DNA of 44,286 nucleotides from a virus. Position 1 is the stretch's first letter. Every line of letters starts with the position of its first letter. The translations under genes were made by a program, and so were the position numbers. A model generated the notes under the pieces. It saw only the letters and a program-made list of their open reading frames with translations. It did no database searches and was not told the origin of the DNA. This document shows positions 1 to 44,286 of the stretch, piece after piece. The DNA is taken from IMG/VR virus record IMGVR_UViG_3300047362_001163, positions 1-44,286 of that record. One strand, given 5' to 3'.

Positions 1-670
1 TAGCAGTGTAGTATGCAAATGGATTCTGTGACTTTGATTCGTCGAATTGTAAACCAACTTGTGCAAGCTGAACAAGTGCTTGACTTTTCATTTCATCGTT
101 GTAGGTATACCCACGCCAATTCCATTTGTTTCCGTAGCGTTCGCACATCATCATAAACATTCTAGCCAACTTATTGGTCATTGTGCCGTGGTCCAAGTTG
201 AAGTAACCGTTATCCATGCCGCCGACCCAGTGGCTTTTTCCTACTACAAACGTTTCGTTGTTTTCGTTTAAGCGATAATGCTGAAACGGTGGAAAGTTCA
301 ATTTAGCATAGTGATCTTGAATGTTTTTTGGATTCTTCTTGCGTCCGGGTTCTTTGGGTATGTGGTCGTATGAAACTATTCTGAAAACAAGATTGTGTTT
401 GTCAATGGTTGTGTAATCAATTTCAAATTCGGCTTGTTTAACTTTTTTGCCTTGATCTATTGCTTCTTCAAATGCAAGTTTTGCAATTCGACTGGCACGA
501 TTTTTTTGTGCCTCGACGATGGTTTCTTGGTTAATGCTTTCGATATCTGGTAAAATAATATCAAATTGACTGTCTTCGTCTGTTTGATAACTGCAATAAC
601 TGTTTTTACTTTTGTGAATCTCTTTTAGCAAATCTTTGTTGCTAAGATAATTCTTTTTTCTGGGTGCCAT
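1..670 (-). CDS. gp55: Late-transcription sigma factor gp55 (C-terminus outside window)
   Basis: Reading leftward from ATG at 670-668, 223 codons stay open to the window edge. The start NYLSNKDLLKEIHKSK resembles the gp55 N terminus, and residues about 159-223 (TNKLARMF, CERYGNKWNWRGYTYNDEM, LQFDESKSQNPFAYYT) resemble the sigma-2-like part of T4 gp55. In T4, gp55 binds host RNA polymerase core and, with gp33 and the gp45 clamp, directs transcription from TATAAATA late promoters. Between these two parts lies about 125 residues absent from T4 gp55 (185 aa in total), including SYDHIPKEPGRKKNPK and GKSHWVGGMDNGYF. The start is supported by GGAG at 679-676. The gene is divergent from the tail operon. 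The identity rests on motif memory, and the missing C terminus should hold the DNA- and clamp-binding parts. Confidence 0.83.
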   Translation of the reverse strand, partial: MAPRKKNYLSNKDLLKEIHKSKNSYCSYQTDEDSQFDIILPDIESINQETIVEAQKNRASRIAKLAFEEAIDQGKKVKQAEFEIDYTTIDKHNLVFRIVSYDHIPKEPGRKKNPKNIQDHYAKLNFPPFQHYRLNENNETFVVGKSHWVGGMDNGYFNLDHGTMTNKLARMFMMMCERYGNKWNWRGYTYNDEMKSQALVQLAQVGLQFDESKSQNPFAYYTA

Positions 671-701
671 TTAGTCTCCAATAAAATTATAATCTACCCA
701 T

Positions 702-710
702 ATTATAACA
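702..710 (-). promoter_or_regulatory. Extended -10 promoter candidate for gp55
   Basis: On the minus strand the bases read TGTTATAAT, an extended -10 (TGN plus a perfect TATAAT), about 32 bp before the gp55 ATG. A second TATAAT lies at 691-686 without a recognisable -35. This suggests host-sigma70 transcription of gp55 before late genes come on, as expected for a late regulator. It is inferred from sequence only. Confidence 0.45.
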
Positions 711-712
711 CC

Positions 713-720
713 GATAAATA
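713..720 (+). promoter_or_regulatory. GATAAATA late-promoter motif of the tail operon
   Basis: GATAAATA differs at one position from the T4 late promoter TATAAATA. It lies 30 bp upstream of the ATG at 751 with the ribosome site GGAG at 741-744 between them, so it would give a short leader. The same octamer precedes four other virion-gene start regions in this window, which supports a shared signal for gp55-type polymerase. Confidence 0.65.
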
Positions 721-750
721 CAATATACAATATCTTTATCGGAGTATACA

Positions 751-1869
751 ATGGCATCGGCAGCGTTCTATAGTGCAACCCCTAGGAAGCAAGAGCTACT
801 TAAACGTAGTGCTGACTTACTAAGAAATTTCAGTGCCGAAAACGATATAACCAGTGTTATTTATGCACCTGGTACAGACGTTCCTGAAGTAATTAATTAT
901 ACAACTAGTACAGGCAATGAAAGCAAAAACGTAGTTCATCTTTACGGATCAATGGGCTTGTTGGGTACTGAGCTTGACATTATTAACAGAAATCGACTTG
1001 ATGCACAACCTGTTGCGTTTAGAAGCAACAATTCGGGCGTTACAAGCACACCAAGTCAAGGACAATCTTTATCTCAGTCGGCATTTGAAGACTTTAGCAA
1101 CACTGGAAACGATGTAGTTGACACTGGTATTAACATATTTACAGATGCGGTAGCAGCTCGACTACAGAATAGCGGCTTAGGCAGAGGCGCAGATCTTTTA
1201 TCACAGATTTCTCCTAATTTGTACGCAAATATTGTTAGTAGATTTCCTAGCGCAGGCAGCGATACACGTGTTAAGATTTCAGATCCAAGCGGCAGGATAT
1301 CTCAAGCTGGAGGTGCCTTGCAACCTTTGAGGAAGACAGATTTTAAAGTGGTATTTCCGTATACACCAGAAATATCTATCAACCATCAATCAAACTACCA
1401 GGATCTTAATCCAACACACAGTAACTATGAGTATTTGTTTTATCAAAGTAGTGTAGTCAGTGAAATCAGCATCAGTGCAACATTTACCGCAAGAAATTCG
1501 CAGGATGCTGAGTATGTGTTAGCAGCACAGCACTTTTTTAGGAGTGCAACCAAAATGTTCTCTGGTAATGATGATCTTGCTGGATTGCCTCCAATTGTAT
1601 GCAGATTAGAAGGACATGGCGATCTTCAATTTAGTTATGTTCCGATTGTTATAACTGGATTTAACGTAGTTCTACCTAGTGATGTTGACTACATCAGTGC
1701 TGGCAGTCCTAATAGAAACATAGGCCGTGTACCGACAATGCAAACTATGAGTATAACAGCAAAACCAATCTACAGTAGAAATAGAATTACCAATGAATTT
1801 AGCCTAGATAGTTTTGCCCGCGGCAACCTATTGGGCAATAGAACATCAGGTACTGGAGGATTTATCTAA
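751..1869 (+). CDS. Probable baseplate tail-tube junction protein (gp48-like)
   Basis: This 372-aa protein opens the tail operon and is followed directly by gp53. Residues about 100-190 are Ser/Gly-rich. From about 200 the sequence looks like a compact tube-like fold: FPYTPEISINHQSNYQDL, then SEISISATFTARNSQDAEY, AAQHFFRSATKMF, then FSYVPIVITGFNVVLPSDVDY and MQTMSITAKPIYSRN. The pattern of a tube-type domain with a late paired-strand segment fits the T4 gp48/gp54 group, which caps the baseplate hub and starts the tail tube. No signal peptide or membrane segment is seen. The start has GGAG seven bases upstream. It could instead be another tube-related baseplate protein; a structure-based search would settle gp48 versus gp54. 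Confidence 0.5.
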   Translation: MASAAFYSATPRKQELLKRSADLLRNFSAENDITSVIYAPGTDVPEVINYTTSTGNESKNVVHLYGSMGLLGTELDIINRNRLDAQPVAFRSNNSGVTSTPSQGQSLSQSAFEDFSNTGNDVVDTGINIFTDAVAARLQNSGLGRGADLLSQISPNLYANIVSRFPSAGSDTRVKISDPSGRISQAGGALQPLRKTDFKVVFPYTPEISINHQSNYQDLNPTHSNYEYLFYQSSVVSEISISATFTARNSQDAEYVLAAQHFFRSATKMFSGNDDLAGLPPIVCRLEGHGDLQFSYVPIVITGFNVVLPSDVDYISAGSPNRNIGRVPTMQTMSITAKPIYSRNRITNEFSLDSFARGNLLGNRTSGTGGFI

Positions 1870-2171
1870 TGGTGGTAAGATACAGTCAAAGCAGTCCTTA
1901 CAAAAATACAGGATCGTTTAACAATGCACTAGATGTAATGAAGCATAGAGCAATATCCAAGAAGCCCGACGATGTTCAGTTTCAAATCAACAGCATATAT
2001 GCGCTTCGACCAGATAAATTAGCATATGATCTGTATAACGATGCAGGGTTGTGGTGGGTATTTGCAGCCAGAAACCCAAATGTTATCGAAGATCCTATTT
2101 TTGACTTTCAAATAGGAAAAACAATTTACCTTCCTAAAAAGAGCACACTAGACATAGACCTAGGATTATAA
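1869..2171 (+). CDS. gp53: Baseplate wedge protein gp53
   Basis: This is a 100-aa protein whose ATG shares its A with the last base of the preceding TAA, indicating translational coupling. The core LAYDLYNDAGLWWVFAARNPN followed by DPIFDFQIGKTIYLP is typical of marine gp53-type wedge proteins and of LysM-like baseplate proteins, where a Trp-rich strand precedes a short conserved IxLP end. In T4, gp53 joins wedges to the hub during baseplate assembly. At 100 residues it is about half the length of T4 gp53 (about 196 aa), so only the conserved core may be present. Position between a tube-junction protein and the hub genes agrees with the call. Confidence 0.75.
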   Translation: MVVRYSQSSPYKNTGSFNNALDVMKHRAISKKPDDVQFQINSIYALRPDKLAYDLYNDAGLWWVFAARNPNVIEDPIFDFQIGKTIYLPKKSTLDIDLGL

Positions 2172-2172
2172 C

Positions 2173-5100
2173 GTGGCTAAAAAACAGATAACTGACAGGA
2201 GCAGCAGTGCAGATCGAGCACAAGCCGCTAGTGAACTAAGACAAGCTATTAACGAATTCTGGGCATGGTTCGAAAACGCAAAAGTTGATCCTAACACGCC
2301 AAGAGACGTATTTGAAGGTGTCGACTATGGCCCAATGATCACATCATCTGATATAGACCGCCAAAAACAGATAATTGCACAAAAGTATGACTATGTAGAG
2401 TTTGGAAACATAAGCCAGCCGGGAACTTCCTCAACAGACGCTGGACTTTCCCTAGAAGTTGGTGCCGATACCTTATTTGTACCTGGTTTTGGTGAAGACC
2501 CCGACACACTAAGTTCATCCTTTAAGCCTGCTCCGGAAATCTCATTCAATGACGATGCAGGAATACCGCCGCTCAGCGGAAATTCTCAAGCTGGGCTAGT
2601 ACCTGGTCAATTTGATCCAGCTGCTACTGAACAAAGATTTCCTACTGATCGCAATGATGTTCAGTCATTTGATGCATCAGGCGGAGAAAGTTTTTCGAGT
2701 GATAGCATAGGTTTTCCGTCTATCGATAGAGTTTCAGATACACCCAGAGGAAGCGAATTTACCAGTGGCACCGGCATTAGTAGACCAAATGCAACAGGCA
2801 GCAGTCCAGTGAGTTTCCCAGGCACTGGCAGTAACAATGGACTTGTGTCAACGCCCAATTTAGTCGGCGTTAATGATGGCGACCCAAGAGGTAGAAACCA
2901 GATTCCAACAACAGTAGGCAGTTTCAGCAACGATGACAATGTGTCGATTGGTACGTCTGGCTTTGCTGACAGTGCAGTAGTTGGCACAAATGGTACTAGC
3001 ACAGAAGTTAATACAGACGAAGGGCAAACAGTTGATACTGGTAGATCAGATGGTGAACTAAGCAGTAGGTTTGACCAAAAAGGCACAACTCCTGCGAGTA
3101 ATATAAGCGACAGTGATACTGTTAAGGTTGGCGTATTAGGGCAATCTGATCTACCAGTTGGTACTGGTTTATACGAAATAAATCCCGCAGACTTGGCAAT
3201 AAGACCGAATGTTCTGCATAATTATGTTAACTGGACCTATAATGTTAGCATGTACATGCTTGACACTGATACATTTGGATCTATTACAGCCAACGGTGGA
3301 GTTACAAACCCAGCAGCTGAGTTAAAGAATCTGTTAATTCGTAGTGGGGGCACAGGAAGAAAAGGTATCTTAGGCGAAAAAAAAGACTACCATATTGATA
3401 ATTTTAGATTTACTAGTATTGTAGGACAAAACAGTCAAGGAGCAAAAAGTAGCAACAACTTTGATATTTCGTTTGACATTTACGAACCATATGGTGTAGC
3501 GTTTTTAGCCGAACTGGTGCAGCTAGCCTATTCCAAAGGCATTGAAGATCATTTTGAAGTGCCATATTTAATGGAAGTTAAATTTAACGGATATGACAGT
3601 TCAGGAAACCCAGTGCCTAATATTCCAGGGTCGGGACCTAAGTATATTCCGATAAAAATCATTGATATAAAATTTTCAATTACCAGTGCTGCAACTGTTT
3701 ATCATATAAGAGCAGTTCCGTATGCACATATTCCTTTGCAGGATCAGCATGATGCGTTTATAAGAGATAGTATTAGTTTAACCGGAGAAACATTTGATGA
3801 TCTAATTATTAGTTTGCGCAAGCACATGAATCAAGCAGAACAAAACAAAGCAAAAGAAGAACAGAGACATGCAGATACTTACGAGTTTTTAATATCCGAC
3901 AACGATTTAAGAAATAGTAAAGTTGGGTTCACTCACTTAACTCAAGGGCAAGTTGTTGATGTAGCACGACAAGGCATGACTGGCGAAACTAACGAAGCTG
4001 TGCAAATTAATGCCAACAGCACAATTAAAAGTGCAATACAAGCTATTGCTAATGCAACTGACTTTGGTGCCAAATACAACACCACTGGTCAACCTGAAAG
4101 TAACCATGGCAACGAAAATCTTCCGTATAGATTAATCAAAGTTATTCCGGTTGTTACAAATCTTGGTCCGTATAACACTAGTACTATGCGTTACAGAAAA
4201 ACTGTAACCTTCAAAATTGAAACACAAAAAATGTACGGATTTATAGCTCCTGGTATGCCAAGTGCAGGCGCACAAACTAGAGGTTGGCAGAAAGAGTACA
4301 ACTGGATTTTTACTGGAAAAAACCAAGATATTATTGATTTTCAAGCAGACTACAATATACAGTATTATCAAATTAGAAATAGTTTTGTAGATCAAAAAGG
4401 CAAAGTTACTGGAACAGTTAGCAATCCGAGTCAGTCTCTCGGTTTTTCTAACTTGTCTCGTACAGAAGGTGGCGGTTTTACATTTAACCCAGCAGTAAGA
4501 ACAACCAGCCAACCAGTTACTGATCAGATATACAACAGTTACCGAGGAGCAGGCCACCAGCAAGCTAGTGATAACATGGATAATGTTTTAAATAATCCAG
4601 GTGCTGATATGATTGTTGTAAATCTACAAATCATAGGAGATCCGGACTGGATACCTCAAGATAGAAGTGTACTGCCAAAAGGAATCGGCGTTAGCGGTAC
4701 TGCTAGAATTGTCGGCGGTAGTATAGCAGTTGATTCCCATGACACTTTTATTATGCTAAAATTTAGAACTCCCCGAGATTACAATCCTGAATCGGGTTTA
4801 ATGCAAATTGATACTGAGCAAACTTTTGTTCAAGGTCTTTATCGAGTTATTACACTTGAAAGTGTCTTTGAAGGTGGTCGCTTTATGCAGAATTTAAAGA
4901 TGATACGTGTTCAAAATCAGGTCAGCAACGATGCTTCAAATATTCCTTCGCTGACAACGTTTGACGAAAACGATACATCAGTTAGACTGCCTAATAACAT
5001 TGATCCTGGTAGAAGTACTGATACTGAAAACCAAACATCTAAAATCGATAATAGCAAAGTAAAAGTGAACCCGCCTCAGGCTGATGATGATTTTGATGGC

Positions 5101-5238
5101 GTAAATGTTCCAGTTGGAACAGTTAGTAGTGCAAGGCCAGCTGGACCAGCTGGAAATCAACCTTTAATTAGAGCAGGCGACGAAACTAATGCACTTGATG
5201 CATTAGCAGAGACTAACAATCTATTTAATGGAAACTAA
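2173..5238 (+). CDS. Large baseplate hub candidate (gp27 position), 1021 aa
   Basis: The gene starts with GTG (MAKKQITDRSS) one base after the gp53 stop. Residues 1-60 are helical and charged; about 60-330 are low-complexity Ser/Gly/Thr/Asp, probably disordered. A folded core begins near 335 (NVLHNYVNWTYNVSMYML), continues through SSNNFDISFDIYEPYGVAFL and FSITSAATVYHIRAVPYAHI, then a helical segment (FDDLIISLRKHMNQAEQNKA) and another beta-rich part near 650-800 (LPYRLIKVIPVVTNLG; MYGFIAPGMPSAGAQTRGW). The C-terminal 70 residues are again low complexity. It lies immediately upstream of the gp5-type spike gene, where a hub protein that clasps gp5 (T4 gp27) would be expected. The link to gp27 is inferred from position and general fold pattern, not from clear sequence identity. 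Confidence 0.5.
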   Translation: MAKKQITDRSSSADRAQAASELRQAINEFWAWFENAKVDPNTPRDVFEGVDYGPMITSSDIDRQKQIIAQKYDYVEFGNISQPGTSSTDAGLSLEVGADTLFVPGFGEDPDTLSSSFKPAPEISFNDDAGIPPLSGNSQAGLVPGQFDPAATEQRFPTDRNDVQSFDASGGESFSSDSIGFPSIDRVSDTPRGSEFTSGTGISRPNATGSSPVSFPGTGSNNGLVSTPNLVGVNDGDPRGRNQIPTTVGSFSNDDNVSIGTSGFADSAVVGTNGTSTEVNTDEGQTVDTGRSDGELSSRFDQKGTTPASNISDSDTVKVGVLGQSDLPVGTGLYEINPADLAIRPNVLHNYVNWTYNVSMYMLDTDTFGSITANGGVTNPAAELKNLLIRSGGTGRKGILGEKKDYHIDNFRFTSIVGQNSQGAKSSNNFDISFDIYEPYGVAFLAELVQLAYSKGIEDHFEVPYLMEVKFNGYDSSGNPVPNIPGSGPKYIPIKIIDIKFSITSAATVYHIRAVPYAHIPLQDQHDAFIRDSISLTGETFDDLIISLRKHMNQAEQNKAKEEQRHADTYEFLISDNDLRNSKVGFTHLTQGQVVDVARQGMTGETNEAVQINANSTIKSAIQAIANATDFGAKYNTTGQPESNHGNENLPYRLIKVIPVVTNLGPYNTSTMRYRKTVTFKIETQKMYGFIAPGMPSAGAQTRGWQKEYNWIFTGKNQDIIDFQADYNIQYYQIRNSFVDQKGKVTGTVSNPSQSLGFSNLSRTEGGGFTFNPAVRTTSQPVTDQIYNSYRGAGHQQASDNMDNVLNNPGADMIVVNLQIIGDPDWIPQDRSVLPKGIGVSGTARIVGGSIAVDSHDTFIMLKFRTPRDYNPESGLMQIDTEQTFVQGLYRVITLESVFEGGRFMQNLKMIRVQNQVSNDASNIPSLTTFDENDTSVRLPNNIDPGRSTDTENQTSKIDNSKVKVNPPQADDDFDGVNVPVGTVSSARPAGPAGNQPLIRAGDETNALDALAETNNLFNGN

Positions 5239-5261
5239 AATGAATAAGGTTATATACTAAT

Positions 5262-8183
5262 ATGAGCTATACACCAAATAATGCCTGGAACAGCAACCCA
5301 CAGACTGGACTTACTAGCAACCCGGGACCGTTCCTTGCTGAAGTAATGAAAAACAACGATCCTCTTTACAGCGGAAGACTATTGGTTTATATTCCAGAAT
5401 TTGGTGGCGACCCAGAGCAAGAAAGCAGTTGGCACCTGGTGAGATACATGAGTCCATATTATGGTATTCAGCCATTAAGCAATCGTCTTGCTGGCGAACC
5501 AGCTGAAGCAATTGAAAGTTACGGTATGTGGATGACCCCTCCTGACTTGGGTGTTAAAGTATTGGTTATGTTTATCAATGGAGACCGCAGCAAAGGTGTA
5601 TGGATGGGCTGCCTGCCTGAAATAGGATCACACGGTTCCATACCTGGAAACGACAAAGGCGATTTTGATGTGTTTGCAAACCAAAGTTTAGCCAACAATA
5701 ATATACAAGATATACCTAGACCTGAGCACAGTACTGCTCCAACATTCGATGAGCAAGGCCTAGGAGAAGATCCACAACGTGGCAAGACAATAACTACCAG
5801 CAGTCTAAGAGAATCTCCCTCTAAGGTGTTTGGAATGAACACACCAAGTGGTCATAGTTTCTTTATGGACGACGGTGCCGAAGATGGAACCAACAAGATG
5901 CTCAGACTTCGTACTGCATCTGGCAATATGATTATGATGAACGACGACACAGGTTTTGTTTATATAATTAATGCCAAAGGAACTGGGTGGATAGAGCTTA
6001 GTCCCAGTGGATTTGTTGATGTTTACGGTGAGCAAGGTATTAGTATAGGAACTCCAGGAAATATTGATATGCATGCATCTGGCAATATCAATATGCATGC
6101 TGGACAGAATATTAAGATGGTAGCTGACAAAGAAGCAAAATTCCAAGGCACCGAAAAGACCAAGATATATGGCGGTAATTTGTTCTTGCAAGGATCTGAC
6201 AGTTTGCAAATGTACAGTTGTGGAAGAATTAAATTAACTGGCAATGCAGGGCTTGATTTTAAAAGTGAAAAGAATTTTGTTCTTGAAGGAAGAATTTTTA
6301 AATGGAACTCAGGCAGTGCCGGAGAAGCAGAACAAGTTCCACCGGACTCAAACTTTGATATCACTGGTTACAAGAGTACAGTGCTTCGAGCACCAAACCG
6401 TGAACCTTGGCAAGGGCACGAAGAATCGTATGAAGAAACACCCAAGGGCAAACTTACCGGACCGGATTTAAATTTAAACAATCCATTGGATGCATTTGGC
6501 GGACCGGGCGATTCTAGCATACTATCAGGAGTTGCAAACTCCAATCTTAGCCAAATAACCCAGGAAATAAATGTACTTCCTGAAAAACTTAGACAACCTG
6601 CTTTTGAAAATATAGGAATTGGTGGAAATATTCTTGAAATTGAAAAGAGTCTTAAAGAGAACATTGGAGTTGATAGGATTGACATTGGCAATATTTCCAC
6701 AATTGTTGGCTCCGGAAACAACTTAGGTGCTGCACTAACTGGCAACATTGCACAAAATATCAACATCACCGGTGCTTTGCCGGCATCTAATATTGTTGAT
6801 ACAGTGTTTGCTGATAACCTAGGAAGTATATCTAATATAGCTAATCAAGTCGGCAATATTAGCAATATTGGCAATACTATAGAAACGATAAACCTTAAAG
6901 ACCTGTCCTTAAACGGAGTGCTTGACAACCTAGATGGAGTTGAGCAACTTTCAAGACAATTAAACTTTTCGCTTCCTAATAGTCCTTTGATTGAATCTGC
7001 ATTGTCTATCAAGTCAAATATAAGAAATGCAGAAAGTTTAGTCGGGCAGTTATCAACTCCTCTTACTTCTCTCAGTGCACTTGCCAGCGCACCAAGTTTT
7101 AGCGGGTTGTCCGGGCTAATAGAAAGTAATATTGATGCTGATCGACTAACAAGATCATTGGGAAAGATTGTAAACGTTCCTGGATTGAATCAAATAACAG
7201 CACAGCTGGCAGGATTTAAAAATATACCAGAAGCACTTTCAAATATACCAGGAGCACTTTCAAATGTTATTGGTAACATTCCTAATCTAACTGGTATTGC
7301 TAATCTAAACAACATCAGTCAAAGTCTAAGTCAGGTAGGAAACATTAGTGATATTGGAAGTATCACTGATGTTGTTGACAATCTGCCAATTGGTATACCA
7401 GATAACATTGCAAACATAGTTCCTCCGGATGTTGGCGATGCATTTGCTGATGCATCATCATCTTTAGGAAATCTAAACCAAACACAAGCAAGCACAAATA
7501 TTCCAGCAACACCAGGCGGCGGTAATGCACCGGCAAGTGCAATTGGATCCGACTGTACTACGCCAATTACACGAGGTTCGAGTCCAGCTCAACAACAAGG
7601 GTCGAGTACTCCATCGGGTACTCCTGAGCAACAAGAACAAAGTTCCTCAGGTAACTCCGGTAATGCGTACAGCGGTGCACCAGGAAATGTAGTTCCGCCT
7701 AGCGAATTGCTTAACGATCCTGAATGGCAAGCAGAATTAGCCAATCTAAAACGTGAATTCCCAGAATTAAACGAAAGAGATTTATATAAAGTTATACAAG
7801 GTGAAAGTAGATTTAACAGTACTATTGTAAACAAAGACAGTGGTGCAACTGGATTCTTCCAGTTTATACCTAGCACTGCTAGAGGATTAGGAACGTCAAC
7901 AGCAGAAATACAGAAAATGACGCCTGGGCAACAGTTGAAGGTATATAAAAAATATCTAGGACAATTTAACTATGCCGGCGGTCCATTGGGTATTATGCAA
8001 GCAGCACCCGGTACTTATAGTAATTTAATTAGGAAGTTTGGCGGCAAGTATTCAAACGTTCCTGGTAACTATGAAGTATATTCAACGGGCTCCAAGGCTT
8101 GGACTCAAAACCCAGGTTGGCGAGGTCCAGATGGTCGTATCACTATTGATAGTATTAATCAGTATTACGGTAAGCAAACATAA
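5262..8183 (+). CDS. gp5: gp5-type central spike with C-terminal lytic transglycosylase, 973 aa
   Basis: Residues about 25-130 form the gp5 OB domain (GRLLVYIPEFGGDPEQESSW; TPPDLGVKVLVMFINGDRSKG). Residues about 185-360 are the triple beta-helix spike, with short repeating strands (GNIDMHASGNINMHAGQNIK). Residues about 400-760 are rich in Asn, Ile, Gly and Ser. Residues about 810-973 look like a soluble lytic transglycosylase: catalytic Glu probably E848 in VIQGESRFN, then GATGFFQFIPSTARGLG. In T4 gp5 the wall-cutting domain is a lysozyme between OB and helix, so this arrangement differs in enzyme type and place. The protein would pierce the outer membrane and cut peptidoglycan during tail contraction. 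AAGG upstream supports the start. Confidence 0.82.
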   Translation: MSYTPNNAWNSNPQTGLTSNPGPFLAEVMKNNDPLYSGRLLVYIPEFGGDPEQESSWHLVRYMSPYYGIQPLSNRLAGEPAEAIESYGMWMTPPDLGVKVLVMFINGDRSKGVWMGCLPEIGSHGSIPGNDKGDFDVFANQSLANNNIQDIPRPEHSTAPTFDEQGLGEDPQRGKTITTSSLRESPSKVFGMNTPSGHSFFMDDGAEDGTNKMLRLRTASGNMIMMNDDTGFVYIINAKGTGWIELSPSGFVDVYGEQGISIGTPGNIDMHASGNINMHAGQNIKMVADKEAKFQGTEKTKIYGGNLFLQGSDSLQMYSCGRIKLTGNAGLDFKSEKNFVLEGRIFKWNSGSAGEAEQVPPDSNFDITGYKSTVLRAPNREPWQGHEESYEETPKGKLTGPDLNLNNPLDAFGGPGDSSILSGVANSNLSQITQEINVLPEKLRQPAFENIGIGGNILEIEKSLKENIGVDRIDIGNISTIVGSGNNLGAALTGNIAQNINITGALPASNIVDTVFADNLGSISNIANQVGNISNIGNTIETINLKDLSLNGVLDNLDGVEQLSRQLNFSLPNSPLIESALSIKSNIRNAESLVGQLSTPLTSLSALASAPSFSGLSGLIESNIDADRLTRSLGKIVNVPGLNQITAQLAGFKNIPEALSNIPGALSNVIGNIPNLTGIANLNNISQSLSQVGNISDIGSITDVVDNLPIGIPDNIANIVPPDVGDAFADASSSLGNLNQTQASTNIPATPGGGNAPASAIGSDCTTPITRGSSPAQQQGSSTPSGTPEQQEQSSSGNSGNAYSGAPGNVVPPSELLNDPEWQAELANLKREFPELNERDLYKVIQGESRFNSTIVNKDSGATGFFQFIPSTARGLGTSTAEIQKMTPGQQLKVYKKYLGQFNYAGGPLGIMQAAPGTYSNLIRKFGGKYSNVPGNYEVYSTGSKAWTQNPGWRGPDGRITIDSINQYYGKQT

Positions 8184-11100
8184 TTACAGTTGGTTTACAA
8201 TTGACTTAACAAGATATTTTCCAACGCCTGGGATATTGAAAATATTTCTAGCATCATCTTCGAGAATTCCCAGATAGTTTGCAGCATTCACTATCATAAC
8301 TTTTTGTATCATTGCAGTTAGTGTTTTAATATCAACGTCAATTGTCTTTAGGTATTGTTTAGCCTGCTCACTTAGTGGGATATTAAAGACAAAGTCTTCG
8401 ATTGATTCGTTTTTCAGTATCTCGGATATTATTTGTTTATAAGGACCAATAACAAATCCAGAATCTGGGTAATTTTCGTCTAAGCTGATTTTAAATACAT
8501 CGCTGGTATTGAACTTTCTGTTCTTAAAACTTTCCTTGTATACAGTGTAAAAATTAGCCAATTGACTGGATATACCAATATATCCTCCGCTTTGGAAAAT
8601 TAGTTTTCTGCACACTGTTGTCATTATATCATCAAAGTTGTCCTGCTGATAGTTTTTGTTTTTCTTTATTAGATACGCAATATATTCTTCTCTAGTTTCA
8701 ACGTTGGCACGATTTTGAACGTAGATTTCTGCAGCTCTGGCTGTATCGTCGGACCATAGACCAGTGATGTCAGTAATTGTGGATACACTGTTTGGATTCT
8801 CTTCATTGAATGTGCTGTTTACACGATTGTAATCCGTAGGACTCAATCCATATGTAGCAGCACGTTCGTTGTTTCTTCCTTGGATCATTGCTGATTTGAT
8901 TTTACTTCCGTGTATGTCTGATGTTAGCAATCTTTGAATATAATCAGCTTCTCGTCCAAATCCAGTTTCAACACCATATGTTTCTAGGCTGCTGGTAAAT
9001 CCCCAAATGTCTCTAATATTTCCAGTAACTGGAAAACTTCCGGTGTTGTATATTACTTCAACACTGCTATCGGCTGCTGGTGAACTTGAAATGGTTAATA
9101 CGTTTGTTTGGCTGTTGTAGCTAAACTGTCCGCTGGATAATTTAATACCGGAAACATAAACTGTAATATTGGGTGTTTCTGAGTCTACGATTCCCATTAA
9201 TTTAAAGTCGTTTTGCGACCCATTTCCGCTGAACAGCTCAACTCCTATTTCACTAAACCCAATGTCTAGTCCGTATATTTTTCTCAATTTTTGTTCTTTA
9301 TACAGTTGGTAATCGACTTCGTCGTGTAGTCCTTGTGCTCGGAGGAGTTTTTCTAAATTGTCACCGGTGGTGTTATTGTATAAAAAATCTAACTCAGTTT
9401 CGATGTAGTTGTGCAAATCTAATAATGCATCATTTACGTGTTCGTAGTATCCAAGCGAGTACTTTCCGCATACGTTAATAGGATCAAACCCTGCAACAGC
9501 ATCTGCATATGATGCACCAGCCGGAGTTGGGCTAGTTAGATATGTACCAGCTGGTGTTGTAGTTACGTTGGGTGTTTCTTCGGGATCTGTAACTGGTTCA
9601 ACATATGTTGTTGCGCTGAATGTGTAATCACCTCTCAGTGTATCACGCAAATATTCAAGCAAATCGAGATAGCAATCCAACACGCCAGAAGCAGTTAATT
9701 GATCAATAAGGTTAGCAATCTGCGGTAAAGTTTCTGTAACACGATACCCAGCAGCAGTTCCGATAAAATCTGCAACTGTTAGGTTGCCATCACCACTATA
9801 TTCGCTAGTAGGAGATGCTTCCTGTTTGAGTTCAATGTTATCTTCTAACCGCATTGGTTGTACTTCGTCTAGTAAGCCAGAGTCCGCAGAAACAGTTTCC
9901 ATTTCAAACATTAACGCTCCTAGTTGGCCTAGTGTGGAAATACTCAAATCTCCAAGTACACTGATGTGTAAAGATATTTCGTTTAGATTGGTAAACCTAT
10001 TGTTTTCTTTGCTAGTCGGAAACAACCATTTTGGATCTATTAATACACCTAAATTGTCAACATTGGTTTCTCTTTGAATATTCAAAACTTTAAATGCATT
10101 TGCAATTAATTCTGGATCAGTGATTTGTCCTAGTATGTTCTTGGCAATGTTGTCGTTGCTTGGCAAGTTAATTGTTGTTAAACTAATTCCATTGTTAACA
10201 AGAATCGGTACAATTGTTTTTGTTGTTGCCTTTGCACCGTACATAATCAATTGCTCGACAATCTGTCCCGGTGTTCCTATTCTAAATAGATCTTCTAAGT
10301 TTGCTAATTTTCCAAGTGACTTGAGATCACGTCCAGTGCTAGTAATGTCGTTGGTAAGTGAACCCAGACCTTGTGTGACCATTGCGTTCATGTCATGGTA
10401 TACTGTTCCAAACAATGCAACAGGGTTGTCTTCAACAGCACCAGACAAGACTGATTCCTGCGAGCCAACTAAACTAGTATAGCGTCCACCTGCAATTTTG
10501 TCAACGTCAAACCCAGGCACTGGTCCCAGAGAAGTTAAAGACTTTTCACGTGCATTTCCAAACACCTGTCCTTGAATTTGCGACAAGCCTTGACCTAGTC
10601 CTGTGCCCGAACCAGCTGCACCCAATGCCGAACTAAAAATGTTGCAAAATTTTGCTAAGTTTCCGTTTCCTAAAATATTGTTAGCAATTTCTATTATAGG
10701 TTTACTAATAACATTGTTTAAATTGCCGTCAATTACTCCTGCAGTAGATCTAGTCATACGTCCAGTTAAACTGTTTAGTTTGCGATTAACACCGGTGTGC
10801 ATTAGTGTTTCGGTTATGGTAGATCCAAACGTGTGGATTGTTGCTGGTGTTGTATAGTCTGGGCTCCCACGTAATAGAACAAGTATGTCGTTGTTTAAGT
10901 CAACTGCTCGACAAGATTCGTATGTACTAGCTGCAGAAACAAGAGCAGCAGGAACTTGCAGTCCTTGATTCTTGGAAATACTATGCGTAACAGCCACTGA
11001 TGCACTGCTTACTGCGCTACCACCGGTTGAGCCGTTTCTGTTGAAATCGTTTGAAGAATTACAGGCTGTCTGTACTTGTTTTTCGTGCTCAATTACATTG

Positions 11101-11669
11101 CTTGATACTCCGCTAGAATTTGCCAAGTTTCCAAATGCTTCTGGGCTGGTCTCGCCTCCGCTAGATCCGTCGTTTGGAAACATTCCTGCTCCGGCTCTTT
11201 GATTGTTGTCTGCTTGGTAGTTTCCTTGGGATATGCCTTGGTCTAATATACCTTTAAGAGTACTATCATCTAGTGCAACAACACCAGATCTTCCAATCTG
11301 TCTACTTTCAAGTTGATCAAAATAAATGCCCCAGTCATAAAGCCCAACTGCACAAAATCGATTGTCTAGCACACTGTTTCCAACCAGTCCAGATATAAAA
11401 GTTGCATATAAACTTTCATTGCTAGCAGGCGGTAGCACAGACCCTTTTCTAACCAACTGTATGTTAACTGACCAGCCACTGGCACTTTTGATATTATCAG
11501 TAGACTCCGCTATTGTTGGATATACATCTGTTACAATCAGTGTGCTAGCTTGTTCCAGCAAGTCGATAATTTGTTGGTTTGGAAGTACACGTGTGCTTTC
11601 TAGTGCTCCTGGCGACAACGTTGTTCCGTTTAATCTCAACGGAATATGACATCTATTGCTTAAAGACAT
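8184..11669 (-). CDS. Large probable virion protein of unknown function, 1161 aa
   Basis: I do not recognise the family. The N terminus MSLSNRCHIPLRLNGTTL is followed by a region rich in small residues. Residues about 300-700 are mostly helical with several hydrophobic stretches (IIEIANNILGNGNLAKF; IVPILVNNGISLTTIN). Residues about 810-885 contain a small beta module (GNGSQNDFKLMG, ITVYVSGIKLSSGQFSY, VLTISSSPAADSSVEVIY) that also occurs repeatedly in the giant protein at 16195-30228. The C terminus is helical (IKTLTAMIQKVMIVNAANYLG). It is read on the strand opposite to the flanking baseplate genes and ends one base from the gp5 stop. It starts three bases after the PAAR gene stop, so the two are probably cotranscribed. 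The shared module and the PAAR neighbour suggest a tail role; tape-measure or wedge functions are possible but unsupported. Confidence 0.5.
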   Translation of the reverse strand: MSLSNRCHIPLRLNGTTLSPGALESTRVLPNQQIIDLLEQASTLIVTDVYPTIAESTDNIKSASGWSVNIQLVRKGSVLPPASNESLYATFISGLVGNSVLDNRFCAVGLYDWGIYFDQLESRQIGRSGVVALDDSTLKGILDQGISQGNYQADNNQRAGAGMFPNDGSSGGETSPEAFGNLANSSGVSSNVIEHEKQVQTACNSSNDFNRNGSTGGSAVSSASVAVTHSISKNQGLQVPAALVSAASTYESCRAVDLNNDILVLLRGSPDYTTPATIHTFGSTITETLMHTGVNRKLNSLTGRMTRSTAGVIDGNLNNVISKPIIEIANNILGNGNLAKFCNIFSSALGAAGSGTGLGQGLSQIQGQVFGNAREKSLTSLGPVPGFDVDKIAGGRYTSLVGSQESVLSGAVEDNPVALFGTVYHDMNAMVTQGLGSLTNDITSTGRDLKSLGKLANLEDLFRIGTPGQIVEQLIMYGAKATTKTIVPILVNNGISLTTINLPSNDNIAKNILGQITDPELIANAFKVLNIQRETNVDNLGVLIDPKWLFPTSKENNRFTNLNEISLHISVLGDLSISTLGQLGALMFEMETVSADSGLLDEVQPMRLEDNIELKQEASPTSEYSGDGNLTVADFIGTAAGYRVTETLPQIANLIDQLTASGVLDCYLDLLEYLRDTLRGDYTFSATTYVEPVTDPEETPNVTTTPAGTYLTSPTPAGASYADAVAGFDPINVCGKYSLGYYEHVNDALLDLHNYIETELDFLYNNTTGDNLEKLLRAQGLHDEVDYQLYKEQKLRKIYGLDIGFSEIGVELFSGNGSQNDFKLMGIVDSETPNITVYVSGIKLSSGQFSYNSQTNVLTISSSPAADSSVEVIYNTGSFPVTGNIRDIWGFTSSLETYGVETGFGREADYIQRLLTSDIHGSKIKSAMIQGRNNERAATYGLSPTDYNRVNSTFNEENPNSVSTITDITGLWSDDTARAAEIYVQNRANVETREEYIAYLIKKNKNYQQDNFDDIMTTVCRKLIFQSGGYIGISSQLANFYTVYKESFKNRKFNTSDVFKISLDENYPDSGFVIGPYKQIISEILKNESIEDFVFNIPLSEQAKQYLKTIDVDIKTLTAMIQKVMIVNAANYLGILEDDARNIFNIPGVGKYLVKSIVNQL

Positions 11670-11672
11670 TGA

Positions 11673-11954
11673 TTAATTACCTACTATAAAATCTTTACTT
11701 CCGCCCCGACGGGTATGTCCGCAAGTATCTGGATTTCCAATAACATTTGCTGGAATTCCATTGAGTATGAAGCTTCCTACGCCGCCTTTTGTTTTTGCGT
11801 TGCAGTGTATAGAAACCTTAGGACAAGGCTTATGTCTACCCACTGCAGTGCCGTTAACTACAGCACCTTTGTTGTTTACTTTAAAGTTACCTTGGCCCGA
11901 CAAAGCAGCACCGCCTGCACTATTTTTGTCGCCTTGTCTTACTATACCTGGCAT
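11673..11954 (-). CDS. PAAR-repeat spike-tip protein
   Basis: A 93-aa protein beginning MPGIVRQGDKNSAGGA. Like PAAR-repeat proteins it has Gly-rich short strands and Cys/His residues able to hold one metal ion (GRHKPCPK, SIHCNAK, NPDTCGHTRRGG). PAAR proteins form the sharp conical tip on gp5/VgrG spikes; T4 gp5.4 is the phage example and is of similar length. The cognate spike is the gp5-type protein at 5262-8183, encoded on the other strand. No toxin domain is fused. It is followed after three bases by the 1161-aa gene on the same strand. Confidence 0.85.
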   Translation of the reverse strand: MPGIVRQGDKNSAGGAALSGQGNFKVNNKGAVVNGTAVGRHKPCPKVSIHCNAKTKGGVGSFILNGIPANVIGNPDTCGHTRRGGSKDFIVGN

Positions 11955-11974
11955 GATTAATCCTTGTTATAATG

Positions 11975-11982
11975 TATTTAAC
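11975..11982 (-). promoter_or_regulatory. GTTAAATA late-promoter-like motif for the PAAR gene
   Basis: On the minus strand the bases read GTTAAATA, two positions from T4 TATAAATA and one from the local GATAAATA. It lies 20 bp before the PAAR ATG, with AAGGA between, in the 44-bp gap after the glutaredoxin gene. The spacing is like that of the plus-strand copies. It would allow late expression of the two minus-strand virion genes separately from glutaredoxin. Confidence 0.4.
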
Positions 11983-11998
11983 ATCAAATAAACTGATA

Positions 11999-12250
11999 CT
12001 ATTTTAGTCGATTAAGAATCTCGTGTTGTCGCATGGTTTTCAACGACTTCCATCCACCGGGCACAAATCTTCTACCGTTTGCATAAAACTGTGGTAAAAA
12101 TTTGTCTCCCTGTTGTATTAAAAAATCTGCACTGTTTTGATTTAACTCAACGTTAACTTCGGTGTACGGAATATCGAGTTCGTCGAGAAAGTTTTTAGCT
12201 TCGATGCAACCACTACATCCTTGTTTTGTGTATACCAAAAGTGTTTTCAT
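11999..12250 (-). CDS. Glutaredoxin
   Basis: An 83-aa protein with the complete small glutaredoxin fold pattern: first strand MKTLLVYTKQGC, active site CSGC at residues 12-15, helix (EAKNFLDELDIPY), then FLPQFYANG, equivalent to the usual cis-Pro strand T/LPQ(V)F, and GGWKSL at the end, equivalent to the common GG(Y/F)xxL. The enzyme would reduce disulfides with glutathione; in T4-like phages such proteins serve the phage ribonucleotide reductase. No reductase gene lies in this window. It is divergent from gp25 with 40 bp between the two start codons. Confidence 0.85.
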   Translation of the reverse strand: MKTLLVYTKQGCSGCIEAKNFLDELDIPYTEVNVELNQNSADFLIQQGDKFLPQFYANGRRFVPGGWKSLKTMRQHEILNRLK

Positions 12251-12253
12251 ATC

Positions 12254-12282
12254 ATTATATATGCCTTTTAAAAATGTGGTAA
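12254..12282 (-). promoter_or_regulatory. Sigma70-like promoter of the glutaredoxin gene
   Basis: On the minus strand TTACCA (12282-12277), a 17-bp spacer and TATAAT (12259-12254) are seen. The -10 is perfect and the -35 matches TTGACA at four of six positions. Only three bases separate TATAAT from the ATG, so the transcript would start at or just inside the start codon: either a leaderless message or a chance match in AT-rich DNA. Confidence 0.4.
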
Positions 12283-12290
12283 ATATTAAT

Positions 12291-12668
12291 ATGGCACTTT
12301 ACAGAGGTTACAACACAGTAGGCAACAACACCACTAAAGTTCGGATTGAAGACTCCGAACTTATCAAGCGTGACTTGTTAAATCATTTTAATATTCGCAA
12401 AGGCGAGAAACTTATGCGTCCGGATTTCGGATCCATAATATGGGATGCACTATTTGAACCAATGACAGAAGATCTTCGAGACGCTATAGTCGAAGATGTG
12501 GTTGATATTGTTAATTATGATCCCAGGATTGTTGCAGATAAAGTACTAGTTGACGAATATCAAAATGGAATATTAATCGAATTACAAATAAGATATAGTA
12601 ATCTGAATCAGACCGAGAATTTAAAATTATTGTTTGACCAGAATGTAAATTCTGTCAGTTATGTATAA
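12291..12668 (+). CDS. gp25: Baseplate wedge protein gp25
   Basis: A 126-aa protein, MALYRGYNTVGNN onward. The pattern of an N-terminal strand, IKRDLLNHFNIRKGEKLMRP, FGSIIWDALFEPMTEDLRD, then INYDPRIV-type and IELQIRYS is the conserved gp25/GpW lysozyme-like wedge family, including the EPR-like core of contractile systems (here RP-x-FGS). gp25 with gp6 and gp53 forms the inner wedge that triggers sheath contraction. The open frame continues upstream with ATGs at 12162 and 12261, but family homology begins at 12291 and the upstream part overlaps the glutaredoxin gene on the other strand. No Shine-Dalgarno sequence is visible before 12291 or 12261. Confidence 0.88.
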   Translation: MALYRGYNTVGNNTTKVRIEDSELIKRDLLNHFNIRKGEKLMRPDFGSIIWDALFEPMTEDLRDAIVEDVVDIVNYDPRIVADKVLVDEYQNGILIELQIRYSNLNQTENLKLLFDQNVNSVSYV

Positions 12669-12688
12669 TAATAGCTGTTTTTAAATCA

Positions 12689-12696
12689 GATAAATA
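12689..12696 (+). promoter_or_regulatory. GATAAATA late-promoter motif of gp6
   Basis: An exact copy of the octamer found upstream of four other virion-gene start sites. It lies 18 bp before the ATG at 12715 in the 46-bp gap after gp25, with a strong ribosome site AGAGGAAA at 12703-12710 between. Confidence 0.62.
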
Positions 12697-12714
12697 TTTT
12701 ATAGAGGAAACACC

Positions 12715-15700
12715 ATGTCAACATCAATACGCCAAAGCAACCTTTTTGCAGCAGAAGATTGGAGAAAGTTATACAACACTTTCCGCAGCGCCGACTTTCA
12801 GAGTTACGACTATGAAACCTTGCGCAAAAGCATGGTTGATTATATAAGAACCTATTACCCGGAAGACTACAACGACTATATTGAAAGCAGTGAATTTATT
12901 GCACTGCTCGATTTAATCAGCTTCATGGGACAAAGTATTAGCTATCGCGGCGATTTAAACTTTAGAGAAAACTTCTTACAAACTGCCGAGCGTAGAGACA
13001 GTGTATACCGAATGGCAAACATGCTTGGTTATAATCCCAATAGAAACCAAGCAGCTTCTGGTATGTTAAAAATTGTCAGTCTTAATACCACCGAAGATAT
13101 TATTGACAGCAATGGAAATAATCTTTCTAATCGTACAGTTAATTGGAACGATCCTACTGACAACAACTGGTTAGAAAAATACACTGCAATAATCAACAGT
13201 GTTCTGTCAAACAATCAAAGAGTTGGCAAGCCAGCGAGCAGCTTCAGAATCGGCAATACCAGACACGATCTTTACGAATTTAAAACAACACCAAACCAAG
13301 TACCGCTGTTGAACTTTAGCAGCACAGTTGATAATATTAGCATGGCGTTTAACATATACAATGTTGGACTGAGCAGCACTGCTGGCGTTTATGAAAAATC
13401 TCCTAGGCCAGGAGATACGTTTGGGTTTTTGTATAAAAACGACACCGAAGGTAACCGTAGTCCTAACACTGGTTTCTTTGTTGGTTTTAAACAAGGTAAT
13501 ATAAACAATCTTGATTTTACCATTGGTGAAAGAATTCCTAATAGACTAGTAAGTTTGAATGCTGACAATATCAACAACACTGATACTTGGTTGTTCGAAA
13601 TTAACGATGCAGGTGCTTATCTCGATCAATGGACCGAAGTTGATCAACTACGAGATAGCAATGTTATCTATAATAACGTAGCACAGGATAACAGAAAAAT
13701 ATTCAGTGTTTATAGTAGAGCAAACGATCAGGTAGACTATGTGTTTGGCGACGGTGTTTTTAGTGAAATACCAGTTGGAATCTTTAGAGCAGTAACCAGG
13801 ACCGGTAATGGCCTTAGTTATACCATAACACCAAATGAGATGCAAAATGTCAACGTGGATCTTCCGTATATAACAAAATCGGGCAAGACCGAAAGACTAA
13901 GATTAACTTTGTCTCTGCAGAGTACTATTAGTAATGCAAGCACAAGAGAAAGTTTAAGTCAGATTAAACTTAAAGCACCGCAGAATTTTTACAGCCAGAA
14001 TCGCATGGTTAACGGCGAAGACTACAATACTGTTCCGTATATCAAGTACGGCGACATATTGAAAATTAAAAGCGTAAACAGGACCAGCAGTGGCATCAGT
14101 AGATTCTTGGAACTCAAAGACGTTACTGGGAAGTATAGCAGTACTAACATCTTTTGCGAAGACGGGTATATTTACAAAGAAGAAGATAGCCTTAACAGCA
14201 AGTTTAACTGGACTACTGCAGCAGACGTACAGAGTTTTATTTCTAATCAACTTGGAGATATACTCAAAGCCAAAGAAAGCATAAATCTATACTACTATAG
14301 TTACAGTACTAAAATACCGCCAACTACTTACTGGATTAAAGGAACTGCAGAAACCACTACAAGCACAGGATTCTTTGTTTTGGATTATCAGTCTACTTCT
14401 TATGAAGTACAGCAGATTGGCAACTTTACTGCAAATAATAGAAAGTTTATTAAACCTGGGTCATTGTTATTATTCCGTGCACCGGCTGGATATTACTTTG
14501 ACATTGACAGAATGTTAACCGAAGGTACTCCTAGCCAGGAAGGTCAAGTTACTGAATTATGGGCTAGTGTTAAAAGTGTAGAAGCTGATGGAACCGCTCA
14601 AAGCAACGGTTGGCTGAATAATCAAACTCAAGGACCAGGGCCAATTGTGCTCACTGAAAATATTCCTACCGGTGCTGAGTTAGTAGAAATTTATCCAGTT
14701 TACAACACCAATCTTACCTCTGCACTGTCGCAGACTATCAGTAAGAAGATTATCAACAATGAAGATTTTGCACTGCGCTATAATCAAGAATTGCAAGATT
14801 GGGCTATTATAAATCCAAGTGATATCAAAAGCGATAGTGCTTTTGACTTGGCAAACACAGGCAATACCAGTAGAAGTAATCTTGATGCTAGCTGGCACGT
14901 GCTACTAACCAACGAAGGACTTGGGCGTTATAACGTGTTGCAAAGAAGATTAAACTTTCTTTGGGGAAGCGAACTTGAAACAAGATTCTATTTTGATCCA
15001 TTAACTCAAGTATACGATAGTAGAAATGCATCAGTAATCAAAGACCAGATAAGAATACTCAAAGGAAATACTCTGCCGGACAGCAGTAGCTTTTTGTCCA
15101 AGGAATTGCAGTATGAAATTTACAATACAATAGATTTTGCAGACGGTTACAGTGATGATACCAAGGTTAAAATTACCTATGCCGACAGCGACAACGATAG
15201 TGTTCCGGATGATCCTCGAGTGTTTGATACCATTGTTGATGCTGCAGTTAATCCTTTAAACAAATTGGTGTTTTTTGAAAAGTATTTAGACTATGACAGT
15301 ATTGAAAGATATCGTTATTTTGATAGTTCAGCAGTGGTAACAAGATTTCCAACTTTAGAAGCAATAGAAAATGACGGTAGATATGCCTATACAATTGGTA
15401 CAGTGTTTTATGCAACCAACGAAAAAGAATTCTACGAATTAAAGCTAATCGAAGATGTTCGTACAATTAGCAGTACCGAAAATTATATTGTTCGTGTTGG
15501 CAGAGATAAGTTGAAATTCCAATATCGACACAACAGTCCAAATGATAAACGTATTGATCCAAGTGCTAGCAATATAATTGATATGTACATTTTAACTGAA
15601 GCTTACAACAACCAATATAGAATTTGGCTAGGCGATACAACTGGGCTAATTGAAGAACCAGAAAAACCAACGTTAGTTGATATGAGTGTTTCTTATCAGG

Positions 15701-16179
15701 ATCTTAACAATGTTAAAAGTGTTAGCGATAGTATTTCGTTTAACAGTGCCGAGTTTAAAATATTGTTCGGAAACAAAGCCAGCAGAGAGTTGCAAGCAAC
15801 ATTTAAAGTTGTACGTGCAGAAAATAGCAGAATAAGTAATAGTGAAATTAGAACAAGAGTGATTGACATTATTAACAAATATTTTGATATTGAGTATTGG
15901 GACTTTGGAGATACGTTCTACTTCAGTGAACTAGGAGCGTACATACACCGAGAATTGGCACAGGATATTGGCAGTGTTGTTATTGTTCCTAAAACATCAA
16001 GCCAAAACTTTGGAGAACTATTTCAAATTAGCTGTAAACCAAATGAAATTTTTGTAAGCAGTGCAACAGTTGACGATGTTGAAATTATCGATAGTGTAAC
16101 AGCAACTCAATTGCAGAATAAACAGTCAGTAAATATATTCGGTGGATATACTCCACTTGGATTAAGAAACTCATCATAA
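12715..16179 (+). CDS. gp6: Baseplate wedge protein gp6, 1154 aa
   Basis: The N-terminal 130 residues carry the gp6/GpJ-type wedge signature of marine T4-like phages: AAEDWRKLYNTFRSADFQSY, YPEDYNDYIESSEFIALLDL, FMGQSISYRGDLNFRENFL, AERRDSVYRMANMLGYNP. The C-terminal 120 residues return to a conserved wedge part (EIRTRVIDIINKYFDIEYWD, DTFYFSELGAYIHRELAQDI). gp6 dimers form the baseplate inner ring and contact gp25, gp53 and gp7. At 1154 residues it is much longer than T4 gp6 (660), the extra length being beta-rich sequence between about 300 and 950. The gene follows gp25 and precedes the gp7-position giant by 15 bases, the expected wedge order. The start has a near-perfect ribosome site. Confidence 0.83.
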   Translation: MSTSIRQSNLFAAEDWRKLYNTFRSADFQSYDYETLRKSMVDYIRTYYPEDYNDYIESSEFIALLDLISFMGQSISYRGDLNFRENFLQTAERRDSVYRMANMLGYNPNRNQAASGMLKIVSLNTTEDIIDSNGNNLSNRTVNWNDPTDNNWLEKYTAIINSVLSNNQRVGKPASSFRIGNTRHDLYEFKTTPNQVPLLNFSSTVDNISMAFNIYNVGLSSTAGVYEKSPRPGDTFGFLYKNDTEGNRSPNTGFFVGFKQGNINNLDFTIGERIPNRLVSLNADNINNTDTWLFEINDAGAYLDQWTEVDQLRDSNVIYNNVAQDNRKIFSVYSRANDQVDYVFGDGVFSEIPVGIFRAVTRTGNGLSYTITPNEMQNVNVDLPYITKSGKTERLRLTLSLQSTISNASTRESLSQIKLKAPQNFYSQNRMVNGEDYNTVPYIKYGDILKIKSVNRTSSGISRFLELKDVTGKYSSTNIFCEDGYIYKEEDSLNSKFNWTTAADVQSFISNQLGDILKAKESINLYYYSYSTKIPPTTYWIKGTAETTTSTGFFVLDYQSTSYEVQQIGNFTANNRKFIKPGSLLLFRAPAGYYFDIDRMLTEGTPSQEGQVTELWASVKSVEADGTAQSNGWLNNQTQGPGPIVLTENIPTGAELVEIYPVYNTNLTSALSQTISKKIINNEDFALRYNQELQDWAIINPSDIKSDSAFDLANTGNTSRSNLDASWHVLLTNEGLGRYNVLQRRLNFLWGSELETRFYFDPLTQVYDSRNASVIKDQIRILKGNTLPDSSSFLSKELQYEIYNTIDFADGYSDDTKVKITYADSDNDSVPDDPRVFDTIVDAAVNPLNKLVFFEKYLDYDSIERYRYFDSSAVVTRFPTLEAIENDGRYAYTIGTVFYATNEKEFYELKLIEDVRTISSTENYIVRVGRDKLKFQYRHNSPNDKRIDPSASNIIDMYILTEAYNNQYRIWLGDTTGLIEEPEKPTLVDMSVSYQDLNNVKSVSDSISFNSAEFKILFGNKASRELQATFKVVRAENSRISNSEIRTRVIDIINKYFDIEYWDFGDTFYFSELGAYIHRELAQDIGSVVIVPKTSSQNFGELFQISCKPNEIFVSSATVDDVEIIDSVTATQLQNKQSVNIFGGYTPLGLRNSS

Positions 16180-16194
16180 GAAAGATACTCGCAG

Positions 16195-19100
16195 ATGGCA
16201 TATAGAAAAAGTTCAGATTTTTTACCTAGTATTTTTCAAACCGATACTAATGAAAAATTACTACAGGCTACTTTTGATCAGCTGATATCTGAGCCAGAAA
16301 TTAGAAGACTTGATGGGTACATAGGTAGAAGATTTAACCCAGCACTAACACCAAACGACAGTTATGTGGCCGAATCTTATATTGATAGACAAAACTATCA
16401 ATTGGAACCAAGTGCAGTTTACGCTGACGATAATGACAATATTAAGTTTGTTAGTGGATATACAGACCTATTGGACAAGATTAACAGTTACGGTGGCTTA
16501 GCTGACAATCCTAATAGATTGTTTTCTGCAGATCAGTATACCTATAGCGGATTGTTTGATTTTGACAAGTTTGTAAACTACAGTAGCTATTATTGGTTGC
16601 CAACTGGCCCAGACAGTGTTAATGTATTTGCAAGCCAGATTCCCACTGACTTAGACATTGATGTTTTACAGCCCGACATTTATACTATTAACGATGGCGT
16701 GTATGACTTTGAAAAATTTGACAACAAGGCGTTTGATGTCAGTGAAAACAGTGTATCAAAAGTAAGTCAATCCGGTTACCGATTTAGCAACACAGGCGAT
16801 AGCATAAGTCCTGTGCTGAGATTAGCCAGAGGCGGTACATACAAGTTTAACGTAAATCAAAGTGGGCACGGATTCTTTATACAAGGACAGCCCGGTCTTG
16901 ATGAAAGTTACGACTGGCAAAACAATATCAGTACTAGAAATGTACTTGGTGTTGTTAACAATGGTGCTGACGTTGGTACGGTTATTTTCAATGTACCAAC
17001 AAAAGATGCACAAAACTTTTTCTTGAATATGCCCAAACAAGACACAGTAAATCTTGTAGCATACAGTGTTGGAAAAAGAAGAAAACTCAAATACACCGAA
17101 GTACAGAATGCCAGATATAGCAATTTTATCGGTGAACACAGAGGCATTGACAACGTAAGAAACTTGTCTGGCAAGCGTGTGTTATTCCTGGACGACAGCA
17201 GCGATAATCGTGTTCCGCAACCTTGGCAAGCATTAACAAACTATCTAGAAAATGATTTGATTGTATATGCAAACACAGTTTATCGTGTGTTAACTGACTA
17301 TACCAGCAGCAGAAAATTTAACACAAGCAATTTAGAAGTATATGACTTTGACGATCATTGGTACGATCCTGCACTGTTTGACGATACCGATATTGGGTTT
17401 GGCGAAGGAAACTTTGACCGCGGCAACGATGTACCGGTAGAAAATCAGATGGGTTGGTTTGAAATCAACGTTAATGACGAAGGAATCATTGAGCTAAATG
17501 CCATTGACAGTATTGCAGTAAACCAAAAAGTTAGTATCAATGAGGGCACTAGATATGCTAATAGAGAAATTTACAGAAACAATGACAATAAACTAGAAAT
17601 AATTTCTCCTATTACTGCTAATTTGGATTTTCTTTACTATCAAGATAGCATTGACAAAAATATCAACGGTGTAATAGAACTAGTTGATCAAGACAACAAT
17701 CTGAACATCAACGTTGACACCATACTGGGTTTACAAAACTATACTAGTCCAAACGGAGTAGTATTTGAAAATGGTCTTAAAGTAAAATTCGGTGGCACAA
17801 CTGTGCCCGAACATTATCGAGATCGTGAATATTATGTTGAAGGTGTTGGTACTGCAATTGATCTTGTATCAGTTGACGATTTGGATACGCCAGAACCGTG
17901 GCTAAGGACCATTAGTACACCATTTGACAACGAGTTGTTTGATAGTCAGGCGTTTGACAAAAGTCAACCAGCGCCAGACCAAAAACAGTATATTGGAATC
18001 AAACGAAACAGTCGCGAAGGCAGTGCCTGGACTAGACAAAACCGTTGGTTCCACGAAAGTGTAATTAACAATACAAATAGTTACAATAACTACACACCAG
18101 TATTAGATCAAAAAAGCCGTGCAAAGCGCCCTATCATTGAGTTTGATGATAACCTGCAACTTTATAACTTTGGTTCGACATATCGCGGCAGTGTAACAGT
18201 GGTAGATACAAACGAAACTGATGTTTTGAGCAATGTAGAAGGCGTAGCAGTTGAATCAATTGATGGACAAATCAGCGGATACTACAGCGACGGTATACCG
18301 CTGGTTAACGGAAACCGTGTAATCTTTACCAAAGACTCAAGTGATAATATCAGAAGCACTATCTGGGAAGTAAAATGGGTCACAGTTGAATCATCGGAAA
18401 ACAACAAAAATCTAAATTTCGTTGGTGATGGTTCAACAGTTGAATATGAGTTGAACTTTAATATATCCAGCAGTATTAGGCTAACAGTAACCATTGATGG
18501 TGTTGTTGCTGAACAGGCTGGTTTCTTGTACAGTGTTAGTGGGCAGAATATTGTGTTTGCTACACCACCGTCTGAGGGCAGTGCTATATCGGCAACTTAT
18601 GTGTTTGGGCAGCAGATCCATCTAGAAGCAGTTGGTTCTATCAACGACGGAGATGTAGTGTTGTCGACACTAGGCTCAAAAAACCAAGGAACTAATTGGC
18701 ATTACAACAACGGTGAGTGGAAACTTTCTCAGACAAAATTGGAAGACAATCAAGCACCTTTGTTTGACCTATTTGACAATAACAATATCAGCATCAGTGA
18801 TCCTTCGTCTTATATTGGTAGCAATTTTACCGGTAACAAACTGTTTGGTTATAAGATTGGCAGCGGTGCTAAAGACAAAGAATTAGGCTTGCGTTTAAGC
18901 TATAAAAACATTGAAAACGTTGGCGATATTGTTTTCCTTGATCATATTGCTAACGATTATTTTAGTTATGAAGACAGCAACGAAAACAGTGTAACTGATA
19001 CAACAAACAAACTAAATGTTCGTCGAAATTCTGTTACCGGTAATAGCACATATAACAACCAATGGATTAAACTAAAAGAAAAATCTAAACAATATCAGTT

Positions 19101-22100
19101 GCAAACATTTTTTGCTACACAGTTTCAAAAAAATAGATTTAGATTAAATGTTGTGCCAGAAAGTCTGAGCCCAAGCGACATTGTGGTTTATAAAAACAAT
19201 GTTCCGCTGTTGACTCAAGATTTTGATATTACAGTTGAAGGAAGCTTTGGGTTTCTTGATTTAAACCAAGATTTGTCAGTTGGCGATAAGCTTGACGTTA
19301 AGGTGTTTAGTAACAAATACACTGATAGTAGCAATTGGGAGATTCCAAATAACCTAGAGAATAATGCCAAGAACCAAGATGTAGTTGAGCTAACACTCGG
19401 GCAACTAAGAAATCATATCTTAGAATCTTTTGTTAAGACCGACGGCATAACAGGAAATTTTCAAGGCAGCAACAACACTAAGGATTTACCAAATGTAAAA
19501 CTCAATGGTGGCAAGATACTTCAAAATGCCGGTGCACCTCATCTAGCAACTTTGTTTTTGAATGACTCAAAAGCAAACTTTGTAGAAAGCCTACTATATG
19601 CACAGCGTGAATATTCTATTTTTAAAAATAAGTTTATTAAGTTAGCCGAAGATTTGCTATTGACAGATTTTAATGATCCTGTTAAAAGTGTTGACGAAAT
19701 ATTGGTAAATCTATTTCAGAATAAAAACGAAATGTTTCCGTTTTACTACAGTGATATGGTACCCGGCGGCGAAGACTATACTAAACTAGAGTATGTTGTT
19801 ACCAATAGTGATATTGGCACGTACTATCTCAGCAAAAGTTTTGACATCGAAACTGCAAGCAATCGTGCAGTAATAGTTTATCTTAACGGACAACAATTAA
19901 CCTATGGAGTAGATTATACATTTGCTAAAAACCAACCAGTGGTTGAGTTAAATATACCCTCAGATGACTCAGACGATGATGTATATTATCTAGATTTAAA
20001 CGATAATGATATAATTGAAATACGTGAATTCGGCAACACCGACGGTATGCATATTCCGCCAACACCTTCGAAGTTAGGACTATACCCAGCAAGCTCGCCA
20101 ATGATAATTGTTGACGGGTACGGAGAAAATAAACAAAATGTAATGCGCGGTCACGACGGTAGTATTACAGTTGCATACAACGATTATCGAGACTCAATTA
20201 TACTTGAATTAGAAAAGCGTATATATAACAATATCAAGGCTAGATACAACGAAGATGTATTTAATATTGGTAGCAATATTCCGGGCGCATTTAGAGATAC
20301 TGAGTATAGCAAAACAGAATTCGAAAGCATTTTAAGTTCTAACTTCGGCACTTGGTTAGGAAAGAACAATCTTCAACTTGAAACATACAACACGTTTGAT
20401 AGTAACAACTCTTTTACTTGGAACTACGATCAATTTACAGTACGTACCGATGGTAGCAAAATGCCAGCTGCTTACTGGAGAGGATTGTATAGATACTATT
20501 ATGATACCGAACAACCAGATTTAAGACCTTGGGAAATGCTTGGTTTTATTGAAGAACCACAGTGGTGGAAAAAAGAGTATGGCCCGGCTCCTTATACCAG
20601 TGGTAACTTGGTATTGTGGAATGATCTAGAAACTGGCACAATCAAAGGCGGAGACAGACAAGGCGTTGATAACAGATATGCTCGTCCTGGTTTAAGTCGT
20701 ATTATTCCAGTAGACGACGGAGGAGAATTATTATCGCCTCTTGAAAGTTTAGCATCAAATCTTGCATTGGACACAGAAGGACCGTGGAAGTTTGGAGATT
20801 CTAGTCCAGTTGAGTCAACCTGGATTCAAAGTAGCGAGTATCCATATGCTATTCAACTAGCAATGGCTCTATCTAAGCCTGCAGAGTACTTTGGAAAGCT
20901 CAGAGACACAAATGACCAAGTTATTAAGAAATACAGCAACAACAATCAACAATGGAAGTTCCAGAGCTCCGGTACTCGCAACAAAGTTGAATATATAAAT
21001 GGCGAAGTTGTTAATGGTGTTGTTGTTCGAGGCAGTGGCTACTTAAATTGGATTTCCGAGTACGCTAAGAGTATGAATCTTGACGTTACTGAAGAAGTTG
21101 GCAAGAAACTAAGAAACATAGACCTAAAACTTACATATAAACTTGGTGGATACAGCGACAAAAAGTATCTTAAGTTATTTGCAGATCAAAGCAGTCCTAA
21201 CAGCACAAACAGCAGCGTCTTAATACCAGATAACGATTTTGATATTAAGTTAATAAAAAGTTCCCCAAGGTTAAGCTTAACCTATAGTGGTGTTATTGTA
21301 ACCAAAACTGGTAGCGGGTTTTCGGTAGCAGGTTACGATCAAACTAGACCGTATTTTGTAATCGAACCCAGTAGCAATAATAGACAAACTAAAATTATTT
21401 CAACAGGCAGCGATCGAGTTGAAGTAGCACAAAACGGAAATGGCAAATCTGCTCTTGTTCCGTATAATACAGAATTTTTCAGCAAAGCAGAAGTAGTAGA
21501 CTTTTTGATCAGCTACGGTAGACATTTGGAACAACAAGGTTTTAAATTTAATAAAAAAGTTGAAGGTGCAAACAAGATTCACAATTGGGATCTTGCTGCT
21601 GAAGAATTTCTGTTTTGGACACAACAAGGATGGGACAGTGGCACTGTTGTAACTCTTAGTCCAATTGGTAACGAGCTTGAGTATCGTACAGTTAGAGGTA
21701 CAATAGATGCAATTAGTAATCGTCCATATGGCAGTAGAATAATTGATAGTAATTTTGAAATTATAACAAACAACCAATACACAGTTGCCAGAGACGGCAG
21801 AAACTTTAGTTTAAAAACTGTAGACGGACGTGGAATTTATCTTGCAGACTTAGATGTTGTAGACTATGAACATGTTATGGTTCTTAATAATACAACTCAA
21901 TTCAACGATATTATCTATCAGCCTGAGCTTGGTAATAGACAGTATAGAATTAAGATTACAGGATTTAAAACTGCTGACTGGGATGGTACGTTTGGTGCAG
22001 CTGGATTTATTATTAACGATAATAATATTCAAAACTGGCAAGAAGGTAAAAACTATTTCAAAGGCGAAATTGTAACATATAAAAATCAATACTATGTTGC

Positions 22101-25100
22101 TAGCAAGAACATACCTGGAATGTCTAATTTCAGCGCCAGTGATTGGTTAATCAGTGACTATGATCAAATCAACAGTACTCTATTGCCAAACTTAACAAAT
22201 CGTTCATCACAGCCTAAAAGTTTTTATGATTTTAATGAGGCAAACTTAGAACTTGATGCCGATAGACTGGGAAAAGGATTAATTGGATTTTCTCCAAGGC
22301 AGTATTTGGACGATTTGGGTATCAGCGACACAAGCCAAGTTAAGTTCTATCAAGGAATGATAAGACAAAAAGGCAGCAACAATAGTTTAGATAAACTGTT
22401 AAGAGCAAAGTTAGATAACTTCGACGGTAAAGCTGAAATATTTGAACAATGGGCAGTGCGTGACGGGTCTTACGGTATTACTGACAATGTAGCACAGATA
22501 AGAATACCTTTGAATTTTAACAAAGATAGTATTAAAAATCCTGTTGTAATTGAAATGCTCGACAACAATGACATAACGACTACGGGTAGATTTAGCTTTA
22601 AGCAAAAAGATCTTTTAACTTACAATCGTCCTTATAGCAAAAACTTCATCAATTATCGTAATAGCAAAAGTGAAGTATCTGATCTTCCAAGTGCAGGTTT
22701 TGTTAAGGTTAACGAAGTTGACTATATGAGCTCAAGTTTTTCTCAATTGCCTGCAGATCTTGACAGCAATGTAGTAGATGGAAGCAGAGTATGGATTGGT
22801 CGTAACGATAGCAACACTTGGAACGTTTATAGATTTAACGATGATAATGTAGATTTAAGTTCTATATCAATTTCCGGAGATGGAGTTGCAACTGTTTTAG
22901 TTAAGACTGCACATAAACTCTCTGAGTTTGATAGAGTCTATGTAAAAACATATCCTGAATCAAGATTTTCTAATATTTACAGTATACAGTCTATTGTCAA
23001 TGACAAAACATTTACAATAAAAACAGGCTTTAACAGCCAAGACCAAGTGCGTGTTAACGGGGAAATACTAAAATTAGTTGAGTTGAAAAAAGAAACTGCT
23101 TCAGATATGCAAGCATCAACTCCGATTAATGGCTGGGTTGATGGTGACCAATTTTATATCGAAAATGCTACAGCCAATGGCTGGGGTGTTTATGAAAAAC
23201 AAAGTCGTTATGATGTAGTCAACCGCTATAGCAAGCGTAACCAAAACATATCCGATCGCCTAGGCGTAAGCATAGCCAGTGCCAGAAACAACAATTATTT
23301 GTTGACTGGCAGTAGCGAGACATCTACAGTACAGGCTTATAAAAGAAATACCACAACTGGTGTATTAGCTGAAGATTCTAAACTGGATAACATAAGCAAC
23401 GGCTTAGTTGATTTTGGTGCAACATTGTCGGCAGGCAGCTTCGGAAATGCAGCAATAGGTAGTCCATTAAGCGGTAACGTAGGATATGTGCATGTTGCAA
23501 TAAGAGATACCAATAACAGTTTTATTGTTGATCAAGCACTATGCCCAAGCACACAGGATACAGCTGGGCAGTTTGGACAAGGGCTAGCAGTAAGCGACGA
23601 TGGCAATTGGCTGTATGCAGGACAACCGGGCAGCAGCGCAGGCTACGTATGGGCTTATCAATTTAATACAATAAACAACAGTGGTGCATCACAGACATTA
23701 ACCTGTGACGGAAGTACTGCAATATTTGTGTTATCGGGAGAGCTAGAAGAACCCGAAAGTATCTATGCTGTTAAAATAATAGGCACCGACGGTAAACTGT
23801 TAATACCATTTAGAGACTACACACTAAGTGGTAGTACTCTTACGTTTGATGCAGCACCGGCTGCTGGCGAAGCAGTTGTATTTTTGAAAAATTATTATAG
23901 TTTGGTAGAAAAGATCAGTGTTCCGACTAGCACAGGAGACCAGTTTGGGTATAGCATTGCTACCAGCGACGATGGAAGTCAAGTTATTGTTGGTGCACCA
24001 ACTGCTAATGACAGTCTATCAGTAACTGATAGTGGCAAAGTTTATATCATTGATAGAACTGTTGAAAGTTTCTACGCCGATGGCAATACCGGAGTGTTTA
24101 CAACAAACAGTATTGTACAAGGAAGTCCAAGAGTAACAGTTGATGGTATTGCAAAAACATTCGTACTTGATTATACAGTTACCGGCGGTAATACTTTTTC
24201 TTTTGTTTCTATACCTGATGCTGGTAGCATTGTAACTATAGAAAGCAACAATTTTGTGCTGTCGGAAACCATTGACGACTTTGAGGATCCGCAGATTGCT
24301 GCACAGTTTGGTTATAGTTTAGATTTGTGTCCAAACAATTGTAGTCTCTACGTTGGTGCTCCGTATGAAGATGGTGCATCAATTGACGGCGGCAAAGTTC
24401 ATAGATTTATTAACCAAGGGCGTTTCTTTGGAACTGTTCACGGAACGGTTGCAAGCCCAACAGTGACATCTAATAGCAAAATATCAATCAACAACTTCTT
24501 GGTTGAGTTTGCTATTAGCGACAACCTTGATACAGTAATTGAAAAAATCAATGCAAGGAATATTCCAGGTATAGTTGCCAGTGCAGTTGACAATAAACTA
24601 AAAATTGATACTGACAGGGAAATATTTGCAGACAAGTTAAACTTAGTCTCAGTGTTGGGCACCTTCTTTGCAGATATGGGCATTGATGTATATGCATCGC
24701 AGCAGGTAATTTCTAGTCCAAGAAACAAAAATTACAATAACTTTGGTAAAGTTGTAAAAGTTAATAATGATGCACGTTATCTTGCTGTTGGCTCGGATCA
24801 AGGAGATGCACGACTAACAACCACGCTCGACAATGTTACTACAACACTTGATGGAACAGCAACAACTATATCGTCTTTGCAAAAGCAAAGCGGAAGTGTG
24901 TTTTTGTACCAGCTAATATCTAAACCAAATTCTACTGTAGATGATCCTGCAGAGATGCTACTGGCTGAAGAACTAGCACCAAATGATATTGATGAGTTCG
25001 ACGGCTTTGGTGCAGCAATTGACTTTAGTGATAACACAATATATGTTGGCGCTCCTGGCAGTGATTATAACAGCATTACCAATAGCGGTATTGTGTATGG

Positions 25101-28100
25101 ATTTACAAACACGTCAGGCAAAGATACTTGGGATTTACTGCGCAGTGAGTCTCCTAAGCTTGATCTAAACTTGATTAACAAAGTGTATTTGTACGATACT
25201 ACTAGCGGAGAAAAGATCACCGACCTTAATATAATTGACCCAGCACAAGGTTTTGTTGCTGGTGCTGCCAAACAGGAAATCGATTATCAAACAGAAGTTG
25301 ACCCAGCTACATACAGCAATGCAGTTAACACAGCCGGTGGTGTAGTATGGGGAGAAGAGCACGTTAATGAAGTATGGTGGAACACAGCGTTAACTCAGTG
25401 GACTGAGTATGCACAAGACGACATTGAATACCGTGCTGCCAATTGGGGATTAAGTTTTCCAGGAAGCAGAATCATATGTGCTGAGTGGACAAGAAGCACA
25501 CAGTCTCCAGAGAACTATCAAGACTCGACAAATCCAAGTGCATATGCGCTAGACCCTGGCAAATTCAACGTATTTACAGAATACAATCAAAAAACTGGAA
25601 AATTTGATACAAGTTATTATTTCTGGGTTGCTGGAAAAACACGTGCACCGCGAAGCGCAGGCAACAGAAATTTAAGTAGTGTTCAGATCGAAGAATTGAT
25701 ATCTAATCCAAAACTAAACAACGTTCCGTTTGTTGCGTTTTACGACAGTAACAGTTTTGGAATTTACAATGTAAGTCGTTTTGTACAAGATAATACAGCA
25801 ATTGTAGTTGACTATGACATTGCGCAAAACGATGGGGTATTCCACAACGAGTACAAAATCATAGCCGAAGGCGATAAAAACAGTATTCCTTCGGCAAAGT
25901 TAGTAACAAAAATGATTGACAGTTTGGCTGGCCAGGACAGAGTCGGAAACTTGGTTCCTGACATTTCTCTAAACGAGTTTGAAAGATATGGGATTGGCTT
26001 CCGACCAAGACAAACAATGTTTGCTGATCGTGCTCGTGCAGTCAAAGAAACTGTTGCTTATATGAATCGGTTTTTTGCAAAAATTCCAGCAGTGTATAGC
26101 AAAGATATCAGCGATGTAGTAGCATCTGATCCGTATCCCGACATTACTGAATACAATGAATTAGTAAACAATCGTGTAGAACTAGATTATTTGGTTAGCG
26201 AAATACTCAACACCGGTTACAAGGTATTGGTAAAATCTGATGAAACTACACGCAACCGTTGGGTAATATATAAATTATTAGAAAACAACACCTGGGTTAG
26301 ACATCGTATACAAGGTCACAATAATGCTAGATATATAGAATATACTACATGGACAGACCCAGAAATTGATGTTCCTGCAGTAATTGAAAATGTAGTTGAT
26401 TTTGAATACAACCTTCAAAGTATAACAGCCAGCGAAGGCGACTTTATTAAGATTAGAGACAACGGTCGCGGATTGTTTAAAGTAGTTCTTCGACAAAACA
26501 ATTCTTGGAGCACAGTACAAGAAGAAAACGGCACAATACAGATCAAAGAAGATCTGTGGAAAACCGTAAACAATCTTCAAGGCTGGGACCAAGATGGATT
26601 TGGGTTGCAACTGTTTGATGATTGGCCAAGCCTTGAAATTCAAAATATCATACGTAGTGTATACGAAAAGATTTTCGTCGAAGAAGGCACAGTAGAGAAG
26701 AATCTTTGGTTCTTGCATATGCTAAAGTATGTAATAACCGAAAACCAGTATAACGATTGGGTGTTTAAAACCAGTTTGATTAAGGTTAACCAGACACAGC
26801 GAGCATTGCAGCAGATACCGGTTTACCAACAGGATAACCAAGACTCTATTAGACAATACATTAACGAAGTTAAACCGTATCATACAAAAATATCAGAATT
26901 TGTACTGTCTTACAACGGTACAGATACTGCAGATGCACGAACAACCGACTTTGATTTGCCTGCATACTACGACTTTACAAACAACCAATACCGTAGCCCA
27001 ACTGGACAAACTGTTGAAGATGATATTGTATTAAACCTAGATCCATACATTGATTGGAGCAACAACTATACGCTGCAAATGAGCAGTGTTGATATAAGTT
27101 ACGGAGGAAGCGGCTATATTGTTCCTCCTGAGTTAACAGTATCAGGTGGAGGCGGTTCTGGAACCAAACTTCGAGCAATAGTTAACAACGGAAGTATTAC
27201 ATCGGTGATTGTAGTTGAGCCTGGCACTGGGTATATCACAACACCGACTATTACCATTAGCAGTGAAACCAGTGATCCTGCAATGCTCTCCCCTAGACTG
27301 GTTAACAACAAAGTTAGAAGTTTTGACACTACAATTAAGTTCGACCGTGTTGCTACATCAGCAGGTTGGTTGGTTGAGTTTAAAGATATTAGCGGCCAAT
27401 CAATTGATACAAGAAACGAAAGTATCAGTAGAGAAACAGGCGCAGGCGGTGTTATTGATGCAGTTCTAAACCTATTAAGTTCTGGCGCTTGGATCGGATC
27501 CAACCAATATCCTGTGTCGGGTGTTCCTAACTATAGGTTCTTTGATGATACAAGTGGTCGAGTACATTTTTATGAGCGCAGAGATACACGAGGCTGGACG
27601 CCCGAATTGCTACAAGCAGAAATTCGAAGCTTAGGATCGACTGTCGGGGTAAACAGTATTGATGTTAGTGGAACAACTGTAACGCAAGATGGTAGTCTTG
27701 CAAGCTTTATGAGCAGTGTTCTTCCATGGACCGAAGGATTAACTTACTATCAAGGCGAGTACATTGGGTACAACAATAAGTTGTTCTTGGTAGATCAGCA
27801 ATTTACTGCGGGTGCTAACTTCACTAGTGAAAACTTAATAGAATCGTCGGGCGATCAATTGGTAAGCCATCTGGACAGAACCATGGCATTTTATCAGCCC
27901 AAAGACGGTATGCTCGGAAAAGATCTTTCGCAGTTATTTGACGGAGTAGTGTTCCCTGGAGTTAATCTCAAAGGTGCTGAATTTAACCAAAACCCAGGTT
28001 TTGATGTGAGTAACTTTGATGTCGAAGGACTTGACAGTAGTGTTATTGGTCCTGAGGGCGTACCGGTTATTGACCCAACAGTGTTAGATCAAACATTGTA

Positions 28101-30228
28101 TAGCAAGTTCCTTGATACTACCTTGGGCACTAAGCCAGAAGATATCGTTACACACGGTGGCAAATTCATAGACACTTATCACAGTCATGCACCTGAAGAA
28201 ATGATTCCAGGTAGAGTGTACGATACATTGGATATTCGAGTACATACTCTAGCAACCAACTCATTGATACAAGACACTGACTTTGGAATTGATTGGAATT
28301 TAGTCAGTTATAGAACAGATGGAGTCACCACAAGGTTTAAATTTGATCCGAAAAATATTCATATTGGTGATCATTTAATGGTTTACTTGAAAAATGGCGG
28401 AGCAAGATATAGAAATATAAGTGAATCGGGACAAGCTGTTGCTAGTAATATCCCAAGTGGTAGTTTCTACGAAGTTAGTCGCAACGGAAGTTATTCGATT
28501 GATTATAGTACAAACGAAATAATATTTGCAACAGCACCAGCAAGCAACGATATTCTTCAAATTTATAACGTTAGACTGCAGGGCGAAAGTGTTATAGTTG
28601 ACCATCATTTTGATGGCGATGGAAGCACAAGTCTCTTTAAGATAATTGCTCCGTACGATAGAATTGCTAATCATTTGTTATTGATTAATGGAGTTGAATC
28701 TAGCAGCCATACTATTTACAAAGACACCGATGACAATAATAGAACAATCATAAGTTTTGATAGTGCTCCTGCTGAGAATACTCATATACACTTTATTGGC
28801 AGTAGCAACGACGAAAGAAACACTATCAGTAAACCATACACACAGTTAGAAATGGTTGATGATAGTAACAGAACCGTTGAATTGGACGAAAGTATTCGAT
28901 ATGATCGCAGCAAAGATACTGTTCTGATTGTTGAACTTAACGGTGACAGATTACGCCCTGGAAATACAAATTATTATACAGGCGATGGTTCCACTTTGTC
29001 TTATTCTATGCCGACTAGTGCGTTAGAAGAATACAACAGTTTAACATTTGCAGATGTGCAAGTATGGTTAAACGGAATTAGACAGGATGCAAGTGACTTT
29101 GAATTAAGTCCGGCAGATGGCAGCACTATTCCGACTGTGACTTTCTACAGTGCTCCGACAGTCGGTGATGAAATCAGCATTACTTATGTAGCCAATTCTG
29201 AATACTTCTACGACAGCTCTAACACTATCAGGATCAGCGACGAAATAACAGTACCCGACGGAAGCCTGCTAGCAGTTACTAGTTTTAGTTCGCACGATGC
29301 CTATAAGATCAAAACCAAAGTATTTGTTGGCAGTGAGCAGCTAGAAACCACTACTGAAGTAGATCTAAGTTTTGATGCAATTGGCTTTGACACTGCCGGT
29401 TTTGATGGCACGGCTTCAGTTAGCACACTGGATATTTCTTACCCAATTGACAATGATCAAAATACTTCGTCTAGTGTTTTGGTTTCAGTCGATGGTCGCA
29501 AGCTGTTTCCAAACATTGACTATATTGTAGCCAGTGGGTTGGTTAAAATGGCCGACGATATTATTATTAATGATGATACAGTAATCGTTATCACCTGGAG
29601 TAGTGCAACCGAGTACAAGACTGCAAGCACTTTCCAAATCTTTAAAGATATGAACGACAGCGTAAGTTATAACAGGATGAGTGCTGCAGAAAGTACAGTA
29701 TTAGCACAAGACCTAAATTTAACAGACGCAGAAATATTAGTAGAAGATGCTAGCAAGTTAGCAGAACCAAGTCCGGATTTAGGACTGCCCGGTGTGGTGT
29801 TTATCAATGCTGAAAGAATCACTTACTATACCAAAGTAGGAAACACACTAGGGCAAATACGCCGCGGAACAAGCGGAACCGGGTCCCTAACACAGCATAG
29901 AGCAGGCAGTTTGGTTATTGATGCCAGTGAGCGTACTTCTATTCCAGGAGGTGGCAATGTTACCTGGTATGACGAAAGTGATACTACACCAAGCAACGGC
30001 GCTGGCTTACAAAATGCAAGCACAATTCAAGCGAAATTTTTGACAGAAAAACCAGGTATAATGTTAACTGAAGAACTACCGTTGTCATCGCTACACCAGT
30101 ATCTCGACGATGATTATGTTGACGCCGGTTATGTTGATGATGCAGCTTCAATTGACAGCATACAGTATATAATTGGTGGATATGTTGACGATGATTATGT
30201 CAATGATGCAGCTTCGGGCGATAGATAA
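16195..30228 (+). CDS. Giant baseplate/tail protein at gp7 position, 4677 aa
   Basis: One uninterrupted frame of 14 kb. Residues 1-150 (SDFLPSIFQTDTNEKLL, DGYIGRRFNPALTPN, ESYIDRQNYQLEPSAVY, FDKFVNYSSYYWLP) resemble the protein that follows gp6 in marine T4-like phages. Residues about 200-290 look cupredoxin-like (RLARGGTYKFNVNQSGHGFF). Residues about 2350-2985 hold seven FG-GAP-like blades. Beta modules of GDGST type occur near 740, 2500, 2620, 4040, 4135 and 4260. Near the end are YHSHAPEEMIPGRVYDTLDI and a hinge-like part (FINAERITYYTKVG; RRGTSGTG). No membrane segment is seen. T4 gp7 has 1032 residues, so most of this protein is additional. It is probably a peripheral wedge component reaching outward to the fibres; whether it also replaces gp8 is unknown. 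Confidence 0.7.
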   Translation: MAYRKSSDFLPSIFQTDTNEKLLQATFDQLISEPEIRRLDGYIGRRFNPALTPNDSYVAESYIDRQNYQLEPSAVYADDNDNIKFVSGYTDLLDKINSYGGLADNPNRLFSADQYTYSGLFDFDKFVNYSSYYWLPTGPDSVNVFASQIPTDLDIDVLQPDIYTINDGVYDFEKFDNKAFDVSENSVSKVSQSGYRFSNTGDSISPVLRLARGGTYKFNVNQSGHGFFIQGQPGLDESYDWQNNISTRNVLGVVNNGADVGTVIFNVPTKDAQNFFLNMPKQDTVNLVAYSVGKRRKLKYTEVQNARYSNFIGEHRGIDNVRNLSGKRVLFLDDSSDNRVPQPWQALTNYLENDLIVYANTVYRVLTDYTSSRKFNTSNLEVYDFDDHWYDPALFDDTDIGFGEGNFDRGNDVPVENQMGWFEINVNDEGIIELNAIDSIAVNQKVSINEGTRYANREIYRNNDNKLEIISPITANLDFLYYQDSIDKNINGVIELVDQDNNLNINVDTILGLQNYTSPNGVVFENGLKVKFGGTTVPEHYRDREYYVEGVGTAIDLVSVDDLDTPEPWLRTISTPFDNELFDSQAFDKSQPAPDQKQYIGIKRNSREGSAWTRQNRWFHESVINNTNSYNNYTPVLDQKSRAKRPIIEFDDNLQLYNFGSTYRGSVTVVDTNETDVLSNVEGVAVESIDGQISGYYSDGIPLVNGNRVIFTKDSSDNIRSTIWEVKWVTVESSENNKNLNFVGDGSTVEYELNFNISSSIRLTVTIDGVVAEQAGFLYSVSGQNIVFATPPSEGSAISATYVFGQQIHLEAVGSINDGDVVLSTLGSKNQGTNWHYNNGEWKLSQTKLEDNQAPLFDLFDNNNISISDPSSYIGSNFTGNKLFGYKIGSGAKDKELGLRLSYKNIENVGDIVFLDHIANDYFSYEDSNENSVTDTTNKLNVRRNSVTGNSTYNNQWIKLKEKSKQYQLQTFFATQFQKNRFRLNVVPESLSPSDIVVYKNNVPLLTQDFDITVEGSFGFLDLNQDLSVGDKLDVKVFSNKYTDSSNWEIPNNLENNAKNQDVVELTLGQLRNHILESFVKTDGITGNFQGSNNTKDLPNVKLNGGKILQNAGAPHLATLFLNDSKANFVESLLYAQREYSIFKNKFIKLAEDLLLTDFNDPVKSVDEILVNLFQNKNEMFPFYYSDMVPGGEDYTKLEYVVTNSDIGTYYLSKSFDIETASNRAVIVYLNGQQLTYGVDYTFAKNQPVVELNIPSDDSDDDVYYLDLNDNDIIEIREFGNTDGMHIPPTPSKLGLYPASSPMIIVDGYGENKQNVMRGHDGSITVAYNDYRDSIILELEKRIYNNIKARYNEDVFNIGSNIPGAFRDTEYSKTEFESILSSNFGTWLGKNNLQLETYNTFDSNNSFTWNYDQFTVRTDGSKMPAAYWRGLYRYYYDTEQPDLRPWEMLGFIEEPQWWKKEYGPAPYTSGNLVLWNDLETGTIKGGDRQGVDNRYARPGLSRIIPVDDGGELLSPLESLASNLALDTEGPWKFGDSSPVESTWIQSSEYPYAIQLAMALSKPAEYFGKLRDTNDQVIKKYSNNNQQWKFQSSGTRNKVEYINGEVVNGVVVRGSGYLNWISEYAKSMNLDVTEEVGKKLRNIDLKLTYKLGGYSDKKYLKLFADQSSPNSTNSSVLIPDNDFDIKLIKSSPRLSLTYSGVIVTKTGSGFSVAGYDQTRPYFVIEPSSNNRQTKIISTGSDRVEVAQNGNGKSALVPYNTEFFSKAEVVDFLISYGRHLEQQGFKFNKKVEGANKIHNWDLAAEEFLFWTQQGWDSGTVVTLSPIGNELEYRTVRGTIDAISNRPYGSRIIDSNFEIITNNQYTVARDGRNFSLKTVDGRGIYLADLDVVDYEHVMVLNNTTQFNDIIYQPELGNRQYRIKITGFKTADWDGTFGAAGFIINDNNIQNWQEGKNYFKGEIVTYKNQYYVASKNIPGMSNFSASDWLISDYDQINSTLLPNLTNRSSQPKSFYDFNEANLELDADRLGKGLIGFSPRQYLDDLGISDTSQVKFYQGMIRQKGSNNSLDKLLRAKLDNFDGKAEIFEQWAVRDGSYGITDNVAQIRIPLNFNKDSIKNPVVIEMLDNNDITTTGRFSFKQKDLLTYNRPYSKNFINYRNSKSEVSDLPSAGFVKVNEVDYMSSSFSQLPADLDSNVVDGSRVWIGRNDSNTWNVYRFNDDNVDLSSISISGDGVATVLVKTAHKLSEFDRVYVKTYPESRFSNIYSIQSIVNDKTFTIKTGFNSQDQVRVNGEILKLVELKKETASDMQASTPINGWVDGDQFYIENATANGWGVYEKQSRYDVVNRYSKRNQNISDRLGVSIASARNNNYLLTGSSETSTVQAYKRNTTTGVLAEDSKLDNISNGLVDFGATLSAGSFGNAAIGSPLSGNVGYVHVAIRDTNNSFIVDQALCPSTQDTAGQFGQGLAVSDDGNWLYAGQPGSSAGYVWAYQFNTINNSGASQTLTCDGSTAIFVLSGELEEPESIYAVKIIGTDGKLLIPFRDYTLSGSTLTFDAAPAAGEAVVFLKNYYSLVEKISVPTSTGDQFGYSIATSDDGSQVIVGAPTANDSLSVTDSGKVYIIDRTVESFYADGNTGVFTTNSIVQGSPRVTVDGIAKTFVLDYTVTGGNTFSFVSIPDAGSIVTIESNNFVLSETIDDFEDPQIAAQFGYSLDLCPNNCSLYVGAPYEDGASIDGGKVHRFINQGRFFGTVHGTVASPTVTSNSKISINNFLVEFAISDNLDTVIEKINARNIPGIVASAVDNKLKIDTDREIFADKLNLVSVLGTFFADMGIDVYASQQVISSPRNKNYNNFGKVVKVNNDARYLAVGSDQGDARLTTTLDNVTTTLDGTATTISSLQKQSGSVFLYQLISKPNSTVDDPAEMLLAEELAPNDIDEFDGFGAAIDFSDNTIYVGAPGSDYNSITNSGIVYGFTNTSGKDTWDLLRSESPKLDLNLINKVYLYDTTSGEKITDLNIIDPAQGFVAGAAKQEIDYQTEVDPATYSNAVNTAGGVVWGEEHVNEVWWNTALTQWTEYAQDDIEYRAANWGLSFPGSRIICAEWTRSTQSPENYQDSTNPSAYALDPGKFNVFTEYNQKTGKFDTSYYFWVAGKTRAPRSAGNRNLSSVQIEELISNPKLNNVPFVAFYDSNSFGIYNVSRFVQDNTAIVVDYDIAQNDGVFHNEYKIIAEGDKNSIPSAKLVTKMIDSLAGQDRVGNLVPDISLNEFERYGIGFRPRQTMFADRARAVKETVAYMNRFFAKIPAVYSKDISDVVASDPYPDITEYNELVNNRVELDYLVSEILNTGYKVLVKSDETTRNRWVIYKLLENNTWVRHRIQGHNNARYIEYTTWTDPEIDVPAVIENVVDFEYNLQSITASEGDFIKIRDNGRGLFKVVLRQNNSWSTVQEENGTIQIKEDLWKTVNNLQGWDQDGFGLQLFDDWPSLEIQNIIRSVYEKIFVEEGTVEKNLWFLHMLKYVITENQYNDWVFKTSLIKVNQTQRALQQIPVYQQDNQDSIRQYINEVKPYHTKISEFVLSYNGTDTADARTTDFDLPAYYDFTNNQYRSPTGQTVEDDIVLNLDPYIDWSNNYTLQMSSVDISYGGSGYIVPPELTVSGGGGSGTKLRAIVNNGSITSVIVVEPGTGYITTPTITISSETSDPAMLSPRLVNNKVRSFDTTIKFDRVATSAGWLVEFKDISGQSIDTRNESISRETGAGGVIDAVLNLLSSGAWIGSNQYPVSGVPNYRFFDDTSGRVHFYERRDTRGWTPELLQAEIRSLGSTVGVNSIDVSGTTVTQDGSLASFMSSVLPWTEGLTYYQGEYIGYNNKLFLVDQQFTAGANFTSENLIESSGDQLVSHLDRTMAFYQPKDGMLGKDLSQLFDGVVFPGVNLKGAEFNQNPGFDVSNFDVEGLDSSVIGPEGVPVIDPTVLDQTLYSKFLDTTLGTKPEDIVTHGGKFIDTYHSHAPEEMIPGRVYDTLDIRVHTLATNSLIQDTDFGIDWNLVSYRTDGVTTRFKFDPKNIHIGDHLMVYLKNGGARYRNISESGQAVASNIPSGSFYEVSRNGSYSIDYSTNEIIFATAPASNDILQIYNVRLQGESVIVDHHFDGDGSTSLFKIIAPYDRIANHLLLINGVESSSHTIYKDTDDNNRTIISFDSAPAENTHIHFIGSSNDERNTISKPYTQLEMVDDSNRTVELDESIRYDRSKDTVLIVELNGDRLRPGNTNYYTGDGSTLSYSMPTSALEEYNSLTFADVQVWLNGIRQDASDFELSPADGSTIPTVTFYSAPTVGDEISITYVANSEYFYDSSNTIRISDEITVPDGSLLAVTSFSSHDAYKIKTKVFVGSEQLETTTEVDLSFDAIGFDTAGFDGTASVSTLDISYPIDNDQNTSSSVLVSVDGRKLFPNIDYIVASGLVKMADDIIINDDTVIVITWSSATEYKTASTFQIFKDMNDSVSYNRMSAAESTVLAQDLNLTDAEILVEDASKLAEPSPDLGLPGVVFINAERITYYTKVGNTLGQIRRGTSGTGSLTQHRAGSLVIDASERTSIPGGGNVTWYDESDTTPSNGAGLQNASTIQAKFLTEKPGIMLTEELPLSSLHQYLDDDYVDAGYVDDAASIDSIQYIIGGYVDDDYVNDAASGDR
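23245..25130 (+). other. Seven-blade FG-GAP propeller region inside the giant protein
   Basis: Seven segments share the integrin-alpha blade pattern (FG.S.A.s.dg...vGaP......G.vy.f). They begin near residues 2352 (LGVSIASARNNNYLLTGS), 2406 (FGATLSAGSFGNAAIGSP), 2461 (FGQGLAVSDDGNWLYAGQ), 2582 (FGYSIATSDDGSQVIVGAP), 2703 (FGYSLDLCPNNCSLYVGAP), 2847 (FGKVVKVNNDARYLAVGS) and 2935 (FGAAIDFSDNTIYVGAPG). Blades 3/4 and 4/5 are separated by GDGST-type modules, and 5/6 by a module like the flagellar hook IN motif. FG-GAP propellers usually bind proteins or glycans, so a receptor or fibre-docking role is possible (inference). Confidence 0.7.
28300..29240 (+). repeat. Cluster of three GDGST-type beta modules
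   Basis: Within the giant protein, residues about 4038-4132, 4135-4206 and 4260-4346 repeat one plan: (D/G)G.(T/S)..F/Y, a hydrophobic strand with an NG or GG turn (HLLLINGVESS; VQVWLNGIRQDASDF), then a strand ending in (F)xxAPxxxDxIxIxY (FATAPASNDILQIY; FYSAPTVGDEISITY). The same plan is seen at about 740, 2500 and 2620 of this protein and once in the minus-strand 1161-aa protein (residues 810-885). This is divergent protein-level repetition, not near-identical DNA. Confidence 0.65.
30106..30216 (+). repeat. Acidic C-terminal repeat of the giant protein
   Basis: The last 40 residues contain a duplicated unit, DDDYVDAGYVDDAAS and later DDDYVNDAAS. At DNA level GACGATGATTATGT recurs at 30106 and 30186, each followed by GATGCAGCTTC. 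The repeat gives a strongly acidic, tyrosine-containing tail directly before the stop codon. Confidence 0.6.
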
Positions 30229-30231
30229 ATA
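30224..30231 (+). promoter_or_regulatory. GATAAATA late-promoter motif of the long fibre
   Basis: An exact GATAAATA overlapping the stop codon of the giant gene, 28 bp before the fibre ATG at 30260. GAGGAAA at 30249-30255 is the ribosome site. The overlap with a stop codon means the octamer is also constrained by coding sequence, so it is slightly weaker evidence than the purely intergenic copies. Confidence 0.58.
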
Positions 30232-30259
30232 AAAACACAGTATTATTTGAGGAAATTTA

Positions 30260-33200
30260 ATGGCTATTACGCTAAGAACAACAAAAGGAATTGCGTTAAC
30301 ACACGCTGAATTAGATGGAAACTTTATCGATCTAAGCACACGTGTTGAAACAATTGAGTCTAACACATCCTCTGGAGATGGCATAAACCAAGTTATTGAT
30401 TCTGGCGGCGCTGGCAGCTTATCGTGGAACAGCGAAACGCAAGTTTTAACGTATGTTGGCGCATCCAATGGAGAGATTCGCAGTGCATTTACTGCTGGAA
30501 ATGGTATTGGTATTGCCTCGGGCGAAATAGCAATTGATTTTACTGAATTTAATACCACAAGCATTACCGAAGGCACAAACCTTTATTTTACAGATGCTAG
30601 AGCAGATGCTCGCATTGCAGCCGCTGAGTTGTCCAATTTGTCAAATGTGCACACAGCAACACCAGCCGACGGTCAGGTACTAGCTTGGGATAACGGAAAC
30701 AGTCGTTGGGCACCCACAACAGCTTCGTTGGGATCCGGGACATTAGCAGGTTTGAGCGATGTTGATACTAGTGGTATCAACAACGGAGAAACCATTATAT
30801 GGAATAGTGCAACAAGTACTTTTGAACCTGGCAGTAGTTTTAGTCAGTCTGATTTTGATACATCATTTGCTGCTAAAACTACTACTGATCTCTCAGAAGG
30901 TACAAACCTTTATTTTACAAATGCAAGAGCAGATGCTCGCATTGCAGCTTCTACAACTGACAACATTACCGAAGGCACAAACCTTTATTTTACAAATGCA
31001 AGAGCAGATGCTCGCATTGCTGCAGTAACAGGTGCTAACTTGGACTTGTCATTGGTTGACACTGATACTTTGCCAGAGGGCACAACCAACTTGTACTACA
31101 CAAATACACGTTGGGATGCTAAACTAGCAGCAGCAGATACAGATGATTTGTCAGAGGGCACATCAAATCTGTATTATACAGACGCAAGAGCAGATGCTCG
31201 CATTGCCGCAGCAACAGGTGCTAACTTGGACTTGTCATTGGTTGACACTGATACTTTGCCAGAGGGCACAACCAACTTGTACTACACAGATGCTAAAGCG
31301 GATGCTCGCATTGCTGCAATTAGTATTGACGGGCTTGCAGATGTTGATACAACATCATCTACACCAACAGACGGTCAGGCTTTGATTTGGAACAGTGTAG
31401 ACAGCGAATGGCAACCTGGTTCAATAACAAACGGCAGCGGTACAGGCGAAGCAAACGATGCTGTAAACGTAGGCACTGGTGCTGAAGTATACAAAACAAA
31501 AGTTGGCACTGACATCCAATTGAGAACACTCATAATGGATGCTGATGTGTTTACTACTACAACAAATAGCGATGATCTAACATTTACACTAGCACCAAGT
31601 GCTGATTTTGATTTAAATTCGCAAAAAATTATTAACTTAGCAACTCCAACAGCAAATACAGATGCTGCAACAAAAGCATATGTAGATAGCCAAATTGCTG
31701 GTTCGGGAGGTGCGCTGTCAATGGCAGGAGACACTGGAACTGATTCAGTTACACTCAGTAGTGATACGCTTACAATTAGCGGAACAACGAATCAGATTAC
31801 AACTGCAGTCACAGACAACACTGTTACAATTGGATTACCTTCATCAATTGAAGCAGATCTAGTAGGTGCAGTTACCGGTGATGTAACTGGCAACTTAACA
31901 GGCAATGTAACAGGTGATGTAACTGGTACTGTCAGTGACCTATCTAACCACAACACAGACAGTCTGTCAGAAGGCACATCAAATCTGTATTATACAGACG
32001 CAAGAGCAGATGCTCGCATTGCCGCAGCAACAACAGACGATGTAACCGAAGGACCGACCAATCTTTACTTTACAAATGACAGAGCAGATGCTCGTGCTAA
32101 CAGCAGAATAGCTGCATCTAGTATTAGTACATTGAGTGATGTTGATACAACATCAGTTGCACCAACAGATGGGCAGTCGTTGGTTTGGTCTAATTCATCT
32201 AGTGTTTGGGTACCTGGTACTGTTACCAGCGGCAGCAGCTATACTAGTACAGACTTTGACACAGACTTTGCTGCTAAAACAACCACAGATTTAACCGAAG
32301 GCACAAACCTTTATTTTACAGATGCTAGAGCAGATGCTCGCATTGCACTACAAGCAGGTGCTAATTTAGACTTGAGCAGCAAGTCGACAACTGATCTAAG
32401 CGAAGGAACTAACCTTTATCATACTGTAGCTCGTGTCGAATCAGCAATAGATAATCACTTATCAGCTGGTACTGGTGTAACATACAATGCAGGTGCAATT
32501 AGTATTGGTCAAGCAGTAGATACTACAGATACAGTAACGTTTGCTGGTATTACAGCACCTTTAACTGGCAATGTAACTGGCGATTTAACTGGCAATGTAA
32601 CTGGCAATGTAACTGGTGATGTATTTGCGATTGACGGCACAAGCAAGATATTAGAAAATGGTACAGATGGCACTGATGCAGTATTTACAGGTAATGTTAC
32701 TGGTGACTTAACTGGCAATGTAACAGGCAATGTAACAGGTGATGTAACTGGCAATGCTGATACAGCAACCGCACTTGCTACTGCACGTACAATTGAGCTA
32801 ACAGGTGATGCAACAGGTAGTGCTACATTTGATGGCACAGGAAATATTGCAATCAATACCACAGTTACCGGTGCTAGCAACGTAAACCTAGGATCAGGAA
32901 CAACTGGTAACTATGTAGCAACTATATTAGGTACAGCAAACGAGATTGAAGTGTCAGGAAGCGGCGTTGAAACAGCCGCAGTAACAATTGGTCTTCCAGA
33001 CGATGTAACAATTGGCAACGATCTAGTTGTTACTGGAAACTTAACAGTGTCTGGAACAACCACAACAGTAAACACCGAAACGATCAGTTTAGCAGATAAC
33101 CTTATTGATTTAAACAGTAACTTTATAACAGGTACTCCGACTGAAAATTCCGGGATTAGAATCATTCGCGGAGATTTGGCTAACAAAACGTTGCTGTGGA

Positions 33201-33982
33201 ATGAATCAGATGACAAGTGGACAGTTGGCACTGAAACGTTTGTTGCTAATATTTTCGAAGGTGACTTAACAGGAAATGTTACAGGAAATGTAACGGGCGA
33301 CTTAACAGGAAATGTTACAGGAAATGTAACGGGCGACTTAACAGGAAATGTTACAGGAAATGTAACAGGTAATGCCGATACAGCAACATCAGCAACATCA
33401 GCAACCACTGCTACAACTGCTACAACAGCAACCAATGTGACAGTTACAACCAACCCTAATACAAATGAAACTGTTTATGTTACGTTTGTAGATAGTACAA
33501 CAGGCGACCAAAGTGTTGAAGTTGACACTAACCTAACATATAATCCAAGTTCAAATACACTATCAGCTAGTGTGTTTATGGGTACCGCAGTCGAAGCACT
33601 ATATGCTGACCTTGCTGAAATTTATGCTAGCGACAGCGAATACACAGTTGGTACAGTTGTAAAATTAGGTGGCGATGCTGAAATTACACAAACAACTCAC
33701 TGCTGTGATACACAAGTGTTTGGCGTAATCAGTGAAAACCCAGCCTACTTGATGAACAGCGCAGCAGAAGGATTACCGGTTGCTCTTAGTGGTAGAATTA
33801 GTGTAAAGTTAACAGGAGCAATCAAAAAAGGTCAGCGTATTGTAAGTAGCGATATTCCAGGTGTAGCACAAGCAATCGACGATGCGGATATTAATAGTGT
33901 ATTATCGATAATTGGTCGTGCGTTAGAAAGCAGCGACGATACCGGCGAAAAGCTGATCGAGTGTGTAGTAGGTAAATTTTAA
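30260..33982 (+). CDS. Long tail fibre protein with NLYFT and TGNVTGD repeats, 1240 aa
   Basis: The N terminus (MAITLRTTKGIALTHAELDG) is the usual short attachment segment of marine phage fibres. Ten imperfect copies of a unit like EGTNLYFTDARADARIAA follow, separated by segments such as LSDVDTTSVAPTDGQSLVW. The second half has several blocks of (T/D)GNVTGD(L/V) repeats, an Ala/Thr-rich stretch, and a globular end (residues about 1110-1240, EALYADLAEIYASDSEYTVG to the end) that is shared with the protein at 34686-36152. Such fibres trimerise and bind host receptors. The C-terminal module resembles the trimerisation or self-cleaving chaperone ends of phage tail spikes, but I see no firm catalytic motif. 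It has its own late-promoter motif. Confidence 0.85.
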   Translation: MAITLRTTKGIALTHAELDGNFIDLSTRVETIESNTSSGDGINQVIDSGGAGSLSWNSETQVLTYVGASNGEIRSAFTAGNGIGIASGEIAIDFTEFNTTSITEGTNLYFTDARADARIAAAELSNLSNVHTATPADGQVLAWDNGNSRWAPTTASLGSGTLAGLSDVDTSGINNGETIIWNSATSTFEPGSSFSQSDFDTSFAAKTTTDLSEGTNLYFTNARADARIAASTTDNITEGTNLYFTNARADARIAAVTGANLDLSLVDTDTLPEGTTNLYYTNTRWDAKLAAADTDDLSEGTSNLYYTDARADARIAAATGANLDLSLVDTDTLPEGTTNLYYTDAKADARIAAISIDGLADVDTTSSTPTDGQALIWNSVDSEWQPGSITNGSGTGEANDAVNVGTGAEVYKTKVGTDIQLRTLIMDADVFTTTTNSDDLTFTLAPSADFDLNSQKIINLATPTANTDAATKAYVDSQIAGSGGALSMAGDTGTDSVTLSSDTLTISGTTNQITTAVTDNTVTIGLPSSIEADLVGAVTGDVTGNLTGNVTGDVTGTVSDLSNHNTDSLSEGTSNLYYTDARADARIAAATTDDVTEGPTNLYFTNDRADARANSRIAASSISTLSDVDTTSVAPTDGQSLVWSNSSSVWVPGTVTSGSSYTSTDFDTDFAAKTTTDLTEGTNLYFTDARADARIALQAGANLDLSSKSTTDLSEGTNLYHTVARVESAIDNHLSAGTGVTYNAGAISIGQAVDTTDTVTFAGITAPLTGNVTGDLTGNVTGNVTGDVFAIDGTSKILENGTDGTDAVFTGNVTGDLTGNVTGNVTGDVTGNADTATALATARTIELTGDATGSATFDGTGNIAINTTVTGASNVNLGSGTTGNYVATILGTANEIEVSGSGVETAAVTIGLPDDVTIGNDLVVTGNLTVSGTTTTVNTETISLADNLIDLNSNFITGTPTENSGIRIIRGDLANKTLLWNESDDKWTVGTETFVANIFEGDLTGNVTGNVTGDLTGNVTGNVTGDLTGNVTGNVTGNADTATSATSATTATTATTATNVTVTTNPNTNETVYVTFVDSTTGDQSVEVDTNLTYNPSSNTLSASVFMGTAVEALYADLAEIYASDSEYTVGTVVKLGGDAEITQTTHCCDTQVFGVISENPAYLMNSAAEGLPVALSGRISVKLTGAIKKGQRIVSSDIPGVAQAIDDADINSVLSIIGRALESSDDTGEKLIECVVGKF
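30566..32440 (+). repeat. Ten NLYFT-ARADARIAA fibre repeats
   Basis: Units start near 30566, 30891, 30966, 31074, 31149, 31256, 31961, 32044, 32294 and 32398. Several share long runs of identical DNA (for example the copies at 30566, 30966 and 32294), whereas others, such as the unit at 31074 with TRWDAKLAA, have diverged. Near-identical DNA between copies would allow repeat gain or loss by recombination, and so a change in shaft length. Confidence 0.8.
31870..33370 (+). repeat. TGNVTGD fibre repeats, with a 36-bp tandem triplet at 33263-33370
   Basis: Four blocks of (L/N/D)TGNVTGD type six-residue repeats occur near 31870, 32560, 32690 and 33258. In the last block a 36-bp unit starting GACTTAACAGGAAATG is present three times head to tail (33263-33298, 33299-33334, 33335-33370); the first two are identical and the third differs only at its last bases. 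Confidence 0.85.
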
Positions 33983-33983
33983 A

Positions 33984-34625
33984 ATGCCACAAAATAAAGA
34001 AGATATAAAAATGTCACAACCAAACGAAAGTAGCGGTGTACACGTCGAGGGACATATCAAGATATTTGACCCCGAAAGCAAGGAAGTGTTCGTTGATAAA
34101 CGTAATGCAATTCATTACGAAAATATGAGTGAAGCATTGGCTAACACGTTGGCAAACAAATCAACAGGTTTTGTACACGAAATGCATTTTGGTAACGGTG
34201 GAACCAGCGTTGACCAAACAGGAGTAGTAACTTATCTGCCGGCTAATAGCACCGGAGCAAGTGCAGACTTGTATAACCAAACTTATTATAAAGTAGTTGA
34301 TAATAACAGTTCATTGAACTTAGATCCTACACGTAACAAGATTGATGTAATACATACACCTGGATTGGTGTACACCGATATTGTTGTAAGTTGCTTGTTG
34401 GATTACGGTGAACCTAGTGGTCAGCAAGCATTTGACAATACTACTAACTTTGATGACGACTTTGTTTTTGATGAGTTAGGATTAAAAGGATGGAACGGAA
34501 CCGTTGGTGCAGGAAAACTACTAACACACGTGGTATTTCATCCAGTGCAAAAAAGTTTGAACAGACTTATTCAAATCGATTATACGGTGAGAATCCAAAC
34601 TTTAACCAGCTTAGGGACAGTTTGA
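33984..34625 (+). CDS. Probable virion protein downstream of the fibre, 213 aa
   Basis: The product is beta-rich and without signal peptide: HVEGHIKIFDPESKEVFVDK, EALANTLANKSTGFVHEMHF, then VYTDIVVSCLLDYGEPSGQQ, and a conserved-looking end (FVFDELGLKGWNG, LLTHVVFHPVQKSLNRLIQI). I do not know a function. It begins one base after the fibre stop and carries no promoter motif, so it should be made with the fibre; a fibre-adjacent structural or attachment role is inferred. The start is uncertain: ATG at 33984 lacks a ribosome site, whereas ATG at 34011 (MSQPNESSGV) lies after AAGAAG and gives a more natural N terminus of 204 aa. Confidence 0.55.
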   Translation: MPQNKEDIKMSQPNESSGVHVEGHIKIFDPESKEVFVDKRNAIHYENMSEALANTLANKSTGFVHEMHFGNGGTSVDQTGVVTYLPANSTGASADLYNQTYYKVVDNNSSLNLDPTRNKIDVIHTPGLVYTDIVVSCLLDYGEPSGQQAFDNTTNFDDDFVFDELGLKGWNGTVGAGKLLTHVVFHPVQKSLNRLIQIDYTVRIQTLTSLGTV

Positions 34626-34631
34626 TAAATA
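34624..34631 (+). promoter_or_regulatory. GATAAATA late-promoter motif, distal copy
   Basis: An exact octamer overlapping the TGA stop of the preceding gene, 54 bp before the ATG at 34686 and 27 bp before a second identical copy. A 10-bp palindrome AATTCGAATT (34641-34650) lies between the two copies. Confidence 0.5.
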
Positions 34632-34650
34632 ATATCACATAATTCGAATT

Positions 34651-34658
34651 GATAAATA
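34651..34658 (+). promoter_or_regulatory. GATAAATA late-promoter motif of the short fibre, proximal copy
   Basis: An exact octamer in the 60-bp gap, 27 bp before the ATG at 34686, with AGGAGA (34672-34677) between. Its spacing to the start codon equals that of the copies before 751 and 30260. Confidence 0.6.
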
Positions 34659-34685
34659 AGTTTAATATTCCAGGAGATTTCTTAG

Positions 34686-36152
34686 ATGGCCTATACGGTT
34701 AACAAACAAAGCGGCGCAGTTTTAACAACAATTGCAGATGGTACCATTGATACTACAACAGATCTTACACTTATTGGTAAGAACTACAGCGGTTATGGCG
34801 AGCTGCTAAACGAAAACTTCGTCAAACTACTTGAAAATTTTAGTAATACAACTCAGCCAAGTAATCCAATTAGTGGACAACTTTGGTGGGATACTACAAA
34901 CGGTTTGCTTAAAGCATATACCGGTAGTGCATTTAAAGTAATTGGTGGTTCTACAAGTAGCGCCAGCCAGCCAACAAGTGCTGCAGCAGGCGATATGTGG
35001 TTTGACAGTAGCAACCAACAGTTGTACGTTTACAACGGAACTAACTGGGTTCTAGTTGGTCCTAGCTTTACTAGTGTTACTGGTGAATCTGGTGCAATTG
35101 TTTCTACTATAGCAGATAATTTAGGCAGCAATCACGTTGTAGTTAAATTGTTTGTTAATGACACTATTGTTGGTACTGTAAGCAAAGATTCAACGTTTAC
35201 ACCGCAGAGTGCAATTGCAGGATTTGCAACTATTGCACCTGGTATTCAATTAAGCAGTGCAGTTAGCGGAGCAACGTTCAAAGGCGATGCAACCAATGCA
35301 CAAACACTTGATAGCCTAGACAGCACACAGTTCTTGCGTAGCGACACAAATGATACTACAACCGGTATCTTAACTGTTGCAAACGACAGCGGTATTATTA
35401 TTGGTGCCGATAACGACTTAACACTTAGTGTAAGTGGCACAAACACTGTATTGGGCAATGCAACAAGCGACGGAGATATACTACTACGAGTAAACGTAGG
35501 CGGAACTCCGACAACAGCATTAACAGTCGATGGTGCAACTGGCTATGTTGAGATAGAATCAAAACCAGCACTTGCTGATTCTAGTAAAAAAATTGCATCC
35601 ACTGAGTGGGTACTCGAAAATGCAGTTGCATTAGATGGCACCAATGCAATGACTGGAGATCTTTTGCCTAATACTGATAGTGCACACGACATTGGTAGTA
35701 CTACATTTAAGTGGGCAAACGTTTATGCGGAAACACTCAACGGTACTGCAATTGAAGCACTATATGCTGACCTTGCAGAACGGTTTGAAGCAGATGCAGA
35801 ATATTCAGCTGGCACAGTAGTATCATTGGGCGGCAATAAAGAAGTAACAGAAGTCACCGAAGAAGGTAGCGATACTGTATTTGGTGTTGTTAGTGGAAAA
35901 GCAGCGTATTTAATGAATGCACGTGCAGGTAATAACTCCACACACCCAGCAATTGCAATGACAGGACGAGTTCCAGTGCGTGTAGTTGGAACTGTCCTTA
36001 AAGGACAAAGACTAATTTCTAGTAACGTTCCGGGCGTTGCAAGGGCAGCACAATCTAACGAAGTCAATAGCTTTAACGTTATTGGAAGAGCCCTCGAAGA
36101 TAAGTATACAAAAGAAGAAGGCACAGTTTTATCTGTTGTCAAGATTAATTAA
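34686..36152 (+). CDS. Short tail fibre protein, 488 aa
   Basis: The N terminus (QSGAVLTTIADGTIDTTTDL, LIGKNYSGYGELLNENFVKL, ISGQLWWDTTNGLLKAYTG) is the common start of fibre-like proteins of marine T4-like phages, with two SGQLWWDTT/GDMWFDSS units that are typical short adhesin repeats. The middle is beta-rich. The C-terminal part from about residue 355 (AIEALYADLAERFEADAEYS, then FGVVSGKAAYLMN, TGRVPVRVVGTVLKGQRLIS) closely parallels the end of the long fibre at 30260-33982. It has two late-promoter motifs upstream and AGGAGA as ribosome site. It is probably a second receptor-binding or fibre-tip protein; it could also be a whisker-type protein. Confidence 0.78.
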   Translation: MAYTVNKQSGAVLTTIADGTIDTTTDLTLIGKNYSGYGELLNENFVKLLENFSNTTQPSNPISGQLWWDTTNGLLKAYTGSAFKVIGGSTSSASQPTSAAAGDMWFDSSNQQLYVYNGTNWVLVGPSFTSVTGESGAIVSTIADNLGSNHVVVKLFVNDTIVGTVSKDSTFTPQSAIAGFATIAPGIQLSSAVSGATFKGDATNAQTLDSLDSTQFLRSDTNDTTTGILTVANDSGIIIGADNDLTLSVSGTNTVLGNATSDGDILLRVNVGGTPTTALTVDGATGYVEIESKPALADSSKKIASTEWVLENAVALDGTNAMTGDLLPNTDSAHDIGSTTFKWANVYAETLNGTAIEALYADLAERFEADAEYSAGTVVSLGGNKEVTEVTEEGSDTVFGVVSGKAAYLMNARAGNNSTHPAIAMTGRVPVRVVGTVLKGQRLISSNVPGVARAAQSNEVNSFNVIGRALEDKYTKEEGTVLSVVKIN

Positions 36153-36166
36153 AAAAAGGAATTCCG

Positions 36167-37009
36167 ATGGCATACAGTAGTGGCGGATTAATTGAAGCAA
36201 CTGATTATAATGGATTCGTAGCCAGCGTTAACGCTGTCTGGGGCAGCGGCTCAAGCGCAACAGGTTACGGGCAATCAACAACACTAAGCACAGTAGCAGT
36301 ATCTAGCACAGTAACAGCAACACAATGGGCATCATTGATTGCAAGAATCGATAGTATGCGCCAACACCAAAGTGGCGTTACAAGTGGACTTACACAACCA
36401 ACAACAGGCGATACAATTGAGTTTTTGGCTTCGTTGAGCACTCAAATTAGCAACATAACCACAAACAAAGACGACAATAACGTAGGTGTAACTCAATTAG
36501 CAACAGCAAACGCTAGTGGCGGCACAAGCTGGACTAGCAATGCAGTACGCGAGTGCAAATTTACATTCAGCAGCGCAAATGCAATGCGTTATTTTTTCAA
36601 TGCAGGCGGAACAATTACTTGCAACACTATTAGTAGTAGCTTTAGTGGCAACACCAAAAGCAACAACTGGGACACAATTGCAAATGAAACTTCAGCAACC
36701 ATCACTAACAGCATTTTTTGGAATAACTTGAGCACAAGTAACTACACAGTAGATTCAAATACAGGTAGCGGTGCAGATTACGGTAGTAACGTACTTTATT
36801 TACAAGCTCGTCTAAATGCAGCACCAGGTAGTAGCACAGAAATTATTATTCGTGCATACTTTGTTGATGGCGCAGCAGATGGCTTTGATGACGCAGTAAG
36901 CGGAACAGCACGTGTAGATGCTGCAGCTAACGGAGCAAACACCACATATCTTACAAGTACTTGGGGTACACCAACTGCAACTGATAACTTAACAGTCACA
37001 CAATCATAA
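36167..37009 (+). CDS. Probable virion protein, 280 aa, unknown function
   Basis: The product begins MAYSSGGLIEATDYNGFVAS and WGSGSSATGYGQS, contains a helical part with QWASLIARIDSMRQHQSG, and then a beta-rich body of about 150 residues (FTFSSANAMRYFFNAGGTI, SNNWDTIANETSATITNSIF). N-terminal Gly/Ser sequences and a later jelly-roll-like body fit small fibre-associated or head-decoration proteins, but I do not recognise a named family. It follows the short fibre by 14 bases with AAGGAA before the ATG, so it probably belongs to the same late transcript. It is the last gene before the sigma70-type promoter of the accessory operon. Confidence 0.55.
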   Translation: MAYSSGGLIEATDYNGFVASVNAVWGSGSSATGYGQSTTLSTVAVSSTVTATQWASLIARIDSMRQHQSGVTSGLTQPTTGDTIEFLASLSTQISNITTNKDDNNVGVTQLATANASGGTSWTSNAVRECKFTFSSANAMRYFFNAGGTITCNTISSSFSGNTKSNNWDTIANETSATITNSIFWNNLSTSNYTVDSNTGSGADYGSNVLYLQARLNAAPGSSTEIIIRAYFVDGAADGFDDAVSGTARVDAAANGANTTYLTSTWGTPTATDNLTVTQS

Positions 37010-37012
37010 AAC

Positions 37013-37041
37013 TTGACAAACACTTTTAAACGTGTTATCTT
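37013..37041 (+). promoter_or_regulatory. Sigma70-type promoter of the accessory operon
   Basis: TTGACA at 37013-37018, a 17-bp spacer, and TATCTT at 37036-37041: a perfect -35 and a -10 matching four of six positions, with ideal spacing. The ATG of the next gene is at 37047, five bases after the -10, so transcription would begin on or next to the A of ATG. No late octamer lies in this gap. The accessory genes therefore look able to use host polymerase early. Confidence 0.68.
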
Positions 37042-37046
37042 AAACT

Positions 37047-37367
37047 ATGAGCAACGATATAAAACATAAAGTAAAGCTTGCGTGGGAACGCAAGCTTTCT
37101 TATTTAAATTTACAAGAACAATTTCAAAACGAATTAACTTTTGCTTTTGGCGGAGGTATGTGGCGTGCAGATAGAGAAACTATTGCATTCCTCACAGCAT
37201 TTGTAAATATTGAGCAAATGACAGTCGAGGACATTTACTGTGTTCCTAGGCAAGTAAATCCTAACGAACTACTAGAAATCTGCAAACAAAAATATCAATT
37301 TGCGGCCAATAACTGGGCAGCTGAGTATGCTAGATTGTCAAGCATTAGAAAAGCTGACAATGTCTAG
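37047..37367 (+). CDS. Unknown 106-aa protein, first gene of the accessory operon
   Basis: The product is mostly helical and charged (LAWERKLSYLNLQEQFQNEL, FAFGGGMWRADRETIAFLTA, NPNELLEICKQKYQFAANNW). I do not recognise a family; the regular layout and plausible codons suggest a real small protein. There is no Shine-Dalgarno sequence, and the sigma70-type promoter ends five bases before the ATG, so a leaderless message is likely. Codons 9-18 are inside a perfect hairpin (37073-37098). The next in-frame ATG is at residue 38, which would remove the conserved-looking N-terminal half. The gene overlaps the next one by eight bases. Confidence 0.6.
   Translation: MSNDIKHKVKLAWERKLSYLNLQEQFQNELTFAFGGGMWRADRETIAFLTAFVNIEQMTVEDIYCVPRQVNPNELLEICKQKYQFAANNWAAEYARLSSIRKADNV
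37073..37098 (+). terminator. Perfect GNRA-loop hairpin with T-rich tail at the start of the accessory operon
   Basis: AAAGCTTGCGT (37073-37083) pairs perfectly with ACGCAAGCTTT (37088-37098) around a GGGA loop, which fits the GNRA tetraloop class. The stem has an A-tract at its 5' foot and continues as TTTCTTATTT at its 3' foot (37096-37105), the layout of an intrinsic terminator. It lies inside the coding region, about 26 bp after the predicted transcription start. It could end read-through from the late genes or act as an attenuator for the accessory operon. Confidence 0.55.
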
Positions 37368-38160
37368 TGGGGTATTGTTGGTTGCATTTGATAGTGTTAC
37401 AGATCAAGGAAAAATACTTCCTTACACTGAGCTAGCAAAGGTCTGTGCAAATCTTGTAAGAAAACATCTTAAGTTACCAGTTGGTATTGTAAGCGATACT
37501 AAAGTCGAAGGGTTTGACGAACATATAATTGTTAACAAACCTGTAGCTGATACACGACATGTTGCAATTGATCGTGTGCATCAATCATACAATTGGTATA
37601 ACGATTATCGCCGCCAACTTTTTAACTTAACACCATTTAAGAAAACACTGCTCTTGGATGTTGACTATTTTTTACAAACAGATCAATATTTAAAATGTTT
37701 TGAATTTGATGCCCCTTTTCAGATTATTGATCGTGTTTATGATCCAACTAACAGAAAAAGCTTTGACAAATATCTCAATCTTCCTAATCGAACAATACCT
37801 CAGTGCTGGGCAACAGCAATGTATTGGAATCAGGATGCACAAGAATATTTTGATTATGCTAACATGATAGCCGATAATTACAAGTACTATAGCCGAGTAT
37901 TTGGCTTTTCTCATAAGCAGTACCGTAACGATATGGTTTTTAGTATTGTTTCTCATATGATGCCTGCCTATAAAATGCCCTGGCCTATGCATATGACAAC
38001 TGGAGACTGTGCTATAGTTGATGCAAACGAGCACGGAATAAAGTTTCGGTACAGCGATAATATAATAAGAATTAACAATGACATTCATGTATTAAACAAA
38101 AATATAATGTCAGATGACATCTTAGAGTATTTGCAAAATTGGAGTAGTAATGCAAATTAA
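37360..38160 (+). CDS. GT-A glycosyltransferase-like protein, 266 aa
   Basis: The start at 37360 (MSSGVLLVAFDSVTDQ) is preferred over ATG 37300 because the first strand begins there and the gene then overlaps its predecessor by eight bases, a usual coupled arrangement. Features of a GT-A fold: an N-terminal beta-alpha unit with a loop for nucleotide sugar (VGIVSDTKVEG), and a DxD-like metal site in KTLLLDVDYFLQTD. Later helices contain FGFSHKQYRNDMVFSIV. It probably acts in the cytoplasm on sugar transfer, but donor and acceptor cannot be read from sequence. It is similar in plan to the next gene. Confidence 0.55.
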   Translation: MSSGVLLVAFDSVTDQGKILPYTELAKVCANLVRKHLKLPVGIVSDTKVEGFDEHIIVNKPVADTRHVAIDRVHQSYNWYNDYRRQLFNLTPFKKTLLLDVDYFLQTDQYLKCFEFDAPFQIIDRVYDPTNRKSFDKYLNLPNRTIPQCWATAMYWNQDAQEYFDYANMIADNYKYYSRVFGFSHKQYRNDMVFSIVSHMMPAYKMPWPMHMTTGDCAIVDANEHGIKFRYSDNIIRINNDIHVLNKNIMSDDILEYLQNWSSNAN

Positions 38161-39016
38161 TATGGTCAAAGAGTACAGTGGCAATCGCGGATTTGTTACT
38201 ACTGTTGCACATAACGCTCAAGCAGACTATCTTGCACAAGCATACCTGCAAGCATTAAGTATAAAACTTACACAACATAACGAAACTAACTATGCAGTAA
38301 TTGTAGACAAAGAAACTGCCAATAGAATTGAACCCAAGCACGAAAAAATATTTGATTGTATTGTAGTTAATACAGAACCTTGGAGTTTTTCACAAGAATG
38401 GCGTGTTCGAAATCTATCTCCATGGAAGCGCAGTATCAAGCTCGATGCAGACATGTTATTTGTTAATGATATCGGACGTTGGTGGAACAGTTTTGAACAG
38501 TGGAGGGTGTTGTTAACTTCTACTGTAGAAAATTACAAAAACGAAGTTATCACTAGTCGTTGGCATAGAGAATTGTTTGACTTAAATCATTTACCGGATA
38601 TTTACACAGCATTTTATTACTTTAGAGATGGCCCTGAAAGTGCTGAATTCTTTGAACTCTGCGCAGAAATAAGCGATAACTGGGATTGGTTTGCAAATGA
38701 ATTTTTAATTAAAAACGATAATCCCAATCCACGAGATGATGAGATATTTGCTATTGCTGCAGAAATATACGGAATTGAAAAATGCACGTTACCTGGAGCA
38801 GCATATCCGAGATTTGTTCATTTAAAAGAACCGCTAAATAGTTTACCGGCAGGAGAATCATGGCACAATCAATTGCACGTCGAACACAACGACCAGTTAT
38901 GGATCGGTCATTATCCACAGCGCCTGCCTATACATTATACAAGCAAAACATTTGCAACCAACGAGTTAATTAATTACTATGAACAAAACTACAGAAAACT
39001 TATGGAAAGCACTTGA
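38150..39016 (+). CDS. GT-A glycosyltransferase-like protein, 288 aa
   Basis: The N-terminal half follows the GT-A plan: GFVTTVAHNAQADYLAQAYL, NYAVIVDKETANRI, and a DxD-like site in PWKRSIKLDADMLFVND. Then a region with YTAFYYFRDGPESAEFF and PRDDEIFAIAAEIYG, equivalent to the acceptor side, and a C-terminal H-rich stretch (HNQLHVEHNDQLWIGHYPQR). It shares layout with the preceding protein (same order of strand, DxD strand, helical part), although identity is low. The gene overlaps the previous one by 11 bases and the next by 38, so it belongs to one operon. An alternative ATG at 38162 is possible. Confidence 0.58.
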   Translation: MQINMVKEYSGNRGFVTTVAHNAQADYLAQAYLQALSIKLTQHNETNYAVIVDKETANRIEPKHEKIFDCIVVNTEPWSFSQEWRVRNLSPWKRSIKLDADMLFVNDIGRWWNSFEQWRVLLTSTVENYKNEVITSRWHRELFDLNHLPDIYTAFYYFRDGPESAEFFELCAEISDNWDWFANEFLIKNDNPNPRDDEIFAIAAEIYGIEKCTLPGAAYPRFVHLKEPLNSLPAGESWHNQLHVEHNDQLWIGHYPQRLPIHYTSKTFATNELINYYEQNYRKLMEST

Positions 39017-39341
39017 AAATTATATTCCGCCAGTTAACAAAACATTAGTCTGGAAACTGATTTATGATCCCGAAACTGGAAAACCAATAAGTGTTACGAC
39101 CGACGAAACTGATCAACCTTATATTGAAATAAGTCGCAATGAAGCCGATACATATCCGCATCAGGATCCTAGAGTTAGCGTAGTTGATGGAAAGATAGTT
39201 CGTAGAGTAAAAAAATTAAGCTTGCAAGAAATACCTAATAGGCTGCAAGTATTTCCTAATGATAAAGGAAATATTGCAACTGATACATATAATATGTTAC
39301 TGTTAAACAGTAGCGGAAATAATCGGTGGAAATATGACTGA
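38979..39341 (+). CDS. Small unknown protein of the accessory operon, 120 aa
   Basis: An acidic, beta-rich protein: VNKTLVWKLIYDPETGKPIS, DQPYIEISRNEADTYPHQ, DPRVSVVDGKIVRRVKK, then LQEIPNRLQVFPNDKGNIAT. The pattern YDPETGK, YIEIS and RVxVxDGKIVR suggests a compact beta-hairpin domain. No enzyme motif, signal peptide or Cys is present. It overlaps both neighbours (38 bases before, 8 after), so it is firmly within the operon between two glycosyltransferase-like genes. It could be a scaffold, a partner, or a substrate of the radical SAM proteins; nothing in the sequence decides. Confidence 0.6.
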   Translation: MNKTTENLWKALENYIPPVNKTLVWKLIYDPETGKPISVTTDETDQPYIEISRNEADTYPHQDPRVSVVDGKIVRRVKKLSLQEIPNRLQVFPNDKGNIATDTYNMLLLNSSGNNRWKYD

Positions 39342-40266
39342 ACAATTAATTGATGTTGCAGAATTGGACTGCATTTACTTAACATACGATGAGCCTAAGT
39401 ACGAAGAATTCTGGGCAGTAATTAGTGCACAATTACCGTGGGCAAAACACGTACATGGTGTAAAGGGTAGCGATGCTGCACATAAAGCAGCCGCAGAGGC
39501 CAGCGACACGGATAGATTTGTATTAATTGACGGCGATAATTTGCCAGACTGGAACTTTTTTAATCAAGTCTTGCGTATCGATAGCAACAACCAAAATGCA
39601 GTATTTAGATGGCGAGCAAAAAATTCTGTCAATGGATTAAGTTACGGCAACGGCGGCCTAAGTTGTTGGACAAAAGACTTTATAATGAATATGCAAACGC
39701 ACGAAGCAAGCAACGGCACCGACGAAAACAATGTTGAGTTTTGTTTTGATCCCTTATACTGGGCAATGCACGACACTTGGAGTACTACATACCCAAATGG
39801 TAGTGCTAAACATGCATGGCGTGCCGGATTTCGAGAAGGTGTAAAAATGTGCTTAGATAGAGGCACAAAACCTACACTGGCTGAGTTTGAGAAGCGAGTA
39901 CATGCGCAAAACATGAATCATCTTGTGGTTTGGCAAACAGTGGGTGCAGATGCAGAGTTTGGGCACTGGGCAATCTATGGTGCACGTTTAGGAACATATT
40001 TAACAATGTTAGAAGGTTGGGACCATACAAAAGTACAAGACTTTGATGCACTCGAAAAGTTATGGGATCAACAGAAAGATGTTACGCCAGAGGAAGACAG
40101 CAAAGACATTGGAAAAGAATTAAAAAGAAAGTTAGCTTTGCCAATTGTTGATATGGACGCAGACTCAAGCAGATTTTTTAAGAAATATCAGCACCGCCGA
40201 CCTAACTTGGATGTTATGCTAAGGGAAGGTTTCGAGAAAAAGTTCATCAAGGAAAATGAAGAATGA
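39334..40266 (+). CDS. Glycosyltransferase-like protein, 310 aa
   Basis: The N terminus has a Rossmann-like plan: DCIYLTYDEPKYEEFWAVI, LPWAKHVHGVKGSDAAHKAA, TDRFVLIDGDNLPDWNFF, with DGDN in the position of a GT-A DxD metal site. A second part has VFRWRAKNSVNGLSYGNGG and FCFDPLYWAMHDTWST. The C-terminal 70 residues are charged and helical (WDQQKDVTPEEDSKDIGKEL). I recognise the overall type as one met in marine T4-like phages, but a defined reaction is not known to me. It overlaps the next gene as ATGA, typical of translational coupling. A non-enzymatic sugar-binding role is also possible. Confidence 0.5.
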   Translation: MTEQLIDVAELDCIYLTYDEPKYEEFWAVISAQLPWAKHVHGVKGSDAAHKAAAEASDTDRFVLIDGDNLPDWNFFNQVLRIDSNNQNAVFRWRAKNSVNGLSYGNGGLSCWTKDFIMNMQTHEASNGTDENNVEFCFDPLYWAMHDTWSTTYPNGSAKHAWRAGFREGVKMCLDRGTKPTLAEFEKRVHAQNMNHLVVWQTVGADAEFGHWAIYGARLGTYLTMLEGWDHTKVQDFDALEKLWDQQKDVTPEEDSKDIGKELKRKLALPIVDMDADSSRFFKKYQHRRPNLDVMLREGFEKKFIKENEE

Positions 40267-41642
40267 GTGACTATTTAAATGATGCCGAACGTGCAAAAGC
40301 TGCATTAAACACTGTTAGTGATAGTTTTTGCTTGGCTAAATGGAAACAAGTTAGCTTGCACTTGCCCACCGGATTAAACAACAGTTGCTATCATCCGCCT
40401 TTGCACAAGATTAGTGTTGATGAAATAAAAGACAATCCCAGTGCATTACACAACACATCACACAAGAAACAACAGCGTAAAAAAATGCTCAATGGCGAAC
40501 GACCAGCTGAGTGTAGTTACTGCTGGAATATCGAAGATACTGGAAATCTTAGCGATCGGCATTATCGAAGCGGCGAGCCGTGGGCATTTACAAAATTTGA
40601 CGAAGTTGCAAATGCAGAATGGGACGCCGACATTAATCCTGCATACGTCGAGGTTAATTTTAGTAATGCGTGTAACCTAGAATGTACTTATTGCAGTCCT
40701 CAGTTTAGTAGCACTTGGGGTAAGCAAACCGAAAGATACGGTGCATATCCAACTACAGTACCACATAATGCTCCGGAGCACTTTAAAGATAAAATTATTC
40801 CTAATAGAGATCATAACCCTTATGTAGAAGCATTTTGGAAATGGTGGCCTGATTTATATCCAGAGTTAAAACATTTTCGCATGACAGGCGGCGAGCCCAT
40901 GATGGATAAAAATACTTACAGAGTATTTGATTACATATTAGAAAACCCCAAGCCCGACTTACATATCAATACTACTAGTAACTTTAGTGTTGAGCCTCAG
41001 TTGTTTGAAAAGTATTTGGACTATGCCAAACGCTTGTGCAATGAAGAAACAATTGAACATTTTATGCAGTTTGTTAGTGTTGACACATGGGGCGAACAAG
41101 CAGAATATATCAGACCTGGGCTTGATTTTGAAAGACTACAAAAAAATGTAGAACGTTTCTTAACTGAAATCCCTGGAAGAAACAGTGTAACATTTATTAT
41201 CACAATGAACAACTTGTGTATTCCTGGTATACAGGATTTCCTAAAATGGATACTCAAACTTAGAGCAAAACACAGCACTACATATCAACGTGTATGGTTT
41301 GACACTCCGTTGTTGAGGCAGCCACAGTGGCAAAGTTTGCAGATTATGCCCGAGAGTTATGCCTGGAATCTAGAACAAACGTTACACTGGATGCAGGCGC
41401 ATGTTATAGTAGATGATATACATGAGTTTGTTGGATTTAAAGATTTTGAAATTAATAAAATGCGCAGAGATATTGCGTGGATGCGTAGCAAGCATCCAAA
41501 CTTAGATATCAAAAAAAATATGATCGACTTTTACAAATTTTTTGTAGAACACGATCATCGCCATAACAGTGTATTCATGGAGGTATTTCCAGAAATGAGT
41601 GACTGGTGGAGTGAATGTAGACACTATGCAGAATCTGTTTAA
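40263..41642 (+). CDS. Radical SAM protein with N-terminal auxiliary-cluster module (1 of 4), 459 aa
   Basis: The radical SAM motif CX3CX2C is at C137, C141 and C144 (CNLECTYC), followed by the GGEP motif at 209-212 (FRMTGGEPMMD) that binds the SAM amino group. Upstream, C23, C42, C84 and C87 form C-x18-C-x41-C-x2-C in a SPASM/twitch-like module (SFCLAKWKQ, NNSCYHPPLHK, ERPAECSYCW). In well-known SPASM/twitch enzymes that module follows the barrel; here it precedes it. The protein would cleave SAM with a 4Fe-4S cluster to make a radical for a modification of peptide, sugar or RNA; the substrate is unknown. The C terminus (FYKFFVEHDHRHN, MEVFPEMSDWW) recurs in the gene at 42674. It starts by ATGA overlap. 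Confidence 0.75.
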   Translation: MSDYLNDAERAKAALNTVSDSFCLAKWKQVSLHLPTGLNNSCYHPPLHKISVDEIKDNPSALHNTSHKKQQRKKMLNGERPAECSYCWNIEDTGNLSDRHYRSGEPWAFTKFDEVANAEWDADINPAYVEVNFSNACNLECTYCSPQFSSTWGKQTERYGAYPTTVPHNAPEHFKDKIIPNRDHNPYVEAFWKWWPDLYPELKHFRMTGGEPMMDKNTYRVFDYILENPKPDLHINTTSNFSVEPQLFEKYLDYAKRLCNEETIEHFMQFVSVDTWGEQAEYIRPGLDFERLQKNVERFLTEIPGRNSVTFIITMNNLCIPGIQDFLKWILKLRAKHSTTYQRVWFDTPLLRQPQWQSLQIMPESYAWNLEQTLHWMQAHVIVDDIHEFVGFKDFEINKMRRDIAWMRSKHPNLDIKKNMIDFYKFFVEHDHRHNSVFMEVFPEMSDWWSECRHYAESV

Positions 41643-42669
41643 TTGGCCACTATGGCACTGGCATTTTGAAGTTAGTAGTATTTGTACATTAAAATGTCCT
41701 AGATGCCCTAGGACTGAAATACCAGAAAGTTTGGTACAAACACAACTGCGTTTAGACTTTTTTGAAAAAAATTTTACATTTGCTGATCAAATTAAAAAAA
41801 TAACATTCTGTGGCGACGATGGCGACCCAATTTATGCACGAGATTTTCTTAGCATTGTAAATTTTTTTAAACAGCAAAATCCAAGTGTTAATATTAATAT
41901 TATAACCAATGGAAGTTACAAATCGCCACAGTGGTGGAAAGATCTTGGCAACATATTAAATGAAAATGATCAAGTACACTTTAGTTTAGATGGTTGGGAT
42001 CAAAAATCAAATGAACAGTACAGAGTTAATTGCGATTGGGAAAGTATAGTATCGGGTATACGTTCTCTTAGAAAAAACACCACAGCGTTTTTACAATGGG
42101 ATGCTATTGTTTTTAAATTCAATCAGTTTCAGATTGATGATATGAAAAACATGGCAAGAGACTTAGGATTTGACAGTTTTCAACTAACTAGAAGCACTAA
42201 GTTTGGAAGTAAATATCAGCATTATAATGATAACAAAACACATGACAGTTTAGAGCCCGACAAAGAGTTTATACCAGAAGGTCATAGATTTTTTAGAGAA
42301 GTGTTTAGATTTACTAATAGGATTCCCAATACTGAATCTGCTATAATAGAAAATACAAAGTATTATAATCAAGTAAAAGAAGATAGCAAAAACAAAAACA
42401 TTATACCATTATGTTTGATTGGAACAAAAGGAATTTTTGTAAACAGTCAAGGATATTTAATACCGTGTTGCTGGGTCGGAAACAGGTATAATCATACTGG
42501 ACTAAGTAAGTTTGTAATACCCGAAAACAACATAAGTACACAAGGAATTGAAAATGTTATTAATGCTAAACACTGGAATACATTTATAGAAGACTTCAAT
42601 ACAATGACTGAGTGCAAGAACAAATGCAGTGCTCACTTGGTTGACAAAAAATATGCAACAACATGGTAA
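41626..42669 (+). CDS. Radical SAM protein with C-terminal SPASM-like module (2 of 4), 347 aa
   Basis: The CX3CX2C motif is close to the N terminus at C20, C24 and C27 (ICTLKCPRCPRTE). The barrel follows, with TFCGDDGDP in the GGEP position and VHFSLDGWDQKSNEQYR, similar to the SLDG strand of peptide-modifying radical SAM enzymes. The C-terminal module has C263, C281/C282, C330 and C334 (PLCLIGTKGIFVNSQGYLIP then CCWVG; TECKNKCSAH), a usual SPASM order. The start MQNLFNWPLWHWHFEVS at 41626 overlaps the previous gene by 17 bases; ATG at 41599 is an alternative with nine more residues. It has a conventional domain order, unlike the other three. Confidence 0.75.
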   Translation: MQNLFNWPLWHWHFEVSSICTLKCPRCPRTEIPESLVQTQLRLDFFEKNFTFADQIKKITFCGDDGDPIYARDFLSIVNFFKQQNPSVNINIITNGSYKSPQWWKDLGNILNENDQVHFSLDGWDQKSNEQYRVNCDWESIVSGIRSLRKNTTAFLQWDAIVFKFNQFQIDDMKNMARDLGFDSFQLTRSTKFGSKYQHYNDNKTHDSLEPDKEFIPEGHRFFREVFRFTNRIPNTESAIIENTKYYNQVKEDSKNKNIIPLCLIGTKGIFVNSQGYLIPCCWVGNRYNHTGLSKFVIPENNISTQGIENVINAKHWNTFIEDFNTMTECKNKCSAHLVDKKYATTW

Positions 42670-42673
42670 GTTT

Positions 42674-43996
42674 ATGGATAGAACAGACAGAGAATTTAAA
42701 GATTACTTAGGAACTTTTAGCGATAGCTTCTGCGGTGCAAAGTGGTACAATGCTACAGTTTGGCTAGGAAGCGGTATGACTACCAGTTGCCACCACCCGT
42801 TACCACACAAAATTGATGCAGAAGCAGTAAAACTTAATCCTAAGTTGTTGCACAATACTCCAGAAAAGAAAAGACAGCGTTCACAAATGAAATGCGGCGA
42901 ACGTCCAAGCGGTTGCGAATACTGCTGGAAAATTGAAGACATGGGCAAAGAGTTTATCAGTGATAGAGTTTATAAAAGCAATATATACACTGATGATGAA
43001 TTAGAAGCAGCATACAATACTCCGACAGAAGACGATGTTGATTTGCGCACACTAGAGATTGCGTTTGATAGAACTTGTAACTTTGCGTGTAGTTACTGTA
43101 ATCCTGCGTTTAGTAGTACTTGGGTCAAGGATCTAAAGCAACATGGCGGGTATGAAAACTTAATCAGTGACGGACGTAATCACTTTACGCATACACACCC
43201 TGAGGCACAACTTTACAAGTACGGCGAAGAGAATCCATATATCGAAGCGTTCTTTAAATGGTGGGACAGTGATCTGCACAGAACACTGCGGGAACTACGC
43301 ATCACAGGCGGCGAACCTATTATGGCAGGCGAACTGTGGAGATTGTTTGATTGGTTCAAAGACAACGTAGATAAAAGTCAAACTAAACTTGCTATTAATA
43401 GTAACTTAGGCGGCAAAGCAGACTTGATTCAACGTATTGTAGATGCACGTGAATGGTTACCGAGTTTAGATGTATACACTAGTGCAGAATCAATTGGCGC
43501 ACAACAAGACTATGTGCGTGATGGCATGGATTTTGATCTATGGTGGAGCAATGTAAAAATGCTTCACGAAGCAAAAATTGATACGCACTGTATGATGACT
43601 GTAAATGCATTATCGCTGAATACATTGCCCGATTTGATTGAAAAAATTCTACAACAACGTAAAGAATATAACACAAGAGATTTTGCAGTGTTTAGTTTGA
43701 ACATATTGCGTTTTCCAAGTTTTCAGAGTTGCTTGGTATTGCCTGCACATATTAAAAGAACGTGCATTGAGAGACTAGCAGAAATTGATTTATCGCAGTG
43801 CCATCAATTTGAACAAGGTCAAGTCACACGTCTTATTGAATACTTGCAAAGCGTCGAAACACCCCATAGTGAAAGTTTTGACATGCCAAAACTACTTAAT
43901 GATTTTAAGAAGTTTTATCAACAGTACGACAAGAGAAGAAATAAAAATTTCCAGGAAACATTCCCTGAACTAGCAGATTGGTATAACAACCTATGA
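42674..43996 (+). CDS. Radical SAM protein with N-terminal auxiliary-cluster module (3 of 4), 440 aa
   Basis: A paralogue of the gene at 40263. Shared landmarks in the same order: SDSFCGAKW, TSCHHPLPHK, LHNTPEKKRQRSQM, GERPSGCEYCWKIEDMG, CNFACSYCNPAFSSTW, NPYIEAFFKWW, RITGGEPIMAG, and FQETFPELADWY at the end. The auxiliary Cys are C20, C39, C81 and C84, with spacing x18, x41, x2 identical to the paralogue. The radical SAM motif is at C135, C139 and C142. ATG at 42674 is chosen because homology starts there, with GGTAAG upstream and a four-base gap to the previous gene; ATG at 42629 would overlap that gene by 41 bases. The substrate is unknown. Confidence 0.76.
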   Translation: MDRTDREFKDYLGTFSDSFCGAKWYNATVWLGSGMTTSCHHPLPHKIDAEAVKLNPKLLHNTPEKKRQRSQMKCGERPSGCEYCWKIEDMGKEFISDRVYKSNIYTDDELEAAYNTPTEDDVDLRTLEIAFDRTCNFACSYCNPAFSSTWVKDLKQHGGYENLISDGRNHFTHTHPEAQLYKYGEENPYIEAFFKWWDSDLHRTLRELRITGGEPIMAGELWRLFDWFKDNVDKSQTKLAINSNLGGKADLIQRIVDAREWLPSLDVYTSAESIGAQQDYVRDGMDFDLWWSNVKMLHEAKIDTHCMMTVNALSLNTLPDLIEKILQQRKEYNTRDFAVFSLNILRFPSFQSCLVLPAHIKRTCIERLAEIDLSQCHQFEQGQVTRLIEYLQSVETPHSESFDMPKLLNDFKKFYQQYDKRRNKNFQETFPELADWYNNL

Positions 43997-44286
43997 CAGA
44001 TAGAATTAAAGATAGTAAAACATTTTGTATGATGCCGTGGCTACACATGCATGCCTTTGCAGATGGCAGGGTATATCCTTGCTGTTTTGGCGAGTATCAT
44101 TTGCATATGGGTAATTTGCGAAACAACACAATGGAAGAAGTATGGAACAATGATTCATACAAAACTATGCGTAAAAAAATGTTACGTGATTTGCCTTGCA
44201 AAGAATGTACCAAATGCTACGAACAAGAGAGCAATGGCATTTTTAGTTTGCGTAACAGTATCAATAAAAGTCACGGCAAATATGTT
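43993..44286 (+). CDS. Fourth radical SAM-type protein, N-terminal module only (cut by window edge)
   Basis: Ninety-eight codons are open to the window end; the start overlaps the preceding stop as ATGA. The visible part is a SPASM/twitch-like module: TFCMMPWLHMHAFADGRV, YPCCFGEYH, MGNLRNNTMEEVWNNDSYK, LPCKECTKCYEQE, with C12, C30/C31, C69, C72 and C75. The order C-x17-C, the GNLRNNTMEEVWN strand-helix and the final CxxC match the auxiliary domain of SPASM radical SAM enzymes. If the operon pattern holds, a CX3CX2C barrel lies just beyond the window, making a third protein with the module at the N terminus. The barrel itself is not seen here. Confidence 0.65.
   Translation, partial: MTDRIKDSKTFCMMPWLHMHAFADGRVYPCCFGEYHLHMGNLRNNTMEEVWNNDSYKTMRKKMLRDLPCKECTKCYEQESNGIFSLRNSINKSHGKYV

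Follow-up and report, generated by a model that had tools for sequence, protein, structure and literature searches.

A phage cassette of N-terminal twitch radical SAM enzymes adjoining glycosyltransferase-like genes

Introduction

Among the characterised radical SAM enzymes of the SPASM/twitch type, peptide maturases predominate; BtrN is an aminocyclitol dehydrogenase. A twitch placed ahead of the barrel defines the NCBIfam family NF033640 (N_Twi_rSAM, here N_Twi; curated whole-protein cut-off, 170 bits), for which we found no assigned substrate, and a literature search returned no paper naming N_Twi_rSAM, NF033640 or an N-terminal twitch. Lipoyl synthase and the methylthiotransferases likewise carry an auxiliary cluster before the barrel, but in N-terminal modules that are unrelated to the twitch and have other cysteine motifs. 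As for phages, the glycosyltransferase-rich host recognition island of pelagimyophages, which follows the giant baseplate protein and includes tail fibres, gains radical SAM cassettes (PMC7029224), described there without domain order, paralogue set or function.

Here we analyse a DNA stretch of 44,286 bases (the window, positions 1–44,286), which is an entire virus record. The radical SAM genes at its end (rS1 to rS4) open a translationally coupled phage cassette, normally of five N_Twi enzymes in the order o1-o3-C-D-E, downstream of tail-fibre and glycosyltransferase (GT)-like genes (Table 1).

Table 1 Features of the window, with positions, strand and basis of assignment
Feature	Positions	Strand	Basis
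g36167, beta-rich fibre/virion-like protein	36167..37009	+	Clustering, 73/81 loci; upstream of cassette
g37047, small conserved protein	37047..37367	+	Clustering, 72 loci; homologue in L205
g37348, GT8/glycogenin-like putative glycosyltransferase, DVD motif	37348..38160	+	Joint profile
g38150, second GT8-like putative glycosyltransferase, DAD motif	38150..39016	+	Joint profile; weak phrog_1903
g38979, small conserved protein	38979..39341	+	Clustering, 43 loci
g39334, GT-A-like protein, IDGDN motif	39334..40266	+	81/81 loci; overlaps first N_Twi gene
rS1 (orthogroup o1), N-terminal twitch radical SAM enzyme, 459 aa	40263..41642	+	NF033640, 331 bits; AlphaFold2
rS1 twitch Cys quartet C23, C42, C84, C87	40329..40523	+	Sequence read; 86-sequence alignment
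rS1 CX3CX2C (137–144), SAM-binding [4Fe-4S] motif	40671..40694	+	Sequence read; invariant in 86-sequence alignment
rS2, conventional radical SAM/SPASM protein	41626..42669	+	PF04055, 33.1 bits; PF13186, 25.2 bits
rS3 (orthogroup o3), N-terminal twitch radical SAM enzyme, 440 aa	42674..43996	+	NF033640, 304 bits
rS3 twitch Cys quartet C20, C39, C81, C84	42731..42925	+	Sequence read; orthologue spacing
rS4 (orthogroup C), third N_Twi enzyme, twitch half only, 98 aa	43993..44286	+	NF033640, PF13186

Results

Cysteine motifs and family membership

A sequence-only reading of the window had reported that rS1 and rS3 share one cysteine quartet upstream of the barrel motifs, and the coordinates and spacing, which we read directly, bear this out. 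In rS1, C-x18-C-x41-C-x2-C is followed by CX3CX2C at residues 137–144 and GGEP at 209, while rS3 has the identical quartet spacing, with CX3CX2C at 135–142 and GGEP at 212; the gap from quartet to CX3CX2C is 49–50 residues in both. The similar module that had been proposed for the start of rS4 is also present, with cysteines at 12, 30/31, 69, 72 and 75 and a spacing of x17 or x18, depending on whether the first or the second cysteine of the CC pair is counted. In all three proteins the first two quartet cysteines fit the canonical half-SPASM pattern C-x9-15-G-x4-C (G37/C42 in rS1, G34/C39 in rS3 and G25/C30 in rS4). rS2 was correctly described as having its module at the C-terminus, as in SPASM/twitch enzymes: CX3CX2C lies at residues 20–27 and the SPASM cysteines fall within residues 263–334 (PF13186). 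This protein gave no NF033640 match in a profile search and is not a family member.

The matches of rS1 (331.3 bits, E 8.6e-99) and rS3 (303.6 bits, E 2.2e-90) extend over the full NF033640 profile, and the rS4 fragment scored 90.4 bits over 87 residues, at profile positions 1–88 (E 1.3e-25). rS4 is not readable past position 44286 because the virus record stops there; its relative in locus L007, however, scores 409 bits, and relatives of types D and E also exceed the cut-off over their full length. The barrel motif that the sequence-only reading expected further into the fourth gene is seen in its relatives, with CX3CX2C in 81/81 C-type proteins. Together with CX3CX2C and GGE, the rS1 model shows the six barrel strands of the radical SAM superfamily, and the order of twitch then barrel is common to rS1, rS3 and the relatives of rS4, D and E. 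Judged by these scores, neither the NF033640 matches nor the motifs are due to chance, and rS1, rS3 and rS4 are new members of a known family whose architecture is already catalogued.

The N-terminal module of rS4 also matches PF13186 (SPASM) with 56.9 bits, and when the fourth-gene family is used as a profile, its N-terminus aligns, weakly (E 0.002), with the auxiliary domain at the C-terminus of BtrN. As far as such profile matches indicate, the module is a genuine twitch. Its four-cysteine pattern recurs in the orthologues of rS1 (84/84), rS3 (76/76, all of them with the 18/41 spacing) and rS4 (81/81). In the 86-sequence alignment of rS1, no variation is seen at C42, C84, C87, CX3CX2C or the GGEP residues, and at least 90% of sequences have C23. 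Every checked o1, o3, C, D and E protein has CX3CX2C; GGE is absent from one o3 and one D protein among the checked orthologues.

Predicted structure

The AlphaFold2 model of rS1, built on the same 86-sequence alignment, has a pLDDT of 94.9 and a pTM of 0.92 and consists of a twitch, a (beta/alpha)6 core and C-terminal helices. Its elements run from a short helix through a two-strand hairpin and the helices that bear C84 and C87 to six strand-helix units and the C-terminal helices. A circularly permuted barrel was considered and rejected, because in the model the twitch precedes a barrel of six complete strand/helix units. The scattered N-terminal cysteines that would have spoken against the sequence-only reading were not seen in rS1, at the level of sequence, secondary structure and model confidence.

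One might still suppose that these cysteines bind no cluster and that the twitch is a structural relic, as could be argued from the 11/129 D and E proteins in which the first quartet cysteine is absent. This seems highly improbable: no checked o1, o3 or C protein lacks a quartet cysteine, most D and E proteins also keep all four, and the residues around it in rS1 are modelled at pLDDT 93–98. We regard the arrangement as a working design, as had been suggested, because the quartet is near-fixed over five paralogue families, the relatives carry the barrel motif and the whole fold is modelled with confidence. The order of domains is not new as such, since it already defines NF033640 and is common in bacteria; a new architecture was thus ruled out.

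Foldseek found no solved structure that covers the rS1 layout over its length (best E 5.5e-5, TM on query at most 0.35). The matches among solved structures included SkfB, SuiB, NifB and viperin, with SkfB and SuiB as the nearest folds. Predicted viral proteins matched rS1 over the full length, the best being an uncultured phage protein (TM 0.80/0.88), and the predicted folds from phages KVP40 and phi-pp2 matched it over most of their own length (TM on target 0.76 and 0.68).

The phage and its cassette

The window virus is a large T4-like marine phage. As in T4-like phages, the record encodes baseplate hub and wedge proteins along with a late sigma factor and a 4,677-residue virion protein, and fibre proteins follow. 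The cassette sits in the host-recognition/tail-fibre region, at a position corresponding to that of the pelagimyophage island; this likeness is one of gene layout and does not imply that the window's virus infects SAR11. We also looked to near-identical contigs for a host, and their MAG labels conflict (Pelagibacter, Verrucomicrobia, Rickettsiales, Betaproteobacteria and Flavobacterium), so that no host is claimed.

Scanning IMG/VR with rS1 yielded 550 related stretches; we retained the best 80 loci, giving 81 with the window, and assigned N_Twi types in these by group profiles. All five types occur in 58/81 loci (34 after dereplication), and 56 of the 58 (32/34 dereplicated) have the order o1-o3-C, then D and E either way round. 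The array is therefore longer than the four genes seen in the window, because its relatives continue with two more N_Twi types. Adjacent radical SAM genes overlap or lie at most 20 nt apart in 255/276 pairs. By clustering, rS2 is an optional insert, found in 8/81 of these loci (best 80 of 550, plus the window). In one locus (L031) and its near relatives, a cluster of 7 loci, rS1 and rS3 are separated by an Fe-S assembly gene (PF01883, E 8e-15), which fits enzymes that need Fe-S clusters. Carbamoyltransferase genes follow the cassette in 30 loci of the best 80 of 550 and the window, and the cassette itself is always downstream of tail-fibre genes.

Whole virus records hold up to 15–16 N_Twi genes, some of them distant from the tail region. 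Such numbers, and the viperins among the fold matches of the barrel, would suit enzymes that make a small molecule, for example a modified nucleotide or cofactor for phage-host conflict by a viperin-like logic. The viperin matches, however, span about 210–300 columns, chiefly the shared barrel, and the viperin profile NF038283 (viperin_w_prok) gives 16.7 bits against a cut-off of 180. With the cassette linked to tail and GT-like genes rather than to nucleotide genes, we consider a small-molecule product clearly unlikely.

Genes before the cassette

The genes preceding the cassette include three with GT-like products, in which the motifs DGDN, DVD and DAD are present and for which Pfam gave isolated weak hits only; the window protein g37348 had no Pfam match. 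A joint profile of the g37348 and g38150 families matches glycogenin-1, weakly (E 3e-4). The AlphaFold2 model of g39334 (pLDDT 90.9, pTM 0.89) has as its best Foldseek hits exclusively GT-A glycosyltransferase or nucleotidyltransferase folds, at weak scores (E 1.6e-3 or worse). For g36167, no PHROGs family was found for the window protein and no Pfam family for its bacterial homologue.

Bacterial relatives

In a genome scan, N_Twi relatives came from Bdellovibrionota, Bacteroidota, Elusimicrobiota and other groups. A quick tree (SH-aLRT support only) recovers o1 and o3 as one clade each, with support of 95 and 96; the D and E clades are weakly supported (78 and 54), and Bdellovibrionota members stand beside every phage N_Twi type. 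A Bacteriovoracaceae contig (L094) carries all five N_Twi types; no g39334 homologue was found with this array, which is surrounded by housekeeping genes. In the order to which this contig belongs, 31/57 genomes have NF033640 matches over the cut-off.

The link between the GT-A-like gene and N_Twi genes holds in phages and bacteria alike. Homologues of g39334 occur in 6/57 genomes of the same order, all six N_Twi-positive (hypergeometric P 0.02), and with one added genome all 7 g39334-positive bacterial genomes carry N_Twi. Moreover, 10 of the 16 g39334 copies lie at most 5 kb from an N_Twi gene among the N_Twi matches listed (p ~7e-8, a crude binomial using the largest genome fraction, approximate since N_Twi genes cluster), so that g39334 homologues adjoin bacterial N_Twi genes far above chance. 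In one bacterial chromosome (L205), g36167-g37047-g37348-g38150-x-g39334 stand in phage order with N_Twi genes adjoining, flanked on one side, by eye, by rnhB-to-pheT-like housekeeping genes; this may be a transferred phage segment. Additionally, o1-type N_Twi genes adjoin an ABC-2 exporter pair in L193 (PF01061/PF00005) and, by eye, in L140.

Among 131 proteins flanking bacterial N_Twi genes there was no dominant family but radical SAM (10 members), with a few PhyH and GDSL proteins, so that this enrichment test was uninformative, and for N_Twi genes outside Bdellovibrionota we found no common context and mostly no consistent sugar context. Domain fusions in Elusimicrobiota were set aside as a functional clue: by eye they are TPR or Sel1-like repeats, and therefore interaction modules that give no catalytic hint. 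An FAD protein in the bacterial clusters, taken by eye for a UDP-galactopyranose mutase, has PRK07208 as its best match, and that assignment was dropped.

The constant position behind tail-fibre genes and the L205 segment would also agree with enzymes that modify a protein or peptide, such as the neighbouring tail-fibre proteins or g36167, by epimerisation, cross-linking or thioether formation, as would the peptide maturases that prevail among characterised relatives and the nearest solved folds, SkfB and SuiB. The genes overlap, however, so that between them the window has no space, and its relatives hardly any, to encode a precursor peptide, and the rS1 model has one short N-terminal helix before the twitch, with no room for a RiPP recognition element. 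This lack of room for a precursor-peptide gene makes a RiPP pathway less probable, although a distant substrate is compatible with this layout; with no RRE-sized N-terminal domain in the rS1 model either, we rejected a RiPP system. g36167 was likewise rejected as a general substrate: it occurs in just 1/57 genomes of the bacterial order in which N_Twi is common, and is therefore possibly a phage remnant there. A protein substrate, the main rival reading, seems possible, if doubtful.

Discussion

The reading we prefer is radical tailoring of a glycan. Each enzyme would hold a SAM-cleaving [4Fe-4S] cluster in its (beta/alpha)6 barrel and one more [4Fe-4S] cluster in the twitch ahead of it; SAM would be cleaved at the barrel cluster, hydrogen would be taken from the substrate, and the twitch cluster would accept or relay an electron, as in BtrN acting on its aminocyclitol. 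Since the twitch usually has four cysteines, its cluster is, by analogy with BtrN, probably fully ligated and used for electron transfer. The five enzymes could tailor a carbohydrate together with the GT-like proteins, by dehydrogenation, epimerisation or dehydration of a sugar, with the outcome that the host's surface glycan is altered or the phage's own fibres are decorated. Sugars are the most likely substrate because GT-like genes precede the cassette and occur in the bacterial clusters. Overall, we give this reading, with a glycan of the cell surface or the fibres as the target, an even chance of being correct. A bolder version, which we think rather unlikely, is that five non-redundant N_Twi enzymes act in sequence on one carbohydrate to produce an undescribed sugar, and that the reversed order offers a second solution, independent of the first, to positioning an auxiliary cluster at the barrel when substrates are polymer-bound.

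Several further observations bear on the proposed glycan. The PF01883 gene, the carbamoyltransferases, the ABC-2 exporter neighbours, the linkage of g39334 to N_Twi genes, the alignment to the auxiliary domain of the aminocyclitol dehydrogenase BtrN and the pelagimyophage island speak for it. Speaking against it are the L094 array, with its housekeeping context and lack of g39334, the inconsistent sugar context of most bacterial N_Twi genes outside Bdellovibrionota, the weak matches behind the GT assignments, the modest E value of the BtrN alignment and the D and E proteins lacking the first twitch cysteine.

What is new, and may surprise a specialist, is how large and constant the five-enzyme phage cassette is and that it is shared with Bdellovibrionota; a conserved row of five N_Twi enzymes adjoining sugar-transferase genes is largely unexplored. 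Although members of the family occur widely among Bdellovibrionota, Bacteroidota, Elusimicrobiota and uncultivated phages, we found neither a solved structure with this layout nor an assigned substrate. With five orthologues in near-fixed order, a linked GT-A-like gene and single family members in cultivated Vibrio phages, the chemistry of the family is directly testable. The cassette points to a heavy investment of some marine phages in radical chemistry, probably for changing surface sugars.

Compared with known systems, the window's enzymes share their domain order with NF033640, from whose definition the five-gene phage cassette is absent. Of the cultivated phages, Vibrio phage K566 has a radical SAM protein above the family cut-off (202 bits); the proteins of K566 and nt-1 are distant, at 21–25% identity, nt-1 has a single match, adjoining nrd genes, and no five-gene cassette was seen in KVP40, phi-pp2, nt-1 or K566. 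BtrN, SkfB, MoaA and anSME have the same barrel and a homologous auxiliary module, as indicated by the PF13186 match of rS4 and the BtrN profile match; in these enzymes, however, the module is C-terminal, whereas in N_Twi proteins it is N-terminal, and sequential fold alignment of rS1 against solved structures gives a TM on query of just 0.28–0.35.

N_Twi enzymes and their neighbours in phages and bacteria

At least 55 matches to N_Twi_rSAM (NF033640, radical SAM proteins with the twitch N-terminal to the barrel) occur in one Elusimicrobia genome (MAG G009: L161 and related contigs), many of them in frames of 600–1200 aa. In related loci, the extra protein parts resemble TPR or Sel1 repeats by eye, and one protein of L090 contains two N_Twi units. 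Some C-type enzymes, among them the four tabulated, carry an additional N-terminal domain of ~130–160 residues for which no relative was identified.

In several Bdellovibrionota, o1-type N_Twi genes are adjoined by an S/D-x-D motif protein that looks nucleotidyltransferase-like by eye; a Pfam search matched it to no family, and its L140 counterpart is a fusion with an N_Twi-like part. The L205 segment, which lies near rnhB-to-pheT-like genes (so labelled by eye), may have passed, in either direction, between a phage and a host resembling Bdellovibrionota.

Coordinates of the features discussed
Locus	Position	Strand	Feature
L006	16743-18461		C-type, extra domain
L019	15192-16889		C-type, extra domain
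L021	13810-15513		C-type, extra domain
L069	13002-14663		C-type, extra domain
L094	15724-16686		S/D-x-D protein
L096	11151-12128		S/D-x-D protein
L193	3210-4061		S/D-x-D protein
L140	5397-7484		S/D-x-D protein
L205	11389-15800		Bacterial chromosome; phage order g36167 (fibre/virion-like)-g37047 (small)-g37348-g38150 (both GT8-like)-x-g39334 (GT-A-like)
Window	8184-11669	minus	1,161-aa gene, inverted between baseplate hub and wedge genes
L031	11368-11703		DUF59/SufT-like Fe-S assembly protein (PF01883), phage-encoded, between two N_Twi genes
L195	8971-15707		Several N_Twi-like genes; Vibrio phage K566, cultivated-phage record

The product of the inverted window gene is rich in glycine and serine and looks structural. 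In Vibrio phage K566, one N_Twi-like gene exceeds the NF033640 cut-off, and this phage could serve as an experimental system.
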